Source: Bacteroides sp. 519
GTDB taxonomy: Bacteria; Bacteroidota; Bacteroidia; Bacteroidales; Bacteroidaceae
Direction: 5' to 3'
NCBI RefSeq assembly: GCF_010500955.1
Contig: NZ_QVMJ01000003.1
Location: 159,890 to 223,889, forward strand
DNA: 64,000 bases
Below the pieces are notes generated by a model. That model saw only the letters and a list, made by a program, of their open reading frames with translations, had not been told where the DNA came from and ran no database searches. How positions within the stretch are numbered: the first letter of the stretch is position 1; each line of letters begins with the position of its first letter. The translations under genes were made by a program, and so were the position numbers. Positions 1-64,000 of this stretch are shown here, piece by piece.

Positions 1-55
1 TCGGGTCTGAAATGAACTAAAAACACAGAGTCACAGAAACACGGAGCTTTTCCTT

Positions 56-114
56 GTGCTGAACACGGAGGCTTCGCTTTTGTCGTGCAAAAGCGAAGCC
101 TCTGTGTTTAGCAC
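56..114. repeat. 27-bp hairpin with CACAGAG-type flank
   Basis: Arms at 56-82 and 88-114 pair over 27 positions with two mismatches and a 5-nt loop. The stretch before it (about 20-55) carries words such as CACAGAGTCACAGAAACACG, the same vocabulary as the palindrome at 41213. It lies beyond the 3' end of the regulator gene and may end its transcript. Nothing else is seen in bases 1-285 apart from the array at 159-268. Confidence 0.7.
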
Positions 115-158
115 TGGTAATCAAAAACTTACAGTACCAACACTTTTTTGCCTGTGAG

Positions 159-268
159 AAAAAAGTATCACGCCTGTGGTACAAAAGTATCACAGGCAAG
201 ATACAAAAGTATCACAGGCAAGATACAAAAGTGCCACAGGGAAGATACAAAAGTGCCACAGGGAAGAG
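159..268. repeat. Five-unit 22-bp array (type ACAAAAGTATCACAGGCAAGAT)
   Basis: Five consecutive 22-bp units start at 159, 181, 203, 225 and 247. The first is degenerate, the next two are identical, and the last two share GTGCCACAGGG. In the phase GTATC-N8-GATAC each typical unit contains a perfect 5-bp dyad. The array ends 18 bp from the stop of the regulator gene. It is one of four five-unit arrays in the window (others at 30572, 37195 and 58067). Function unknown. Confidence 0.9.
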
Positions 269-285
269 TATTTAAAGACTTCATG

Positions 286-1026
286 CTATTGGGATGATTG
301 AGCTTTGTTCTTCTTATACGAAGTTGGAGTTTCTCCAGTATATTGCTTAAACGCAGTACTGAAATATTTTAGGCTACTAAACCCTACTCTCTCTGATATT
401 TCGGTGAAAGTTAGGTTAGTGCTTATCATTAGCTGAATAGCTTTTTCCATTCTTATTTTGTTTATATATTCATTGGTAGCCATGTTGGTTAAGGCTTTCA
501 GCTTGTTGTAAAGTGAAGCCCGGCTCATACCTATCTCTTTGGTAATAAAAGGAATATCCAGGTTGTTGTTATCTATATTTTCACCAATAATTCTGTTTAG
601 CTTTATCAGGAATGCTTCATCTACCCCACTAAAGGAACTTTCTTCGGGTATAGGAACCAAACCTGCATTTAGATATCTGTTTCTTATTTGTTCACGAAAC
701 TTCAACTTGCTGCGCAGTACTTCAATAAGCACTTCTGCGTCAAAAGGTTTCCCCAAATAAGCATCCGCACCATTTTTATACCCATCCACACGACTTTGTG
801 CATCATCTCGTGCCGTTAATAGTACCACAGGAACATGGCTGATATCAATATCTTCCTTAATGCTTTTGCAAAGTTCATATCCGTTCATTTGGGGCATCAT
901 TACATCACTCACAACAATGTCGGGTATATAACTTTTGGTTAGCCTGAGGGCTTCTGCACCATCAGAGGCTATCCATACTTTCTTAAAACAGGGGGTTAGA
1001 ATGCTTTTCAAGAACTCAGCTAGTTC
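286..1026 (-). pseudogene. Receiver and AraC output part of the HTCS regulator, downstream of an amber codon
   Basis: This is the in-frame continuation of the sensor gene at 1027-4227, after a TAG codon. It carries most of a receiver domain, with the phospho-acceptor Asp in VVSDVMMP and the conserved Lys in GKPFDAE. A C-terminal AraC-type double helix-turn-helix follows, ending about 20 residues before the stop. The acidic pair of the receiver (VLVVDD) lies upstream of the stop, so a product restarted here would lack a complete phosphorylation site. The only nearby starts are TTG-type (for example 1011). Without readthrough the DNA-binding half is unlikely to be made or controlled normally. 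A sequencing error at 1027-1029 would restore one gene of about 1,313 codons. Confidence 0.85.
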
Positions 1027-4000
1027 CTAGTTGTCATCGACCACCAAAACGGTATAGGGTTGAGTGTTAAATATTTCCTCCTCTTTGCTTTCTTTATTGG
1101 CATCATTACCCATCAGCTCGTTCAGATAAGCTTTGGGTTCGCAAATTATTTCTTCGCATTGTTGTTTTAATGGTAATTCGAAAAAGAAGACAGCACCACC
1201 ATGCTGATTATTGTATGCTCCGATAGAGCCTTTGTGCAATTCAACTAACATTTTAGAATAAGATAATCCTATTCCTGTTCCGCTCTTTTCGCCGGCACCT
1301 TGATAAAAAGAGGTAAAAAGTAATTGAGCATCTACTTGTTGTATCCCCTTTCCCCGATCGGATACGGAAATACGCACGCGGTCTGTTTCGGGAAGTCGTT
1401 TCGACTCAACAATAATTTCTGTATTTTCCGGACTATGCTTTAGCGCATTAATCAGCAAATTGTTCAGTATAATTTCACATTTATCTTTATCAAAGCTTAC
1501 AGTGTCAATCTGTAAATCGGGTTGAACAGTAATTTGTATATGCTTGGCCTCGCTTTCAATACTGAAATCCTGTAATATCTGCTCAATCCATTCGTTAAGA
1601 CGATGTGGCTGTATTTGCAACTTACTTTCTCCAACCTCCATTTTACGTACATCAAGTACCATATTAATAAGACTTTTCATACGTTGCGCCTGCCTGTAAA
1701 TTAGTTTCAGAGGCATATATTGGGGTGCTTCTGCCGAAAACGATTTCAGTATTCTGTTAAGTGGAACATGAATCAATGTTAATGGGGTACGTAGCTCGTG
1801 GCTGATATTAATAAGAAAGTTCACTTTTTCTTCGTATATCTTTTGTTCGTGTTCTTTCATTGCCCATTTTAGTTTTTCTTCCTTACGCTTCAGCATCCAC
1901 CAAAATGCAGCAAAAACAATTGTAACAATGCAGCATATACAAATAAAAATAAACCACCATGTACGATACCAGGGAGGAGTAATCTTCACCATCAACAATT
2001 GTTGCAATGGGGTCCAACTTCCATCTCTTGTCATACACGAAATCATTATCTGGTAATTGCCTGGCGGCAAGGCATACATCACTAATTCTGGGTTATTCGA
2101 TTCTATAAACTGCTCATCCAATCCTTTTATCTGGTATCTATATGTTTTTTTTCTGAAAAGATCTTCATCTTTTGCCATAACACGAATCGCAATATTACTG
2201 TTCCATGGAACCGAAATTCTCTGCGGACAATTGTTTTGTTCATTGCTTGCTAATTTCCCGTTAACAAGGATATTCGACAATCTGAATTGTGGCATTTTAT
2301 CTGTTACAGATGGTATTTGGTTATCAATATAAAGCAACCCATTTGTGCCACCCATATACACATCTCCCTGTGTTGTAATTAAACGAGGTTCAGCAAAATA
2401 CTCATCAATAACAGCACCATCGGATTTACTAAACAGGGTTAACTTCTCCTCTTGGGGTAACCATACAAATAGCATATTGTCTGCTCCAATCCATACTCTA
2501 TCTTTCTGGTCGCAAACTACCGATGAAACTCTGGTAAACAAGGTTGTTTCAATATACTTTTCTGTTTGTTTAACTGGGTCGTAACTTGTTAATCCTAAGG
2601 TGTTTCCTATCCAAAAGCGCCCATGCTCGTCCATCGTTACAGCATTCATTGTTACCCCTTCTTTGGCAGTAAATATTTTTTTGAGATGATTGCTATAATT
2701 ATTTAGTTCGTAGATATGGTGAGGATCATAGAAATAGGTAGAGTGCTCGTTATAAGCAATTGTCCTAAACGACCCCTGAGCTATTGTTATATCTTCATCT
2801 TCGGAGGCAATTGTGAATTCTTTCTTGTTGATATTGTAGCTATATATATGATCTCCCAAAAGCAACACGGTATCAGGCCCATTCTGATATAAATGTACAG
2901 TCTTACCCCTATTGCACAAACGTTTGTTTGTTTCTTCATCAATGATAATAAATGGTGTTTTAGTTCCTGTTCTGGGATCAAAAACAAATATTCCTTGCGA
3001 AAATAGAGAGAGTAATAATCTCCCAGATGTAAATCCACAAATCGAAACCACCTTATCATTCCAAGTAGTAGGATAATGAACAAATTTTTCTGTACCCGGA
3101 TAAAATTGGTTGAGCCCTCCGTTTGTTCCAACCCAAATATGGTTGGGGCTTTGCTGATAAAGGCTTAATACAATGTTATTGCTCAAACTATATTCATTGC
3201 CGGGCCATACATTCGAGTATGTTTTGATGTACACTTCGAACAATGCAATCAAACCACTGTGAATGCTTCCAATCCATACATTGTTATTGTAATCGTTATA
3301 AAGACACATAACCGAGTTGTTGGGTAACGAGTGGTTTTCTCTTCCCGGAATATGTTTCAGTAATGTAAACTGATTGGTTTGTGGGTCGAGTATATTAATA
3401 CCGCCTCCATCTGTTCCAAACCACATTTTTCCTTTCCGTTCAACAATGGTTAATACAATATTATTACTCAAAGACGAATTAGCTGTAGTGTAGGAGGCTA
3501 TTAAATTTCCATCTTGTCCATAACATTGCACACCTCCATTGTAGGGGGCTATCCACAACCGTTGACTGGAATCAACATACATAGCAACAATCTGAAGTTC
3601 ATTGTCGAATGGGGGTTTATTCAGTTCACCGGTTCGTAAATCAATTGTACGCATACGCATTTGCCAACGGGCACCACAAAGTACAGTATGCGGATTGAGC
3701 ATACACAATGAGGTAACATTGAAAGTGTATCCTAATTCAATTTTACACAACTCTTCAATGCACGATTTCTTGTAGCTATAAAAATAAATCTTATTTGAAC
3801 TTCCAAATAAAACCCCATCGGGAGTATTACATGCCGAGAAGGCTGTTATATCTTCTCCTTCTTCGTTTTTTTGTGGTATAAAGTTGTCTTCCCAATAATG
3901 ATAACGAGCAAGTCCTTTATTGGTCAAAACCCAAAGATTTCCTTGCTTATCTGTTATCAGTTGAAAAATCCGGTTACTGGGAAGCGAATGAGCAATAGTG

Positions 4001-4227
4001 GGATTATGGTTGTATTGTTTGAAATTCTCTCCATCAAACCGCCCTAATCCCAATTGCGTTCCTACCCATACATAATTATATTCATCTTTAACAACACACT
4101 GTATGGTAGATGATAAACCCGCTTCCTGTGGAATCTGTTTATAATAGTACTGCTCCGCTTGAATTGCAAATATGTTAACAAAGCAACTAATTGCCACCAA
4201 CAAAAAATGTTCTCGAAGTCGTGTCAT
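1027..4227 (-). CDS. Hybrid two-component system sensor kinase (HTCS), truncated by amber codon
   Basis: HTCS proteins sense oligosaccharides in the periplasm and activate the adjacent utilization locus. The order seen is an N-terminal signal segment, a two-propeller sensor of repeated W-V-G-T/x-L-G-L motifs (about residues 25-640), a Y_Y_Y domain (about 640-745), a membrane helix (about 757-780), HisKA with NISHELRTPLTLIH (about 800), and a HATPase with NLLINALKHSP (about 920) and GTGIGLSYSKM (about 985). The start of the receiver, VLVVDDN, is at the very end. The frame then meets TAG at 1027-1029 and continues with ELAEFLKSIL. A single C-to-T change of CAG (Gln) would explain the stop. The gene is divergent from susC, the usual position for a regulator of that locus. 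Confidence 0.9.
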   Translation of the reverse strand: MTRLREHFLLVAISCFVNIFAIQAEQYYYKQIPQEAGLSSTIQCVVKDEYNYVWVGTQLGLGRFDGENFKQYNHNPTIAHSLPSNRIFQLITDKQGNLWVLTNKGLARYHYWEDNFIPQKNEEGEDITAFSACNTPDGVLFGSSNKIYFYSYKKSCIEELCKIELGYTFNVTSLCMLNPHTVLCGARWQMRMRTIDLRTGELNKPPFDNELQIVAMYVDSSQRLWIAPYNGGVQCYGQDGNLIASYTTANSSLSNNIVLTIVERKGKMWFGTDGGGINILDPQTNQFTLLKHIPGRENHSLPNNSVMCLYNDYNNNVWIGSIHSGLIALFEVYIKTYSNVWPGNEYSLSNNIVLSLYQQSPNHIWVGTNGGLNQFYPGTEKFVHYPTTWNDKVVSICGFTSGRLLLSLFSQGIFVFDPRTGTKTPFIIIDEETNKRLCNRGKTVHLYQNGPDTVLLLGDHIYSYNINKKEFTIASEDEDITIAQGSFRTIAYNEHSTYFYDPHHIYELNNYSNHLKKIFTAKEGVTMNAVTMDEHGRFWIGNTLGLTSYDPVKQTEKYIETTLFTRVSSVVCDQKDRVWIGADNMLFVWLPQEEKLTLFSKSDGAVIDEYFAEPRLITTQGDVYMGGTNGLLYIDNQIPSVTDKMPQFRLSNILVNGKLASNEQNNCPQRISVPWNSNIAIRVMAKDEDLFRKKTYRYQIKGLDEQFIESNNPELVMYALPPGNYQIMISCMTRDGSWTPLQQLLMVKITPPWYRTWWFIFICICCIVTIVFAAFWWMLKRKEEKLKWAMKEHEQKIYEEKVNFLINISHELRTPLTLIHVPLNRILKSFSAEAPQYMPLKLIYRQAQRMKSLINMVLDVRKMEVGESKLQIQPHRLNEWIEQILQDFSIESEAKHIQITVQPDLQIDTVSFDKDKCEIILNNLLINALKHSPENTEIIVESKRLPETDRVRISVSDRGKGIQQVDAQLLFTSFYQGAGEKSGTGIGLSYSKMLVELHKGSIGAYNNQHGGAVFFFELPLKQQCEEIICEPKAYLNELMGNDANKESKEEEIFNTQPYTVLVVDDN

Positions 4228-4582
4228 AGATTAAGTTTATAGATTCAAATTTAAGGTATAGACTGCAAATATGAGACAATTTAATGATTATCGGAAACTA
4301 TTTAGTGTTTTTCGGAACAAAGCTATCCGGATACGCCCTTATTTTTGTCTCCTGAAAATGAGCAACAATCTGATTGATAACTCATTCTTAAGGTTTAATT
4401 GTTGTTTTACCAAGTTCTAGTCAAACTGAGAAATTGAAGATACCACAAAGAATAATGAAGGTAAGAAGAAAGGCATAACAAAAACAGAAATATAAGTTTG
4501 ACTAGAACTTATTTTTTAGTGATAGTAACAAGTAGAGGGCTTTTATGCTCTCTTAGATTAAATAACCTTTAATTTTATTATT
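4228..4582. other. Divergent regulatory region between HTCS and susC
   Basis: This 355-bp gap holds the leaders of both divergent units. A minus-strand near-consensus -7 box (CATATTTG) lies at 4265-4272 for the regulator. A perfect inverted repeat (4412-4427 with 4495-4510) dominates the middle. An imperfect hairpin (about 4534-4552, AGAGGGC and GCTCTCT) lies in the susC leader. No clear TAnnTTTG box faces susC in the orientation given. Confidence 0.6.
4412..4510. repeat. 16-bp perfect inverted repeat flanking a 67-bp segment, candidate inverton
   Basis: The left arm AAGTTCTAGTCAAACT (4412-4427) and the right arm AGTTTGACTAGAACTT (4495-4510) are exact reverse complements. The 67 bp between them contain, on the minus strand, TTTTTG and TATTCTTTG about 24 bp apart. 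This is promoter-like but off-consensus. In Bacteroidota, promoters between short inverted repeats are flipped by recombinases to switch surface loci on and off. The alternative is an operator for the HTCS or a small MITE. Confidence 0.55.
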
Positions 4583-7500
4583 ATGTTTAGAAACCTAAAA
4601 ACAATTGGAATTTTATTATTCCTTTTAACTGTTTGTGGAGGATCTTTGCATGCTTATTCCGAAAGCGGAATATCCGGTATGAGAGTGGTGCAACAAAGTG
4701 GCACGTGTACCGGTATTGTAAAAGATGGAACAGGTGAAGCTGTGATTGGCGCATCTGTAATGGTAAAGGGTACTACCAATGGTACCATTACAGGTTTGGA
4801 TGGCGATTTCACATTGAACAATGTAGAGTTGGAAAGCACAATCGTTATTTCTTTTATAGGATACCAAACAAAAGAAGTACAATGGACAGGTACTCCACTA
4901 AAAATTACACTGCAAGATGATTCGCAAATCCTTAGTGAAGTTGTGGTGGTGGGTTATGGTACACAAAAAAAAGTAAATGTAACGGGTGCCGTTAGCATGG
5001 TCGATTCTAAAGTTTTAGAATCACGCCCAGTACAAAATGTATCCCAAGCCTTACAGGGTCAAATACCAGGTTTAACCATGTCGGTAGGAAATGGTGGTGG
5101 TTCCTTAGATAGTTCACTGGGTATCAGCATTCGTGGTGGCGGTACTATTGGATCGGGGTCTAGCGGAAGTCCATTGGTATTGATTGATGGAATCGAAGGA
5201 AATATGAATACAGTGAACCCTAACGATATTGCTACTGTATCTGTATTGAAGGATGCTGCTTCGGCTTCTATTTATGGAGCGCGTGCTGCATTTGGTGTTA
5301 TCCTTATTACAACAAAGAATGGGAAACAAGGAAAAACAAGAGTAAACTATACAGGTAATGTGCGCTTTTCTACAGCTATTCAGGTTCCGGATATGACAAA
5401 TTCAATAGAATTTGCCAACTATTACAATGTAGCTTCTACTAATGGTGGGGGATCTCCGGTGTTTTCGGACGAGGTTATGGCAAATATGAAAAAATACATC
5501 AATGGTGAGTTTACAGATCCAACAAAGCCAGAGTATTATGGTACAACAATTAATCCAAGTAATAACAGATATCAAAACTACACCGGTTCGTTTGCTAATA
5601 CCGATTGGTTCGACGAATTTTACAATAGTGGCGTACCCTCGCACGAGCACAACTTGAGTTTTAGTGGTGGTAACGAAAAAATAACCTATATGTTAAGTGG
5701 TAACTTCCTGGACCAAAAAGGTTTGTTACGCCATGGAGAAGACCGCTTTAACCGTTATACATTAAATGGTAAAATATCGGCTGAACTTACAGACTGGTTA
5801 ACAATGAACTTTACTACCAAATGGACACGCGAAAGCTACGACCGCCCTACATATATGACCGGATTGTTCTTTCACAATATTGCTCGCCGTTGGCCAACTT
5901 GTATCACTGTTGACCCGCACGGAAATTGGGCATCCGATATGGAAATTATCCAAATGAGGGAAGGCGGTAAACAGAACAGCCGGAAAGACTGGAACACCAA
6001 CCAATTACAGTTTATTTTTGAGCCTATCAAAGATTGGCATATCACAGCAGAAGGAAGCATGCGCCAATACAACCGCCAACAACATTGGGCAGTGTTACCA
6101 ATTTATGGATATGATGCCGACAACCAACCCTACCTGTTATCATGGAGTGGTGGCGCTGCCGGATACTCGGAGGTACAAGATTCGAGCGAAGGGCAAGATT
6201 ATTTTTCAACGAATATCTACTCTGATTATTCGAAAACAATTGGAGGACACTATTTCAAAGTAATGGGAGGGTTTAATGCCGAGTTATACAAAAACAGAAA
6301 CCTGTATGGGTTTGGTACCGACCTGATTACATCAACCGTTCCCGAACTTAATACAACTCAAGACAATCAAAAAGCCTGGAACAGTGCTAGCGAGCTTGCC
6401 ATAGCAGGTTTCTTTGGCCGGTTGAACTATAATTATAAAGAACGTTATATATTGGAGGCTAACTTGCGTTACGATGGATCGTCTCGCTTTGTTGGCGATA
6501 AACGTTGGGGACTGTTTCCATCATTCTCGACTGGTTGGAATATTGCACGCGAAGAGTTTTTTGCTCCATTAGCCAAAACTATTGGTACTTTGAAATTACG
6601 TGGCTCTTGGGGACAACTAGGTAACAATGCCCTTGATGCGTATTATCCATTCTTTCAATCAATGTCTACTGGTGTAAATTCATCAGCGTGGTTAATTAAT
6701 GGGTCAAAGCAAAACACTTCCTCCCTACCAGGTATTGTAAGCAGTTTGCTCACTTGGGAAACTGTTGAAAGTTGGGACGTAGGTTTCGATTGGGGTATGC
6801 TCAACAATCGGTTCACAGGTTCGTTCAGTTACTACAACCGTCTTACCAAAGACATGGTAGCCAACTCACCAAATTTGCCCGGTATTTTGGGTGCTACACC
6901 ACCGAAACTAAATAATGCCGACTTAAAGTCGTATGGTTGGGAATTGGAACTTTCGTGGAGAGATCAAATCAAGGACTTTAAATATGGTGTACGTTTTGTG
7001 TTAGATGATAATAAAGAGAAAATCACCAGATACTACAATCCAACCGGTGCATTGAATACTTACTATGCCGGACGTATGGTGGGCGAAATCTGGGGGTATA
7101 CTACTGTAGGTATCGCTCAATCGCAAGAAGAGATGGATACACATCTTGCAAACAACAAACCTAACTGGGGTTCTGCTTGGACAGCGGGAGATGTTATGTA
7201 TAAAGATTTAGATGGCGATGGTAAGGTAAACAATGGAGCAAATACACTAGACGATCATGGTGATCTAAGGGTTATTGGTAATAACAAGCCACGTTACAAA
7301 TATGGTTTTACGTTGGATGGTTCGTGGAAAGGACTCGATGTTTCCATCTTCTTGCAAGGCGTTATGAAACGCGACTACTGGTTGGCTGGTCCTTACTTCT
7401 GGGGAGCATCAGGTGGTATGTGGCAGTCTACTGCCTTCAAAGAACATCTCGATTACTGGAGTCCCGAAAATACAGGTGCCTATTATCCAAGACCTTATTT

Positions 7501-7777
7501 CAGTACTACCAAAAACCAAGAGACACAAACCCGTTATCTACAAAATGCTGCTTATTTGCGCTTGAAGAACCTGCAAATAGGTTACACACTACCTAAAGCA
7601 TGGACACGCAAGGCTAACATGGAATCGGTACGTATTTATTTCTCGGGAGATAACCTGCTAACACTCAGCGATATTAATGGAGTATTCGATCCTGAAACTC
7701 TTGGAGGAGACTGGGGTGATGGTAAACTTTACCCCCTGCAAAGAACTATCTCATTTGGTTTAAATGTTAACTTCTAA
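4583..7777 (+). CDS. SusC-family TonB-dependent outer-membrane transporter
   Basis: This protein imports oligosaccharides across the outer membrane using TonB energy and pairs with the SusD lipoprotein encoded 12 bp downstream. Its 1,064 residues start with a signal peptide (about 1-24) and a carboxypeptidase-D-regulatory-like beta domain (about 42-115, GASVMVKGTTNG, GLDGDFTL). The SusC signature SEVVVVGYGTQKK (about 117), the plug (KDAASASIYGARAAFGVI) and a 22-strand-type barrel ending in an aromatic residue (GLNVNF) follow. The length is normal for the family. It is the first gene of the plus-strand operon and expected to be under the divergent regulator; the inverted repeat upstream could add on/off control. 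Confidence 0.96.
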   Translation: MFRNLKTIGILLFLLTVCGGSLHAYSESGISGMRVVQQSGTCTGIVKDGTGEAVIGASVMVKGTTNGTITGLDGDFTLNNVELESTIVISFIGYQTKEVQWTGTPLKITLQDDSQILSEVVVVGYGTQKKVNVTGAVSMVDSKVLESRPVQNVSQALQGQIPGLTMSVGNGGGSLDSSLGISIRGGGTIGSGSSGSPLVLIDGIEGNMNTVNPNDIATVSVLKDAASASIYGARAAFGVILITTKNGKQGKTRVNYTGNVRFSTAIQVPDMTNSIEFANYYNVASTNGGGSPVFSDEVMANMKKYINGEFTDPTKPEYYGTTINPSNNRYQNYTGSFANTDWFDEFYNSGVPSHEHNLSFSGGNEKITYMLSGNFLDQKGLLRHGEDRFNRYTLNGKISAELTDWLTMNFTTKWTRESYDRPTYMTGLFFHNIARRWPTCITVDPHGNWASDMEIIQMREGGKQNSRKDWNTNQLQFIFEPIKDWHITAEGSMRQYNRQQHWAVLPIYGYDADNQPYLLSWSGGAAGYSEVQDSSEGQDYFSTNIYSDYSKTIGGHYFKVMGGFNAELYKNRNLYGFGTDLITSTVPELNTTQDNQKAWNSASELAIAGFFGRLNYNYKERYILEANLRYDGSSRFVGDKRWGLFPSFSTGWNIAREEFFAPLAKTIGTLKLRGSWGQLGNNALDAYYPFFQSMSTGVNSSAWLINGSKQNTSSLPGIVSSLLTWETVESWDVGFDWGMLNNRFTGSFSYYNRLTKDMVANSPNLPGILGATPPKLNNADLKSYGWELELSWRDQIKDFKYGVRFVLDDNKEKITRYYNPTGALNTYYAGRMVGEIWGYTTVGIAQSQEEMDTHLANNKPNWGSAWTAGDVMYKDLDGDGKVNNGANTLDDHGDLRVIGNNKPRYKYGFTLDGSWKGLDVSIFLQGVMKRDYWLAGPYFWGASGGMWQSTAFKEHLDYWSPENTGAYYPRPYFSTTKNQETQTRYLQNAAYLRLKNLQIGYTLPKAWTRKANMESVRIYFSGDNLLTLSDINGVFDPETLGGDWGDGKLYPLQRTISFGLNVNF

Positions 7778-7789
7778 AAAATACAAACT

Positions 7790-9790
7790 ATGAAATTAAA
7801 TTTAAAACATACTATCGTCTGTTCACTAATTGGTGTGGGCAGCATCGGGTTAAGCTCGTGCGATGATTTCCTCGACCGCGAACCCATAACCAATGTCACT
7901 CCCGAAGCCTATTTTGCAACAGTAGATCAAGTAGCTTCTTATCTGGATAATTATTACAACGGCCATTTAGTTAACTCGCAGGGGCAAAGCTTGTTTCATC
8001 CCACAGCTTGGAATGCCGGTATGGCAAACAACGACCAAAACACTGATAATTTGGTAAAGGATGATGGTAGCTTAACTTATTTTGCAGGTACATGGCAGGC
8101 AAGTGCCGGACAAACACTTTCAAGCGATTACAGTAAAATTCGCGTGTGGAACTATCTAATCAACACCGTACTTCCGAAAGAGGCTGACGGAAGTATATCA
8201 GGAAATTCGGAAAACCTGAAACACTACATTGGCGAAGCTTACTTTTTCCGGGCAATGGCTTATTACAATGCATTGGTAAGACTTGGCGACCTACCTATTA
8301 TAACAGAAGTATTGCCTAACGACGAAGTATATCTGCAAGAAAATTCTGTTCGCGCTCCACGTAATGAAGTGGCACGTTTTATCTTAAAAGATCTGGACGA
8401 GGCTATCAGCCGTTTGAAAGATGCCGGATTTCAGAACAACCAGCGAATTAACAAGCAAACAGCACAATTGTTTAAATCAAGAGTAGCCCTATTCGAAGCC
8501 ACATTCGAAAAATACCATCAAGGTACTGGTCGGGTGCCAGGTGATAGCAATTGGCCAGGTGGTACATTTAATGGAAATATTGCAACTGAAATAGACTTCT
8601 TCCTGAGCGAAGCAATCAGTGCAGCAAGTGCAGTAGCCGATGTAGCTGTGTTGACTGAAAATAGTCATCAAATTAATCCGGAATACAATGAAATCTATAG
8701 CTGGAATCCGTATTTCGAAATGTTTAGTCAACCTTCTTTGGCTAATGTGCCCGAAGTATTGTTGTGGAAAGAGTACAATAAGAGTCACAACATCAGCCAT
8801 TGTGCACCTAACCGTTTACAGTTAGGAGACCGCAGTGGTATAACCCGCAGTTTTATTACTTCATTCCTTATGAAAAATGGTCTTCCTATTTATGCTCAGG
8901 AGTCTGGGTACAAAGGCGATATCAGTATTGATTTAGAATCGGAGGATCGCGATGAACGTATGCAACTTTTTGTATGGGCCGAAAGCGATGTGTTGAAATC
9001 GGACCCAACCGAAGCATCAGTACGCGAGGACGAAGAAGTAATATTATTCGGGAAACCCGGCATTACAAATGGTGCTGAGCAGAATCGTGACCTTACTGGT
9101 TATCGCCAACGCAAGCACTACACATACGACCATAATCAGAAATCGGGTGACGAACTTTTGGGCACCAATGCTTGTCCTGTATTCCGTTCTGTTGAGGCCA
9201 TGTTAAATTACATAGAAGCTTATTATGAAAAGAATAATCAACTAGACAGTAAAGCCGAAAATTATTGGAAAGCAATCCGTCAAAGGGCAGGTGTAAGCGA
9301 AGACATAACACTCACCATCAACAGTACCGATATGAGCGAGGAGGCCAAGTTGAACGATTTAGGTGTATGGTCGGGAAGTAATATGGTAGACGCAACACTG
9401 TACAACATTCGTCGCGAACGTCGCTGTGAATTTATTGGTGACGGAATGCGTTGGGATGATTTGAAAAGATGGCGTTCGTGGGACAGATTGTTTACGCAAC
9501 CTTATATCGTAGAAGGTATCAATTTATGGGATGCAGCTCATAACAATTATACTGGCGACGAAGCAATTGTAGCCGATGGTAGTACCAGTTCTAATGTATC
9601 ATCATCGTCGGTGAGCAAATATGTACGCACTTTTCAACGTTGGGAAACGAATAATCAGTTGTACAACGGATATACATGGCGTAAGGCCTATTATCTGAAC
9701 CCAATTGGTATAGAAGAGTTGAAATTGGCTCCAAGTTTATACCAAAATCCATATTGGCCAAGCCAATCTGCTGGTTTAGCCGAGGAATAG
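7790..9790 (+). CDS. SusD-family surface glycan-binding lipoprotein
   Basis: This is a cell-surface lipoprotein that caps the SusC barrel and binds the glycan. The lipobox SIGLSSC places the acylated Cys at residue 24, followed by the acidic DDFLDREP motif, a typical export tag context. The SusD TPR-like core is visible in the N-terminal half (GEAYFFRAMAYYNALVRLGDLPI) and the RagB/SusD signature near the end (RRERRCEFIGDGMRWDDLKRW). Its 666 residues are slightly long for the family. The sequence-specific binding loops give no substrate clue by eye. It lies in an operon with susC (12-bp gap) and the hydrolases downstream. Confidence 0.96.
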   Translation: MKLNLKHTIVCSLIGVGSIGLSSCDDFLDREPITNVTPEAYFATVDQVASYLDNYYNGHLVNSQGQSLFHPTAWNAGMANNDQNTDNLVKDDGSLTYFAGTWQASAGQTLSSDYSKIRVWNYLINTVLPKEADGSISGNSENLKHYIGEAYFFRAMAYYNALVRLGDLPIITEVLPNDEVYLQENSVRAPRNEVARFILKDLDEAISRLKDAGFQNNQRINKQTAQLFKSRVALFEATFEKYHQGTGRVPGDSNWPGGTFNGNIATEIDFFLSEAISAASAVADVAVLTENSHQINPEYNEIYSWNPYFEMFSQPSLANVPEVLLWKEYNKSHNISHCAPNRLQLGDRSGITRSFITSFLMKNGLPIYAQESGYKGDISIDLESEDRDERMQLFVWAESDVLKSDPTEASVREDEEVILFGKPGITNGAEQNRDLTGYRQRKHYTYDHNQKSGDELLGTNACPVFRSVEAMLNYIEAYYEKNNQLDSKAENYWKAIRQRAGVSEDITLTINSTDMSEEAKLNDLGVWSGSNMVDATLYNIRRERRCEFIGDGMRWDDLKRWRSWDRLFTQPYIVEGINLWDAAHNNYTGDEAIVADGSTSSNVSSSSVSKYVRTFQRWETNNQLYNGYTWRKAYYLNPIGIEELKLAPSLYQNPYWPSQSAGLAEE

Positions 9791-9810
9791 TAAATTCGTT
9801 TATTATTAGG

Positions 9811-9854
9811 TAGTGAGTTGCCATGTGACATAGCAACTCACTACTCACTCACTA
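9811..9854. repeat. Short intergenic palindrome, core-like loop
   Basis: The left arm TAGTGAGTTGC (9811-9821) pairs with GCAACTCACTA (9833-9843). The right side continues in the same CACTCACTA wording. The loop contains CCATGTGACAT, two bases away from the CCATGCGGCAT core of the larger palindromes elsewhere in the window. It lies 3' of susD inside the operon. Confidence 0.7.
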
Positions 9855-9884
9855 TTACACATTTCTTCTTCACATAAAACCTCT

Positions 9885-15276
<5,392 letters not shown>

Positions 15277-15288
15277 TGTGAAACAATC

Positions 15289-17157
15289 ATGAAAAAAAAC
15301 ATCTCAATCTTTATTCTTTTGCTTGCACTCTTTGTGGAGGCACAAGCACAGAAACAGTATTACGAGAAACATGTTGTATTCCCTGCAAATGCCACTACCG
15401 AAGAGAAGTTGGATATGGCTTCCCGTCTGGTGCCCACTCCGCAACAGTTGGAGTGGCAACAAATGGAGCTGACTGCCTTCCTGCATTTTGGAGTGAACAC
15501 GTTCACGGGGCGTGAATGGGGGGACGGAACAGAAGACCCAAAGATATTTAATCCTACTGAATTGGATTGCGAACAATGGGTGCGTACACTTAAAGATGCC
15601 GGATTCAAGATGGCTATCATTACAGCAAAGCATCATGATGGATTTTGTCTTTGGCCAACAAAAACAACCCAACATTCCGTTGCTGCCTCTCCTTGGCAAA
15701 ACGGCAAAGGCGATGTGGTACGTGAGTTGCGTGATGCTTGCCTGAAACACGATATGAAATTTGGAGTTTACCTTTCTCCATGGGACCGCAATGCACCTTG
15801 TTATGGAGATTCACCAACCTACAATCTATTTTTCATTGAACAGCTTACCGAACTACTGACCAATTATGGTGATGTGCACGAAGTCTGGTTCGACGGTGCC
15901 AATGGTGAGGGTCCTAATGGGAAAAAGCAGATCTATGATTGGGAGGCAATACTGGCAACCATTCGCAGGTTGCAGCCCAAGGCTGTTACTGCCATTATGG
16001 GCGACGATGTGCGCTGGGTAGGCAACGAAAAAGGTATTGGACGCGAAACGGAATGGAGTGCCACAGCTCTTACACCGGGCATTTATCCACGTTCGGGTGA
16101 ACAAAATAAAGCACTGGGTATTTTTGGAAAAGCAAAAGATTTGGGTGGACACAGCATTGTAGCTCGTGCCGCCGAACTATTCTGGTACCCATCGGAAGTA
16201 GATGTTTCAATTCGCCCGGGGTGGTTTTACCATACCGAACAAGACAATCAGGTGAAGTCGTTACAGCATCTGGTAGATATCTATTTTAAATCTGTGGGTT
16301 ATAACTCTGTACTTTTACTCAACATCCCACCCGACCGTCGTGGGTTGATTCATGAGAATGATGCGCAACGGTTGAAAGAGTTATCTGCTTACCTGAAAAA
16401 GAGTTTTGCACAAAATCATGTGCGAAAAGGCAGAGCTGCATGGCAGGCAGCTTCGGGCGCAATGCGTCAATACAATGTACAAAAGGGCGCACTAGTCAAT
16501 ACATTCATGATACAGGAAGACATATCTAAAGGGCAACGTATAGAGAGTTTCCTTGTAGAAGCCTATAAAAATGGAGCATGGCATTATTTATGCGAAGGAA
16601 CAACAGTAGGTTATAAACGCCTCGTGCGGTTCTCGGATTCCCGGCCGGAGCGCATCAGGGTAACCATTCGATCGGCCCGCGGCATGGCTAATATTTCTGC
16701 TGTGGGGCTTTTCTATGCAACGCCCCTTGCTAACAAAAACGAAGAGATACAGTTGAGCGATGTTCCTCTTGACAAATGGTGTGCTACAGAGGATAGTTCT
16801 TGTTTGGCTTTCGATGGAAACCGGAATACCGTTTGGCGCTCTCCCTCATTGACTACACTAGTGGTTGATATGAAGCAGAAAGTTGAGGTAAATGGCTTCA
16901 GTTATACACCTCCTACTGAAAATGATTTAACAGGAACAATCTATAAATACACTTTCCACGTCAGCCTTGATGGCAAAACCTGGGAGAAATGCGATGCCGA
17001 TGGCGAGTTCAGCAACATTATGCATAATCCAACTCCTTATTTTGTGCGTTTCGGAAAGACTTATACAGCACGCTACTTCAAACTGGAACCTCTTTCCGAA
17101 ATCAATGGCGAGGCCTGCACTGCTATTGCCGAAATTGGTATCCTTACCAACAAATAG
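15289..17157 (+). CDS. GH29 alpha-L-fucosidase with F5/8 type C domain
   Basis: This is an exported fucosidase (signal peptide about 1-21) that removes alpha-linked L-fucose by a retaining mechanism. The N-terminal catalytic barrel shows LTAFLHFGVNTFTGREWG, ITAKHHDGFCLWPTK and the nucleophile Asp in VHEVWFDGANG (about residue 202). A beta-sandwich follows and then an F5/8 type C-like domain (CLAFDGNRNTVWRS, about 505-620), which could bind galactosides. Subfamily (broad or 1,3/1,4-specific) cannot be read with certainty; the sequence resembles the more specific subfamily B type. The gap of 12 bp to GH2 supports one operon. Confidence 0.93.
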   Translation: MKKNISIFILLLALFVEAQAQKQYYEKHVVFPANATTEEKLDMASRLVPTPQQLEWQQMELTAFLHFGVNTFTGREWGDGTEDPKIFNPTELDCEQWVRTLKDAGFKMAIITAKHHDGFCLWPTKTTQHSVAASPWQNGKGDVVRELRDACLKHDMKFGVYLSPWDRNAPCYGDSPTYNLFFIEQLTELLTNYGDVHEVWFDGANGEGPNGKKQIYDWEAILATIRRLQPKAVTAIMGDDVRWVGNEKGIGRETEWSATALTPGIYPRSGEQNKALGIFGKAKDLGGHSIVARAAELFWYPSEVDVSIRPGWFYHTEQDNQVKSLQHLVDIYFKSVGYNSVLLLNIPPDRRGLIHENDAQRLKELSAYLKKSFAQNHVRKGRAAWQAASGAMRQYNVQKGALVNTFMIQEDISKGQRIESFLVEAYKNGAWHYLCEGTTVGYKRLVRFSDSRPERIRVTIRSARGMANISAVGLFYATPLANKNEEIQLSDVPLDKWCATEDSSCLAFDGNRNTVWRSPSLTTLVVDMKQKVEVNGFSYTPPTENDLTGTIYKYTFHVSLDGKTWEKCDADGEFSNIMHNPTPYFVRFGKTYTARYFKLEPLSEINGEACTAIAEIGILTNK

Positions 17158-17223
17158 CATTTCACTGAACAAATAATTCACCTTAATTATCAATATATCC
17201 ACATCCTGAATTACAAATAGAAG

Positions 17224-17231
17224 TATTTTTG
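17224..17231 (+). promoter_or_regulatory. -7 box TATTTTTG upstream of the DUF4861 gene
   Basis: This is an exact match to the Bacteroidota -7 element TAnnTTTG, 24 bp before the ATG at 17255, in the only gap of appreciable size (97 bp) within the second half of the operon. No good -33 element is seen. It suggests an internal promoter. Confidence 0.5.
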
Positions 17232-17254
17232 CATTGTTCCTTAATAGCGAATAA

Positions 17255-18490
17255 ATGAAAACAACCCTTATATACTTCTTTTTTATTCTGGGTGTGGTTA
17301 TGCCCTTCTCCGTATATGGACAAGACAACTCCATAGTCTACGAAATTGTAATTGCCAACAAATGGAAAGAGCACAGAACCGATGCACCTGTTGCCATTAA
17401 TATAGGTGAATTTATTACCAGCTTCCCTGTTTTGTCGGCTGTGGTAACAGAGGGCGATACAGAGATACCCTCGCAGTTGGACGATTTAAACAACGATGGA
17501 CAGCCGGACGAACTGGCTTTTGTGATAGACATCCCGGCTCAATCAACCAAAACACTTCAAGTACGGTTATCGCCTCAAAAAGCAACCCATAATTATAAGC
17601 CTCGTGTATATGCCGAAATGCTTTTACGTAACGATAAAGGCAAACATCAGCCTATAACTTCGCTAACCGTACCGGGAAGCAGTGATATTTATAACCTCCT
17701 GCATCATCATGGCCCGGCATTTGAATCGGAGTTGGTTGCTTACCGCATCTACTTCGACCGCAAGCAAACAGTAGATATTTATGGCAAGTTCAACAAGCAA
17801 CTGGAAATCGAGGAATCACAGTTTTACCCTACCGACGAGCAACTGGCACGTGGTTTTGGTGATGATGTTCTTCGCGTTAGCGGCAGCTGCGGACTGGGAA
17901 CACTGAAAGGTTGGAACGGCAATAAAGCCATACATATTGAACCTGTAAAAACACGCACCGAAAGTATTCTGGCTACCGGACCTGTACGCACAATTGTTGA
18001 TGTGGATGTAAACAACTGGGAATACCAGGGAAGCAACCTCAATATGAAACAACGCTATATTCTGTATGCTGGTCACCGCGATTGCGAAATACAGGTAAGT
18101 TTCCAAAAACCACTGAAAGATGAACTATTCTGCACCGGGGTACAAAACATCAAGGGGTCCGAATCTTATTTCGATAACAAAGGATTGGTGGCCTGCTGGG
18201 GAACCGACTGGCCTGTTAATGATACCATAAAGTATGCCAAAGAAACCGTAGGATTAGCCATCTCGCTACCCGAAAGGATGGTTAAACACCCACATACCGA
18301 TAAAACCAATTTTCTTTATGTTATTGGGGCCAACAACGAAACAACATTCAGCTATCATATCAGCTTTACTTCCATGAAAGAAACATTCGGCTACAAAACC
18401 AAAGAAGAATGGTTTGCCCATGTACGCCGTTGGAAAGAAGAAATAAATAATCAGTTACAAGTTGCGAGTTGCAAGTTACTAGTAAAGTAA
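17255..18490 (+). CDS. DUF4861 family secreted protein
   Basis: A signal peptide (about 1-22, ending SVYGQ) precedes a single DUF4861 domain. The protein shows PSQLDDLNNDGQPDELAFVIDIPA near the start and HHHGPAFESELVAYRIYFD in the middle. Members occur beside unsaturated-uronyl hydrolases in plant- and algal-polysaccharide loci. Biochemical roles of the family are poorly settled, so no reaction is assigned. The last dozen residues (QLQVASCKLLVK) are encoded by the left arm of an intergenic palindrome (18452-18530). The natural C-terminus has therefore been replaced or extended by repeat sequence. Confidence 0.85.
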   Translation: MKTTLIYFFFILGVVMPFSVYGQDNSIVYEIVIANKWKEHRTDAPVAINIGEFITSFPVLSAVVTEGDTEIPSQLDDLNNDGQPDELAFVIDIPAQSTKTLQVRLSPQKATHNYKPRVYAEMLLRNDKGKHQPITSLTVPGSSDIYNLLHHHGPAFESELVAYRIYFDRKQTVDIYGKFNKQLEIEESQFYPTDEQLARGFGDDVLRVSGSCGLGTLKGWNGNKAIHIEPVKTRTESILATGPVRTIVDVDVNNWEYQGSNLNMKQRYILYAGHRDCEIQVSFQKPLKDELFCTGVQNIKGSESYFDNKGLVACWGTDWPVNDTIKYAKETVGLAISLPERMVKHPHTDKTNFLYVIGANNETTFSYHISFTSMKETFGYKTKEEWFAHVRRWKEEINNQLQVASCKLLVK

Positions 18491-18530
18491 CCTGCAACTC
18501 ATAACTCATAACTTATAACTCATAACTTAT
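18452..18530. repeat. Intergenic palindrome, AGTTGCAAGTTAC/ATAACTCATAAC type
   Basis: The left arm (18452-18480) is made of GTTACAAGTTGCGAGTTGC words. The right arm (18486-18530) is made of GCAACTCATAACTCATAAC words. The centre CTAGTAA replaces the usual core. The left arm encodes the end of the DUF4861 protein and its stop; the right arm ends 2 bp before the next ATG. Confidence 0.75.
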
Positions 18531-18532
18531 AC

Positions 18533-21307
18533 ATGAACCGTATTATTAGTTTAGGTGCAGGCCTCCTCCTGCTTATGTGTAGTATAGTGGGAAATGCCCA
18601 ACAATCGAATTATGTTTCCCAGGTATGGGTAGCCGATCAGGGAGATGGTACCTATCGCAACCCCATTTTATATGCCGATTATTCCGATCCGGATGCTATC
18701 CGGGTGGGTGATGACTTCTACATGACGTCGTCCAGTTTTAACTGTATACCAGGATTACAGATACTTCATTCTAAAGATCTTGTAAACTGGACAATTATTA
18801 GTGCAGCCATTCCCAGCGCACTCGAGCCCTATAATATGCCCGAAGTGCCCGAACATGGCAATCGTATCTGGGCACCTTGCATGCGTTATCACAACGGAGA
18901 GTTTTATATTTTCTGGGGCGACCCCGACCAAGGTGCATACATGACCAAAGCGAAAGATGTTCGCGGGCCATGGAGTAAACCGGTACTGGTTAAACCGGGA
19001 AAAGGTATTATTGATACCTCTCCTCTTTGGGACGATAACGGTAGAGTATATCTGGCACATGCTTATGCCGGAAGCCGTGCCGGATTAAAAAGTGTTCTGG
19101 CTGTTTGCGAGCTGAATGCCGATGCAACTCAGGCTATTACCGAAAGCCGAATAATATTCGACGGACACAAAGGAAACGAAACCATTGAAGGGCCTAAGTT
19201 TCATAAGAAAGATGGATTCTATTATATATTTGCACCTGCCGGTGGAGTAGCTACCGGATGGCAGGTTGTACTGCGCTCTACCAATCCTTATGGTCCATAC
19301 GAGGTTAAAACCGTTATGGATCAGGGACGTAGCACCACAAATGGCCCACATCAAGGGGCTTGGGTAGATACCCAAACTGGTGAAGACTGGTTTGTTCATT
19401 TTCAGGATGTGGGTGCCTACGGCCGTATTACCCATCTGCAACCAATGAAATGGGTAAAAGGATGGCCTGTTATCGGTTCGGATAAAGATGGCGACGGCTG
19501 TGGCGAACCTGTATTGCAATATAAAAAACCGAATGTAGGCAAAACATATCCTATTTGCACACCGCAAGAAAGCGACGAGTTTGTAAGCAACGAACTTGGG
19601 CTACAGTGGCAATGGCATGCCAACGCTAACAGTAAATGGTATTATACCGATGCTACAAACGGAGTGCTTCGCTTATTCTCGTACCCGGTAAAAGAAGACT
19701 TCCGCAGCTTGTGGGATGTACCTAATCTGTTGTTACAGAAAACCCCAGCCGATGCTTTTACTGCTACCATGAAGCTGCGTTTTTCGCCTTCATCGAAATA
19801 CAAAGGCGAACGCACCGGATTGGTTGTTATGGGTCTTGATTATGCCGGGCTTATTCTTGAAAACACCGATGCAGGCATCACCTTGTCGCAAGTTGAATGT
19901 TTAAAGGCCGATAAAGGAAGTACTGAAACTGTAAATAACAAGGTTACTGTATCCGATAAATGGATATACCTTCGTGCATCTTTCAATCCGGCAGCCGAAT
20001 GTACTTTTACTTATAGTACGGATGGAGTTAATTATCAGCCGTTAGGCAAAACCTTCCAGGCACGCGAAGGTAAATGGATTGGAGCAAAAATCGGTTCGTT
20101 CTGTACCCGTCCGGCCATTACCATTAACGATGGGGGTTGGGCAGATATCGACTGGTTTCGTATTACGCCTAACAAAACCAACGAGTATCCTGCACTGAAG
20201 TATGCTATTGACATTGTAAACTCGGAAATGGTTCGTTGCCCGGAATCGTGGCAGCTCGATTTTCAACCCACACTTAAATGGGATTATTGCCACGGTTTAG
20301 AGTTGCAGGCATTTTTAGACCTTTACGAACGTACCGGAAACGAAAAGTATTTTGAATATGCCAAGGCTTATGCCGATACAATGATACACGCAGATGGTTC
20401 AATAACCGCCTACAAACTTAGTGACTATAACATTGACCGTGTAAACTCGGGCAAGATGCTATATAAACTGTACGATTATACCAAAGATGAGAAGATTAAA
20501 AAGGCAATAGACCTGCTACGCAGCCAGTTAGATACTCATCCGCGGAACGATGATGGTGGTTTCTGGCACAAGAAGATATACCCGCATCAGGTATGGTTGG
20601 ATGGCGTTTATATGGGCACTCCCTTCATGGCAGAATATGCTGCACGCTATAATAAACCACAGGATTTTGCCGATGTTATAAATCAAATAACAATGGCTGC
20701 ACGCCATACGTACGATTCGTCGAACGGTTTATACCGCCATGCATGCGATGTTAGCCGCCAAATGTTCTGGGCCGATCCTACAACCGGACAGTCTAAACAC
20801 AGTTGGGGACGCGCTATGGGATGGTATGCCATGGCTATTGTCGATGCACTCGACTTTATTCCGGAGAACGAAAAAGGACGTACCGAAGTACTGGCCATCT
20901 TAGATAATATAGCCGTACAGCTTAAAAAGATTCAAGACAAGAAAACAGGACTTTGGTATCAGGTATTAGACCGTAGCGGTGCCAAAGGCAATTATCTGGA
21001 GTCATCTTGTTCGGCTATGTTTATTTACTCGCTGTTCAAAGCAGTAAGAATGGGATATCTTGATGCTTCGTACCGCGATGTGGCCGAAAAAGCATTCAAT
21101 GGTTTTATTAAAGAATTTGTAGAATACGATAAAGATGGTTTAATGAATATTACCCGCGCCTGTGCAGTTGCAGGATTGGGTGGTAAAGGCGATCGATCGG
21201 GCACATTCGAATACTATATTAACGAACAGATTCGTGCAAACGATCCGAAAGTTGTTGGCCCCTTTATTATGGCAGTATTAGAAAGAGAAAAGGTAGGGTT
21301 AAAATAA
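18533..21307 (+). CDS. GH43-GH105 fusion: glycosidase plus unsaturated uronyl hydrolase
   Basis: One 924-residue exported chain (signal peptide about 1-22) carries two enzymes. The N-terminal five-bladed GH43 domain (about 40-335) has the base Asp in YSDPDAIRVGDD, a modulator Asp in DTSPLWDDNG and the acid Glu in ETIEGPKFHKK. A concanavalin-like sandwich (about 350-550) follows. The C-terminal GH88/GH105 (alpha/alpha)6 domain (about 565-924) has WDYCHGLELQAF and WLDGVYMGTPF with its catalytic Asp (about 689). The GH105 half releases 4,5-unsaturated uronates left by polysaccharide lyases. The GH43 half probably removes arabinose-, xylose- or galactose-type units. No lyase gene is in the window. 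Confidence 0.93.
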   Translation: MNRIISLGAGLLLLMCSIVGNAQQSNYVSQVWVADQGDGTYRNPILYADYSDPDAIRVGDDFYMTSSSFNCIPGLQILHSKDLVNWTIISAAIPSALEPYNMPEVPEHGNRIWAPCMRYHNGEFYIFWGDPDQGAYMTKAKDVRGPWSKPVLVKPGKGIIDTSPLWDDNGRVYLAHAYAGSRAGLKSVLAVCELNADATQAITESRIIFDGHKGNETIEGPKFHKKDGFYYIFAPAGGVATGWQVVLRSTNPYGPYEVKTVMDQGRSTTNGPHQGAWVDTQTGEDWFVHFQDVGAYGRITHLQPMKWVKGWPVIGSDKDGDGCGEPVLQYKKPNVGKTYPICTPQESDEFVSNELGLQWQWHANANSKWYYTDATNGVLRLFSYPVKEDFRSLWDVPNLLLQKTPADAFTATMKLRFSPSSKYKGERTGLVVMGLDYAGLILENTDAGITLSQVECLKADKGSTETVNNKVTVSDKWIYLRASFNPAAECTFTYSTDGVNYQPLGKTFQAREGKWIGAKIGSFCTRPAITINDGGWADIDWFRITPNKTNEYPALKYAIDIVNSEMVRCPESWQLDFQPTLKWDYCHGLELQAFLDLYERTGNEKYFEYAKAYADTMIHADGSITAYKLSDYNIDRVNSGKMLYKLYDYTKDEKIKKAIDLLRSQLDTHPRNDDGGFWHKKIYPHQVWLDGVYMGTPFMAEYAARYNKPQDFADVINQITMAARHTYDSSNGLYRHACDVSRQMFWADPTTGQSKHSWGRAMGWYAMAIVDALDFIPENEKGRTEVLAILDNIAVQLKKIQDKKTGLWYQVLDRSGAKGNYLESSCSAMFIYSLFKAVRMGYLDASYRDVAEKAFNGFIKEFVEYDKDGLMNITRACAVAGLGGKGDRSGTFEYYINEQIRANDPKVVGPFIMAVLEREKVGLK

Positions 21308-21328
21308 GGGTTTGTATCATTTCTAAAA

Positions 21329-21359
21329 AAGAGTCGCACAAAAACATTGTGCGACTCTT
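21329..21359 (-). terminator. Terminator hairpin, convergent gene ends
   Basis: A 13-bp perfect stem (AAGAGTCGCACAA/TTGTGCGACTCTT) has a 4-nt loop. On the minus strand it is followed by TTTTTT, a good intrinsic terminator for the serine-rich gene. On the plus strand the U-run is weak, but the stem may also stop the polysaccharide operon. Confidence 0.85.
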
Positions 21360-21414
21360 AACATTAAAAAGGTCATAGTTAAGTAAGTATAAAAGCTTTA
21401 AGAGAGTTAATATA

Positions 21415-22629
21415 TTATCTTCTACCACCCGAGCGAGAAGAAGAACTGCTCGAAGATGATCTGGAAGAACTGGATGAACTACTTGAACTTGGTGAGCTGC
21501 TACGACTGCTTGATGAAGACGAAGAACTTACCGAACTGTTTGAACGACTACTGCTGCTACTTGAACGGCTACTACTTGAAGAAGAAGATGGCGAAGTACT
21601 TTCTGAACGTCTGGTACTGCTGCTACTTGAAGAAGAAGTAGATGTTCTGTTACTGCTTGAAGAGCTGGAAGGCCTGCTTGTTGAACTGCTACTGCTGCTA
21701 CTTGGTGCAGTAGTTGTAGTTGAAGGCCTGCGGCTACTTGAATTACCCGAAGAACTATTGTTGGTCGAAGTAGACGGTCTGCTTACCGAGCTACTACTTG
21801 ACGAAGTTGTAGTTGATGGGCGACGGCTTGAACTACTTGAGTTACTTGTTGAAGTAGACGGTCTGCTTGAACTACTACCTGATGAAGTTGTAGTTGAAGG
21901 CCGACGGCTGGTACTACTTGAACTACTTGCTGCATTCGATGGGCGGCTTGTTGAACTGCCTGACGAAACAGATGGCCTACGGGTACCACTTGAATAAACA
22001 TCATCGTTTCTTCTAGGTGCAGTACTGGTGTTGGGGCGTACTCTTACCGAACTAAAATCTGATTTACGTGTGTTATGATACACATTATTGTTTCTGATAT
22101 AAACCGGTTGGTGATAAACAGCATGGTGGTGGCGTCCCTGATAATAGCTAACATGGTCATGATGAGCACGGTAATGTCCGCCACAATAACTGGTATAGTG
22201 ATAAGGTACCGGATAATAGAAATGATTAAAGTTGGTATAAACAATATGGATACGGAAATTCCATTTTCTTCCATTGGTATAAACCGGACGGTAGAAGTAC
22301 TCGGTATCCAAGAATCTGTAATACTGTGAATTGGTTAATACCCAACGCAAATCATCATTGCGAATATCTAACAGTTCATAATACCTGTCCATTGCCCACT
22401 CTTCACCTCTCATTACATCGTCCATTAAATAACGGATTGAGTAAATAAAGTCATAATTGATTTCGTAAGCATCATTATATTGGTTATTATTTAAATTCAA
22501 TTCATAAGCCATTTTATCTGTAAGGAAGCGTGTTTCTTTACGTACTTTGTTAGTGCTCATGGCGGCCATACTCATACTGCTCATGGCAGCTATTCCGATG
22601 GCAAATAAGGTTATCATCAATCGTTTCAT
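21415..22629 (-). CDS. Secreted protein with serine/arginine low-complexity tail
   Basis: The start at 22629 (MKRLMITLFAIGIAAMS) is preferred: it begins the signal peptide and has a -7 box 48 bp upstream. The N-terminal third has a helical part (TDKMAYELNLNNNQYNDAYEIN) and then a His/Tyr-rich stretch (YPVPYHYTSYCGGHYR, HHDHVSYYQGRHHH). From about residue 205 to the end it is almost only Ser, Arg, Pro and Thr with recurring RRPSTTTSS and SRPSTSTN words. No enzymatic motif is visible. The tail may be heavily O-glycosylated or bind nucleic acid or the envelope; this is inference. The internally repetitive DNA is a candidate for length variation. Confidence 0.8.
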   Translation of the reverse strand: MKRLMITLFAIGIAAMSSMSMAAMSTNKVRKETRFLTDKMAYELNLNNNQYNDAYEINYDFIYSIRYLMDDVMRGEEWAMDRYYELLDIRNDDLRWVLTNSQYYRFLDTEYFYRPVYTNGRKWNFRIHIVYTNFNHFYYPVPYHYTSYCGGHYRAHHDHVSYYQGRHHHAVYHQPVYIRNNNVYHNTRKSDFSSVRVRPNTSTAPRRNDDVYSSGTRRPSVSSGSSTSRPSNAASSSSSTSRRPSTTTSSGSSSSRPSTSTSNSSSSSRRPSTTTSSSSSSVSRPSTSTNNSSSGNSSSRRPSTTTTAPSSSSSSSTSRPSSSSSSNRTSTSSSSSSSTRRSESTSPSSSSSSSRSSSSSSRSNSSVSSSSSSSSRSSSPSSSSSSSSSRSSSSSSSSRSGGRR

Positions 22630-22676
22630 AATTTCAACTTCTTTATAAATTAATACTCTCACTGTTTCTTATAATG

Positions 22677-22684
22677 CAAAGATA
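22677..22684 (-). promoter_or_regulatory. -7 box TATCTTTG for the serine-rich protein
   Basis: This is an exact TAnnTTTG match on the minus strand about 48 bp upstream of the chosen start at 22629. It supports starting at MKRLMITL rather than the longer frame. Confidence 0.55.
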
Positions 22685-22725
22685 TTGTCAGGAATTCCTT
22701 TGCCCTAGTGATTATCTCTAATCGT

Positions 22726-23574
22726 TCATAGGGATTTCCCTACAACTATTTCCAAACCATTCTCTTTTATTGCAATAAGTCTTTTCTTATATAAATCACC
22801 TACAGCCTTTTTAAACACTTTCTTACTAACCCCAAAAGTATCGTATATTAATGCAGCATCGCTTTTATCAGTAAATGGAATAAAGCCTTTATTATCTGCA
22901 ATGTATTGCAATAGCTCGTCCGAGAAATCTTTTACCTTACCTATTCCTCCTTTTTGCTGAATCAAATCAATCTTACCATCTTCGCGCACTTGCTTTATAT
23001 ATGCTTTCAGTGTCATACCGGTATAGAGGTTGGTAAATATCTCACTATCATACAATAAACCACTAAATTCATTGTCGACTATTGCTTTAAATCCTAAATC
23101 GGTTTTCTGCCAAATCAGTATATTTACTTCATCGCCGGGATTATACTCGGGTATTTCTTTAGATAGATACCTGTCGACCTTTGCCGAGGCTACAATACGG
23201 TAACTTTCTTCGTCCAGATGCGCATGAATAATATATTTCTTTCCTACCTGCATTTTCATTTTCTGTTCCGAGAAAGGAACAAACAGGTCTTTCATTAATC
23301 CCCAATGGAGGAAAGCACCATACTGGTTTATCCATGCTACTTCGAGAAAAGCAAACTCGCCCACCTTAACCAAAGGAGTAAGGGTGGTAGCAATTAGTCG
23401 TTCTTCGTTATCGAGATAAAGAAAAACGTTTAACCAGTCGCCAATTTGTGTATTGGCAGGCACATAACGGGTGGGTAACAATATTTCGCCGGCATCATAC
23501 CCATCCAGATAGATTCCAAAATCAACTTCTTTAACTACCTCTAATTGATTGAACTCACCTAACTTTATTTGCAT
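22726..23574 (-). CDS. CvfB-like S1 RNA-binding protein
   Basis: This 282-residue protein resembles CvfB/YitL: tandem S1-type OB folds followed by a winged-helix end. Visible are an N-terminal S1 unit (VDFGIYLDGYDAGEILLPTRYVP), a second with ALINQYGAFLHWG-like wording (AWINQYGAFLHWGLMKDLFVPF), a third around LGFKAIVDNEFSGLLYDSEIF, and a C-terminal winged helix (TDKSDAALIYDTFGVSKKVFKKA). CvfB binds RNA and affects post-transcriptional regulation in Firmicutes. The start at 23574 (MQIKLGEF) is preferred; the longer frame begins with a hydrophobic stretch that overlaps the promoter region. It stands alone, divergent from the OmpA-type gene. Confidence 0.88.
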   Translation of the reverse strand: MQIKLGEFNQLEVVKEVDFGIYLDGYDAGEILLPTRYVPANTQIGDWLNVFLYLDNEERLIATTLTPLVKVGEFAFLEVAWINQYGAFLHWGLMKDLFVPFSEQKMKMQVGKKYIIHAHLDEESYRIVASAKVDRYLSKEIPEYNPGDEVNILIWQKTDLGFKAIVDNEFSGLLYDSEIFTNLYTGMTLKAYIKQVREDGKIDLIQQKGGIGKVKDFSDELLQYIADNKGFIPFTDKSDAALIYDTFGVSKKVFKKAVGDLYKKRLIAIKENGLEIVVGKSL

Positions 23575-23592
23575 ATATTCTTTAATTTTATA

Positions 23593-23600
23593 CAAACCTA
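23593..23600 (-). promoter_or_regulatory. -7 box TAGGTTTG for the CvfB-like gene
   Basis: This is an exact TAnnTTTG match on the minus strand, 19 bp before the preferred ATG at 23574. A TTTTCG tract at 23619-23624 stands in for the -33 element. It rules out the longer start at 23628. Confidence 0.55.
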
Positions 23601-23660
23601 CAATAAAAATAAGAATAACGAAAACCAAACATTCATTTTATTGTTTAAGTTATGAAAGTA

Positions 23661-23763
23661 GATTTAATGTGCCAATGTGAAAATATGCCAATGTGCCAAT
23701 TACCATGCGGATACTGCAAATCAATTTTCACATTGGCATATTGGCACATTGGCACATTAAATC
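23661..23763. repeat. Palindrome, GTGCCAATGT type, core CCATGCGG
   Basis: The left arm spans 23661-23702 and the right arm 23721-23763, built from ATGTGCCA/TTGGCACAT words. CCATGCGG lies at 23703-23710. The two arms agree except at two dinucleotide positions where AA and CC variants are exchanged between arms. It sits between two divergent gene starts, unlike most family members. Confidence 0.9.
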
Positions 23764-23802
23764 TTACTGAAGTATAAACCTAAACTTTTAAAAACAATAG
23801 TT

Positions 23803-25029
23803 ATGTCACAATTTTATGAATCACTGAAACGCTTCGTAACTCCTGCCATGATAAGCAAAGCAGCAGGAGTTGTTGATGAAAAAGAAGCAAACATTTCAAC
23901 CGCAGTATCCTCTATTTTTGCCAGCCTTTTAGGTGTTATGGGCAAAAAAGGTAATTCTCACCTCAAAAATATTCTCGATGAGGGAGGAAACTTGAATATA
24001 CTGAAAAGTGTTGAACTTTTGTGTGAAGAGAACCCTAGTGAAAACCAAAGAAAACTTGGTGATGATTTCCTTCAAAACATTTTAGGCGATAAAGCTGCCG
24101 ATTTCAGTAACTCGATTGCCAAATATGCAGGTATATCGAAAGTTGCTGTTAACAGATTGGTTTCAATGCTTGCACCTATAGTTGTTGGATACTTCGGTAA
24201 AAAAGTAGCGGTCGATGGATGGAGTATGCAAAAGATTCAACATGAAATCCAAAACCAGAAAAACAGTTTCATCGGATTGATTCCTGACGACCTGGCTCGC
24301 GGTTTTGGCATAAGCAAAGTCGCCACCAATGGTAGTGAGCCTCAAAAACCTGCTAAAAAGAATGGTTGGATTACATGGGCAATTATCGTTTTGCTACTGC
24401 TTTTGGCTTTATTCTTGTGGCGTTCGTGCCGAAGTGGTAATTCAACCATCAACACCCAAAGTATGGTTATCGACACTATACGTCAGGCTCCTAGCAATGT
24501 GAGCACCGCCTCTTATACCGACGATACACAGTCGACAAACGTTGGTACAGCCACTCGTGCCGTTACTGCTGTTACCTTACCCAACGGAACTGTGCTCAAT
24601 ATTTACCGTGATGGTACAGAAGAGATGATGCTAAAGTATTTGAACTCTGACGAATACAAGAAAGCTACTGATAAGGATTTGCAAAACAGATGGTTTGAGT
24701 TCGATAACATCTCGTTTGAGCTTGGCAGTGGCAGCAAACTAAAAAGCGGTTCAAATCAGTTAGAAAATATAATTTCTATCCTCAAGAACCACAAAGATGC
24801 TAAGATTGCAATTGCCGGATTTGCCGATAGAACCGGTGGTGAAGAAATTAACATGGAGCTATCGCAAGAAAGAGCCCAAACCATTGAAAAAATATTCGAT
24901 AATGCCGGAGTAGGTTCACAAGTGGTTAAAGCCAAAGGGTATGGCGAGGAGTATGCTAAATACAAAGCCAGCGCACCCGAATCGGATCGGGCTAAAGATA
25001 GGGATATTGCGTTGCGATTGGTGAAGTAA
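23803..25029 (+). CDS. DUF937-OmpA fusion envelope protein
   Basis: The N-terminal part (about 1-160) is a DUF937/YidB-like helical domain (MISKAAGVVDEKEANISTAV, VNRLVSMLAPIVVGYFGKK). A single membrane helix follows (about 187-205, ITWAIIVLLLLLALFLW). The C-terminal OmpA/MotB peptidoglycan-binding domain (about 300-408) has FELGSGSKLKSGSNQLENI, IAGFADRTGGEEINMELSQERA and the ending DRDIALRLVK. The topology puts DUF937 in the cytoplasm and OmpA in the periplasm, linked to the cell wall. The role is unknown. It is monocistronic, with a strong terminator after it. Confidence 0.9.
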   Translation: MSQFYESLKRFVTPAMISKAAGVVDEKEANISTAVSSIFASLLGVMGKKGNSHLKNILDEGGNLNILKSVELLCEENPSENQRKLGDDFLQNILGDKAADFSNSIAKYAGISKVAVNRLVSMLAPIVVGYFGKKVAVDGWSMQKIQHEIQNQKNSFIGLIPDDLARGFGISKVATNGSEPQKPAKKNGWITWAIIVLLLLLALFLWRSCRSGNSTINTQSMVIDTIRQAPSNVSTASYTDDTQSTNVGTATRAVTAVTLPNGTVLNIYRDGTEEMMLKYLNSDEYKKATDKDLQNRWFEFDNISFELGSGSKLKSGSNQLENIISILKNHKDAKIAIAGFADRTGGEEINMELSQERAQTIEKIFDNAGVGSQVVKAKGYGEEYAKYKASAPESDRAKDRDIALRLVK

Positions 25030-25064
25030 TAAGCCTTAAGTAGATAATTAGTTCAGGAAATTTT

Positions 25065-25106
25065 AACCCTCCTTAGTCAATTGCGACCAGGGAGGGTTTT
25101 TGTTTT
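25065..25106 (+). terminator. Intrinsic terminator after the DUF937-OmpA gene
   Basis: The stem AACCCTCC/GGAGGGTT (25065-25072 with 25091-25098) is followed by TTTTGTTTT. It lies 36 bp after the stop at 25029. Confidence 0.85.
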
Positions 25107-25118
25107 AAAGCAGATTCT

Positions 25119-25985
25119 TCATTGCTGCATCAATATCGCAGATCTACTTTGAATAATTTGCTTATATTCTTCTTTCATTGGTTCAGGCAGGAAAGACGCA
25201 TCTATAAAATCATACCATTGAGGTAGTACCTTCCTGAATTTCTCATATACATTTTCAATCGTCTTTTCGTCTACTTTAAAGGATTTTAGAAGATAATCGA
25301 AGTCTGCCCTTTTCAGTTTTCGTTTCTTACCATTCAAGGTCAAAGCTAGTTCTTCATTATCTTCGGGTATAACTAATTTGGTAGATAACAAATCATAAGC
25401 AGGAGCAAAAGTATATTGCCCTGTACCTTTGTAAAGAGAGAAATTTTTCAAGTGCATATCTGCATTTCCTGTCAAATAGCAAAATAGTAGAACTTCAAAA
25501 TAATTAATCAAGTCCAATACAGGATAAGCTGAATACTCTATAATTTTTTTGGCTATTTGTTCGTGTGAACCTTTATATTTCTGCTCTGTTAGCTTCTCCG
25601 TTAACTGGCACATATCTTCCATTGGTATTTTTTCGCCTCTTTTATCTCGGTCTATCCGTTTTGTGATATAAGCCAATGAACCATCTTTGAACCGTATTAA
25701 AGAATGAGGAACGGTTTTTATCTTTGCCAACTCAGCCAAATGCATGGTTAAATCCTCATTTTCAGGAAGATTATCATATTCTTCGGTTTGAGGTTTCAGG
25801 ATGTAACCACCCCATAAACCAACTATTGTAAAACGTTTCTCACCGTTTTTCTCTTTCTCTAAATCAACGGATAACTTCGGCTGTACACCTGTAATCGTTA
25901 TTTGCGAACGAACAACCTCTAAAGCTAACAATTCTATATCTGCTTTGCTATATGGAAGAACAGGAGGCGTTGCTGTTCCAAATAT
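25119..25985 (-). pseudogene. HipA/HipT-type kinase toxin, 5'-truncated
   Basis: HipA-family kinases phosphorylate translation factors such as Glu-tRNA synthetase. The frame shows the family start region FGTATPPVLPYSKADIE, then TGVQPKLSV, the catalytic loop GNADMHLKNFSLY and the metal site PAYDLLSTK, ending at ILMQQ. Reading upstream, homology stops near 25985 and the frame closes with TAA at 26010-26012, without ATG. About 25-30 N-terminal residues are missing. The first ATG-like start used by gene finders would be TTG near 25931, cutting further. The decayed antitoxin lies 4.2 kb away at 30224, so the locus was split. The kinase core is intact, but expression is doubtful. Confidence 0.8.
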
Positions 25986-26025
25986 GTTTATTTTCGGGTA
26001 TTTACGGGATTATCCTACTGTGATA

Positions 26026-26345
26026 TAAAAAGTTTACGCAAAGAGCAGATATTGACGGATAACAAGGGCAATCAATGGTATGAGGGAACTGGCGAGGGGG
26101 TAAAGTGTTCAAAATGCTTTGCATGAATGTGGTTTGTTCCTATACCAAACAAATCGGAAAGCTCTGTAAATTAGATAAGAAGATGAGCCGCCACTCGTTC
26201 GGAACGACTATTTGCCTCTCGCAAGGTGTTCTGATTGAAATACTTAGCCAAATGATGGGGCATCGGAATATCAAAACTACACAGATTTATGCGGAGATTA
26301 CAGGCTAAAATTGAGGAAGATGCAACTGCTTTCCAAAAAGATTAA
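26026..26345 (+). pseudogene. Tyrosine recombinase (integrase) remnant
   Basis: Pieces of a Bacteroidota phage-type integrase are readable: LRKEQILTDNKGNQWYEGTG (from 26030), then after a deletion and frame change IGKLCKLDKKMSRHSFGTT and MMGHRNIKTTQIYAEITG (26105-26308). After another frameshift KIEEDATAFQK follows. Box II residues (RH, GH..T..Y) are present, but the N-terminal half and box I Arg are gone. It is not functional. It lies between the truncated hipA and the methyltransferase operon, marking a past integration event. Confidence 0.85.
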
Positions 26346-26398
26346 AGATGATTATTTGCTGGCGGGTAGTTAATCAGGTAGATACCCAGATTTGCAAA

Positions 26399-26427
26399 CA
26401 GAGCCGTTCCCACAATGAACGGCTCTG
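26399..26427 (-). terminator. Hairpin after the HEPN gene
   Basis: The stem AGAGCCGTTC/GAACGGCTCT (26400-26409 with 26417-26426) has a 7-nt loop and lies 15 bp past the stop of the HEPN gene on the minus strand. It is followed by only a short U-tract (TGTTTG), so its strength is moderate. It closes the defence operon. Confidence 0.7.
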
Positions 26428-26441
26428 CATATTTCAATGAC

Positions 26442-27176
26442 TTAGCTTGCTGCAATAACAGGAACTTTATATTTTTCGTCTCTTATATATGTTTCAATTG
26501 ACATTATAAATTTCTCCAAGTGTTCAACAATGTAGAGTTTCCACTCATCTAAACGATTATATGGAAAATCTTGCCCTATTTCTGCAAAAGACTTATCTCC
26601 GTGAGCTAACCAATTCCGATTTCGTTTTATTTGCCTGAAAGCCTCTCCATGTGTGTTTTTATCAAACCCATTTTTAAGATTTCCAATATTGACCCCCAAA
26701 TCAATTGCTGTATCCTCAATTGATTCTGCATCTAATGTTCCTCCGTATTTTAAATAGTTAGAAGCCAATGATAAGGATTCACTAAAAATACGATTAGCAA
26801 TTTCCATGAAACTTTTTACAACAGTTTCTTTTTTTATTTTCTCGTCATGCTTATAAACATTATTGAGCCAATACTTCTTAATAGCATCAATTACATCAAA
26901 ATATTTCAATTTAGGGTTATGTCTATCCGAATTAACCGCGTCGAAAATCGATGTAACTGAATTAAAAACAGTTGATTCCACAAGGTTGTATAATAATAAA
27001 AATGCGTTTGAACGTAATATATTTATTCTTCTACTATCAAAATTAATTTCTACAGATTGATTGCTTTCTATATTATGAGCGGATAATTTAGGTTTATCCA
27101 ACTCTAATAATTGCAAAATCTCAAAATATGTATTGACTTCAAGAAGTCTTTTGTCAAACTCTTCCCTAATTGCCAT
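26442..27176 (-). CDS. MAE_28990-type HEPN domain protein, putative RNase effector
   Basis: The 244-residue protein is all-helical. It carries the HEPN catalytic motif Rx4-6H as RNRNWLAHGDKSF (about residues 180-192). An N-terminal RRINILRSNAFLLLYNLVE segment is typical of the MAE_28990/MAE_18760 HEPN clade. HEPN proteins of this type are predicted RNases found in toxin, restriction and abortive-infection loci. Its start overlaps the end of the DUF262 gene by 11 bp, indicating translational coupling. It is last in a three-gene operon with a C5 methyltransferase. Specific activity is inferred only. Confidence 0.8.
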   Translation of the reverse strand: MAIREEFDKRLLEVNTYFEILQLLELDKPKLSAHNIESNQSVEINFDSRRINILRSNAFLLLYNLVESTVFNSVTSIFDAVNSDRHNPKLKYFDVIDAIKKYWLNNVYKHDEKIKKETVVKSFMEIANRIFSESLSLASNYLKYGGTLDAESIEDTAIDLGVNIGNLKNGFDKNTHGEAFRQIKRNRNWLAHGDKSFAEIGQDFPYNRLDEWKLYIVEHLEKFIMSIETYIRDEKYKVPVIAAS

Positions 27177-28290
27177 AAGTCAAAGTGTTTACATCTACTC
27201 TTGAAAGAAGACAATCTCGAACAAACTCTATTCTACCTATGAGTTTACTTTTATTGTTTGAAGAACCCGAAGTCACCCAGTTCAAGTATTCTTTTGATTC
27301 AAGCCACCTTAAATCAGGGTTTGCTAAACTAGGATTCTCTTTTAAAGCAAGACTCGTTCCAACAGCAATAGATTCAAACCGAACTTTAGGAATGGACTTT
27401 GAAGTTGCTGTTCTACGGAATCCATTCGGGAAATACAGGGTAATAAATGCCAGCGTATCTTTTATTATTTTTGTCTTTTCAGCTTTTTCTGCATCATTAA
27501 ATGTATCTCCCTTTTCCTTGATATAATCATTTAAAAATTCTTTAACAGAGTGCTCAAACTCCGTATATTTTTCGGTATAAGCAAAGAAGCGAGTAATTAA
27601 TTCCTCTTTATCTCCTCTCAATTTTTCATCTTCTTTTGCTGCTGAAAACAACGATAAAAATTCAGGATAATTTATACACTCCAAAATGAAATCATAAAAT
27701 CTATTATTTAGAAAACTTCCTTTCCTGATTTCAGCAGGAGATAATTTTTTGCCCGTAGAGTTTATTCTATTAAAAATATCTGCTCTTATTCCTTCATCAG
27801 CATCTTCGTCCAAGATGTATATTTTAAGGGATAGATTATTAAATTTTCGTTGTCTCGAAATTTCCAATTCAGAAAACTTATAACCATTCAATGAATCTAA
27901 CACTTCGAGATTATCCAATGTTAGTTGGTCTTTCACAAAAGCAATAATAGTTGATAAGCGTTGTACCCCGTCTAATAATTCTAAATTCCCCTCATCATCC
28001 AATAGAAATGCAAATAATGGCGGCATGGGAATCCTCATAAAAATAGATTCAATAAATTTGGCTTTCATTTGGTCGTCCCAAACAAATTCTCGTTGAAATT
28101 CGGGAACAATTATTACGGAAAATTGCTCTGCTCCTTGTGGAATAAGCTCCTTATAGGTCTTGTTCGCTGACTTAGGAATAAACTTTTTAACAAGAACTTC
28201 GATAGGCCATTCTACCAATCTATAATTGTAGTCTTTCTCTGTATCTTTGATTTGTTCTTCAACTAAATCAAGTGCTATTTTTTCTGCCAT
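27166..28290 (-). CDS. DUF262 (GmrS-like/ParB-fold) protein
   Basis: DUF262 proteins are NTP-dependent nucleases or sensors seen in type IV restriction (GmrSD) and other defence systems. The signature residues are present: VPEFQREFVWDDQMKAKFIE, RIPMPPLFAF, ELLDGVQRLSTIIAF and DIFNRINSTGKKLSPAEIR. The DUF1524 HNH half found in fused GmrSD is absent; at 374 residues the protein is DUF262 plus a helical tail. The ORF overlaps the upstream methyltransferase by 16 bp and the downstream HEPN gene by 11 bp. The HEPN protein may supply the missing effector activity. Confidence 0.85.
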   Translation of the reverse strand: MAEKIALDLVEEQIKDTEKDYNYRLVEWPIEVLVKKFIPKSANKTYKELIPQGAEQFSVIIVPEFQREFVWDDQMKAKFIESIFMRIPMPPLFAFLLDDEGNLELLDGVQRLSTIIAFVKDQLTLDNLEVLDSLNGYKFSELEISRQRKFNNLSLKIYILDEDADEGIRADIFNRINSTGKKLSPAEIRKGSFLNNRFYDFILECINYPEFLSLFSAAKEDEKLRGDKEELITRFFAYTEKYTEFEHSVKEFLNDYIKEKGDTFNDAEKAEKTKIIKDTLAFITLYFPNGFRRTATSKSIPKVRFESIAVGTSLALKENPSLANPDLRWLESKEYLNWVTSGSSNNKSKLIGRIEFVRDCLLSRVDVNTLTYGN

Positions 28291-29348
28291 GATTTATATT
28301 TCTTTAAATGCTCTTTGATACTCTGTGCAACAATTTGTCCCAACATTGGAGGAACTGCATTGCCAATCTGTTTGCAAATAATGGATGTATTATAAGTTTC
28401 CATTGATTCAAAAAACTGATAATTTTCAGGAAATGTTTGCAATAATGCTGCTTCTCGTAAAGTAATTGCTCTATCTTGCTGTGGATGTCCAAAACGTCCA
28501 TTTCCCAATCCTGTACAATGAGTTGTCATTGTAGGCGAAGGCTTATCCCACCTCATTCTGCCATAAACGCTACCATATGTTTTACCCGAATCTTTTTTAA
28601 AACATTCGGGTAATAGTTCTTTTGGCCAATCTTTCCAACCACCACCCTCTTTAGTATATCTAAGGCGTTTAAGATTTAACGCATTTAATAACCTTGCCCT
28701 ATGTAACGGGTCTGCCTTATCATATTCCCCTGCTTTTACAGGGTTCAAATGACCAATAGCATCTCTTACTGTAACATAGTTTTCGGGGGTATGAGTTGGG
28801 GTTAATAAGGATATTTTTCCAAGTTTTGATGCTAAAAGGACTAATCGTTTTCTTGTTTGTGGAATGCCGTAGTCAGGACAATATACAATCTTATAATCAA
28901 TATGGTAATCCAAAGATTTCAAGACATTTATAAAATCATTGAATATAGATGACTTATTAAAATTTAGAAGTTGAGGAACGTTTTCCATTGACACTATATC
29001 AGGAGAACATTCTTTTATTAATCTGGAAAATTCATAAAGTAAATTTACCTTATGCTCATCTTTTTGCTTTATTTTGAAGCTATATGAAGAAAAAGGCTGG
29101 CAAGGAGCACAGCCTATCAATATTTTGATATTTTCACCAAACAAAGAATTCAATTCACTACCTTTTAGCAGTGTAACATCTTTGTGGTGAAATTTTGCTT
29201 TGTTGTTTTTTTCATAAGCATATTTGCAATTCAAAACATTGTCATACCCAGCCACAACATTAAAGCCCTCTATCACAAATCCATGTGATAGCCCACCAAT
29301 TCCACAGAAGAGGTCTATAACTGCAATGTCGCTTTGCTTTTTCGCCAT
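28275..29348 (-). CDS. DNA cytosine-5 methyltransferase
   Basis: All main C5-MTase motifs are readable: I DLFCGIGGLSHGF, IV GCAPCQPFSSYS with the catalytic Cys, VI MENVPQL, VIII QTRKRLVLLAS, IX ITLREAALLQTFPENY and X GNAVPPMLGQ. The target-recognition region (about 195-265) is short. The protein methylates cytosine in a specific duplex site. The start at 29348 (MAKKQSDIAV) is chosen because a -7 box (29364-29371) lies 16 bp upstream; the longer frame would begin beyond that promoter. No classical restriction endonuclease is adjacent; instead DUF262 and HEPN genes follow in overlapping frames. Confidence 0.93.
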   Translation of the reverse strand: MAKKQSDIAVIDLFCGIGGLSHGFVIEGFNVVAGYDNVLNCKYAYEKNNKAKFHHKDVTLLKGSELNSLFGENIKILIGCAPCQPFSSYSFKIKQKDEHKVNLLYEFSRLIKECSPDIVSMENVPQLLNFNKSSIFNDFINVLKSLDYHIDYKIVYCPDYGIPQTRKRLVLLASKLGKISLLTPTHTPENYVTVRDAIGHLNPVKAGEYDKADPLHRARLLNALNLKRLRYTKEGGGWKDWPKELLPECFKKDSGKTYGSVYGRMRWDKPSPTMTTHCTGLGNGRFGHPQQDRAITLREAALLQTFPENYQFFESMETYNTSIICKQIGNAVPPMLGQIVAQSIKEHLKKYKSWQKK

Positions 29349-29363
29349 ATATGCATTTTTTTG

Positions 29364-29371
29364 CAAAGGTA
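29364..29371 (-). promoter_or_regulatory. -7 box TACCTTTG of the methyltransferase operon
   Basis: This is an exact TAnnTTTG match on the minus strand, giving a leader of only a few bases before the ATG at 29348. No clear -33 element is seen. Confidence 0.55.
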
Positions 29372-29529
29372 CAAATTTGCATCGAAAAATTCTCACTTGT
29401 CATCTAAATATTTAAAAGACGAAATAGTTGCTTCTGTGTACCAATCCCCTGCATATTTTTTTCCTTTGTTTATCTGTTAAACACCCCTCTTATGGAAAGA
29501 ATGAATAAGGCAATACTTTGGGGGAATTT

Positions 29530-29845
29530 ACTCTTTTTGTGAAACAAAAAGGAAGAAATTCTTCCAAACGATCGCCATGATTATGTGTCAATAATATTAG
29601 ATCTACATCTTGGATAATATCTTTAAATCAACTAAAGGACTTTTTGCTGTTCCTGTTATTGACCATAGAGCACCTTTAGGAGAAAACATTGGGTCAACTA
29701 ATATCTTATGACCCGCATAATTAATCGTTACTGTTACACTTCTGATTAGCCTAATATTTGCTTCTGCTTTTAAATTTACTTGTGTGTGTGAGCTTGTATG
29801 CAAGCCAGCATGGCAAACATAATCATTGCTGTCTTTAAAAAACAC
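29530..29845 (-). pseudogene. Metallo-beta-lactamase-fold hydrolase fragment, frameshifted
   Basis: The frame from 29845 reads NIRLIRSVTVTINYAGHKIL and VDPMFSPKGALWS, the start of an MBL-fold hydrolase of the UlaG/YycJ-like type. At about 29605 a one-base shift is needed to continue into VDLILLTHNHGDRLEEF, which holds the HxHxD metal motif. The remainder of the family (roughly 200 residues) is missing. A non-functional relic, between the methyltransferase operon and hipB. Confidence 0.7.
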
Positions 29846-30223
29846 TTTTTAATTATTAAATTTTAACAATGCAAAAGTAGATGTGGCAGAAAATTTACAG
29901 GCTACCAAATAACTGCAATTAAATACCATTTTGATAACCAAATACAAACTGAGAGGTCGTTTGGAATTTGAAAAAAGCATTAAATGGTTGGATTCCGAGA
30001 AATTAAGTTTATCAGTAATATTATGATTAATATTTATCTTTGCATTTAAGCTATTTGAAACAGTGAGAAACTAAGCAGACCGAAGAACTTCGCTCGTTTC
30101 TAAATCATTACCTATTCTACTTTTCCGGTTTATTAAATACTTGTTATATAGCGAAATAGCAAACAAACGCATCTTATTGATGAACACCTGCAAATGTACT
30201 GTACATGTAAATCTTAGCTTGTT
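29846..30223. other. Gap with possible hipS remnant
   Basis: No intact gene is visible. Just after hipB on the minus strand, a broken frame reads MYSTFAGVHQ, stop, DAFVCYFAI, stop, QVFNKPEK (about 30120-30208). This faintly resembles the small HipS/HipA-N subdomain encoded between hipB and hipT in three-gene loci. The assignment is weak. A small palindrome CGAAGAACTTCG lies near 30080-30091. Nothing else is recognised. Confidence 0.3.
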
Positions 30224-30449
30224 TCATGGTTCTATAAGACTGCTTCTATCCATTGGTACAACACCAAGCTGCATCCCGAATAATTTTAGTACCTGATTTA
30301 CTTTATCCATTTTCAGGGTTTCTTTTCCCTGCTCTAATTCACGTAAAAAGCGAAGTCCTACGCCTGCTTTTTGTGCAAGCTCTTCTCGTGATAACCCCAA
30401 GTGCTTTACGCTTGGTTTTCACATATTCATTCAATGGTAAATTATTCAT
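30224..30449 (-). pseudogene. HipB-like XRE antitoxin, one-base frameshift
   Basis: From ATG at 30449 the frame gives MNNLPLNEYVKTKRKALG. It then fails at a run of four G (CTTGGGGTT, about 30394-30405). With three G it continues LSREELAQKAGVGLRFLREL and EQGKETLKMDKVNQVLKLFG, a y4mF/HipB-type Cro-C1 helix-turn-helix of about 75 residues ending SLIEP. A homopolymer slip, real or from sequencing, is the only defect. The operator-like repeats upstream are intact. It belonged with the truncated hipA at 25119. Confidence 0.85.
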
Positions 30450-30454
30450 ATTTG

Positions 30455-30551
30455 ATACCTTTTCGGGTACAAATATAAGAGTATTATTTAATAAATACCC
30501 GAAAGGGTGCTAAAATTGGCACTAAAACAAAATAATACCCGAAAGGGTGCT
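30455..30551 (-). promoter_or_regulatory. hipB promoter with three phased operator-like sites
   Basis: Three copies of a partial palindrome TACCCGAAAGGGT (as ATACCTTTTCGGGTAC 30455-30470, AATACCCGAAAGGGTGCT 30494-30511 and 30534-30551) are spaced 40 bp centre to centre, nearly four helical turns. The -7 box TATATTTG of hipB is at 30470-30477 on the minus strand, touching site 1, and site 2 covers the expected -33 region. This is the layout of antitoxin autorepression. Confidence 0.75.
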
Positions 30552-30571
30552 GACGCATGCAATTTCTGCAA

Positions 30572-30681
30572 GTTTATCCCGGTAGGATAACTCTTTTGTC
30601 CCGGTAGGATAAGGCCTTTATGCCGGTAGGATAAACGGTTTATGTCGGTAGGATAAAGGCGTTATCCTACCGGCATTAATC
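30572..30681. repeat. Five-unit 22-bp array (TTATCC-CGGTA-GGATAA type)
   Basis: Units start at 30572, 30594, 30616, 30638 and 30660; the fifth is inverted (CCTACCGG). The best unit has a perfect 6-bp dyad around CGGTA. It starts 31 bp beyond the stop of the GH20 gene at 30712. The motif is the reverse complement relative of the array at 58067. Confidence 0.9.
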
Positions 30682-30711
30682 GTTTATGAATGTGTAATAT
30701 AATTCTTGTTT

Positions 30712-32292
30712 TTATCCATTCTGCAAAACATCCTCCTCAACCTTAGCAGGCTCAGCAGGTTCCAGACGTTCGCGTGGTGCAAAAGGATTAAAGTAATAGA
30801 TATTCTTTGTATCCAGGTATTGCAGGAACAGAGGGAGTTTTTGCATAAATACAGAGCATTCCTTTCTTTTTTCCAGTGTCCAACCAACTTCGGCTACAGC
30901 AGCCAAACGGGGGAATACCATATAATCCAGACGTTTACCATCGCCTACCCGCTCGGTCCACATACACATTTGTATGCCCTTTACCTGTTCTTCGTATCCC
31001 TGGGTGAGGTAGTTTACAGGATCGGGAAAACGATATACCTCTTCTATTGTATTGTAGCCGCCCCAATAACGACCTATTTTATGTTCGCCATATTGCACAA
31101 AGTCTGAATAGAACGGACGACGGGGACACATTACAACATCAAATCCCTGCTCTAGGGCTTTAAGCAGTTGGTACTTCCTGTCGTGTCGCCACCACAACAC
31201 AATTGCTTTGGATGGAGAAACTCCGGCATCAACAATCTCGTCCCACCCGGCAATCTTTTTACCTTTGGCAAAAACCATATCCGTAACACGCCTTATAAAG
31301 TAATGCTCCAGGCCAACTTCGTTGGTCAGTTTTTTATCTTTGATAAACTGTTGTATTTCGGGATCGGTAAACCAACTTTGGTTTCCATAATGTACCTCAT
31401 CGCCTCCAATATGAATGTATGGAGCAGGGAAAAGCTGAACCAGTTCGTCTAAAATGTTATTGATAAACTCGTAAGTGGTTTCCTTACACGGATGGAAGGT
31501 GAAATGTTCCCATCTCCCCTCTCCGCCCCCGGAAACTTCGGGATAGGCACGACAAACTGCTGTTGCATGACCAGGCATATCAAACTCAGGAATAATCATA
31601 ATATGGCGGTCGGCAGCATAAGCTACAATTTCTTTTATCTCTTCTTGAGTATAGAATGAAGCCGGAGCATTAGGGTCGTGATAGTTTCCGGTTGCCCCAA
31701 TGGTTGTAAGTTTGGGATATCTCTTTATCTCGATACGCCATCCCGGTTCGTCGGTGAGATGCCAATGGAACACATTCATGCGAAGCGAGGCCATGATATC
31801 CAGATATTGCTTCACTTTTTCTTTTCCAAAGAAGTGACGACTTTCGTCGAGCATAAAGCCACGCCAACTGTAACGGGGATGGTCTTCTATTTTGCATACC
31901 GGCAATGTACCTTTATTAAAACGCGCCAGTTGCAGTAATGCTTCTTTTGCATAAAATAGTCCGGCCGGGGTCGATGCTTCCAACGTTACTCCATTAAGTG
32001 TAACATGCAGTATATACCCTTCGGGTTTAATTTGCAAACCCGGATCTAAGGTTAGTTTTACGTTTCCTGCAGCAGCAGGATTTGTAAGGTCCAATTTACT
32101 TAATTCGGCAGTAAATGTTTCAACAAGTTTTCTTTCGTACTCGCCTTGTGCTTCAAATACTGCTTTCTTCCCAATGGTATAAGTTCCTTTGCCCCCTGAT
32201 GTTTTAGAAGGAGTTGGAAACAAGTTGATTTGTGCAATGGCCGAGGTTACATAAAGAAAGACAAAAAGGTTAATTAAGATCGTTTTTTTCAT
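30712..32292 (-). CDS. GH20 beta-N-acetylhexosaminidase
   Basis: This is an exported (signal peptide about 1-21, ending SAIAQ) 526-residue exo-hexosaminidase of the short two-domain form: GH20b domain (about 22-145) and catalytic barrel (about 150-500). RMNVFHWHLTDEPGWRIEIK and the Asp-Glu pair in YIHIGGDEVHYGNQSW are intact. It removes terminal beta-linked GlcNAc/GalNAc. Unlike the GH20 at 9885 it has no added binding domains, and it is not next to a SusCD pair. It follows the rhodanese gene by 9 bp and probably shares its transcript. Confidence 0.95.
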   Translation of the reverse strand: MKKTILINLFVFLYVTSAIAQINLFPTPSKTSGGKGTYTIGKKAVFEAQGEYERKLVETFTAELSKLDLTNPAAAGNVKLTLDPGLQIKPEGYILHVTLNGVTLEASTPAGLFYAKEALLQLARFNKGTLPVCKIEDHPRYSWRGFMLDESRHFFGKEKVKQYLDIMASLRMNVFHWHLTDEPGWRIEIKRYPKLTTIGATGNYHDPNAPASFYTQEEIKEIVAYAADRHIMIIPEFDMPGHATAVCRAYPEVSGGGEGRWEHFTFHPCKETTYEFINNILDELVQLFPAPYIHIGGDEVHYGNQSWFTDPEIQQFIKDKKLTNEVGLEHYFIRRVTDMVFAKGKKIAGWDEIVDAGVSPSKAIVLWWRHDRKYQLLKALEQGFDVVMCPRRPFYSDFVQYGEHKIGRYWGGYNTIEEVYRFPDPVNYLTQGYEEQVKGIQMCMWTERVGDGKRLDYMVFPRLAAVAEVGWTLEKRKECSVFMQKLPLFLQYLDTKNIYYFNPFAPRERLEPAEPAKVEEDVLQNG

Positions 32293-32301
32293 AAAAAATA
32301 G

Positions 32302-32688
32302 TTATTTAGAGATTTCGTTTCCTGCACTTTGCCATGACAAGAAGCCTTTATCTAATTCATAGACTTTGTATCCTTTTTCATAGAGAATGCCAGCAGCTTT
32401 CTTACTTCGAACCCCACTTCGACAGTATAATGCTACCGGTTTTTCTTTATTCAGTTGTTTGATGGCTTCCTGCTCAAAGCCTTCGGCATTTACATCAATA
32501 TTTACTGCGCCGTGGATGTGTCCCTCGCTAAATTCATCGGGTGTGCGAACATCAAGAAGCTGTACTTCTTCTTTCTGAATAAATTCGGCAAAGGCCTCAA
32601 CAGACAATGATGTAAACGATTCCTTTTCCGTTTTGCACGAAAACAAAGATAATAACGAGAATGCCATAAGTAATATTGTTTTATTCAT
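32302..32688 (-). CDS. Rhodanese-domain lipoprotein
   Basis: The lipobox LLSLFSC predicts acylation at Cys18. A single rhodanese domain follows, with LLDVRTPDEFSEGHIHGAVN and the active loop CRSGVRSKKA containing the catalytic Cys. Small rhodaneses transfer sulfane sulfur or act in periplasmic redox and sulfur handling; the acceptor is unknown. At 128 residues it is a normal single-domain size. It overlaps the upstream acyltransferase gene by 8 bp, so translation is coupled. Confidence 0.9.
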   Translation of the reverse strand: MNKTILLMAFSLLSLFSCKTEKESFTSLSVEAFAEFIQKEEVQLLDVRTPDEFSEGHIHGAVNIDVNAEGFEQEAIKQLNKEKPVALYCRSGVRSKKAAGILYEKGYKVYELDKGFLSWQSAGNEISK

Positions 32689-33832
32689 TATCCTGTAAAG
32701 TTAAGAAGTTTTTCAATGGGTTAGCATACATCAACAAAAGCTTTTCGCGCAAGAAAGGGATGTCTTTATTGGGTATTGTAATCTTATCCAACTGTCCCTG
32801 AATATAGTTTTCGAACTTCTTTTTATCGTCTGGCGTATACTGTGAAGCAAACTGTTGTGTGCCTTCAAGAAGATCGAAAGCTACATAATTACCCGGATAG
32901 AAACGATAGTTACGGTGAATGTGAGTATCAATCAGTTTAGCTATTGCTTCGAATAATTGTGATTTGGGTAATGAGCGATCCAGTGCTTCCAACTCTTCGT
33001 TTAACAAGCCGGTGGTTTGGAAATGCACCTTGCCTTTATAACCCATTAATCCGGTTTGCATGTTGCGCAAATCATCTTTTGGACTTTTCTTATAACCATC
33101 AATATCGCGTTTCAACTGAAACTCTTCTGCTTTCAGATAATCGCAGGGGTCGTACTCGTAAGAAATTGCAAGTGGGGCAATATTCAGTTCTACCAAGCGG
33201 TTTATGATGTCGCCTTCTCCGCCCATAGCCAGCATTTTGAGAACACTTTCCTGGGTACGGTCGTTCGAGTCTTTGGCGCGGCCTTCGCGTTGGGCTATCC
33301 AGATAGATTGTTTTTTTGTTTGAATGGCATAGTGCATATAGCGCGACATCCTTGCCGACGACTCAAGTATCTGCCGCATGGAGAGGGCACGTTGTACTAT
33401 AAAGCTTTTATTTACACGTACCAGTTTTTTAATCCATGGATAAATCAACAGGTTATCGCCAATGGCAATCTCAACAGTATCCAGTCCTTCATCAATTAAA
33501 AGTACAGAAAGGAAACCGGAGTCCAGGATAATATCTCTATGATTAGATATATAGGTGTATGCCAGCGCTTTATTCTTCAGGGATGAATGATCGATATCAA
33601 ACCCTGTTGTAGTTGTTTCGGCCAGCTTTTTAATTAATGCATACGAGAAAGCTACCTGAAATTCTTTTTTAGTTTTACAACTACGTATCTTTTGCTCAAT
33701 TAATGCTGCCGGTGCTTCGGGGAAAGCCATGGATATTACTTTCCTGAAATCAGGATCGGCCAGAAGCTCTTCAAAGATAACGGGTAATTCTTCGTCGTGG
33801 TACGGACGAATTTCATCAAATTCGGTATTCAT
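32681..33832 (-). CDS. Lysophospholipid-type acyltransferase (PlsC-like)
   Basis: The glycerolipid acyltransferase block I appears as NHRDIILDSGFL (HX4D), with block III-type wording in WIAQREGRAKDSND. The protein has 383 residues, longer than PlsC (about 240), with helical N- and C-terminal extensions and no obvious membrane helices, as in the Bacteroidota 1-acyl-glycerol-3-phosphate acyltransferase-like clade. A likely role is phospholipid or aminolipid acylation at the inner membrane face. It sits between ddl (separated by a palindrome) and the rhodanese gene. Confidence 0.85.
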   Translation of the reverse strand: MNTEFDEIRPYHDEELPVIFEELLADPDFRKVISMAFPEAPAALIEQKIRSCKTKKEFQVAFSYALIKKLAETTTTGFDIDHSSLKNKALAYTYISNHRDIILDSGFLSVLLIDEGLDTVEIAIGDNLLIYPWIKKLVRVNKSFIVQRALSMRQILESSARMSRYMHYAIQTKKQSIWIAQREGRAKDSNDRTQESVLKMLAMGGEGDIINRLVELNIAPLAISYEYDPCDYLKAEEFQLKRDIDGYKKSPKDDLRNMQTGLMGYKGKVHFQTTGLLNEELEALDRSLPKSQLFEAIAKLIDTHIHRNYRFYPGNYVAFDLLEGTQQFASQYTPDDKKKFENYIQGQLDKITIPNKDIPFLREKLLLMYANPLKNFLTLQDNE

Positions 33833-33836
33833 AATA

Positions 33837-33938
33837 GAGGAGGTAAAGTGAGGTAGAGGAGGTAAAGGAGGTAAAGTAAGATAAGAGTATACTTCTACTT
33901 TACCTCCTTTACCTCACTTTACCTCCTTTACCTCACTG
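33837..33938. repeat. Palindrome, GGAGGTAAAG/CTTTACCTCC type
   Basis: The left arm spans 33837-33882 and the right arm about 33891-33936, made of GAGGTAAAG words and their complements. The centre ATAAGAGTATAC lacks the CCATGCGG core. The TGA stop of ddl (33933-33935) lies inside its right edge. It fills the whole ddl-acyltransferase gap. Confidence 0.9.
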
Positions 33939-34916
33939 ATTAATAAATTCTTCTTCAATAATATCTGCCATCACATCCTTAATATCCAATCCGGCAGCCT
34001 TTACCTGTTGAGGGATAAAGCTGGTGACAGTCATTCCGGGAGTGGTATTAACTTCGAGTAGGTTTATTTTATTGCCTTCGGTGATGATATAATCAACACG
34101 GATAATGCCCGAACAGCCAAGTATATCGTACACGGCAGAGGTTAACAGTTTCACTCTTTCTGTAAGATCATCCGATATCCGGGCGGGGGTTATTTCATCT
34201 ACCTGACCGTTGTATTTGGCATCGAAATCGAAAAATTCATTTTCGGTAACCACTTCGGTGATGGGGAAAACGACTTCTTTGTTTGCTGTTTTGTAGCAAC
34301 CACAAGTAATTTCGGTTCCTTCCATATATGCCTCGATCATCACTTCGGGGGCCTCATCAAAAGCTTTTTCAATGGCGGGTTGTATCTGTTCGGCTGTTTT
34401 TACTTTGGTTACTCCAAAGCTCGACCCTCCCAGGTTGGGTTTTATAAAGCAGGGAAGTCCCACTTTATTGATCACTTCCTGATCGAGGATTTCGAAGCCT
34501 TCACGAAGCATCAGCGACTCTGCAACGCGTATACCAAACCCTTTCAGGTATTGATTACATGTAAATTTATTGAAGGTCAATGCCGAAGGAAGTACTCCAC
34601 AACTGGAATATGGAATCTGGAGCATCTCAAAGTAGCCTTGCAGTAAACCGTTTTCGCCGGGAGTTCCGTGAATGGTGATATAAGCAAAATCAAAGACTTT
34701 CTTTTCACCGTTTTCCATGAAGCTAAAATCATTCCGGTCTATAGGTGTCATAGATCCGTCGGGTAGTTTAACTTCCCAACGAAGTCCTTCCATTTCTACG
34801 ATATAGGTGTTGTATACATCTCTGTCGATAAAAGAATATATACCTTCGGCACTGCGGAGAGAAACGACTATTTCCGACGAGTCTCCTCCTGCTATTATTG
34901 CAATTCTGCGTTTCAT
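33933..34916 (-). CDS. ddl: D-alanine--D-alanine ligase
   Basis: This enzyme makes the D-Ala-D-Ala dipeptide for peptidoglycan with ATP. The 327 residues show the ATP-grasp layout: N-terminal IAIIAGGDSSEIVVSLRSAE, ITIHGTPGENGLLQGYFEML, the FIKPNLGGSSFGVTKV loop, EAYMEGTEITCGCY, RVDYIITEGNKINLLEVNTTPGMT (split over two motifs) and the C-terminal SFIPQQVKAAG. It overlaps rluD by 4 bp (ATGA), so it is translated from the same message. The final codon and stop run into the palindrome at 33837. Confidence 0.96.
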   Translation of the reverse strand: MKRRIAIIAGGDSSEIVVSLRSAEGIYSFIDRDVYNTYIVEMEGLRWEVKLPDGSMTPIDRNDFSFMENGEKKVFDFAYITIHGTPGENGLLQGYFEMLQIPYSSCGVLPSALTFNKFTCNQYLKGFGIRVAESLMLREGFEILDQEVINKVGLPCFIKPNLGGSSFGVTKVKTAEQIQPAIEKAFDEAPEVMIEAYMEGTEITCGCYKTANKEVVFPITEVVTENEFFDFDAKYNGQVDEITPARISDDLTERVKLLTSAVYDILGCSGIIRVDYIITEGNKINLLEVNTTPGMTVTSFIPQQVKAAGLDIKDVMADIIEEEFINQ

Positions 34917-35971
34917 TCTAAATCCCTGTTACTTATATAGCCTCTCCATTTGTTGAGCAGCAAGGTCATATCTTCGGGAAGTGGAGATGTAAAGTTCATC
35001 TCTTCGCCTGTTACAGGGTGTACAAATCCCAAAGTCATGGCATGTAGTGCCTGCCGCGGACAAGTATCAAAGCAGTTGTTTACAAATTGTTTATACTTAC
35101 TAAAATGAGTTCCTTTCAAGATTTCATGCCCTCCGTAACGTTCGTCGTTAAAAAGTACATGACCAATGTGTTTCATGTGTACCCTGATTTGATGGGTACG
35201 CCCTGTTTCGAGTATACACTCTACCAATGTAACATAACCTATACGCTCCAACACATTGTAGTGGGTAACAGCGTGTTTGCCAATCTCGGGATCGGAGAAA
35301 ACAGCCATTTGCATACGGTCGCGGGGATTGCGGGCAATGTTTCCGGTTATGGTGCCTTTGTCTTCATCCATAATGCCCCATACCAATGCCTGATACCTGC
35401 GTTTAGTTGTTTTATTAAAGAATTGAAGACCAAGGCTGGTTTTTGCATCGGGTGTTTTGGCTATTACCAGTAAGCCGGATGTATTTTTATCAATACGGTG
35501 CACCAAACCCACTTGCGGGTCGTTAGCATCGTAATCGGGGTTATCTCTCAGGTGCCATGCAATGGCATTAACAAGCGTACCTGTATAGTTTCCGTGTCCG
35601 GGATGTACCACCAATCCGGCTGGTTTATTGACTACCATCAAAGCTTCATCCTCGTACACTATATCCAGCGGAATATCTTCGGCTATGATTTCGTTATCAT
35701 AACGCGGACGATCCATCACAACCGTTATCACATCTAAAGGTTTTACCTTATAGCTGCTTTTTACCGGCTTGCCGTTTGCCATCACAAATCCAGCATCGGC
35801 AGCTTTCTGTATACGGTTGCGCGAAGCATTTACAATGCGTTCGAAGAGGTATTTATCTACTCTAACCATTGCCTGACCTTTGTCTACCACCACCCTGAAA
35901 TGTTCGTACAGGTTGGCTGCATCTCCTACAGGTTCAATGTCGTCAATGTCGTCAAGATCATTCTCTATCAT
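34913..35971 (-). CDS. rluD: RluA/RluD-family 23S rRNA pseudouridine synthase
   Basis: An N-terminal S4 RNA-binding domain (about 25-90, RVDKYLFERIVNASRNRIQKA) is followed by the synthase domain with the catalytic Asp in VGLVHRIDKNTSGLLV and the family motif NKPAGLVVHPGHGN. RluD modifies helix 69 of 23S rRNA; the exact site here is inferred from the S4-containing form and its 352-residue length. It is the middle gene of the PASTA-rluD-ddl run, an order common in Bacteroidales. Confidence 0.93.
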   Translation of the reverse strand: MIENDLDDIDDIEPVGDAANLYEHFRVVVDKGQAMVRVDKYLFERIVNASRNRIQKAADAGFVMANGKPVKSSYKVKPLDVITVVMDRPRYDNEIIAEDIPLDIVYEDEALMVVNKPAGLVVHPGHGNYTGTLVNAIAWHLRDNPDYDANDPQVGLVHRIDKNTSGLLVIAKTPDAKTSLGLQFFNKTTKRRYQALVWGIMDEDKGTITGNIARNPRDRMQMAVFSDPEIGKHAVTHYNVLERIGYVTLVECILETGRTHQIRVHMKHIGHVLFNDERYGGHEILKGTHFSKYKQFVNNCFDTCPRQALHAMTLGFVHPVTGEEMNFTSPLPEDMTLLLNKWRGYISNRDLE

Positions 35972-35972
35972 A

Positions 35973-36120
35973 ATAATGTGCCAATGTGGTTAATGTGCCA
36001 ATGTGGTTAATGTGCCAATGTGCTAATGTGGTTAATATGCTAATATGAATAATGAACTAATGCGCAGCCAATTGGCACATTGGCATATTGTCGAATTGGC
36101 ATATTGTCGAATTGGCAATT
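35973..36120. repeat. Palindrome-like element, TAATGTGCCAATGTGG type
   Basis: The left side (35973-36045) holds direct repeats of TAATGTGCCAATGTGGT. The right side (36068-36120) holds AATTGGCATATTGTCG words. Only the GTGCCAAT/ATTGGCAC words pair. The centre has AATGCGCAG, a degraded core. It fills the rluD-PASTA gap and meets the stop of the PASTA gene. Confidence 0.8.
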
Positions 36121-36742
36121 AGAAAAATGAGTCGTCCGAGATTAATGTATCATCGGTTATTGGTTCTGTATCGCCCAATTCCATCTCGTCGCTGGTTCCA
36201 TCTCCAACCACCAGTGTAAGATTAGCTCCCACAGGGGCCTTGTCGCCGGGTTTCAACATATTTCCGTTGTGTTTAATGCCATATACCCAATCTTTTGCCC
36301 CACTAATATGTTCGGGTGTATTCAATTTGAATCCAGCTGCAAGTATACGGGCTTGTGCCTGCCTTAACGAACTGTTATCGGCAACATCGGGTACCAATTG
36401 CAAAGGAACGGTTAATGTATTGATTGTTAAATAAATCACTCTTCCTTTCTTTACCCTCCGTCCGCTTTGTGGGCTGTGTTCCAGAATAATTCCGGCAGGT
36501 TTGTCTTTTACATAAGTAGAGTCGGAGATTACAGCCTCTAGTCCTTCGTTTTTGAAGAGGGTCTGCGCCTGAGCTATAGTCATACCTTTTGCATTGGGCA
36601 CAGCAATGGCTTCGCCATGGCGTGTATATGCATCCAGTGATTTCAACACAATGAATATCAGCACAACAGCAACCACAATCATAGCCAGCAGGTTGAGCCA
36701 GAACATCTTATTTTTCCAGGAGAAGAATTCTTTTATTTTCAT
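36119..36742 (-). CDS. PASTA-domain membrane protein
   Basis: A short cytoplasmic head (KIKEFFSWKNK), one membrane helix (about 14-36, FWLNLLAMIVVAVVLIFIVL) and two to three PASTA repeats follow (GEAIAVPNAKGMTIAQAQTL, HSPQSGRRVKKGRVIYLTIN, VPDVADNSSLRQAQARILAA). PASTA domains bind peptidoglycan fragments. No kinase or transpeptidase domain is present, so this is the stand-alone 207-residue form seen upstream of rluD and ddl in Bacteroidales. It probably aids cell-wall synthesis or sensing. Confidence 0.9.
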   Translation of the reverse strand: MKIKEFFSWKNKMFWLNLLAMIVVAVVLIFIVLKSLDAYTRHGEAIAVPNAKGMTIAQAQTLFKNEGLEAVISDSTYVKDKPAGIILEHSPQSGRRVKKGRVIYLTINTLTVPLQLVPDVADNSSLRQAQARILAAGFKLNTPEHISGAKDWVYGIKHNGNMLKPGDKAPVGANLTLVVGDGTSDEMELGDTEPITDDTLISDDSFF

Positions 36743-36765
36743 TATTCTATTATAAAATTAGAACA

Positions 36766-36773
36766 CAAAGATA
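36766..36773 (-). promoter_or_regulatory. -7 box TATCTTTG of the PASTA-rluD-ddl operon
   Basis: This is an exact TAnnTTTG match on the minus strand, 23 bp upstream of the PASTA start at 36742. Confidence 0.55.
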
Positions 36774-36816
36774 ATATCTGCTGCTTGAATTACCGTATAT
36801 AATTGAATAAATTTGC

Positions 36817-37068
36817 CTGTAAGCCCGTTCGATTTAGCCCAGGGTTTTAACCCTGGGTAAGCTATCAATCGCCAGCAATGAAGTGCTGTAAGCACGAACG
36901 AATAGCCTAGGATCGTGCTTACAGCACTCTGATTGGTGCTTTTCGTACATACCCAGGGTTAAAACCCTGGGCTAAATCGAACGCACTTTCAGTGCTTAAC
37001 TTACAATTCGTTACTCTAAGAACACGTTCTATTTTGACACAGCTTCCTGAATTAAACCGGGCTTACAG
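36817..37068. repeat. Nested palindrome with perfect 34-bp arms (GCCCAGGGTTTTAACCCTGGG type)
   Basis: The arms 36826-36859 and 36950-36983 are perfect 34-bp reverse complements. Outside them CTGTAAGCCCG (36817-36827) pairs with 37058-37068. Inside, GTGCTGTAAGCACGA pairs with TCGTGCTTACAGCAC. The architecture matches the unrelated-sequence element at 56247. No coding. The rest of the 36743-37561 gap holds the PASTA promoter, the array at 37195 and the L34 terminator. Confidence 0.92.
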
Positions 37069-37194
37069 CCCGTAGAACGCAGATTGCAAACAATGCAAAA
37101 ACAGTTCGAACATAACTGGGTTTTCTTTTGTAACCATACTCCCTTTTCACTAAATGTCTATTTTTATCCATTCGCAAATCATTACTATTTCATT

Positions 37195-37309
37195 ATGCTG
37201 CAAATCGTAATTTCAAAATGCTGCATTTCGCATTGATGAAATGCTGCATTTCGTTCAATCAAAATGCTGCATTTCGAAAGTGTGAAATGCTGCATTTTGA
37301 AAATACGCA
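37195..37309. repeat. Five-unit 23-bp array (AAATGC-T-GCATTT type)
   Basis: Units start at 37195, 37218, 37241, 37264 and 37287. Each begins ATGCTGCA, followed by 10 variable bases. AAATGCTGCATTT is a perfect dyad with a one-base centre. It lies in the 3' region of rpmH and upstream of the PASTA operon. Confidence 0.9.
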
Positions 37310-37482
37310 CTAAAATAGCCCCTACAGCACGTACAGCGGGTGGCAAGCAAGGTGTTTTTCTGTTTTTTGTTGCTTTTTGCAGGTGCGAAACAACTAAACA
37401 GGCGGATGGGTTTCGGAAAGATTTTTCGTTTTCAATGTGGAGCCTTTCAGGTTATCTGCCCTGAATGTTTATGAGTAGGCTT

Positions 37483-37534
37483 GGTTTTAATAAAACCAAA
37501 AAAGGAGTAAAGCTTATAAAACCTTTACTCCTTT
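37483..37534 (-). terminator. Terminator of rpmH
   Basis: The stem AAAGGAGTAAAG/CTTTACTCCTTT (37501-37512 with 37523-37534) is followed on the minus strand by TTTTTTGGTTTT. A second small palindrome, GGTTTTAATAAAACC, lies at 37483-37497. It is 28 bp past the L34 stop. Confidence 0.88.
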
Positions 37535-37561
37535 CTATTTTGTTTAAAATAAGCTTGTTGC

Positions 37562-37720
37562 TTATTTTGTTCCGTTATACTCATCCGAAACGGTTAATTT
37601 CTTTCTGCCTTTAGCACGACGTGAAGCCAATACTCTGCGTCCGTTTGCTGTGGCCATTCTTTCACGGAAACCGTGTTTATTCTTTCTCTTTCTGTTAGAG
37701 GGTTGGAATGTTCTTTTCAT
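37562..37720 (-). CDS. rpmH: 50S ribosomal protein L34
   Basis: The 52-residue frame starts [20 protein letters not shown] and continues [20 protein letters not shown], the highly conserved L34 sequence. The remaining [12 protein letters not shown] is a Bacteroidota-style tail. Structural protein of the large ribosomal subunit. It is divergent from efp, with its own promoter (37762-37792) and terminator. Confidence 0.98.
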
Positions 37721-37761
37721 TTTCTATATTGTTTTATGTTATTGTCTCACAAATCGGGTTG

Positions 37762-37792
37762 CAAAAATAGGTACTTTTTTTAAATAAACCAA
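37762..37792 (-). promoter_or_regulatory. rpmH promoter
   Basis: The minus-strand -7 box TATTTTTG (37762-37769) and a -33 TTGG (37789-37792) are separated by 19 bp, the usual spacing. The box lies 42 bp upstream of the ATG. Confidence 0.7.
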
Positions 37793-37820
37793 GAGATAAG
37801 TCTTTTTTAAGTAGATAAGT

Positions 37821-37852
37821 TTTTGAGTTCCTGAGTTTTTGAGTTATTTTTG
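37821..37852 (+). promoter_or_regulatory. efp promoter
   Basis: The -33 TTTTG (37821-37825) and the -7 TATTTTTG (37845-37852) are 19 bp apart, close to the Bacteroidota consensus. They lie inside GAGTTTTTGAG wording shared with the palindrome at 52666. Leader of about 45 nt. Confidence 0.7.
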
Positions 37853-37902
37853 CACCGAGAACCCACGAACTTATTAACTTAAAAAACTTATAATTCAAAT
37901 TT

Positions 37903-38469
37903 ATGGCTACTACAGCAGACATCAGAAATGGTATGTGTATCGACCTTGATGGTCACTATTATTTTATTACTGAATTCTTACATGTAAAACCGGGTAAAGG
38001 AGCAGCTTTTGTTCGTACCAAAATGAAAAGTGTAACCACCGGACGTACACTCGAAAAAACATTCAATGCCGGAGTTAAAATTGAAGAAGTTAGAATCGAA
38101 CGTCGCCAATATCAGTACCTATACATGGACGATATGGGTTACAACTTCATGAATCAGGAAACATTTGAGCAGATCTCTATCCAAAAAGAACTGATTACCG
38201 GAGTTGACTTCCTGAAAGAAGGCGATACTGTTGATGTTGTAAGCCATGCCGAGTCGGAAACTGTACTGTATGCCGAAGTTCCTGTAAAAGTACAACTTAA
38301 AATTACTTATACCGAACCTGGTTTGAAAGGCGACACTGCTACCAATGCAACAAAACCTGCAACACTCGAAACCGGAGCAATTGTACGCGTACCTTTATTT
38401 ATTAACGAAGGCGAAACAATTGAAGTAGATACAAGAGACGGCTCTTATCAAGGAAGAGTTAAAATTTAG
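37903..38469 (+). CDS. efp: Translation elongation factor P
   Basis: EF-P relieves ribosome stalling at polyproline stretches. The KOW-like N-domain carries the modifiable-loop Lys in [13 protein letters not shown], followed by two OB domains and the signature [20 protein letters not shown]. Length of 188 residues is standard. The TAG stop sits at the edge of the palindrome 38468-38548. No modification enzyme genes are nearby. Confidence 0.97.
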
Positions 38470-38548
38470 TTGAGAGTTAATAGTTGAGAGTTGAGAGTTA
38501 CTATACAGTTCAACTCAACTCTCAACTCTCAACTCTCAATTCTCAACT
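38468..38548. repeat. Palindrome, GTTGAGAGTT/AACTCTCAAC type
   Basis: The left arm (38468-38500) holds TTGAGAGTT words and the right arm (38511-38548) AACTCTCAAC words. The centre CTATACAGTTC lacks the core. It spans from the efp stop to 8 bp before the next ATG. Confidence 0.9.
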
Positions 38549-38555
38549 GTAAATT

Positions 38556-39548
38556 ATGTATTACTCTGTCATCATTCCTGTTTACAACCGCCCCGATGAG
38601 GTTGACGAACTACTTGAAAGTCTTACTCATCAGCACTTCAAGCAATTTGAGGTTATTATTGTTGAAGATGGCTCTTCGCTATCCTGCAAAAATATTGTAG
38701 ACAAATATATGAATGATTTAGACATTCAATACTTCTTCAAATCAAACTCCGGACCTGCGCAATCGCGTAATTATGGAGCAGAACGTAGCAAGGGTGACTA
38801 TTTTATTTTCCTCGATTCGGATTGTATTGTTCCCGAAGGTTATTTTGAAGCGATTGAAAAGGAACTGAATACTGAATACGCCGATGCCTTTGGCGGACCC
38901 GACAGAGCACACCACTCTTTCACCAACATTCAAAAAGCGATTAATTATTCTATGACTTCTTTTTTCACCACTGGCGGAATACGTGGTGGAAAAAAGAAAA
39001 TGGATAAATTCTATCCCCGTAGTTTCAATATGGGAATACGCAGGGAAGCTTTTAATAATCTGAAAGGATTCTCGGACATGAGGTTTGGTGAAGATATTGA
39101 TTTCAGCATCCGCATATTTAAAGCCGGATATGCTTGTCGTCTTTTCCCCGATGCCTGGGTGTATCATAAAAGACGTACAGACTTCCGGAAATTCTTCAAA
39201 CAGGTTTATAACTCGGGTATTGCACGTATCAATCTTTATAAAAAATACCCGGATACGCTTAAACTGGTGCATTTATTACCTGCATTGTTTACATCTGGAA
39301 TATTCTTCCTGTTTCTTATTTCTTTATTTGTGTGTCCATACGCAGCAACTCTTATATTGCTATATGCTTTACTGGTAGCTATTGATGCCAGCATACAAAA
39401 CAAAAGTGTTTCTATTGGTTTATTAGCTATAGTGGCAGCTTTTGTACAACTAACAGGATACGGACTTGGTTTCCTTTCGGCCTGGTGGAAACGCTGTGTG
39501 TTGGGTAGGAATGAGTTTACGGCTTTCAATAAGAATTTCTATAAGTAA
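38556..39548 (+). CDS. Family 2 glycosyltransferase
   Basis: The N-terminal GT-A domain has YSVIIPVYNRPDEVDELLES, VEDGSS and the metal-binding DxD-type motif FLDSDCIVP; GEDIDFSIRIFKAGY is the acceptor-side motif. Two hydrophobic helices near the C-terminus (about 238-300) anchor it to the membrane. It transfers a sugar from a nucleotide donor, probably in envelope glycan assembly; donor and acceptor are unknown. The next gene follows after 6 bp. Confidence 0.92.
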   Translation: MYYSVIIPVYNRPDEVDELLESLTHQHFKQFEVIIVEDGSSLSCKNIVDKYMNDLDIQYFFKSNSGPAQSRNYGAERSKGDYFIFLDSDCIVPEGYFEAIEKELNTEYADAFGGPDRAHHSFTNIQKAINYSMTSFFTTGGIRGGKKKMDKFYPRSFNMGIRREAFNNLKGFSDMRFGEDIDFSIRIFKAGYACRLFPDAWVYHKRRTDFRKFFKQVYNSGIARINLYKKYPDTLKLVHLLPALFTSGIFFLFLISLFVCPYAATLILLYALLVAIDASIQNKSVSIGLLAIVAAFVQLTGYGLGFLSAWWKRCVLGRNEFTAFNKNFYK

Positions 39549-39554
39549 AGTACT

Positions 39555-40487
39555 ATGAGAATATACATTCTTCTAACTGCTTTTTGTTATGCAGCAGCAT
39601 TGTTCGGACAAAATGAGCCACAAAGATTTCCGTTTTCCTACGATTCTTTTTTGATTATTGCTGAAGGAATAATCAATGATTCTATAAAAGCTAAATTTTG
39701 TTTGGATACAGGTGCCACAGATATTTCTTTATCTGAAGAGTTGGTAGAGAAATATGCTATCAATAAAAAGGAACTGGAGTATAGTCCTTTTTTTGGAGGT
39801 GGTGCTGGCAACGATAGTGCTAAAGTTAAGGTCGCTTTTGAAAAGATCAACTATAAAATCGCAAACGAAACGTTAACAAACTCCATTTACAAAGTATATA
39901 AAAATCTTTCCGAAGATGTTTTAGTGGGTATAGAACCTAAAGATTTGTTCACTTTTGAAATATATTACGATAAAAAAGAATTCCGGCTATATAAAGGACA
40001 AGCAAAAATGGATTTTGATAAATCCTGGACTCGCATCAAGTACAAAAATCATCTCACTAAAATTACAATACCATTAAAGGTCAAGATTGGTAAAAAAACA
40101 ATCAGTGGAGATTTCCTGTTAGACACTGGTAGTGGACATGCTATCCTCTTCACTGGTAAGACAGCAGAAAAGTACAAATTGAACCAAATGAATGTACGTA
40201 AATGGAAAGCAGAGTTAGGATTGTCGGGGAAATCCGAAGGAGGAACCATTCAATCAGAAAGTATTCAGCTAGGAGAAAACAAATTCGACAATGTTGATAT
40301 ACACTATTTTAATGATCAACAAGGTGCACTTTCTGATGGTTATTTCTATATTGGTGTTCTGGGAAACAGAGTACTGGAAAAATTTGATGTAATTATTGAC
40401 TATGTAAAAGAATATGTTTACATCCGTCCGAATTCATTGTATAACACTCCAATTATAACCACCAGCAACAGATTAAACTACGAGTAA
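39555..40487 (+). CDS. Retropepsin-like aspartyl protease, exported
   Basis: A signal peptide (about 1-19) precedes two aspartyl-protease half sites: FCLDTGATDISLS (about 52-64) and FLLDTGSGHAILF (about 192-204). A single chain with two DTG motifs suggests a self-sufficient pepsin-like active site. The C-terminal part has the IGVLGNRVLEKFDVIIDY flap-type region. Substrates are unknown; related Bacteroidota proteins are periplasmic. It is coupled with the glycosyltransferase (6-bp gap) and radC (15-bp gap). Confidence 0.85.
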   Translation: MRIYILLTAFCYAAALFGQNEPQRFPFSYDSFLIIAEGIINDSIKAKFCLDTGATDISLSEELVEKYAINKKELEYSPFFGGGAGNDSAKVKVAFEKINYKIANETLTNSIYKVYKNLSEDVLVGIEPKDLFTFEIYYDKKEFRLYKGQAKMDFDKSWTRIKYKNHLTKITIPLKVKIGKKTISGDFLLDTGSGHAILFTGKTAEKYKLNQMNVRKWKAELGLSGKSEGGTIQSESIQLGENKFDNVDIHYFNDQQGALSDGYFYIGVLGNRVLEKFDVIIDYVKEYVYIRPNSLYNTPIITTSNRLNYE

Positions 40488-40502
40488 TACTATTTTTGCA
40501 AC

Positions 40503-41204
40503 ATGCAAAACACAGAAAAGCCAAGACTCAGTATTAACAAATGGGCAGAAGAAGACCGCCCGCGCGAAAAAATGCTATCCAAAGGGATTAATGCATTGAG
40601 CGATGCAGAATTACTAGCCATACTTATCGGTTCGGGAAATAAAGACGAAAGCGCTGTTGAACTTATGCGACGGATGCTGTCGACATGCGACAATAACCTT
40701 AACGAACTTGGAAAATGGAATAGTGCAGACTTCTCTGTTTTTAATGGTATTGGACCCGCTAAAGCTACCACAATAATGGCAGCATTAGAATTGGGGAAAA
40801 GAAGAAAACTCCAAGAGGCAAAAGAACGCAGCGTGATTTTATCCTCGCGCGATGCCTACAACATATTCCACCCCATTCTATGCGATGCCCCACAAGAAGA
40901 GTTCTGGATACTGCTTCTCAACCAGGCTAGTAAAGTGATTAAAACAGTTAAAATTAGCACTGGTGGTATTGACGGCACCTATGCCGATGTGAGAACAATT
41001 TTACGCGAAGCTCTTCTGGAAAGGGCAACATCAATTATTTTATGCCATAATCACCCATCAGGTAATCCCGAACCTAGTATTAATGATAAAAGGCTAACTT
41101 CGGCCATACAACAGGCAGCCAAAACTATGAACATCAATCTGGTAGATCATATTGTTGTTTGCGATGGAACTTATTTTAGTTTCGGTGATAAAGGCTTAAT
41201 CTGA
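40503..41204 (+). CDS. radC: RadC-family JAB/MPN domain protein
   Basis: The N-terminal UPF0758 helical region (LSDAELLAILIGSGNKDESA and NGIGPAKATTIMAALELGKR) is followed by the JAB domain with the zinc motif LCHNHPSGNPEPSINDK. Length of 233 residues is standard. Despite the name, a repair role is not established; the JAMM residues are intact, so a metalloprotease or deubiquitinase-like fold is kept. The stop is 8 bp before the palindrome at 41213. Confidence 0.95.
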   Translation: MQNTEKPRLSINKWAEEDRPREKMLSKGINALSDAELLAILIGSGNKDESAVELMRRMLSTCDNNLNELGKWNSADFSVFNGIGPAKATTIMAALELGKRRKLQEAKERSVILSSRDAYNIFHPILCDAPQEEFWILLLNQASKVIKTVKISTGGIDGTYADVRTILREALLERATSIILCHNHPSGNPEPSINDKRLTSAIQQAAKTMNINLVDHIVVCDGTYFSFGDKGLI

Positions 41205-41212
41205 CTTGTACG

Positions 41213-41309
41213 ATTTCACCACGAGTTCACAGAGTTACACAGAGTTTTAAACTTCCATGCGGCATCGTATTTAAAACTCTGTGTAACTCTGTGAACTCTG
41301 TGGTGAAAT
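41213..41309. repeat. Near-perfect 39-bp palindrome, CACAGAGTTCACAG type, full core
   Basis: The arms 41213-41251 and 41270-41309 are complementary over 39 bp with a single one-base indel. The 18-base loop contains the full core CCATGCGGCATCGT (41255-41268). It starts 8 bp after the radC stop. Confidence 0.95.
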
Positions 41310-41332
41310 TTCGCTATGACAAAATAATAACG

Positions 41333-41340
41333 TATATTTG
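41333..41340 (+). promoter_or_regulatory. -7 box TATATTTG upstream of the DUF59 gene
   Basis: This is an exact TAnnTTTG match, 41 bp before the ATG at 41382 and just outside the palindrome. Confidence 0.55.
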
Positions 41341-41381
41341 CAGTAAGGTGAAAGCCATATTCCCCTATAAATATTATTATT

Positions 41382-41693
41382 ATGACAACATTCGAAATAG
41401 AAGAAAAAATAGTCGATGTACTGAAAACCGTATACGACCCGGAAATCCCTGTTAATGTTTACGACCTGGGATTAATTTATAAAATAGATGTAGAAGAGAA
41501 TGGTGCCACTACCATCGAAATGACTCTTACCGCTCCGGGATGTCCGGCAGCCGACTTCATTATGGAGGATGTGCGGCAGAGAGTAGAATCGGTAGAAGGG
41601 GTAACTTCTACAACCATCAATCTTGTTTTTGAACCGGAATGGAACAAAGATATGCTTAGCGAAGAAGCAAAACTTGAACTGGGACTATTGTAA
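41382..41693 (+). CDS. DUF59/MIP18 family iron-sulfur assembly protein
   Basis: The small 103-residue protein has the family core DPEIPVNVYDLGLIYKIDVE and a conserved Cys in TLTAPGCPAADFI. Relatives (SufT, PaaD, Cia2-like) help load Fe-S clusters onto target proteins. It is adjacent to lpxH with no gap (TAA then ATG), so the two are co-translated, though the functional link is unclear. Confidence 0.92.
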   Translation: MTTFEIEEKIVDVLKTVYDPEIPVNVYDLGLIYKIDVEENGATTIEMTLTAPGCPAADFIMEDVRQRVESVEGVTSTTINLVFEPEWNKDMLSEEAKLELGLL

Positions 41694-42458
41694 ATGAAGA
41701 ACGTATATTTTCTTTCGGATGCCCATCTGGGATCTCGTGCTATAACAAGCGGACGAACTCAGGAGAGGCGTTTGGTTAATTTCCTGGATAGTATTAAACA
41801 CAAAGCATCGGCCATATACCTGTTGGGCGATATGTTTGATTATTGGTACGAGTTTAAAACTGTTGTACCTAGAGGATACACCCGTTTCCTCGGAAAGATA
41901 TCCGAGCTAACAGATATGGGGGTAGAAGTACATTTCTTTATTGGCAACCACGATATTTGGTGCTACGATTATTTTCAGCAGGAGTGTGGCATGATACTCC
42001 ACAAAGAACCATTAACTACCGAGATTTACGGAAAGGAATTTTATCTGGCTCATGGTGATGGATTAGGCGACCCAAGCAAAACTTTCAAGTTTTTGCGTTC
42101 TGCTTTTCATAGTAGCACATTACAAACTATATTCTCGGCCATTCATCCACGGTGGTCTATGGAGTGGGGATTAAGCTGGGCCAAACATAGCCGTTTGAAG
42201 CGTGAAGATGGTAAAGAACCGGAGTATATGGGCGAAGATAAAGAATTTCTTGTTCTCTACTCGAAAGAATATTTAAAAGACCATCCCAATATTAACTACT
42301 TTATTTATGGACATCGGCATATCATGCTCAACCTGATGTTAAGCAGAGATACCCGAATGCTGATTCTGGGAGATTGGATCTCTTACTTCTCGTATGCTGT
42401 ATTCGATGGAGAGAATCTGTTCTTGGAAGAGTATGTGGAGGGAGAGACGAAGTTTTAA
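41694..42458 (+). CDS. lpxH: UDP-2,3-diacylglucosamine diphosphatase
   Basis: This is a calcineurin-like phosphoesterase of the lipid A pathway that cleaves UDP-2,3-diacylglucosamine to lipid X plus UMP. Metal ligands are visible in LSDAHLGS, LGDMFDYWYEF, FIGNHDIW, LAHGDGLGD and YGHRHIM. The 254 residues fit the Bacteroidota form. It acts at the inner membrane. The stop TAA lies within two bases of the palindrome at 42457, and phoA converges from the other side. Confidence 0.93.
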   Translation: MKNVYFLSDAHLGSRAITSGRTQERRLVNFLDSIKHKASAIYLLGDMFDYWYEFKTVVPRGYTRFLGKISELTDMGVEVHFFIGNHDIWCYDYFQQECGMILHKEPLTTEIYGKEFYLAHGDGLGDPSKTFKFLRSAFHSSTLQTIFSAIHPRWSMEWGLSWAKHSRLKREDGKEPEYMGEDKEFLVLYSKEYLKDHPNINYFIYGHRHIMLNLMLSRDTRMLILGDWISYFSYAVFDGENLFLEEYVEGETKF

Positions 42459-42539
42459 TTATGAATTATAAATTACGAATTACGAATTGTCCATGCGGCA
42501 TCGTTAATTCGTAATTCGTAATTAACAATTCGTAATTTT
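42457..42539. repeat. Palindrome, AATTACGAATTACG type, full core, between two stops
   Basis: The left arm spans 42457-42490 and the right arm 42505-42539, with the core CCATGCGGCATCGT at 42491-42504. It occupies exactly the space between the convergent stops of lpxH and the phosphatase gene. Confidence 0.93.
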
Positions 42540-43946
42540 TTAAAACCCTCCTGCTTTTGCTATCCTCTTTGGTATATCGGTATTATCCATTTTACCCATG
42601 AACAGTTCGGAGCCGGCACCAATGGCATAAACGGGAACATAACCTCCGGAATGATCACCACTTGACCAACCTACATAAGCAATATTGCTCATTACTTTAA
42701 TGGCAGCCGAAGCTAAAGGTTCACTGCTTGAATATTCGCGTTTTTCCATTTCCTGATTTGCTTTGTCGTTAAAAGAAGCTTCGAATGCATCGCGAAGAAT
42801 CTTTTCGTTTTCCCAGCTAACAGGGGTCTCGGTCCAGAATCCCATTGTTTCACCAAGCAAAGACTTAATCTCTTCCCAGGTTACTTTATGATTCTTTTGT
42901 TTACGCAGTTCGGTTATTTTGCCCGATAAACCACCTAACGATTGCTTTTGGTGTTTCAGTACTTTCAGGTTTGCATAATAACTCTTCTTACCCAATGTAA
43001 TACCACCAGTTTCATGATCGGCAGAAATTACAATAAGCGTTTCTTTGGGATGTTTCTTGTAAAACTCCAATGCAACTTTAACAGCCTCATCCATATCCAT
43101 AACTTCGTGTATGGCATTGGCAGCATCGTTATCGTGGCATGCCCAGTCAATCTTACCCCCTTCAACCATCAGGAAAAATCCTTTCTTATTATCCTTTGTA
43201 AGGAAAGAAATTGCACTCTCTGTTATTTGTGCCAATGTTAAATCGTCCGATTTACGGTCGAGCGCATAAGGCAGAGACGATGGGTCTTTTCCTTCTTCCT
43301 GAATAAGAATCATTTTCTTTGCCGAAGAAGATTTGGCTTTAAAATCTTTGTAACCACGTGCAATGGTATAGCCAGCCTCTTCGAATATGGGGAATATATT
43401 GGGAGCATCCTCTTTCTTATATGTTTTATCGGGTTTTACAAAACCACCACCGGCATAAAAGTCCAGATTTGCTTTCGGAAGATCTGTTGCAATTTCATAA
43501 CACATGCTTCTGGAAGGCTGATGAGCATAAAATGCAGCTGGTGTAGCATGGTCAACACTTACACTGGTAGTAATCCCTACCCTCTTACCTGCTTTCTTGG
43601 CTCTTTCGGCAATAGTAACGATAGGTTGTTTGTTTACATCAACACCAATTGCGCCACTATATGTTTTTTCGCCTGTAGCAAGAGCCGTACCTGCTGCTGC
43701 TGAGTCGGTAACCGGACTGGTGGTACAATATGTTGTAGCAAGATTAATCACCGGAAATTGTGTAAACTGCAAAGGAATAATACCAATACGGTTTTCTTCG
43801 GCATCGGCACGATACATTTCTGTAACATTAACCTGGTTAACACCCATTCCGTCTCCAATAAAATAAAAAACATATTTTGCTTTTCCCTGTGCAAAAAGAA
43901 TGCCTGGGATTAAAACAAAAAGTAATAAATAAAGAGTTCTTTTCAT
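42540..43946 (-). CDS. Alkaline phosphatase
   Basis: This is an exported metal-dependent phosphomonoesterase. The start at 43946 (MKRTLYLLLFVLIPG) gives a clean signal peptide; the longer frame reads into the repeat at 43964. Motifs: FYFIGDGMGVNQVN, the nucleophile Ser in VTDSAAAGTALATG, MVEGGKIDWACHDND, VISADHETGGITLG and WSSGDHSGGYVPV. Its 468 residues match the Bacteroidota PhoA-like family. It scavenges phosphate in the periplasm. Both flanks are palindromes, so no promoter could be read. Confidence 0.95.
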   Translation of the reverse strand: MKRTLYLLLFVLIPGILFAQGKAKYVFYFIGDGMGVNQVNVTEMYRADAEENRIGIIPLQFTQFPVINLATTYCTTSPVTDSAAAGTALATGEKTYSGAIGVDVNKQPIVTIAERAKKAGKRVGITTSVSVDHATPAAFYAHQPSRSMCYEIATDLPKANLDFYAGGGFVKPDKTYKKEDAPNIFPIFEEAGYTIARGYKDFKAKSSSAKKMILIQEEGKDPSSLPYALDRKSDDLTLAQITESAISFLTKDNKKGFFLMVEGGKIDWACHDNDAANAIHEVMDMDEAVKVALEFYKKHPKETLIVISADHETGGITLGKKSYYANLKVLKHQKQSLGGLSGKITELRKQKNHKVTWEEIKSLLGETMGFWTETPVSWENEKILRDAFEASFNDKANQEMEKREYSSSEPLASAAIKVMSNIAYVGWSSGDHSGGYVPVYAIGAGSELFMGKMDNTDIPKRIAKAGGF

Positions 43947-43963
43947 GATATCAGTTTTTAGGG

Positions 43964-44061
43964 AAGGAGGTAAAGGAGGTAGAGTGAGGTAAAGGAGGTA
44001 AAGTTCCATGCGGCATCGTTACTTTACCTCCTTTACCTCACTCTACCTTCTTTACCTCCTT
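43964..44061. repeat. Palindrome with 40/41 matching arms, GGAGGTAAAG type, full core
   Basis: The arms 43964-44004 and 44021-44061 are complementary at 40 of 41 positions. The core CCATGCGGCATCGT lies at 44006-44019. The right arm encodes the last codons (AGG AGG) and TAA stop of ackA. It shares its word with 33837 but has a different centre. Confidence 0.95.
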
Positions 44062-45257
44062 TTATTCAATATTTCTACAGTATCTAAAGCTATAGTTAAT
44101 TCTTCGTCGGTAGGAATAACAACAACTTTCACTTTCGAATCAGGGGCGCTGATTACAACTTCTTCCCCTCTGGTTCTGTCGTTTACTTCCTTATCCATTT
44201 TAACGCCCATAAATTCAAGATCCTTGCATACTGTGTAGCGCAATGGATATTGGTTCTCGCCTACTCCGCCAGTGAAAACAATAATATCCACACCACCTAA
44301 AGCTGCAGCATAGGCACCGATATACTTCTGAACGCGGTAGCAATACATGGCATCGGCAAGAATAGCACGTTCGTTACCTTCGGCAACCGCTTTTTCCAGT
44401 TCGCGCATATCCGATGATACGCCCGATATACCTACTACTCCGCTCTTCTTGTTCAACACTTCGGCCAAACCAGTTCTGTCCAGTCCTTCTTTTTGCATGA
44501 TGTAGGTAAGCAGGCCAGCATCCACATCACCGCAACGGGTACCCATCATTAAACCTTCGAGTGGAGTTAATCCCATAGAAGTGTCTATTGATTTACCATC
44601 TTTTATTGCAGTAATCGAACCACCGTTACCAATGTGGCAGGTAATAATACGTTTACCTTCGGGGCTAACTCCCAGGAATTCGCATACACGTTGCGATACA
44701 TATCTGTGGCTTGTTCCGTGGAAACCATAACGACGGGCAGCATATTTGGTATAGTATTCGTAAGGCACGGCATACATATATGCATAATCGGGCATGGTTT
44801 GGTGGAAGGCTGTATCAAAAACGCCCACCTGCGGAACGTTTGGCAACAGTTCCTGAATGGTATAAATTCCTTTCAGGTTTGCCGGGTTATGCAAAGGAGC
44901 AAGATCGGAGCATGCTACCATTTGGTCGATAACTTCTTTGGTAATCAGTACCGAAGAGTTGAACTTTTCTCCTCCATGAACCACACGATGACCAACTGCT
45001 GCTATATCTTGCAACGAGCTGATGCAACCATATTCTTTGCCTGTCAGCGTTTCAAGAATAAATTCAATACCGGCTTTGTGTTCGGAAATGCCACGTTCAA
45101 TTACAGCTTTCTCGCCATTAGGCAATGTTAGTTTCAAGAAAGAACCTTGCAGACCGATTTTCTCAAGTCCACCCTGAGCCATAATTTCTTTGCTGTCCAT
45201 ATTGAACAGCTTATATTTAATTGATGAACTTCCACAGTTCAATATCAATACCTTCAT
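44052..45257 (-). CDS. ackA: Acetate kinase
   Basis: This enzyme converts acetyl phosphate plus ADP to acetate plus ATP, the last step of fermentative acetate formation. Motifs seen: N-terminal LILNCGSSSIKYKLF, VGHRVVHGGEKF, FDTAFHQTMPDYAYMYA, GFHGTSHRYVS, ITCHIGNGGSI and FTGGVGENQYPLR. The length of 401 residues is standard. The last two Arg residues and the stop come from the right arm of the palindrome at 43964. It is paired with pta upstream. Confidence 0.97.
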   Translation of the reverse strand: MKVLILNCGSSSIKYKLFNMDSKEIMAQGGLEKIGLQGSFLKLTLPNGEKAVIERGISEHKAGIEFILETLTGKEYGCISSLQDIAAVGHRVVHGGEKFNSSVLITKEVIDQMVACSDLAPLHNPANLKGIYTIQELLPNVPQVGVFDTAFHQTMPDYAYMYAVPYEYYTKYAARRYGFHGTSHRYVSQRVCEFLGVSPEGKRIITCHIGNGGSITAIKDGKSIDTSMGLTPLEGLMMGTRCGDVDAGLLTYIMQKEGLDRTGLAEVLNKKSGVVGISGVSSDMRELEKAVAEGNERAILADAMYCYRVQKYIGAYAAALGGVDIIVFTGGVGENQYPLRYTVCKDLEFMGVKMDKEVNDRTRGEEVVISAPDSKVKVVVIPTDEELTIALDTVEILNKRR

Positions 45258-45266
45258 TTTGTTTTA

Positions 45267-45403
45267 AGTTTTAAGTAGTGAGTAGTGAGTTGTGAGTAAT
45301 GAGTTTTGAGTTATGAGTAATGAGTTGTGAGTGATGAGTTGTGAACCCGCATGGTAACTCATTACTCAAAACTCATTACTCATTACTCACTACTCGCAAC
45401 TTG
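45267..45403. repeat. Long palindrome, GAGTAATGAGTT type, core in minus orientation
   Basis: The left arm (45267-45344) is longer than the right arm (45355-45403), both of GAGTAATGAGT/ACTCATTACTC words. CCGCATGG (45347-45354) is the core on the minus strand. The right arm encodes the final SCE residues and TAG stop of pta. Confidence 0.92.
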
Positions 45404-46394
45404 CTTGATTAGCTGTGATAGCTATCATTTTATATATATCTGATACAGAACATCCACGTGATAAATCGTTCACTGGTTGAGCCATACCTTGAAGGATTGG
45501 TCCTACAGCTTCCACATCACCTAAACGTTCGGCCAATTTATAACCAATGTTACCTACTTCGAGGCTTGGTACTACCAGTACATCAGCATGTCCGGCAACT
45601 TCCGATCCCGGAGCTTTTCTTTCTCCCACAGATGGGATCAATGCTGCATCTGCCTGCATTTCTCCATCAATAACTAATTCCGGATTCATTTCTTTTGCCA
45701 AACGGGTAGCTTCAATTACTTTATCGGCAGCCTCGTGTTTTGCAGAACCCTTGGTCGAGAAGCTCAACATTGCTACTTTCGGTTTTTCTATTCCAAGCAC
45801 CGCAGTTGCAGTATGCGATGTACATACAGCTATTTGTGCAAGTTGTTCGGCATTAGGAACCGGAGTTACAGCTACATCACTGATTACTACAACACCATTT
45901 TTTCCAAACTCCTGATGCTTGGTAATAAGCAACATGGCGCCCGACACGGTGGTAATTCCCGGTTTTGTTTTGATTATCTGCAATGCAGGACGCAACACAT
46001 TTCCTGTAGTATTTTCTGCACCGGCCAATTGTCCATCGGCATCGCCGTTCTTAACAATTAAGCAACCCAGGTAAAGCGGGTTTAAAACTAATTGGCGTGC
46101 ATCTTCAATTGTCATACCTTTACTTTTACGCAATTCAACCAGTAATTGCGCATACGTTTCTTTCTTGGGATGATTTTCAGGGTCGATAATTTCAGCCTTG
46201 TCAATGTTAGTCAGGTTCAGTTTAGAGGCTACTTCCTTTATCTTTGTAGGATTGCCTAGAATAATAAGATGTGCTATACCTTCTGCCAAAACCTGATCGG
46301 CTGCGGTTAATGTACGTTCTTCTGTTCCTTCGGGAAGAACAATGCGTTGACGAGTCGCTTTTGCGCGTGCGACAATTTCGCTAATTAAATCCAT
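45390..46394 (-). CDS. pta: Phosphate acetyltransferase
   Basis: This enzyme converts acetyl-CoA and phosphate to acetyl phosphate, feeding ackA downstream. The 334-residue short form shows IVLPEGTEERTLTAADQVL, DGQLAGAENTTGNVLRPALQ, MLSFSTKGSAKHEAADKV, DGEMQADAALIP and GYKLAERLGDVEAVGPILQG. The start at 46394 (MDLISEIVARAKATRQ) is preferred over the one two codons upstream. The C-terminal few residues derive from the palindrome. A -7 box lies at 46451. Confidence 0.96.
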   Translation of the reverse strand: MDLISEIVARAKATRQRIVLPEGTEERTLTAADQVLAEGIAHLIILGNPTKIKEVASKLNLTNIDKAEIIDPENHPKKETYAQLLVELRKSKGMTIEDARQLVLNPLYLGCLIVKNGDADGQLAGAENTTGNVLRPALQIIKTKPGITTVSGAMLLITKHQEFGKNGVVVISDVAVTPVPNAEQLAQIAVCTSHTATAVLGIEKPKVAMLSFSTKGSAKHEAADKVIEATRLAKEMNPELVIDGEMQADAALIPSVGERKAPGSEVAGHADVLVVPSLEVGNIGYKLAERLGDVEAVGPILQGMAQPVNDLSRGCSVSDIYKMIAITANQASCE

Positions 46395-46450
46395 GAACAA
46401 TTTGTTATAAATAAGATGTTATAATACAGGTAGATATGCTAATTGCGCTG

Positions 46451-46458
46451 CAAAATTA
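46451..46458 (-). promoter_or_regulatory. -7 box TAATTTTG of pta
   Basis: This is an exact TAnnTTTG match on the minus strand 57 bp upstream of the pta start. Confidence 0.5.
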
Positions 46459-46519
46459 CACAATTTTGCAATATCCACATTGCAATTCCAAGTATTTTTT
46501 CATCTGATTTACAAAATAA

Positions 46520-46709
46520 GCGAAAAGGCGCGAAAGCAAGAAGGCGCGAAGGCGCGAAGGAAAGAAAGTGAAAGGCGCGAAGGAAAGAAGGCGCGAAAGC
46601 GCGAAAGTGTAAAATCTTTCTTGCCTTCGCGCTTTCATCCTTTCGCGCCTTCGCGCTTTCACGCCTTCGCGCCTTCATGCTTTCTTGCCTTCACGCCTTC
46701 GCGCCTTTT
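46520..46709. repeat. Large palindrome, GGCGCGAAGG/CCTTCGCGCC type
   Basis: The left arm (46520-46609) and right arm (46615-46709) are each about 90 bp of GGCGCGAAAGCG words or complements, with a short AAAATC centre and no core. Markedly GC-rich against its surroundings. The right end touches the TAA stop of the transglutaminase-like gene. Confidence 0.92.
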
Positions 46710-48279
46710 ACCTGATAACCGCTGGCGACACAGATTTGTATTGCTCCATACACATACCTATAGATGCTCCGATATATGTTGGGTCGCAGATAATGTATTT
46801 TTGGTCTTCAAAAGTAACATAGTCGCCTTGAATGTTTTCTGTAAAATTCACGGCAGAAGCTATGTGATCGGGATAATCGAGTAAGATAACATTCAGCCCT
46901 AAAAGGTCTTTTACCAATGTGGCATACAACATTGCGCGATCTTCGCAGTCATTATAAGGATAGAAGAAGTTTTCTTCGTAGAAGTTGGGTTTCTCGTATC
47001 CAAACTGTTCACCATCGGTCATATAAGGAAATGCGGTTTGCACAAAAGTAATCAGAATGTTGGCTGCATCTTTTTGCGATTTACCTTCGATGGCTTTCTT
47101 CAATGGTGGATATAAAGAATTCTTTAATTCCGCACTCATTGGGGTTTTATAATGAATCTCTACATTGCACTGCGGATAGTCCTTATAAAAATCGATCAGG
47201 TTCTTATTCACAACTGTTTGCACAATAACATCTTTGTTCTTCGACTGCAATGTTTTTGTATGAGGCACCATTTCAAAAACAGGAACTCCAGGCATATATA
47301 ATGCTACATGATTTTTAGAATTAGCAAATTCTTGTTCGTAAGTGTATATATTTAGCTTTCCTTGTTGTTCGCGAGGTTCAAAGATATAATACCTTGTTCC
47401 GCTTAAAGTAATATATGGAGCTCCATATAGTGTAGCTGCGGGGGCAAGCATTAGTTTCAGCTCATCATTTATCTTGGCCAGTTTTACCTTATAGCCCGAT
47501 TTTGCCAACAGAAACATTTGCAGAAATGTAATTTCTTTGGTTCTATTGCTTCCATAAAGTTGTGTCCCGATTTGCTTGGTAAACAAAACATATGCCCAAT
47601 CGTTTAATTTCCGTTCCTTACGGATGGTCATACAATCTTTTATCAACTGTTCATAATCGGCTTTACACACTTTGGTCCATGCATCGGCGATATTCGATTC
47701 GCTCATACCTGTTAAAGACAGTTTTTCGACCGAACTGGTTGCCACCTGCAAAGTGGTTCCGTAAAACCGGATAGGTGTACGCTTAACAGAAGGGCCTGGT
47801 GGCACTTTTGGTGCTTCTACCACCACAGGGGTATAGGGTTTACCCGGCACATAGACTCCCGGATCGGGTTTATCGGTTGGTTTATCTTTAGCTGGTGTTG
47901 CTGGTTTTTTAACCGGATCAGGGTCTAATACCATTACTGGTTCATCTTCCGGTTCGGGATCGGGAACAGTAACAGGTTGGGGTTCTTTAGGAACTATTTC
48001 GACCGGTTTTTCAACTGGTTTATCTTCATCAAACTCCTGAGGCTTTACCGGCTCCGGACGTACTGGGGGCGGAATGGGCTCGGATGCTTCGAACTTAGCC
48101 CAGACTTCACGAAGGAAACCGGCGAATTCTTCGTCGGCCTTGTTTTTAAAATCACTGTAATCTTTCCCTGCCTTATTCTGAAAATCTTCGAATTCTTTCT
48201 CAAAGTCACGTTCCTGTGCTTGGGTAGTGAATGAAAAAGAGACAAAAAAAGCAATCAGTAAATATTTGTTTCTTTTCAT
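46708..48279 (-). CDS. Exported protein with transglutaminase-like domain
   Basis: A signal peptide (about 1-21, ending TTQAQ) is followed by an acidic proline-rich linker (about 60-160, many PEP, DPD and KP words). A C-terminal papain/transglutaminase-like core carries a plausible triad: Cys in NDCEDRAMLYATL, His in DYPDHIASAVNF and Asp in ICDPTYIGASIG. The middle region (about 170-330) resembles none that I recognise. It may be a periplasmic protease or transglutaminase acting on peptides or the cell wall; the substrate is unknown. The neighbour upstream is the LPP20-like gene. Confidence 0.75.
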   Translation of the reverse strand: MKRNKYLLIAFFVSFSFTTQAQERDFEKEFEDFQNKAGKDYSDFKNKADEEFAGFLREVWAKFEASEPIPPPVRPEPVKPQEFDEDKPVEKPVEIVPKEPQPVTVPDPEPEDEPVMVLDPDPVKKPATPAKDKPTDKPDPGVYVPGKPYTPVVVEAPKVPPGPSVKRTPIRFYGTTLQVATSSVEKLSLTGMSESNIADAWTKVCKADYEQLIKDCMTIRKERKLNDWAYVLFTKQIGTQLYGSNRTKEITFLQMFLLAKSGYKVKLAKINDELKLMLAPAATLYGAPYITLSGTRYYIFEPREQQGKLNIYTYEQEFANSKNHVALYMPGVPVFEMVPHTKTLQSKNKDVIVQTVVNKNLIDFYKDYPQCNVEIHYKTPMSAELKNSLYPPLKKAIEGKSQKDAANILITFVQTAFPYMTDGEQFGYEKPNFYEENFFYPYNDCEDRAMLYATLVKDLLGLNVILLDYPDHIASAVNFTENIQGDYVTFEDQKYIICDPTYIGASIGMCMEQYKSVSPAVIR

Positions 48280-48293
48280 GATACTTTATTTTT

Positions 48294-48451
48294 TAGTTAG
48301 TAGTTAGTAGTTAGTAGCTAGTAGTTAGTAGTTAGTAGCTAGTAGCTAGTAGTACGATGCCGCATGGATTCTTACTACTTGCTACTAACTACTAACTACT
48401 AACTACTTACTACTAGCTACTAACTACTAGCTACTAGCTACTAACTACTAT
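48294..48451. repeat. Palindrome, TAGTTAGTAG type, full core in minus orientation
   Basis: The left arm (48294-48353) holds GTTAGTAGCTAGTA words and the right arm (48373-48451) CTACTAACTACT words. The core reads ACGATGCCGCATGG (48354-48367), the reverse complement of the full 14-mer. It fills the gap and meets the TAA stop of the gene at 48451. Confidence 0.93.
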
Positions 48452-49134
48452 TAATATCCTAATTTATCAAGTTCCTTAGCTAGTTCTTCCGATTTCTTTG
48501 CCAACTCTGCCCGAATAGCTTTAACTGCTGCCTGATTGGCTGCATCCAAACTGTAACCCAGAGTAACCTGTACCTCTACATTTTTGTTAGGGAGTGTACG
48601 GTAAATTTCGACCAAAGGAATGGTACGGCCCAAAGTTGCGGCTATAATTGACTTACTTTCGGCAACCATGCTCGAAAGACTGGCGGCAGCTTCCTGTCCC
48701 ATATCATCGTTTGCCACAGTGGCGCTGATTAATTGAGAAACCTTGGTTTGTATTTGTCCGGCAAGATCCAGCTTTGCTGCATTGGTAGCCTGTAGTGCAG
48801 CAGCCGACTGATTTCCACCAATTGCTCTCGATGATGCAACATACCAGTATGGATTACCATCGGTATCGATCTCTACTTGTTTTTGCCAGGCGTTTTCTAA
48901 CTGCTTATCTAAAGGCAACTTGCCAGCAGGGGTTTTAAAGCCTTCTTTTGTTAGTTTTTTTGCTTCTTTGCGTGCTTCCTTCAGTGCTTTTTGCTGCAAG
49001 TCTTTATTTAATACTTTTTCATGTTTTTGTTGACCCTTCATTTCGGCTTTGGTAGCTTTGGTTTGAGCGCTTACATTCATTGAAAACAGAACAGCAAAAG
49101 CTGTTAACAAACTGATTAAGAAACTTTTTTTCAT
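48451..49134 (-). CDS. LPP20-like exported protein
   Basis: A signal peptide (about 1-24, ending VSAQ) is followed by a Lys/Glu-rich helical segment (about 25-75). A domain resembling LPP20/FlgO-type lipoproteins follows (WYVASSRAIGGNQSAAALQATNAAK-type wording split over 95-120, LAGQIQTKVSQLI, VEVQVTLGYSL). A C-terminal coiled helix ends it. No lipobox is present, so it is probably soluble periplasmic. Function unknown. It may form an envelope pair with the transglutaminase-like protein downstream, separated only by a palindrome. Confidence 0.7.
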   Translation of the reverse strand: MKKSFLISLLTAFAVLFSMNVSAQTKATKAEMKGQQKHEKVLNKDLQQKALKEARKEAKKLTKEGFKTPAGKLPLDKQLENAWQKQVEIDTDGNPYWYVASSRAIGGNQSAAALQATNAAKLDLAGQIQTKVSQLISATVANDDMGQEAAASLSSMVAESKSIIAATLGRTIPLVEIYRTLPNKNVEVQVTLGYSLDAANQAAVKAIRAELAKKSEELAKELDKLGY

Positions 49135-49433
49135 ATTTCCTCTGTGTTAATTAGTTATTATACCCCTATTAAAATAATTGACTATCCATGCAAAAATAAG
49201 CAAATATTCCATTTTTATGCTAAATCCGATTACATTTCTTTTATGAATAGCCACATTTAATATCGATTGTAACAGAAAATCAGCACGTTTACCTTTTAAC
49301 AATTAGCAAGGAATTATAAATCTAATAAATAAACTCTTTCGTTTACTTTGGCTATTTTTGCAAAATTTGAATTCTTTTTTTTAATTTAATAAAGCAGCAG
49401 TAACAAAACACAAAGTAATTTGTTTTAATAATT
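49135..49433. promoter_or_regulatory. Divergent promoter region, boxes at 49191-49198 (-) and 49353-49360 (+)
   Basis: Two exact TAnnTTTG boxes point outward: TATTTTTG on the minus strand at 49191-49198 for the LPP20-like gene, and TATTTTTG on the plus strand at 49353-49360 for the DUF2156 gene. Neither has a clear -33 element. The AT-rich middle shows no repeat or small ORF that I can support. Confidence 0.55.
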
Positions 49434-50330
49434 ATGATACCATTTAAAGAAATCACTCTACAGGATAAAGATGTTATTACTAAATACACAATGAACAGTT
49501 CACGAAGAAACTGTGATCTTTCTTTTTCGAACTTATGTAGCTGGAGGTTTTTATACAATACTCAATTTGCCGAGATTGATGGTTTTCTGGTATTTAAGTT
49601 CTGGACTCAGGAGAGTCTTTCTTATATGATGCCGGTAGGCGAAGGAAACCTGAAACAAGTGTTAGATGAAATGATTAACGATGCACAACTCGAAGGGAGC
49701 GAACTCTGTATGTTGGGTGTATGCAAAGATATGAAAGCCGAGTTAGAGAGTATATATCCCGGTAAATTTAGTATTGAACCGGATAGGGATTATGCCGATT
49801 ATCTTTATCTGCGAACAGACCTTGCAACATTAACTGGTAAGAAGTTTCAGCCTAAAAGAAATCATATCAACAAATTCCGTAAGAATTATAACTACAAATA
49901 CGAGGCTATTACTCCCGATTTGGTACCCGAGTGTTTAAGACTGGAAGCCGAATGGTGCAAAATGAATAACTGCGACCAGCACGAAGGCACAGGTAACGAG
50001 CGACGGGCAATTATTTATGCATTGGAACATTTTGAAGAGATAGGACTAAGTGGAGGATTGCTTCGGGTAGACGGACAAATTGTTGCTTTTACTTTTGGAA
50101 TGCCAATTAACCACGATACTTTTGGAGTACATGTCGAAAAAGCTGATACAAGCTTTGAAGGCGCGTACGCTATGATTAACTATGAATTTGCGAGCCATAT
50201 CCCCGAACAGTTTACGTACATTAACCGGGAAGAAGACTTGGGTATTGAAGGGCTTCGCAAAGCTAAATTATCTTATCAGCCTGTAACTATTCTTGAAAAG
50301 AGTATGGCTTGTTTAAAGAAAGGAACTTAA
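49434..50330 (+). CDS. DUF2156 (phosphatidylglycerol lysyltransferase C-domain-like) protein
   Basis: The 298-residue soluble protein has a doubled GNAT-like fold as in the catalytic half of MprF or FemX-type transferases. Motifs: CDLSFSNLCSWRFLYNT, KFQPKRNHINKFRKNYNY, GLSGGLLRVDGQIVAFTFGM and YTYINREEDLGIEGLRKAKL-type wording near the end. No MprF membrane domain is present. It probably transfers an acyl or aminoacyl group. Its stop overlaps the start of the next acetyltransferase gene (TAATG). Confidence 0.88.
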   Translation: MIPFKEITLQDKDVITKYTMNSSRRNCDLSFSNLCSWRFLYNTQFAEIDGFLVFKFWTQESLSYMMPVGEGNLKQVLDEMINDAQLEGSELCMLGVCKDMKAELESIYPGKFSIEPDRDYADYLYLRTDLATLTGKKFQPKRNHINKFRKNYNYKYEAITPDLVPECLRLEAEWCKMNNCDQHEGTGNERRAIIYALEHFEEIGLSGGLLRVDGQIVAFTFGMPINHDTFGVHVEKADTSFEGAYAMINYEFASHIPEQFTYINREEDLGIEGLRKAKLSYQPVTILEKSMACLKKGT

Positions 50331-51340
50331 TGACTGTTAAAAATAGAGTAAAAGAGCTCTGGAAACTTTGTTTTAACGACAGTGAAGAATTTATTGAATT
50401 ATATTTCGGACTTCGTTATACCAATAAGATAAACGTATCTATTCAAAGTGGGGACAACATGATTGCAGCACTGCAAATGATTCCCTACCCCATGACTTTT
50501 TGCGGTACAGAGATTTCTACATCCTACATATCGGGGGCATGTACACACCCAGAATACAGAGGTAAAGGGGTTATGCGCGAACTTTTATCGCAAAGTTTTG
50601 CACAAATGACCCGTAAGGGAGTATATGTAAGCACATTGATTCCGGCCGAGCCCTGGCTCTTCGATTATTATGCTAAAGCAGGGTATGTACCTGTATTTCA
50701 TTATTCGGAAAAAGAGGTCGGCATCAAGGAGGTAAACATACCGGATAGTATCACCATTAAACATGCTTGCAGCCCCGACGAGGCATCTTATGCATACTTC
50801 GACCAAAAAATGCATGAACGTTCTTGTTGCATTCAACACGAACAAGATGATTACAATGTTATTCTGGAAGATCTTAAACTAGCCGGAGGTACTGTTTTTA
50901 CTGCATGGGAAAATAACAATATAATAGGTATGGCTTTTGTTATTCCCGAAAGCAAAACGCTCAAAGTAAAAGAAATACTTTGCAACAACACCGATCTCGA
51001 AAACATACTTATTCAACAAGCGGCTATTCACTACAATTCAGATAAAATAGTGGTGGTGCATCCTGCCGATGCCGAGGGTAAACCCAAAGGTATGGCACGC
51101 ATTATTTACGCCAAAGCTGTACTGCAATTATTTGCAGCAACTCATCCTGATAAAGAACTAAATATTGAGTTAACCGACGATCAGCTGTCTTTGAATAACG
51201 GATACTATTATCTGGTAAACGGCAAGTGTATGACTACCCGGAAAAGAATACCGGGCAGCCATTTACAATTAACAATTGGAGAGCTCACTAAGTTGTTGTT
51301 TTCTTATACCGAACCTTATATGAGCTTAATGTTGGAGTAA
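50330..51340 (+). CDS. GNAT acetyltransferase, Eis-like two-domain
   Basis: The N-terminal GNAT domain shows the acetyl-CoA loop THPEYRGKGVMRELLSQSF (about 76-94). A second GNAT-like region and a C-terminal SCP2/Eis-type domain (LQLTIGELTKLLFSYTEP) follow. The start at 50330 overlaps the previous stop by one base, so translation is coupled. The 336 residues fit Eis-like acetyltransferases of unknown substrate. Sharing a message with a DUF2156 transferase suggests related acylation steps, but nothing in the sequence names them. Confidence 0.85.
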   Translation: MTVKNRVKELWKLCFNDSEEFIELYFGLRYTNKINVSIQSGDNMIAALQMIPYPMTFCGTEISTSYISGACTHPEYRGKGVMRELLSQSFAQMTRKGVYVSTLIPAEPWLFDYYAKAGYVPVFHYSEKEVGIKEVNIPDSITIKHACSPDEASYAYFDQKMHERSCCIQHEQDDYNVILEDLKLAGGTVFTAWENNNIIGMAFVIPESKTLKVKEILCNNTDLENILIQQAAIHYNSDKIVVVHPADAEGKPKGMARIIYAKAVLQLFAATHPDKELNIELTDDQLSLNNGYYYLVNGKCMTTRKRIPGSHLQLTIGELTKLLFSYTEPYMSLMLE

Positions 51341-52660
51341 CTACAATCCGCTAAAGTCTACACCTTCGAACACCAGTGATGGTATTCTCCATGACGACGA
51401 TAAGCGAGGATCGTTACCTGCCTCAACAAAAGAGTTCCATAGCGTAATCATGTTACCGGTAACATTCATTTCGGATAGCGGAGTGGTAAGTTTACCGTTT
51501 TCAATCAGGAATCCTTCAATACCAAACGAGAAGTCGCCTGTTGAACTATTACTGTTACCACCATTAAATCCGGTAACAAGGATAGCGTTGTTTAATCCGG
51601 CTATCAACTGCTCCAGATTCTTGTTTCCGGGTTGAAGCACCAATATAGAAGCCCCGCTGATGGTAGGTTCAACTCCCATCTTCTTGGCATTATATGTATC
51701 TATGAAATAAGTTTTCAATACTCCGTTTTCGTATATCGGACGCCTTTGGGTTGCAATACCTTCGCCATCGAAGTAACGGGCACCCGAAGCTTGCATAAGA
51801 TGCGGTTCGTCCATAAGGGTAAACTTTTCGCTTCCTACCTTCTCGCCAAGCTTGTTCATAAGGAATGAGTTGCGTTGTTGCAAAGCTCCACCATTAAGGG
51901 CACTCATCATGGGCGATATCAAACGGCTGGCATTAACCGGATCAACAACCATGGTGTATTTACCCGATTTTATTTTCTGCTGACCCAATTTACGTAGTAC
52001 ACGGGTTAGCGCAGTTTGCCCGATTCCGGTTTTAATCAGTTTATCAAAATAGAGGGAAGAATCCCACCAACCATCAGAGGGGCGTGCTTCGCCTTCACCT
52101 TTTATACTTACACCGGTTGATAACGAACACCAGGATTGTTTGGTTTCGCCCTCAAATCCATTGCTGGCCAAACGGTATCCAAATTGTTCGCCATCATTGT
52201 ATGATGAATCTACCGATATAATACGGCTATCTTTCCCCATTACCTCATTGGCGGCGGCTACAGCCAACGCTACTTTTTCGTCGGGGTTTATGTTGGCCAT
52301 CTTCGAGTCGTAAAGCTGCAGATCGGGCATTCCGCCTTTATAATAGCGCGAAGCATCGGGTAAAACTCTTGCTTCGTCTTTAGCCAGGTAACGGGTCGAG
52401 TCTATTCCGTTTTTAATAAACGATTCCAGTTCTTTTTTCTCTAAGCGGTTGGTCGAGTAATTACCATACCGTCCATCTACATACAACGACAGGCTTAAAC
52501 CACTTTCACTTGCCTGCTGAAGTTTATCCATTTTGGCATCGCGCAACTCGAATGTGGTATTCGATCCTGAATACAAATTTACTCTCGCTGCCTGACAACC
52601 ATTCTTAAGGGCGAAATCCATTGCCCACTGTGCCAGTTTTTTATTGCTATCTGATATCAT
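51341..52660 (-). CDS. pmbA: TldE/PmbA-type metallopeptidase partner
   Basis: PmbA (TldE) forms the TldD/E heterodimer that trims unfolded or microcin-like peptides; it lacks the zinc residues of TldD. The 439 residues begin at 52660 (MISDSNKKLAQWAMDF). The longer frame is only the palindrome translated as KLKNSKTQKL-type repeats. Conserved wording: LRDAKMDKLQQASESGLSLS, DGEGIATQRRPIYENGVLKT, GNSNSSTGDFSFGIEGFLIE and PLSEMNVTGNM. It follows tldD across a palindrome and ends next to the GNAT gene's stop. Confidence 0.93.
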   Translation of the reverse strand: MISDSNKKLAQWAMDFALKNGCQAARVNLYSGSNTTFELRDAKMDKLQQASESGLSLSLYVDGRYGNYSTNRLEKKELESFIKNGIDSTRYLAKDEARVLPDASRYYKGGMPDLQLYDSKMANINPDEKVALAVAAANEVMGKDSRIISVDSSYNDGEQFGYRLASNGFEGETKQSWCSLSTGVSIKGEGEARPSDGWWDSSLYFDKLIKTGIGQTALTRVLRKLGQQKIKSGKYTMVVDPVNASRLISPMMSALNGGALQQRNSFLMNKLGEKVGSEKFTLMDEPHLMQASGARYFDGEGIATQRRPIYENGVLKTYFIDTYNAKKMGVEPTISGASILVLQPGNKNLEQLIAGLNNAILVTGFNGGNSNSSTGDFSFGIEGFLIENGKLTTPLSEMNVTGNMITLWNSFVEAGNDPRLSSSWRIPSLVFEGVDFSGL

Positions 52661-52665
52661 GTTAT

Positions 52666-52856
52666 TTGAGTTTTTGAGTTTGTAAGTTTTTGAGTTTGTA
52701 AGTTTTTGAGTTTTTGAGTTTTTGAGTTTTTGAGTTTGTAAGTTTTTGAGTTTGTAAGTTTTTAAGGTGCAACGCATCAATATTAAAAACACTTTGACTC
52801 AAAAACTCAAAAACTTAAAAACTTAAAAACTTAAAAACTCAAAAACTTAAAAACTA
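52666..52856. repeat. Long palindrome, TTTTTGAGTTTGTAAG type
   Basis: The left arm (52666-52764) holds GAGTTTTTGAGTTTGTAAG words. The right arm (52795-52856) holds CTCAAAAACTTAAAAAC words. The centre has GCAACGCATCAA, a possible relic of the core. Fills the pmbA-tldD gap. Confidence 0.9.
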
Positions 52857-52859
52857 AAT

Positions 52860-54395
52860 TTAGCTTTCTCCACCTACAGTAAGTTTACTTACCAATGCCG
52901 AAGGCATTCCATCAGTTACCGGACAAGATTGCCCGTCTTTTCCACAGGTCCATGTGCCGTTATCAATCTTATCGTTGTTGGCTACCATGGTAATATCTGC
53001 CAATGCTTTGGGGCCATTACCAATAATATTAATATCCTTGATGGGTTGTGTTAACTTACCATCTTCAATAAGATAACCCGATTTTACGAAGAATGTAAAG
53101 TCGCCCGCACCAATCTGTACTTGTCCGTTAGTGAAGTTATCTACATAAACCCCTTTCTTTACAGAAGCAATAATATCTTCTTCCTTCATATTACCGGCTT
53201 CCATATATGTTGAACGCATACGTGGTATAGGAGTATGGCGGAACGATTCGCGGCGACCGTTTCCGGTTGATGGTATACCATAGTGCTGTGCACTGATACG
53301 GTCGTGCAGGTAGCTTGTTAAGATACCATCTTTTACGATATAAGTTTTTTGCCCGTCGGTACCTTCGTCATCTACATTAATAGAACCACGGTTAAAGGGG
53401 ATGGTACCATCATCGACCACGTTGATGTTTTCGTTACATACTTTTTTGTTCAACAGGTCGGAGAATATAGACACATTTTTGCGGTTAAAGTCGGCTTCAA
53501 AAGCATGACCAATGGCTTCGTGCAAGAAGATTCCCGAACCTCCGGCTCCAAGTACTACAGGCATTTCGCCCCCTTTGGGCTTTATGGCCTTGAACATAAT
53601 AGCAGCGCCATCTACAGCTTCGCGGGCAATAACATCAATAATATCGTCGGAAAGAAACTCATATCCCCTCCGATAAGAACGGGCAGAGTAATTGTTTTCA
53701 GTTTTTCCGTTCTCTTCCATAATACAAACAGCACTCAATGACACCATTGGGCGATAGTCGTAATAGATAATGCCTTCCGAATTGCAGAATAAGATATGAG
53801 AGGTTTGATCGGATAACGAGGCAGATACCTTCTGCACACGTTTATCTAACGAGAAAACCTTATCGTTAAGTTTTTGCAGATAAGGCATTTTATCTTTCAG
53901 GATAACCGATTCCCAAGGAGTGGTTATTGAATAATAATTCTTTGTGATTGGCTTTTCGGTAAGGTTTACCGGTGTTTTTGCTTTTCCGTCCGAAGCGATA
54001 CGGGCAGCAGTACGGGCAGCTTTAACCATATCGTTCAGCGAAACATTTTCAACATAAGCATATCCGCTCTGATCGCCCGACAGTACCCGCACACCTACAC
54101 CAAAGTCGATGTTTGAGCTGCAACGGTTTACTGCGCCATCTTGTAAACCAATATTGTTGTAAAAGGTATGTTCAAAGAAGAGATCGGCATAATCGCCCCC
54201 TTTTTCAAGAGCTACCGTAAGTACTTTCTTTAAATCTTGTTCGGTTACTCCAAAGTGTGCCATTGCCAGTGATATAGCAGCTTGCTTGTCGCCATTTCCT
54301 AATGCCGAACCACCGAACGAACCGGCAACGGCAGGCGTAGCTAGTGAACCTATCAATGCAAGGCCACCTGTTCTAAGAAAATTTCGTCTGTCCAT
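52860..54395 (-). CDS. tldD: TldD-type metallopeptidase with twin-arginine leader
   Basis: This is the zinc-bearing half of TldD/E. The metal site is HEAIGHAFEAD (about residues 285-295), with a conserved Cys near the C-terminus (WTCGKDGQSCPVTDG). The N-terminus MDRRNFLRTGGLALIGSLAT has a twin-arginine motif and hydrophobic stretch, predicting Tat export or membrane attachment. E. coli TldD is cytoplasmic. The partner PmbA here has no leader, so the two may not meet unless the leader is not used. Length of 511 fits TldD plus leader. Confidence 0.92.
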   Translation of the reverse strand: MDRRNFLRTGGLALIGSLATPAVAGSFGGSALGNGDKQAAISLAMAHFGVTEQDLKKVLTVALEKGGDYADLFFEHTFYNNIGLQDGAVNRCSSNIDFGVGVRVLSGDQSGYAYVENVSLNDMVKAARTAARIASDGKAKTPVNLTEKPITKNYYSITTPWESVILKDKMPYLQKLNDKVFSLDKRVQKVSASLSDQTSHILFCNSEGIIYYDYRPMVSLSAVCIMEENGKTENNYSARSYRRGYEFLSDDIIDVIAREAVDGAAIMFKAIKPKGGEMPVVLGAGGSGIFLHEAIGHAFEADFNRKNVSIFSDLLNKKVCNENINVVDDGTIPFNRGSINVDDEGTDGQKTYIVKDGILTSYLHDRISAQHYGIPSTGNGRRESFRHTPIPRMRSTYMEAGNMKEEDIIASVKKGVYVDNFTNGQVQIGAGDFTFFVKSGYLIEDGKLTQPIKDINIIGNGPKALADITMVANNDKIDNGTWTCGKDGQSCPVTDGMPSALVSKLTVGGES

Positions 54396-54407
54396 AATAT
54401 ATTTATT

Positions 54408-54480
54408 GAGTTGAGAGTTGAGAGTTGAGAGTTATTTACCATGCGGTGTAACTCTCAACTATCAACTATCAACTATCAAC
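54408..54480. repeat. Palindrome, GTTGAGAGTTGAGA type, core CCATGCGG
   Basis: The left arm (54408-54433) holds GAGTTGAGA words and the right arm (54448-54480) ACTCTCAACTATC words. CCATGCGG lies at 54439-54446. The TGA stop of the cyclase gene (54476-54478) lies inside the right arm. Confidence 0.92.
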
Positions 54481-55243
54481 TAGTTGTTAATAGGCTTTCC
54501 AGTTCTTCTGCCGATAAGCGCAGATAGAATTGTCCCCGGTATGCAATTGATATCGATCCGGTTTCTTCGGATACAATAATTGCATGAGCGTCCGACTCTT
54601 GTGATATCCCCATAGCCGCCCGGTGTCTTAGTCCGAGTTCTTTGGGAATATTAAGATCGTGCGAAACGGGCAATATACATCCTGCTGCCCTGATTCTGTT
54701 TTTCCGTATTATCATTGCTCCATCGTGCAGCGGACTGTTTTTAAAGAAGATGTTTTCAATCAGCCGTTGGTTAATGTCGGCATCTATTACTTCGCCGGTA
54801 CGGATTATATCGTCCAAAGGCAGGTTGTGTTCAACAACAATCAGTGCTCCGGTTTTTTGTTTCCCCATACTGATGCATGCCATTACAATGGGCATAATAT
54901 CCTCGTTGCCTTTCTTCTCCTTTTTTTTGTTATTGGTAAAAAACTTGATGATGGCACTAAACTGCCGATGCGCCCCCAGGGTTAAAAGGAAACGCCGTAT
55001 CTCATCCTGAAACAATACTATCAGGGCAAGTACCCCTACACTTACCAATTTATCGAGTATGGTTCCCAGCAACCTCATTTCGAGAATCTGAGTTACCACA
55101 AGCCAGATAAGCACGAATATCAGTATACCCGAGAATATATTTATAGAACCCGATTCCTTCATCAGTTTGTATGTATAAAACAGTACAAGGGCAACGAGTA
55201 ATATGTCGATAAAATCTTTTAGGCCGAAATTAATAAAATCCAT
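54476..55243 (-). CDS. cdaA: Diadenylate cyclase
   Basis: This enzyme makes cyclic di-AMP from two ATP. Three N-terminal membrane helices (about 10-85) are followed by the DAC domain with the catalytic motifs PLHDGAMIIRKNRI and LGLRHRAAMGISQ. The length of 255 residues and the topology match CdaA (YbbP). c-di-AMP controls potassium and wall homeostasis. It lies downstream of folP, an order typical of Bacteroidales, with a palindrome in the gap. Confidence 0.95.
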   Translation of the reverse strand: MDFINFGLKDFIDILLVALVLFYTYKLMKESGSINIFSGILIFVLIWLVVTQILEMRLLGTILDKLVSVGVLALIVLFQDEIRRFLLTLGAHRQFSAIIKFFTNNKKKEKKGNEDIMPIVMACISMGKQKTGALIVVEHNLPLDDIIRTGEVIDADINQRLIENIFFKNSPLHDGAMIIRKNRIRAAGCILPVSHDLNIPKELGLRHRAAMGISQESDAHAIIVSEETGSISIAYRGQFYLRLSAEELESLLTTS

Positions 55244-55250
55244 ATTTTAA

Positions 55251-55323
55251 AGTTATGAGTTTTGAGTTTTGAGTTTTGAGTTCCATGCGGCATCGTAAAC
55301 TCAGAACTCTAAACTCAGAACTA
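55251..55323. repeat. Palindrome, GAGTTTTGAGTT type, full core
   Basis: The left arm spans 55251-55282 and the right arm 55298-55323, with the core CCATGCGGCATCGT at 55283-55296. The right arm encodes the last residues (SLEF) and TGA stop of folP. Confidence 0.93.
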
Positions 55324-56134
55324 TTTTCTTGGCTTCAACAGCTTCCTTTACATCATGTACGCGTATAATATCTGCTCCTTTCATTAAGGAGATGGTATTT
55401 AACACGGTTGTTCCGTTCAATGCCTCGGCTGGTGATATGTTTAAGAGACGTGTTATCATCGACTTTCGTGACACCCCAACCAACAGTGGAAGTTCAAATA
55501 TACGAAAATCTTCTAAATGCGCCATCAATTCATAATTATGCTCAACGGTTTTACCAAAGCCAAAGCCGGGATCAAGAATAATGTCTTTTACTCCCAGATT
55601 GCGCAACTGCTGCACTTTTTCGGCAAAATAGAGGAATACTTCTTTCACCAGATTATCGTAATGGGGAGATTGCTGCATACTTTGCGGAGTTCCCTGCATG
55701 TGCATTATTATATAAGGTACATTGAGGCGGGCAACAGTATCAAACATATCAGGGTCCATCTCGCCGGCGGCAATATCATTTATTATATCTACCTGATACT
55801 CTTTTACACAAAACTCGGCCACTTTGGCGCGAAACGTATCTACCGAAATAATGGCATCGGGATGGTTGCGCCTGATTATTTCGAGTCCGGTACGGAGGCG
55901 TTCTATTTCTTCTTTGGCTGTGATATGTTCGGCTCCGGGACGCGATGAGTAAGCACCAATGTCGATCATTTCGCCACCTTCTTCAAGAATTTGTTTGGCG
56001 CGTGCGGCAATATCTTCTTCGGTTTGCATCCGGCTTTTTGAGTAGAATGAATCTGGAGTTACATTCAATATACCCATTACCCTAGGTATGGAAAGATCGA
56101 TCAGCTTCCCGTTTACGTTGATAAGCTTGTTCAT
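55301..56134 (-). CDS. folP: Dihydropteroate synthase
   Basis: This enzyme condenses 6-hydroxymethyl-dihydropterin pyrophosphate with para-aminobenzoate in folate synthesis and is the sulfonamide target. Motifs: MGILNVTPDSFYSKS, IDIGAYSSRPGAEHI, ISVDTFRAKVAEF, DIINDIAAGEMD, ILDPGFGFGKTVEHN, LVGVSRKSMITRLL and the C-terminal IIRVHDVKEAVEAKKI. Length of 277 is standard. The C-terminal few residues come from the adjoining palindrome. Confidence 0.96.
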   Translation of the reverse strand: MNKLINVNGKLIDLSIPRVMGILNVTPDSFYSKSRMQTEEDIAARAKQILEEGGEMIDIGAYSSRPGAEHITAKEEIERLRTGLEIIRRNHPDAIISVDTFRAKVAEFCVKEYQVDIINDIAAGEMDPDMFDTVARLNVPYIIMHMQGTPQSMQQSPHYDNLVKEVFLYFAEKVQQLRNLGVKDIILDPGFGFGKTVEHNYELMAHLEDFRIFELPLLVGVSRKSMITRLLNISPAEALNGTTVLNTISLMKGADIIRVHDVKEAVEAKKIVLSLEF

Positions 56135-56246
56135 TTACGTTTTAACTATTTGAATACTTCAATCTCACAAAAGTATAAATAATATTTTTAATATAATTCA
56201 TATTCAAGAATGGAAGCAATCGCTCTTTGCTTTAGTTACGAATTGT

Positions 56247-56481
56247 AAGCAATTACCCCGGCAGGGGTAATATGTGCATAACCCCGGGTGAGCAAAGCGT
56301 AACCCGGGGTACGAACTCCCCTCCATTTCCTGAGCTCCGAAGGAGTTCAACCCTTTCAGGGCTGTTTTGAGTAGGGTTTAGCCTACCCCGGGTTACGCTT
56401 TGCTCACCCGGGGTTATGCATAGTTAAAGCCCTTCGGGCTTATGTAACTTAACAGCCCCTGCCCTTTCGGGGTGATTGCTT
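56247..56481. repeat. Nested palindrome with perfect 37-bp arms (ACCCCGGGTGAGCAAAGCG type)
   Basis: The arms 56275-56311 and 56384-56420 are perfect 37-bp reverse complements. Outer arms 56247-56259 and 56469-56481 pair at 12 of 13. Between and beside them are small hairpins (CTCCGAAGGAG, AAGCCCTTCGGGCTT). The 444-bp gap also holds tandem CTCTGTGTCTCTGTG (about 56505-56530) and ATCGTAAATCGTAA (about 56556-56577) words abutting the murF start. Confidence 0.93.
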
Positions 56482-56540
56482 ATAAATCATTGACCCTCAT
56501 AAAATCTCTGTGCCTCTGTGTCTCTGTGTTCTATAAATAG

Positions 56541-56548
56541 TATCTTTG
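56541..56548 (+). promoter_or_regulatory. -7 box TATCTTTG of murF
   Basis: This is an exact TAnnTTTG match, 30 bp before the ATG. A weak TGTG at 56517-56520 is 20 bp upstream in the -33 position. Confidence 0.6.
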
Positions 56549-56578
56549 TCCCTTCAATCGTAAAATCGTAAATCGTAA

Positions 56579-57868
56579 ATGAACAAGCTATATTCTATAT
56601 TCGAAGTTAGTAACGGAGTTACTACCGATAGTCGCAACTGTCCTGAAGGTTCAATCTTTTTTGCTTTGCAGGGAGATTCGTTTAATGGGAATGCTTATGC
56701 GGCCCAAGCTTTAGAGAAAGGTTGTTCGTATGCAGTTATTGACGATAAGAATTATTTTGTACCCAATGACCGTTATGTTTTGGTTGATGATGTTTTAAAA
56801 ACATTGCAGCAGTTAGCCAATCATCACCGCAAAACATTAAAAACTAAGATTATTGGTATTACCGGAACCAATGGTAAAACCACTACCAAAGAGTTAATAG
56901 CTGCTGTTTTGCAAAAGTCATTTAATGTTCTTTATACACTGGGCAATTTAAACAATCATATTGGTGTACCGCTTACTTTATTACGGTTAACCCCCGAACA
57001 TGATATTGCAGTTATCGAAATGGGGGCCAACCATCAGGGAGAGATTAAAGAGCTATCCGAGATTGCCGAACCCGATTATGGAATTATCACCAATGTAGGC
57101 AAAGCCCATCTGGAAGGATTCGGTTCTTTTGAAGGGGTTATAAAAACAAAAAGCGAATTGTACGATTATCTTCGTGGAAAAGCAAATAGTATTGTTTTTG
57201 TGAATAAAGACAATGAATACCTCATGCAAATGGCTAAAGGGCTTAACAGCATGTTTTATGGCACAGAAGATGATCTGGATATAAACGGAAAAATTACAGG
57301 CAACTCTCCTTACCTGGAGTTTGAGTGGAAGGTAGGAAAGGATGGAGAGAAACAACATGTAAACACCTTGCTGATTGGCGATTACAACTTTACCAATGCG
57401 CTTGCTGCAGTTGCCATAGGTCACTACTTCAATATTGATACCAGTTTAATTAATAAAGCACTCAACGAGTATCAGCCTCAGAACAACCGGTCGCAGCTAA
57501 AGAAAACCGCATTCAACACACTGATTATTGATGCTTACAATGCTAACCCCACAAGCATGAAGGCTTCTGTTGAGAACTTCAGCAAAATGGATGCGCCACA
57601 TAAAATGGTTGTACTGGGGGATATGAAAGAGCTAGGAAACGATAGTTTAGCGGAACATCGTAAAATTCTTGAACTAGTTGATAAAGCAGGCTTTGAAAGG
57701 GTTGTGCTGATTGGGGAGTATTTCAAAGCTGTAAACAGCAAGTACGAATTTTATGATCATGTAAATAACTTTATTGCCGAAGTTAAAAAAGATACGCCCA
57801 AGGGAATGACGATTTTAATAAAGGGGTCGAATAGTGTTAGGTTGAGTATGGTGGTTGAATATTTATAA
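56579..57868 (+). CDS. murF: UDP-MurNAc-tripeptide--D-Ala-D-Ala ligase
   Basis: This ligase adds the D-Ala-D-Ala dipeptide (made by the Ddl at 33933) to the UDP-MurNAc tripeptide in peptidoglycan synthesis. Mur-ligase motifs: the ATP loop IIGITGTNGKTTTKEL, IEMGANHQGEI, NVGKAHLEGFGSFEGV, LLIGDYNFTNALAAVAIG and IIDAYNANPTSMKAS. The 429 residues are standard. It stands alone here, outside a division/cell-wall cluster. Its three TAAAT-type words before the ATG belong to a repeat tract. Confidence 0.96.
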   Translation: MNKLYSIFEVSNGVTTDSRNCPEGSIFFALQGDSFNGNAYAAQALEKGCSYAVIDDKNYFVPNDRYVLVDDVLKTLQQLANHHRKTLKTKIIGITGTNGKTTTKELIAAVLQKSFNVLYTLGNLNNHIGVPLTLLRLTPEHDIAVIEMGANHQGEIKELSEIAEPDYGIITNVGKAHLEGFGSFEGVIKTKSELYDYLRGKANSIVFVNKDNEYLMQMAKGLNSMFYGTEDDLDINGKITGNSPYLEFEWKVGKDGEKQHVNTLLIGDYNFTNALAAVAIGHYFNIDTSLINKALNEYQPQNNRSQLKKTAFNTLIIDAYNANPTSMKASVENFSKMDAPHKMVVLGDMKELGNDSLAEHRKILELVDKAGFERVVLIGEYFKAVNSKYEFYDHVNNFIAEVKKDTPKGMTILIKGSNSVRLSMVVEYL

Positions 57869-58066
57869 GTATTTCAAAGAACGCTGATCACAATGCAAAA
57901 GTACAGCACTGTGAATAAAGCGTATCCATGAAATTCTTATTTTGGAAGATATTGATCATTTTTGCGAGATAATTTTTCATTTATTTTATATCTCGCTGTA
58001 CATTAGCGACTTAAAATTTCGTTGTGTTGTAATGTTTCAAATGGCCTTATTGCCTATCATTTTCAT
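57869..58066. other. murF 3' region
   Basis: No gene is visible. A weak hairpin GCGAGATA/TATCTCGC (57964-57971 with 57989-57996) with a 17-nt loop could be part of a transcript end. The five-unit array follows at 58067. Confidence 0.35.
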
Positions 58067-58176
58067 CCTACCGGGATAAACGTTTTCTCCTACCGGGATA
58101 AACGCCTCATCCTACCGGGACAAATGGTTTCTCCTACCGGGATAAAGGCTTGATCCTACCGGGATAAACTGATCAC
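58067..58176. repeat. Five-unit 22-bp array (ATCC-TACCG-GGAT type)
   Basis: Units start at 58067, 58089, 58111, 58133 and 58155. Each begins CCTACCGGGA and contains, with the preceding bases, an ATCC/GGAT dyad around TACCG in most copies. It lies between the convergent ends of murF and the CHAT gene. Confidence 0.92.
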
Positions 58177-58385
58177 GATTTTATCTTTCCATTTTTTTAC
58201 ATCAGAGTGTGTGTTTAATAACTCACTAGAGTTATTAAATAGTTTTTGTTTTAGTTTTTGTTTTGGTTTATTGCGCGTTCTTATATATAAAGGCTTTGGT
58301 TGCCCTTTAGGTATACCTTTAGGTTGCCCTTTAGGTGTGCTTTTAGGTTGCACTTTAGGTGTACTTAAGGTGCACTTTAAATTGA
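58156..58385 (-). other. PKG-repeat frame, possible gene relic
   Basis: On the minus strand a frame reads STPKVQPKSTPKGQPKGIPK, then a Lys-rich tail ending KKWKDKIVISLSR, with only GTG-type starts. The DNA is a 24-bp tandem (AGGTTGCCCTTTAGGT words, about 58295-58375). Lys-Gly-Pro tails of this sort occur in phage replication-type proteins of Bacteroidota. The N-terminal part of any such gene is absent, and the tail overlaps the last unit of the array. It may be only a tandem repeat. Confidence 0.3.
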
Positions 58386-58400
58386 ATTATTCATACACGG

Positions 58401-61400
58401 TTACTCGATTAGTACAAAGCCTGCCCATTTTGTAATCTTGCTTTCTGGCTCCTTCCGGAATTTTCTTTGCGTATTTGCAAAAGCCCCCCGCAAAGAAGAA
58501 CCGGGAATCCATTGTTTATAGAACTCAACCATAAATTCCTGAGCTTCTTTATCGTTTACACTCCAAAGGGTGGTTATCATATTCTTAACACCTGCCAAAC
58601 GGAAAGCACGCTGCAAGCCATAAGCACCTTCATTGTTCATAATATCTCCCTTTGCAGTATTACAGGCAGAAAGCACAATTAGTTGAGTGCCGGATAGGTC
58701 AAGGCTGGATATTTCGTAGGCGGTGAGTACGCCATCTTCGGTTGCGTCGTCGGATAATTCGCTTGAGGTCCAGAAACGGTTGACTCCTGAAAAAACCATT
58801 CCCGAACGCATTAGTGGATTGCCGGATGCTTTATATGTGTTCTCGTCATCCGGAGCCAACCTAAAGTAAAAACCATGAGTAGAGACATGGATAATAGGGG
58901 GCGATTGTGAGGATAATGCTTTGAAATTACTTTCTGTTGCCTCATTCTTGGTATAAAGATTTGTTTCCCAACCCTTTGAGGTAAATAGTTTGGCAATGCT
59001 ATCTACTTCCATGCCCGAAAACCGAAGATCGCCAAATCCCTGCCCCCTGTCCATATCAAGGCTATCTACAAGAGAACGCATTAATGCTACATGTGTTTTT
59101 TCTTGCTTGAGTTTTTCTAATGTATAGTTTGTTTGTGTATAATCCATACCACCAAACAAAGCTATAGGCGGTTCTACTTTCAATAAATTTCCCTTGTTGG
59201 CAGATTTAATTTCTCTTGTGGATAATACATGATGAAGATTGTACTTATCTATCAAACAATTGCCTTGCGTATCTTTTAGGGCAGCAAAAGGCACATGGTG
59301 CAACAGGCCGGCAGATGCAATATAAATATCTGTTACACCCTGCAATTCATTATCTAACGATTGCCATATTAATGCATATAATCGATTTACCGAATCGGGA
59401 AGGGCTGCTTGTAAATCGGGCTCGCTGCAACAAGAAATTATTTTAGGTGATGTGTATTCCGGACGGATTAAAAGCACATAATAATTTACCTGATTACCGG
59501 GTGATTTGGCAAAGGCAAACTCTATGGCAGCTTCCCCTTGCTGAAGAGAGTTTTTTACATCCTGCCACGATTGGTTGTATTCGTTCTTAAATATCCGGTA
59601 TTGCCCCGATATACGAGTTAATTCTTTTTCTATCAGTTGCATTTCGGTTGTTAAGCTATCTACTTCTTTAATACGTCCACGTACACGGTTTAATATAATT
59701 TGTTCCTTTAGGTGTTTAATTTCATTCCACCATTTAATTAACTCTTCGTTGTTGCTTTTCAAAATAGCGTCTCTGGTTTGGGTAGAAGAGGTTAGTAACA
59801 GGTTTTTATGAAACAACTCTACATCGTAACACAACTCACTCACCGCTTTGCTATCCCTATTACGAAAAGAGAATCTTTTAATTGTATTGAAAACAGATTG
59901 GCGCGAGTTAAGAAACAGTTCTTTATCATCGGCTGGTAAAAATGTAAATCCATCAAAAATATTTTCTTTTACCGACTCCAATACTAACCGGAAATAGGGC
60001 ACTGCATCTTCGGGGTTATTTGCACCAATTGCCAATGCTATATTTTGTGCCAATAGTTTATAAACAGTATGTTGCTTTCCCAACTTAATATCATTCACTA
60101 TTTCCCAACCTTCCATAAAACACAACATTGCCTTCTGGTATTTTCTTTTTGTATAGTAGTATTCGCCTGCCTGATTCAATAATGTTGCATAAGCAATACT
60201 TTTTGTACCATACTTTGTTTTTATAGTTTTAACCAGAGAGGTTATTTCTCTCTCTCTTACATGTCCAGGGCGAGTAGAATTTAAAAGGCTCAGGTATTTT
60301 TCTGTAATTGTTATATAGGTTATATCTTTCTTACCCAAGTATTTCTTCTGAATCTTCCGGGCTTTGTTATAATGTTTTAAAGCTTGTTCTGTTTTATTTT
60401 TCTGCTCATATACTTTACCCAATGCATATATATTCTTCACATCAGATTGTTTTTCTTTTTTTGAACCTACTATCTTCTCAAAATGTTCTTCGGCTGCATC
60501 ATAATTGCCTATGGTCATATAAAAATTCCCGATTGAGCTATATAATTCATAGCTCATTGTTTCCAGTTGTTGGGTTTTTGCCAGTATTTCCTCGGCTTTG
60601 CTATAATTCTCCAGCTCCATATATGCCTCTATTAAACAAGCCAAATAATCAACATATTGATAATCAACAAGAGTAACTTCTGGATTAGGTATTGAGTTTA
60701 ATACCAATATAGTATCTTCGAAATAAAAATTATCCAAACATGCTTTTCCTAATAAAAACATAGCTGTATGCCAATCACTACTGTTTGTTAAGCCCTCTTT
60801 CTCGTAAATCAAGATGGCTTCTTTTAAATAGTCTATATGGTCTTCGGGAATACTGCCGGTTATACGCATATACTCCTGGCATTTCTTTACCAAAAAATAA
60901 GCATGCTGACGCTGTTGAGCAAAGTATTTTGCAGCAAATTCCAATCCTGGGTTATATTCAATAAGCACATCCTTATCTTTTAAATGTGCCGAGAAAGAAC
61001 GATTTATCTTCATAGCCAGTTCTAAGTCTATTTCCGGCTTTTTATTTATCCGCAGCCAGGCTTTATAGGCTTTGCGCATAGCTATATCGCCCCTTTCTAT
61101 ATCCAGATAAGCCAAAAACGGTTCCCATAACAATGAAATATTTTCACGACTGTACCTTGGAAATCTTTTTCTAAACTGATCGGATCGCTTCAACAGTTTT
61201 TTTGCTTGCATCACTTCGCCATGCTGCGCATGAGATTTACTTTCGTTTATTAAAAAACGAGCATGGTCGAACAGGGTTTCGTTAGTAAGGAGTTTTTTCA
61301 GCTTGCTTTCTCCCACACTATCAAACTGATTGAGTGCATTGATTAATTCTTCTTCAAGCCTTAAATCGGGTTCGTTTATCAGTATGTTCTGAATTTCAAA

Positions 61401-61703
61401 GAATATTTGTATGGCTTCCTCGTCTCGGTCTGTAAGTTTATGCGATACATAAAGCTCAAACAACAATGTAACATTTTCAATACTATGCTTAGGGAATTCT
61501 TTCCTTATTTTATTGGCCTCTTTGAAAAGATTCTCTGCTTCTTTCTTTTCATTGTAATTGAGGCTTAAAGTGCCTTCACGAATTAATTTTTTGGCATGTT
61601 CAAGTGGCGAATCCTTTGGCGGATAAACATAATCCGACTCTGCATTTTGTGCACATACAGAAAGTGGGAGAAAGATGATCAGGAAACAGATTACTTGTAT
61701 CAT
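58401..61703 (-). CDS. Exported TPR-CHAT protease-like protein
   Basis: CHAT domains are caspase-like (clan CD) cysteine proteases. This 1,100-residue chain starts with a signal peptide (about 1-19, IIFLPLSVCAQ). Many TPR-type helical repeats follow (about 50-520, for example YSSIGNFYMTIGNYDAAEEH), then a coiled region (about 640-700) and the CHAT domain (about 780-1100). The dyad His is in IIHVSTHGFYF (about 940) and the Cys in LIVLSACNTAKGD (about 1010); both are present. It is last in the operon with sigma factor, anti-sigma and caspase-like genes. Targets are unknown. A leader on a CHAT protein suggests a periplasmic site of action. Confidence 0.9.
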   Translation of the reverse strand: MIQVICFLIIFLPLSVCAQNAESDYVYPPKDSPLEHAKKLIREGTLSLNYNEKKEAENLFKEANKIRKEFPKHSIENVTLLFELYVSHKLTDRDEEAIQIFFEIQNILINEPDLRLEEELINALNQFDSVGESKLKKLLTNETLFDHARFLINESKSHAQHGEVMQAKKLLKRSDQFRKRFPRYSRENISLLWEPFLAYLDIERGDIAMRKAYKAWLRINKKPEIDLELAMKINRSFSAHLKDKDVLIEYNPGLEFAAKYFAQQRQHAYFLVKKCQEYMRITGSIPEDHIDYLKEAILIYEKEGLTNSSDWHTAMFLLGKACLDNFYFEDTILVLNSIPNPEVTLVDYQYVDYLACLIEAYMELENYSKAEEILAKTQQLETMSYELYSSIGNFYMTIGNYDAAEEHFEKIVGSKKEKQSDVKNIYALGKVYEQKNKTEQALKHYNKARKIQKKYLGKKDITYITITEKYLSLLNSTRPGHVREREITSLVKTIKTKYGTKSIAYATLLNQAGEYYYTKRKYQKAMLCFMEGWEIVNDIKLGKQHTVYKLLAQNIALAIGANNPEDAVPYFRLVLESVKENIFDGFTFLPADDKELFLNSRQSVFNTIKRFSFRNRDSKAVSELCYDVELFHKNLLLTSSTQTRDAILKSNNEELIKWWNEIKHLKEQIILNRVRGRIKEVDSLTTEMQLIEKELTRISGQYRIFKNEYNQSWQDVKNSLQQGEAAIEFAFAKSPGNQVNYYVLLIRPEYTSPKIISCCSEPDLQAALPDSVNRLYALIWQSLDNELQGVTDIYIASAGLLHHVPFAALKDTQGNCLIDKYNLHHVLSTREIKSANKGNLLKVEPPIALFGGMDYTQTNYTLEKLKQEKTHVALMRSLVDSLDMDRGQGFGDLRFSGMEVDSIAKLFTSKGWETNLYTKNEATESNFKALSSQSPPIIHVSTHGFYFRLAPDDENTYKASGNPLMRSGMVFSGVNRFWTSSELSDDATEDGVLTAYEISSLDLSGTQLIVLSACNTAKGDIMNNEGAYGLQRAFRLAGVKNMITTLWSVNDKEAQEFMVEFYKQWIPGSSLRGAFANTQRKFRKEPESKITKWAGFVLIE

Positions 61704-61731
61704 TGGCTTTTACTCTATCAACACAAACGCA

Positions 61732-62388
61732 TTACGGAAATTCTCTCATATTCTCTTTTACGTATTCGTACAATGTGTCTATCAATTCCGAACGATGTTT
61801 CAAGAATACTTCGTTCAATGATATATACATATCATCTTCCCATATATTTTCAACCTCTTTACTTCGATTGATTGTATGATTAAGTATGTCTGCCATCCTA
61901 TTCATTTTCAGAACTTGGCATGCTTGTACTACAGCAGGAGAAAGAACGATATCTCCTTCCCACGATTCGTAATTGATCCATTCCATCAGTACTACAAATG
62001 GATATTCTATGGAACTAATTTGGGGACATTCCTTTTCCCAACAGAGCCAAAAGTCAAATGCATATTTTTCGTGAATTGCATGTAGTACCTTATCAAGTGC
62101 ATCTTCTTTATTTTTGTTTTTGAGTAAACATAGTTTTGTTATGCTATGCGTATCCATTTCAAAATTTTGGATTGCTACTCCTAAATCATAATTGGCTGCT
62201 TCAAGGTATTGAACTGCTTGTTCTGTATTCAATGATTGCTTTTGCATGAATGTGTTGATTAAGTTTTTCTTAAATCGAGATTCTGCTTCAGCAACATTTC
62301 CTGCTGATTCTACCAACAATTTTTCAGCCTGATTAATTCCAATTGGGATCTTTTTTCGTAGTATCTTTATTTCTTCCAAATATTCCAT
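61732..62388 (-). CDS. Protein with two UBA/EF-Ts-N-like helical repeats
   Basis: The 218-residue soluble protein is not a family I recognise. Two N-terminal segments resemble three-helix UBA/TS-N domains: PIGINQAEKLLVESAGNVAE (about 15-35) and QSLNTEQAVQYLEAANYDLG (about 50-70), each with the leucine/alanine spacing of such domains. The C-terminal two thirds are acidic and aromatic without motif. It sits 29 bp upstream of the CHAT gene and 43 bp downstream of the anti-sigma gene, so it belongs to the operon. A role as a protein-binding adaptor is inference only. Confidence 0.65.
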   Translation of the reverse strand: MEYLEEIKILRKKIPIGINQAEKLLVESAGNVAEAESRFKKNLINTFMQKQSLNTEQAVQYLEAANYDLGVAIQNFEMDTHSITKLCLLKNKNKEDALDKVLHAIHEKYAFDFWLCWEKECPQISSIEYPFVVLMEWINYESWEGDIVLSPAVVQACQVLKMNRMADILNHTINRSKEVENIWEDDMYISLNEVFLKHRSELIDTLYEYVKENMREFP

Positions 62389-62431
62389 TTGTTTGTACTT
62401 ATGTGTGTCACAAAATATTTTGAACCGGATT

Positions 62432-63187
62432 TCAAAACCATCTTTTTTGTTTTATCTGTTTTAACAAGTTATTTGCTTTACCGGCATACTCTCCTTCTTT
62501 GAGTTGCTCAAGTAGTTCAATGCTTTTGGCCTCGTTGCCTTCCTTTAAATGCAATAGGGCCAGGTACCATTGTGCATCTTGCACAAACAACTCGCCATTG
62601 GTTATTACATACTGTAAGATGGTTACAGCCTCGCTGGCGGCTCCGGTTTCTATTTTACAAACAGCATTGTAAAACAACACATCCTCTGAGAGATATGCTT
62701 TATCAACAACTGCAATTATGGGGTCGAGAAGTTTAGGAACCTCACTGTATTTTTGTTCTTTGTACAAATCAAGTGCTTGCTGTATATCTATTTTCTGTGG
62801 AATACTAAGTTGGGTACTACTACTCCGGCTATAGTCTTCTTCGTATGCAAGGGGGGCATAATACATGTCGTAAAGTTCGCCCGACGAATACTTGTTACCC
62901 AAACCAATATAGAACAGTAAGAAAATAGAGGCTGCTGCCAACAAACCAATCAGCGGCCTGATTCGCCGTTTTGTTGCTGCGGGTTTCTTTTTCTCGTTCT
63001 CCAGCATTTCGGCAAGTGCTTCCTCTTCATGTAAACGCTCTAAACTGTCGACTAGTGCTTGGGTAAACTCCAATTGTTCTCTGAATTTGGGTTCGTTGTG
63101 CAACAACTCCCGAAACAGTGTTTCTTCTTCGGCTGATAGTTCGTAGCGTATATAGCGATCAATAATTACTTCCCAATCTTTGTTCAT
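62432..63187 (-). CDS. Anti-sigma-like membrane protein with periplasmic TPR
   Basis: The cytoplasmic head (IDRYIRYELSAEEETLFREL, about 8-27) resembles the zinc-less anti-sigma helix bundle. A membrane helix follows at about 80-102 (IGLLAAASIFLLFYIGL), then a TPR-like C-terminal part (about 135-250, QKYSEVPKLLDPII, WYLALLHLKEGNEAKS). The start overlaps the end of the sigma factor gene by 4 bp, the usual arrangement for a sigma/anti-sigma pair. It would hold the sigma factor at the membrane until a periplasmic signal is read by the TPR part. Confidence 0.82.
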   Translation of the reverse strand: MNKDWEVIIDRYIRYELSAEEETLFRELLHNEPKFREQLEFTQALVDSLERLHEEEALAEMLENEKKKPAATKRRIRPLIGLLAAASIFLLFYIGLGNKYSSGELYDMYYAPLAYEEDYSRSSSTQLSIPQKIDIQQALDLYKEQKYSEVPKLLDPIIAVVDKAYLSEDVLFYNAVCKIETGAASEAVTILQYVITNGELFVQDAQWYLALLHLKEGNEAKSIELLEQLKEGEYAGKANNLLKQIKQKRWF

Positions 63188-63735
63188 AACAAGTCCTCCC
63201 TTTTAAGTTTTTCTTTTACGGTTAGTCGTATCTTCTCCATACAGGTCGACTTTTTGTTTTTGGCCACTTGTTCGCTTTTGTAGCCCATGGCCTGAGCTAT
63301 TTCTTTCATATTTTTTTCTTCCCAATAGCAAAGATTCAGCACTTCTTTACATGGACTTTTCAGCTTAGCAATCTGTTCATAAAGAATAGTATATTTTTCT
63401 TCTTTTTGATAAGAACCATCACAATAAGATTCTACTTCGCGTTCTAAATTGTTTGTAGATGGCTCTGCAAATCTGTCTTCGTGTTTAAAATGAGCCATTA
63501 GTTTGTTTTTGGCTATAGTAAACAGATAGTCTTTCCACGATTTTATCTGGGCATTTTTTAACTTAATGGCTTCTATCAAACTCAGAAAACTGTCTTGATA
63601 AATATCGTCCAATATATATGCATCGTAAAACCGGTATTGGCGTGCAATCGAGTCGAAGAACTTTTTCCTTAACATGTTGTATACCTCTTCCATTTTCTTA
63701 TTGGACTGCAACAGGTCATTTATTTCCTTATTCAT
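63184..63735 (-). CDS. ECF-type RNA polymerase sigma factor
   Basis: Region 2 is seen in DDIYQDSFLSLIEAIKLK and WKDYLFTIAKNKLMAHFKHE (about 45-80). Region 4 is seen in SPCKEVLNLCYWEEKNMKEI, AQAMGYKSEQVAKNKKS (about 130-165). The 183 residues fit ECF sigma-70 factors. It overlaps the upstream caspase-like frame and the downstream anti-sigma gene by 4 bp each (ATGA). The likely regulon includes its own operon, but no promoter for it is inside the window. Confidence 0.92.
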   Translation of the reverse strand: MNKEINDLLQSNKKMEEVYNMLRKKFFDSIARQYRFYDAYILDDIYQDSFLSLIEAIKLKNAQIKSWKDYLFTIAKNKLMAHFKHEDRFAEPSTNNLEREVESYCDGSYQKEEKYTILYEQIAKLKSPCKEVLNLCYWEEKNMKEIAQAMGYKSEQVAKNKKSTCMEKIRLTVKEKLKREDLL

Positions 63736-64000
63736 CTTCCTAACTTAAAGGTTTTGTGTTCAATAGTGCTTTCGCAATAAGGTGTTTGCTTTTCTTTAGC
63801 GCTTGTATAAATCTCGCTGGTTTCGATGGCCTTTATCAACCCTCTTACTGTATATCCTGTTGGGTTTTTGCTCAACAAGTTGTACAGCGCATAAGATAAA
63901 CGGCCATAGTGTATTCCTTTGGTTACTAGTTTGTATTCGCGGTTGGCCTCGTTGGCCTGGCAGGCCGATATTTCGGTTATTGGGGCCATCCGAGGATTGT
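63732..64000 (-). CDS. Caspase-like (peptidase C14) protein, C-terminal part, cut by window end
   Basis: The frame is open through the window edge (NPR before the first Met), so only the C-terminus is seen. The wording ITEISACQANEANREYKLVT followed by GRLSYALYNLLSKNP matches the end of bacterial metacaspase/caspase p20 domains, where the catalytic Cys sits in SACQ. The His would lie outside the window. It overlaps the sigma gene by 4 bp. The pairing with a CHAT protein means two clan CD proteases in one operon. Confidence 0.75.
   Translation of the reverse strand, partial: NPRMAPITEISACQANEANREYKLVTKGIHYGRLSYALYNLLSKNPTGYTVRGLIKAIETSEIYTSAKEKQTPYCESTIEHKTFKLGR

Follow-up and report, generated by a model that had tools for sequence, protein, structure and literature searches.

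The locus considered here encodes an ECF sigma factor and a putative membrane anti-sigma between two caspase-fold proteases. It lies at the end of a 64,000-nucleotide stretch of Bacteroides sp. 519 DNA, which as a whole is termed the window, and ORF calling recovered five ORFs in the order originally predicted, all on the minus strand, as are all features located below: a C14 caspase, an ECF sigma factor (183 aa; 63184..63735), an anti-sigma (251 aa; 62432..63187), a UBA-like protein (218 aa; 61732..62388) and a TPR-CHAT protease (1100 aa; 58401..61703). The 4-bp overlaps claimed among the first three genes are present as ATGA at both junctions, the sigma gene overlapping the caspase stop and the anti-sigma gene the sigma stop. 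The window ends within the caspase gene and holds its 3′ part (63732..64000); the remainder was read from the same contig (NZ_QVMJ01000003.1), on which the gene runs on to 64655 and is complete, encoding 307 aa.

The caspase matches Peptidase_C14 (Pfam PF00656; 53 bits, cut-off 21.4), and its profile matches yeast Mca1 (4f6o; E 3e-21). Its catalytic dyad consists of H100 (HFSGHG) and C168 (DACHS), the codons of which lie beyond position 64000. Both residues are found in 79/79 full copies and the Cys also in two truncated ones; the His belonged to the pattern with which relatives were searched for, and the Cys did not. The original prediction that both proteases keep visible catalytic residues thus stands for the CHAT protein (see below) and fails for the caspase SACQ, which can be ruled out as the active site: its Cys, C232 (63960..63962), is C in 70 of 81 aligned sequences and A, S or T in the other 11, in contrast to the conserved H100 and C168, and this conserved but non-catalytic segment is aligned to LSGSKDNQ of yeast Mca1 in a second, weak stretch of the profile match.

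Acidic S1 residues are also retained, D45 in 78/78 sequences with a letter at that position and D166 in 81/81, with columns matched by hand in the caspase alignment. In TbMCA2 the S1 acids that accommodate Arg or Lys are given as Asp95 and Asp211 in the available text of PMC4357240, and we infer that the caspase should likewise cut after Arg or Lys. Calcium-ligand aspartates are described for CgMCA-I as Asp198, Asp214 and Asp245 (PMC9622860, available portion). Counted against that protein, the first two positions are kept (D116 and D141, 81/81 each) and the third, seven residues after the Cys, is Arg175 in 80/81 caspases, which makes calcium activation doubtful; calcium was consequently dropped from the mechanism proposed below. 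The protein therefore resembles type I metacaspases (yeast Mca1, TbMCA2, CgMCA-I) in its dyad, S1 acids and two of three calcium-ligand aspartates, but differs in being bacterial, in its predicted export, for which a signal-like N-terminus was recognized by hydropathy and by eye, and in Arg175 at the third ligand position. The position of TbMCA2 Cys92 is occupied by G, A or S in these bacterial caspases.

The second protease matches CHAT (Pfam PF12770) with 196 bits against a cut-off of 24. The alignment places its catalytic residues at His943 (STHGF; 58875..58877) and Cys1014 (LSACN; 58662..58664), and both are present in all 73 copies that reach the two columns, 5 of the 78 copies falling short of them. 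Its N-terminus is also signal-like, again by hydropathy and by eye, so that the contrast drawn originally with the cytosolic CHAT proteins of CRISPR-linked systems holds as to predicted export. The TPR parts differ greatly in length among relatives.

The sigma factor matches TIGR02937 (NCBIfam; 55 bits, cut-off 42.9) and Sigma70_r2 (27.2 bits, cut-off 24), as well as the structures of SigW and SigH, and the two region 4 models score slightly under their cut-offs (23.8 and 22.1 bits). The anti-sigma is far below the cut-off of the anti-sigma family model NF052375 (14 bits versus 100). Its N-terminal ∼100 residues nevertheless match FecR proteins in profile searches, four of four matches checked carrying FecR and FecR_C, and this homology, a transmembrane segment and the position of the gene adjoining sigma together support the putative anti-sigma identity. 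The transmembrane segment is predicted at residues 79–96 (62900..62953) from a hydropathy maximum beginning at residue 79, and corresponds to a helix at residues 80–95 of the structure model. The structure model (pLDDT 89) shows helical TPRs in the C-terminal part, in agreement with the membrane anti-sigma with TPRs described originally; the best structural matches are TPR proteins, and the 50 fold-search matches listed are all of TPR type, with none for the N-terminal segment alone. Families detected in 29 anti-sigma members are likewise mostly TPR, one member matching zf-HC2 (E 0.0041), and the 20 families listed for them do not include the FecR periplasmic domain PF04773. The system thus resembles FecR/FecI in the anti-sigma N-terminus, but a TPR part, predicted to be periplasmic, replaces the FecR domains and the operon contains no TonB-dependent transducer. 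An ECF sigma factor with a membrane anti-sigma is shared with the Bacteroides pairs EcfO-Reo, Das-Dma and CirY-CirZ; according to the available texts, Reo and Dma extend to the outer membrane through a beta-barrel, in contrast to the window anti-sigma, the model of which has no C-terminal beta-barrel. The main texts of the three papers on these pairs (PMC9308784, PMC13088901, PMC13114119) do not contain the word "caspase".

Conservation of the gene set argues that the association is not fortuitous. The direct order caspase, sigma, anti-sigma is found in 47 of 80 named caspase loci, 37 of these 47 followed by a CHAT gene in the same orientation, and in seven more the sigma/anti-sigma pair is located upstream of the caspase with CHAT downstream. 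An ORF matching the sigma profile directly follows 48/80 caspases versus 3/816 non-core control ORFs of the same loci, which rules out chance adjacency. The pair is absent nearby in 26/80 loci, 11 of which belong to a longer caspase class and some of which end at contig ends. The UBA-like gene (UBA_4/TAP_C, 27 bits) has to be removed from the core, since it occurs in 0/80 other caspase loci; it occupies a variable slot between anti-sigma and CHAT, filled in other loci by genes of trypsin, SIR2, Abi or DUF2971 type; it was detected in 2/100 genomes (the window's own and one close relative, there at a different place) and in 2/393 genomes of the order (its own and one weak match). Hence the caspase-sigma-anti-sigma(-CHAT) core of the original prediction is kept in relatives and the five genes as a unit are not. 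Neither of the two outcomes that were to count against that prediction, a gene order not conserved in relatives or a full caspase lacking its His or Cys, refutes its link between a sigma/anti-sigma switch and two caspase-fold proteases; both proteases have signal-like N-termini, and the association is conserved among relatives. As judged from sequence, the core of the set is an exported metacaspase-like protease, an ECF sigma factor, a membrane TPR anti-sigma and an exported TPR-CHAT protease.

Metacaspase and sigma-70 genes in one operon were already known from Myxococcus and other Deltaproteobacteria, Ralstonia and Fibrobacter (Asplund-Samuelsson, 2012; PMC3501461). In the available part of that paper neither Bacteroidales nor an anti-sigma is named for the arrangement, and "CHAT" is absent from its main text. 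Among the matches listed in a literature search covering few subscription journals, no paper was found on such a set of ECF sigma and caspase, Peptidase C14 or CHAT in Bacteroidetes.

Upstream of the caspase gene, motif-blind k-mer ranking detected the element AAAAGGTAAC...TTTTT in 16/49 operons. The top ranks among 7- and 8-mers from the 49 caspase upstream regions are taken by AAGGTAA, AAAGGTAA and AAGGTAAC, and 16 of these regions contain AAAGGTAA followed by A, C or T, in register with a common AA and T-run downstream. The pattern, which was set after the sites were seen, has 11 matches in 17,167 upstream bases versus 8 across the remainder of 1.68 Mb, and presence of the motif tracks the sigma tree (8 changes versus 9 to 16 in 300 label shuffles). 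This common element supports control of the operon by the sigma factor, which would presumably bind it. In ten genomes scanned, the strict pattern occurs in three, all with the operon, at four sites at the operon and four elsewhere; since the reversed pattern gave seven matches in four of the same ten genomes, the four distant sites are no more than expected by chance. One of them, with full spacing, is on contig C65 of the window's genome and faces no obvious target. As the motif precedes the caspase in 16/49 operons, the main target of the sigma factor is most likely its own operon, although less strict sites may place further genes under its control. The exact motif is missing from 33/49 upstream regions (two of them short) and so serves only part of the family. 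In several operons the motif is followed by a housekeeping-type element, TATATTTG, from which transcription may also proceed independently of the sigma factor. No paper joining GGTAAC, Bacteroides, promoter and sigma factor was found in a literature search.

These observations are best accommodated by a sigma-controlled, self-contained, periplasm-facing protease module that mainly amplifies its own operon, a reading to which we assign a probability of roughly 0.5. At rest, the anti-sigma would retain the ECF sigma factor at the inner membrane through its FecR-like cytosolic segment, with its TPR part facing the periplasm. An envelope signal would cause the anti-sigma to release the sigma factor, which would then start transcription at the AAAAGGTAAC...TTTTT promoter and amplify its own operon. 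The caspase and TPR-CHAT, both with signal-like N-termini, would be exported; as the caspase, with type I metacaspase S1 acids, is predicted to cut after Arg or Lys, control would be mainly transcriptional. Anti-sigma made together with sigma would reset the loop.

A tentative alternative, on the unlikely side, is that the proteases are themselves the sensor, TPR-CHAT and/or the caspase cutting the anti-sigma on its periplasmic side once the TPRs bind a signal, which frees the sigma factor and gives positive feedback. The precedent is Craspase (type III-E CRISPR), in which the TPR-CHAT protease Csx29 cuts Csx30, an inhibitor of CASP-sigma, and for which a protease-to-sigma circuit has been proposed; the available text of PMC10028731 describes the same three parts, with TPR-CHAT, an ECF sigma inhibitor and that sigma factor encoded together, a parallel absent from the original prediction. 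Differences from Craspase include the signal-like N-termini of CHAT and caspase as opposed to a cytosolic TPR-CHAT, the FecR-related membrane anti-sigma and the added metacaspase; furthermore, the window CHAT profile has no match among PDB chains at E 0.01, and no cas-type family was detected among 14 ORFs scanned in the 19-kb locus. In 10/18 loci taken for anti-sigma relatives, TPR-CHAT adjoins the sigma/anti-sigma pair and the fetched stretch shows no caspase, which makes CHAT the wider partner of the pair and favors a sensory role. A cut with Arg at P1 would also fit the near-invariant anti-sigma R121 (62825..62827), located in the loop 25 residues after the transmembrane segment: among 29 caspase-linked relatives the column is R in 27, Gly follows in 26 and Arg-Gly occurs in 24. 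However, the window's own protein has Arg-Ser, and Arg is kept in 13/18 further relatives (only one of these with a caspase; Arg-Gly in 6/18), so that it may be structural, which weakens it as proof of caspase cleavage. The great variation in CHAT TPR length likewise leaves no common contact between CHAT and anti-sigma evident. A fuller version of the proposal, in which a CRISPR-free, membrane-spanning counterpart of Craspase senses a periplasmic ligand through the TPRs of an exported TPR-CHAT (with a metacaspase in Bacteroidales), cuts the anti-sigma at the conserved Arg and frees a sigma factor that makes more proteases from a private promoter, with exchangeable slot effectors and an Arg175 caspase active without calcium, is unlikely.

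That the locus is a defense or abortive-infection island, in which sigma-controlled proteases and exchangeable effectors between anti-sigma and CHAT kill or arrest attacked cells, is distinctly improbable. The slot between the core genes carries 54 extra ORFs in 25/61 loci, and these include matches to SIR2_2 (4), DUF2971 (2), DUF4062 (1) and Abi_2 (1), with AbiH between anti-sigma and CHAT in a further locus (G013, L034). The caspase is also patchy, being matched in 16/100 genomes (the window's own counted in, several weakly). However, trypsin-like proteins account for eight of the 54, and many of the rest are unremarkable exported proteins; the slot was defined loosely enough to take in some ordinary neighbors (L071, L098). 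Defense enrichment of the slot is not proven, since 140/635 flanking control ORFs (random, ≤600 aa) also match PADLOC (AbiEi, BrxD, SngB and PDC types). Relatives of the caspase or UBA-like protein were not found in the viral contigs searched, a single phage record has a weak caspase match, and the 72 plasmid records are all below 60% identity and, among the matches listed, mainly from Pseudosulfitobacter, rhizobia and cyanobacteria. As a side observation on the neighborhood, the divergent gene has a best Foldseek E of 0.59 and a VIA Z of 9.1 to BaeR (98 residues, 2.6 Å), close to values typical of matches between common folds.

An ordinary envelope-maintenance regulon, with caspase and CHAT as non-toxic, stress-made processing proteases, is highly improbable, for although Bacteroides ECF/anti-sigma pairs such as EcfO/Reo and Dma/Das are connected with envelope stress or vesicles in the available texts (PMC9308784, PMC13088901, PMC13114119) and trypsin-like proteases join some loci, patchy presence in the genus and few further promoter sites are unlike general maintenance.

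For bacterial metacaspases in general, little has been established about trigger or role, and a gut Bacteroidales metacaspase with its own sigma factor, a defined promoter and a predicted exported protease pair makes trigger and substrates testable. The set would also connect TPR-CHAT proteases with sigma control beyond CRISPR systems, and would suggest that the circuit of Craspase is a single instance of a broader theme of protease, anti-sigma and sigma.

The operon lies on the minus strand and, read 5′ to 3′, comprises genes for a caspase (64655–63732, the portion past 64000 taken from the same contig), an ECF sigma factor (63735–63184), a membrane anti-sigma factor (63187–62432), a UBA-like protein (62388–61732) and a TPR-CHAT protease (CHAT; 61703–58401) that we infer to be exported. 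The 4-bp overlaps originally noted among the first three genes are present, with ATGA at both the caspase/sigma and sigma/anti-sigma junctions. Recovery of the caspase remainder gave a full 307-aa protein with a signal-like N-terminal segment and a dyad consisting of H100 (HFSGHG) and C168 (DACHS), both beyond the window end. The SACQ sequence formerly read as the catalytic motif does not supply this dyad; its cysteine is C232, which is Ala, Ser or Thr in 11 of 81 relatives and, in a weak second alignment stretch, falls opposite LSGSKDNQ of yeast Mca1.

A single profile search of genome contigs with a five-row caspase alignment yielded 228 relatives. The 80 best-matching loci were kept; all are from Bacteroidota, as far as titles could be placed, and three genomes occur twice. 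ORFs called in these neighbourhoods were matched to small profiles made from loci of the same analysis, five of the 80 (L040, L043, L045, L052, and L058) being the same places as profile-building loci. Among these best 80 of 228, the caspase–sigma–anti-sigma order was accompanied by a downstream CHAT gene at 37 loci, a divergent one at three and an upstream one at two, with no CHAT seen at five; a further seven carry sigma and anti-sigma upstream of the caspase and CHAT downstream. The pair was not seen near the caspase at 26, some of which end at contig ends, and 11 of these 26 represent a longer caspase class (>400 aa) with no sigma downstream. Sigma/anti-sigma linkage is kept in relatives, being found at 54 of the 69 short-caspase loci, 60 of which have CHAT in the neighbourhood, and a sigma-profile ORF lies immediately downstream of 48/80 caspases versus 3/816 ORFs in a null from the same loci. 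As a unit of five, the proposed order is not supported, since the UBA-like gene occurs at 0/80. Three Paludibacteraceae loci (L085, L087, and L109) have the core with no CHAT seen, after which come exported proteins that resemble one another and a second caspase match, a distant one. At four loci from Chitinophagaceae and Ferruginibacter (L096, L097, L107, and L114), where the sigma pair was not seen, a 659–734-aa caspase is followed directly by a ∼1590-aa CHAT protein.

The position occupied by the UBA-like gene, between anti-sigma and CHAT, is a variable slot. Under a loose rule that admitted a few ordinary neighbours (L071, L098), 54 extra ORFs were found between the first and last core genes in 25/61 loci, including by Pfam at least eight trypsin-type, four SIR2_2, two DUF2971, one DUF4062, one Abi_2 and several TPR proteins, some counts coming from near-identical loci (e.g., L073/L075). 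Outside the 80 loci, AbiH occupies the slot in G013, L034 (genome and locus handles). Because defence models were also matched by 140/635 flanking control ORFs, the claim is limited to a variable slot that sometimes holds defence-type genes.

Both caspase dyad residues are present in 79/79 sequences, two further ORFs being truncated and lacking the His part; conservation of the His is biased because it lay within the search pattern, the Cys lying outside it. In CHAT, His and Cys are retained in all 73 copies reaching both columns, the other five of 78 being fragments or cut frames. These alignments point to strong constraint on catalysis in both proteases. In Bacteroides sp. MI.10_1 (L030/L043), a TAG breaks the caspase frame and CHAT matches are split over two ORFs, the sigma and anti-sigma frames being open. 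Metacaspases are described, in the available parts of the sources, as Arg/Lys-specific and mostly calcium-dependent (PMC4357240, PMC9622860), with Asp95 and Asp211 as the S1 pocket acids of TbMCA2 (PMC4357240) and three calcium-ligand aspartates in CgMCA-I (PMC9622860). By our own column matching, the S1 acids are retained (D45, 78/78; D166, 81/81), as are the aspartates at two of the calcium-ligand positions (D116 and D141), but the third position (Cys+7; region L002:8017–8025 in the 19-kb stretch L002 of this contig, where window coordinate = L002 coordinate + 56110) is Arg175 in 80/81. Arg/Lys specificity is predicted for this branch. Arg183-Gly184, C-terminal of the catalytic Cys, is invariant (81/81) and may serve for self-processing.

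No family model by itself identifies the anti-sigma (NF052375, 14 bits versus a cut-off of 100). A 29-row profile of it, searched in 81 genomes, matches the N-terminal part of other proteins, mostly with open frames of ∼320–390 aa. FecR and FecR_C domains were present in all four of those checked, and the anti-sigma thus has a FecR-type cytosolic segment; its outer part is TPR. Arg121, in the loop after the transmembrane segment, is Arg in 27/29 anti-sigmas and is followed by Gly in 26/29 (Ser in the window's protein). Its candidacy as an Arg-specific cut site was weakened by a control set of 18 further anti-sigma relatives, with a caspase seen at one locus only, in which Arg occurs in 13/18 and Arg-Gly in 6/18. 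CHAT adjoins sigma/anti-sigma with no caspase in the fetched stretch at 10 of these 18 loci and is therefore the wider partner, the caspase looking like an addition.

A ranking of every 7-mer and 8-mer from the regions upstream of 49 caspases against first-order random sequences placed AAGGTAA, AAAGGTAA, and AAGGTAAC at or near the top. The aligned sites read AAAAGGTAACC-N4-AA-N7-TTTTT, followed in several by TATATTTG, and in our reading they resemble an ECF −35 element. The motif is present in 16/49 regions and absent from 33; a pattern fixed after the sites had been seen matched 11 times in 17,167 upstream bases versus eight in the remaining 1.68 Mb. Its presence tracks the tree of 47 sigmas (eight changes versus 9 to 16 in 300 shuffles). 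Genome scans matched in 3/10 genomes, all with the operon: at the operon only in G045; once there and twice elsewhere in G089; and, in the window's own genome (G000), twice on the upstream side of the operon, the second copy past the divergent gene, with further copies on contigs C65 and C95 (the latter within a gene). There was no match in two operon-bearing genomes with no upstream motif seen (G032, G047), one with its caspase at a contig end and sigma not seen (G078), or four with no caspase match (G001, G012, G021, G030). A backwards pattern gave seven matches in 4/10 genomes in one scan and none in the other, so off-operon sites are at chance level. On the simplest reading, the sigma factor would bind mainly at its own operon.

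Upstream of the operon on the opposite strand, a 202-aa gene (L002 8649–9257), relatives of which are divergent to the caspase in 8/80 loci (best 80 of 228), encodes what may be a second regulator: the closest structural matches of its model (pLDDT 81) are OmpR/PhoB-type winged helices, aligned across residues 53–180, with a modest score (Z 9.1 to BaeR). A direct repeat of ∼50 bases holding the promoter motif flanks this gene (L002 9269 and 8626, minus strand), the second copy directly past its 3′ end. It and L002:11846–12370 are winged-helix-like paralogues with no Pfam family, whose domain also ends longer proteins (387–397 aa) in other Bacteroidales. Adjoining the operon, L002:12760–18999 (window ∼68870–75109, outside the window) encodes three radical-SAM proteins, two SPASM-type RiPP-maturase-like and one B12-binding, and a YcaO-domain protein, then an ORF radical-SAM-like by eye; with most family matches below curated cut-offs, it is probably a peptide natural-product locus.

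In the literature searched, mostly outside subscription journals, no published account of such a Bacteroidales set was found. As far as the accessible parts of these sources describe them, the type III-E CRISPR Craspase (Csx29 TPR-CHAT/Csx30/CASP-sigma; PMC10028731) is nearest in logic and the operons of Asplund-Samuelsson et al. (2012; PMC3501461), from other phyla, are nearest in pairing metacaspase with sigma. Gene order, its conservation, the two dyads, the FecR-like segment and the promoter motif are sequence results, and export of the proteases, binding by the sigma factor, cleavage specificity, trigger, feedback and outcome are parts of the scheme that we infer; the operon is a variant assembled from known parts.
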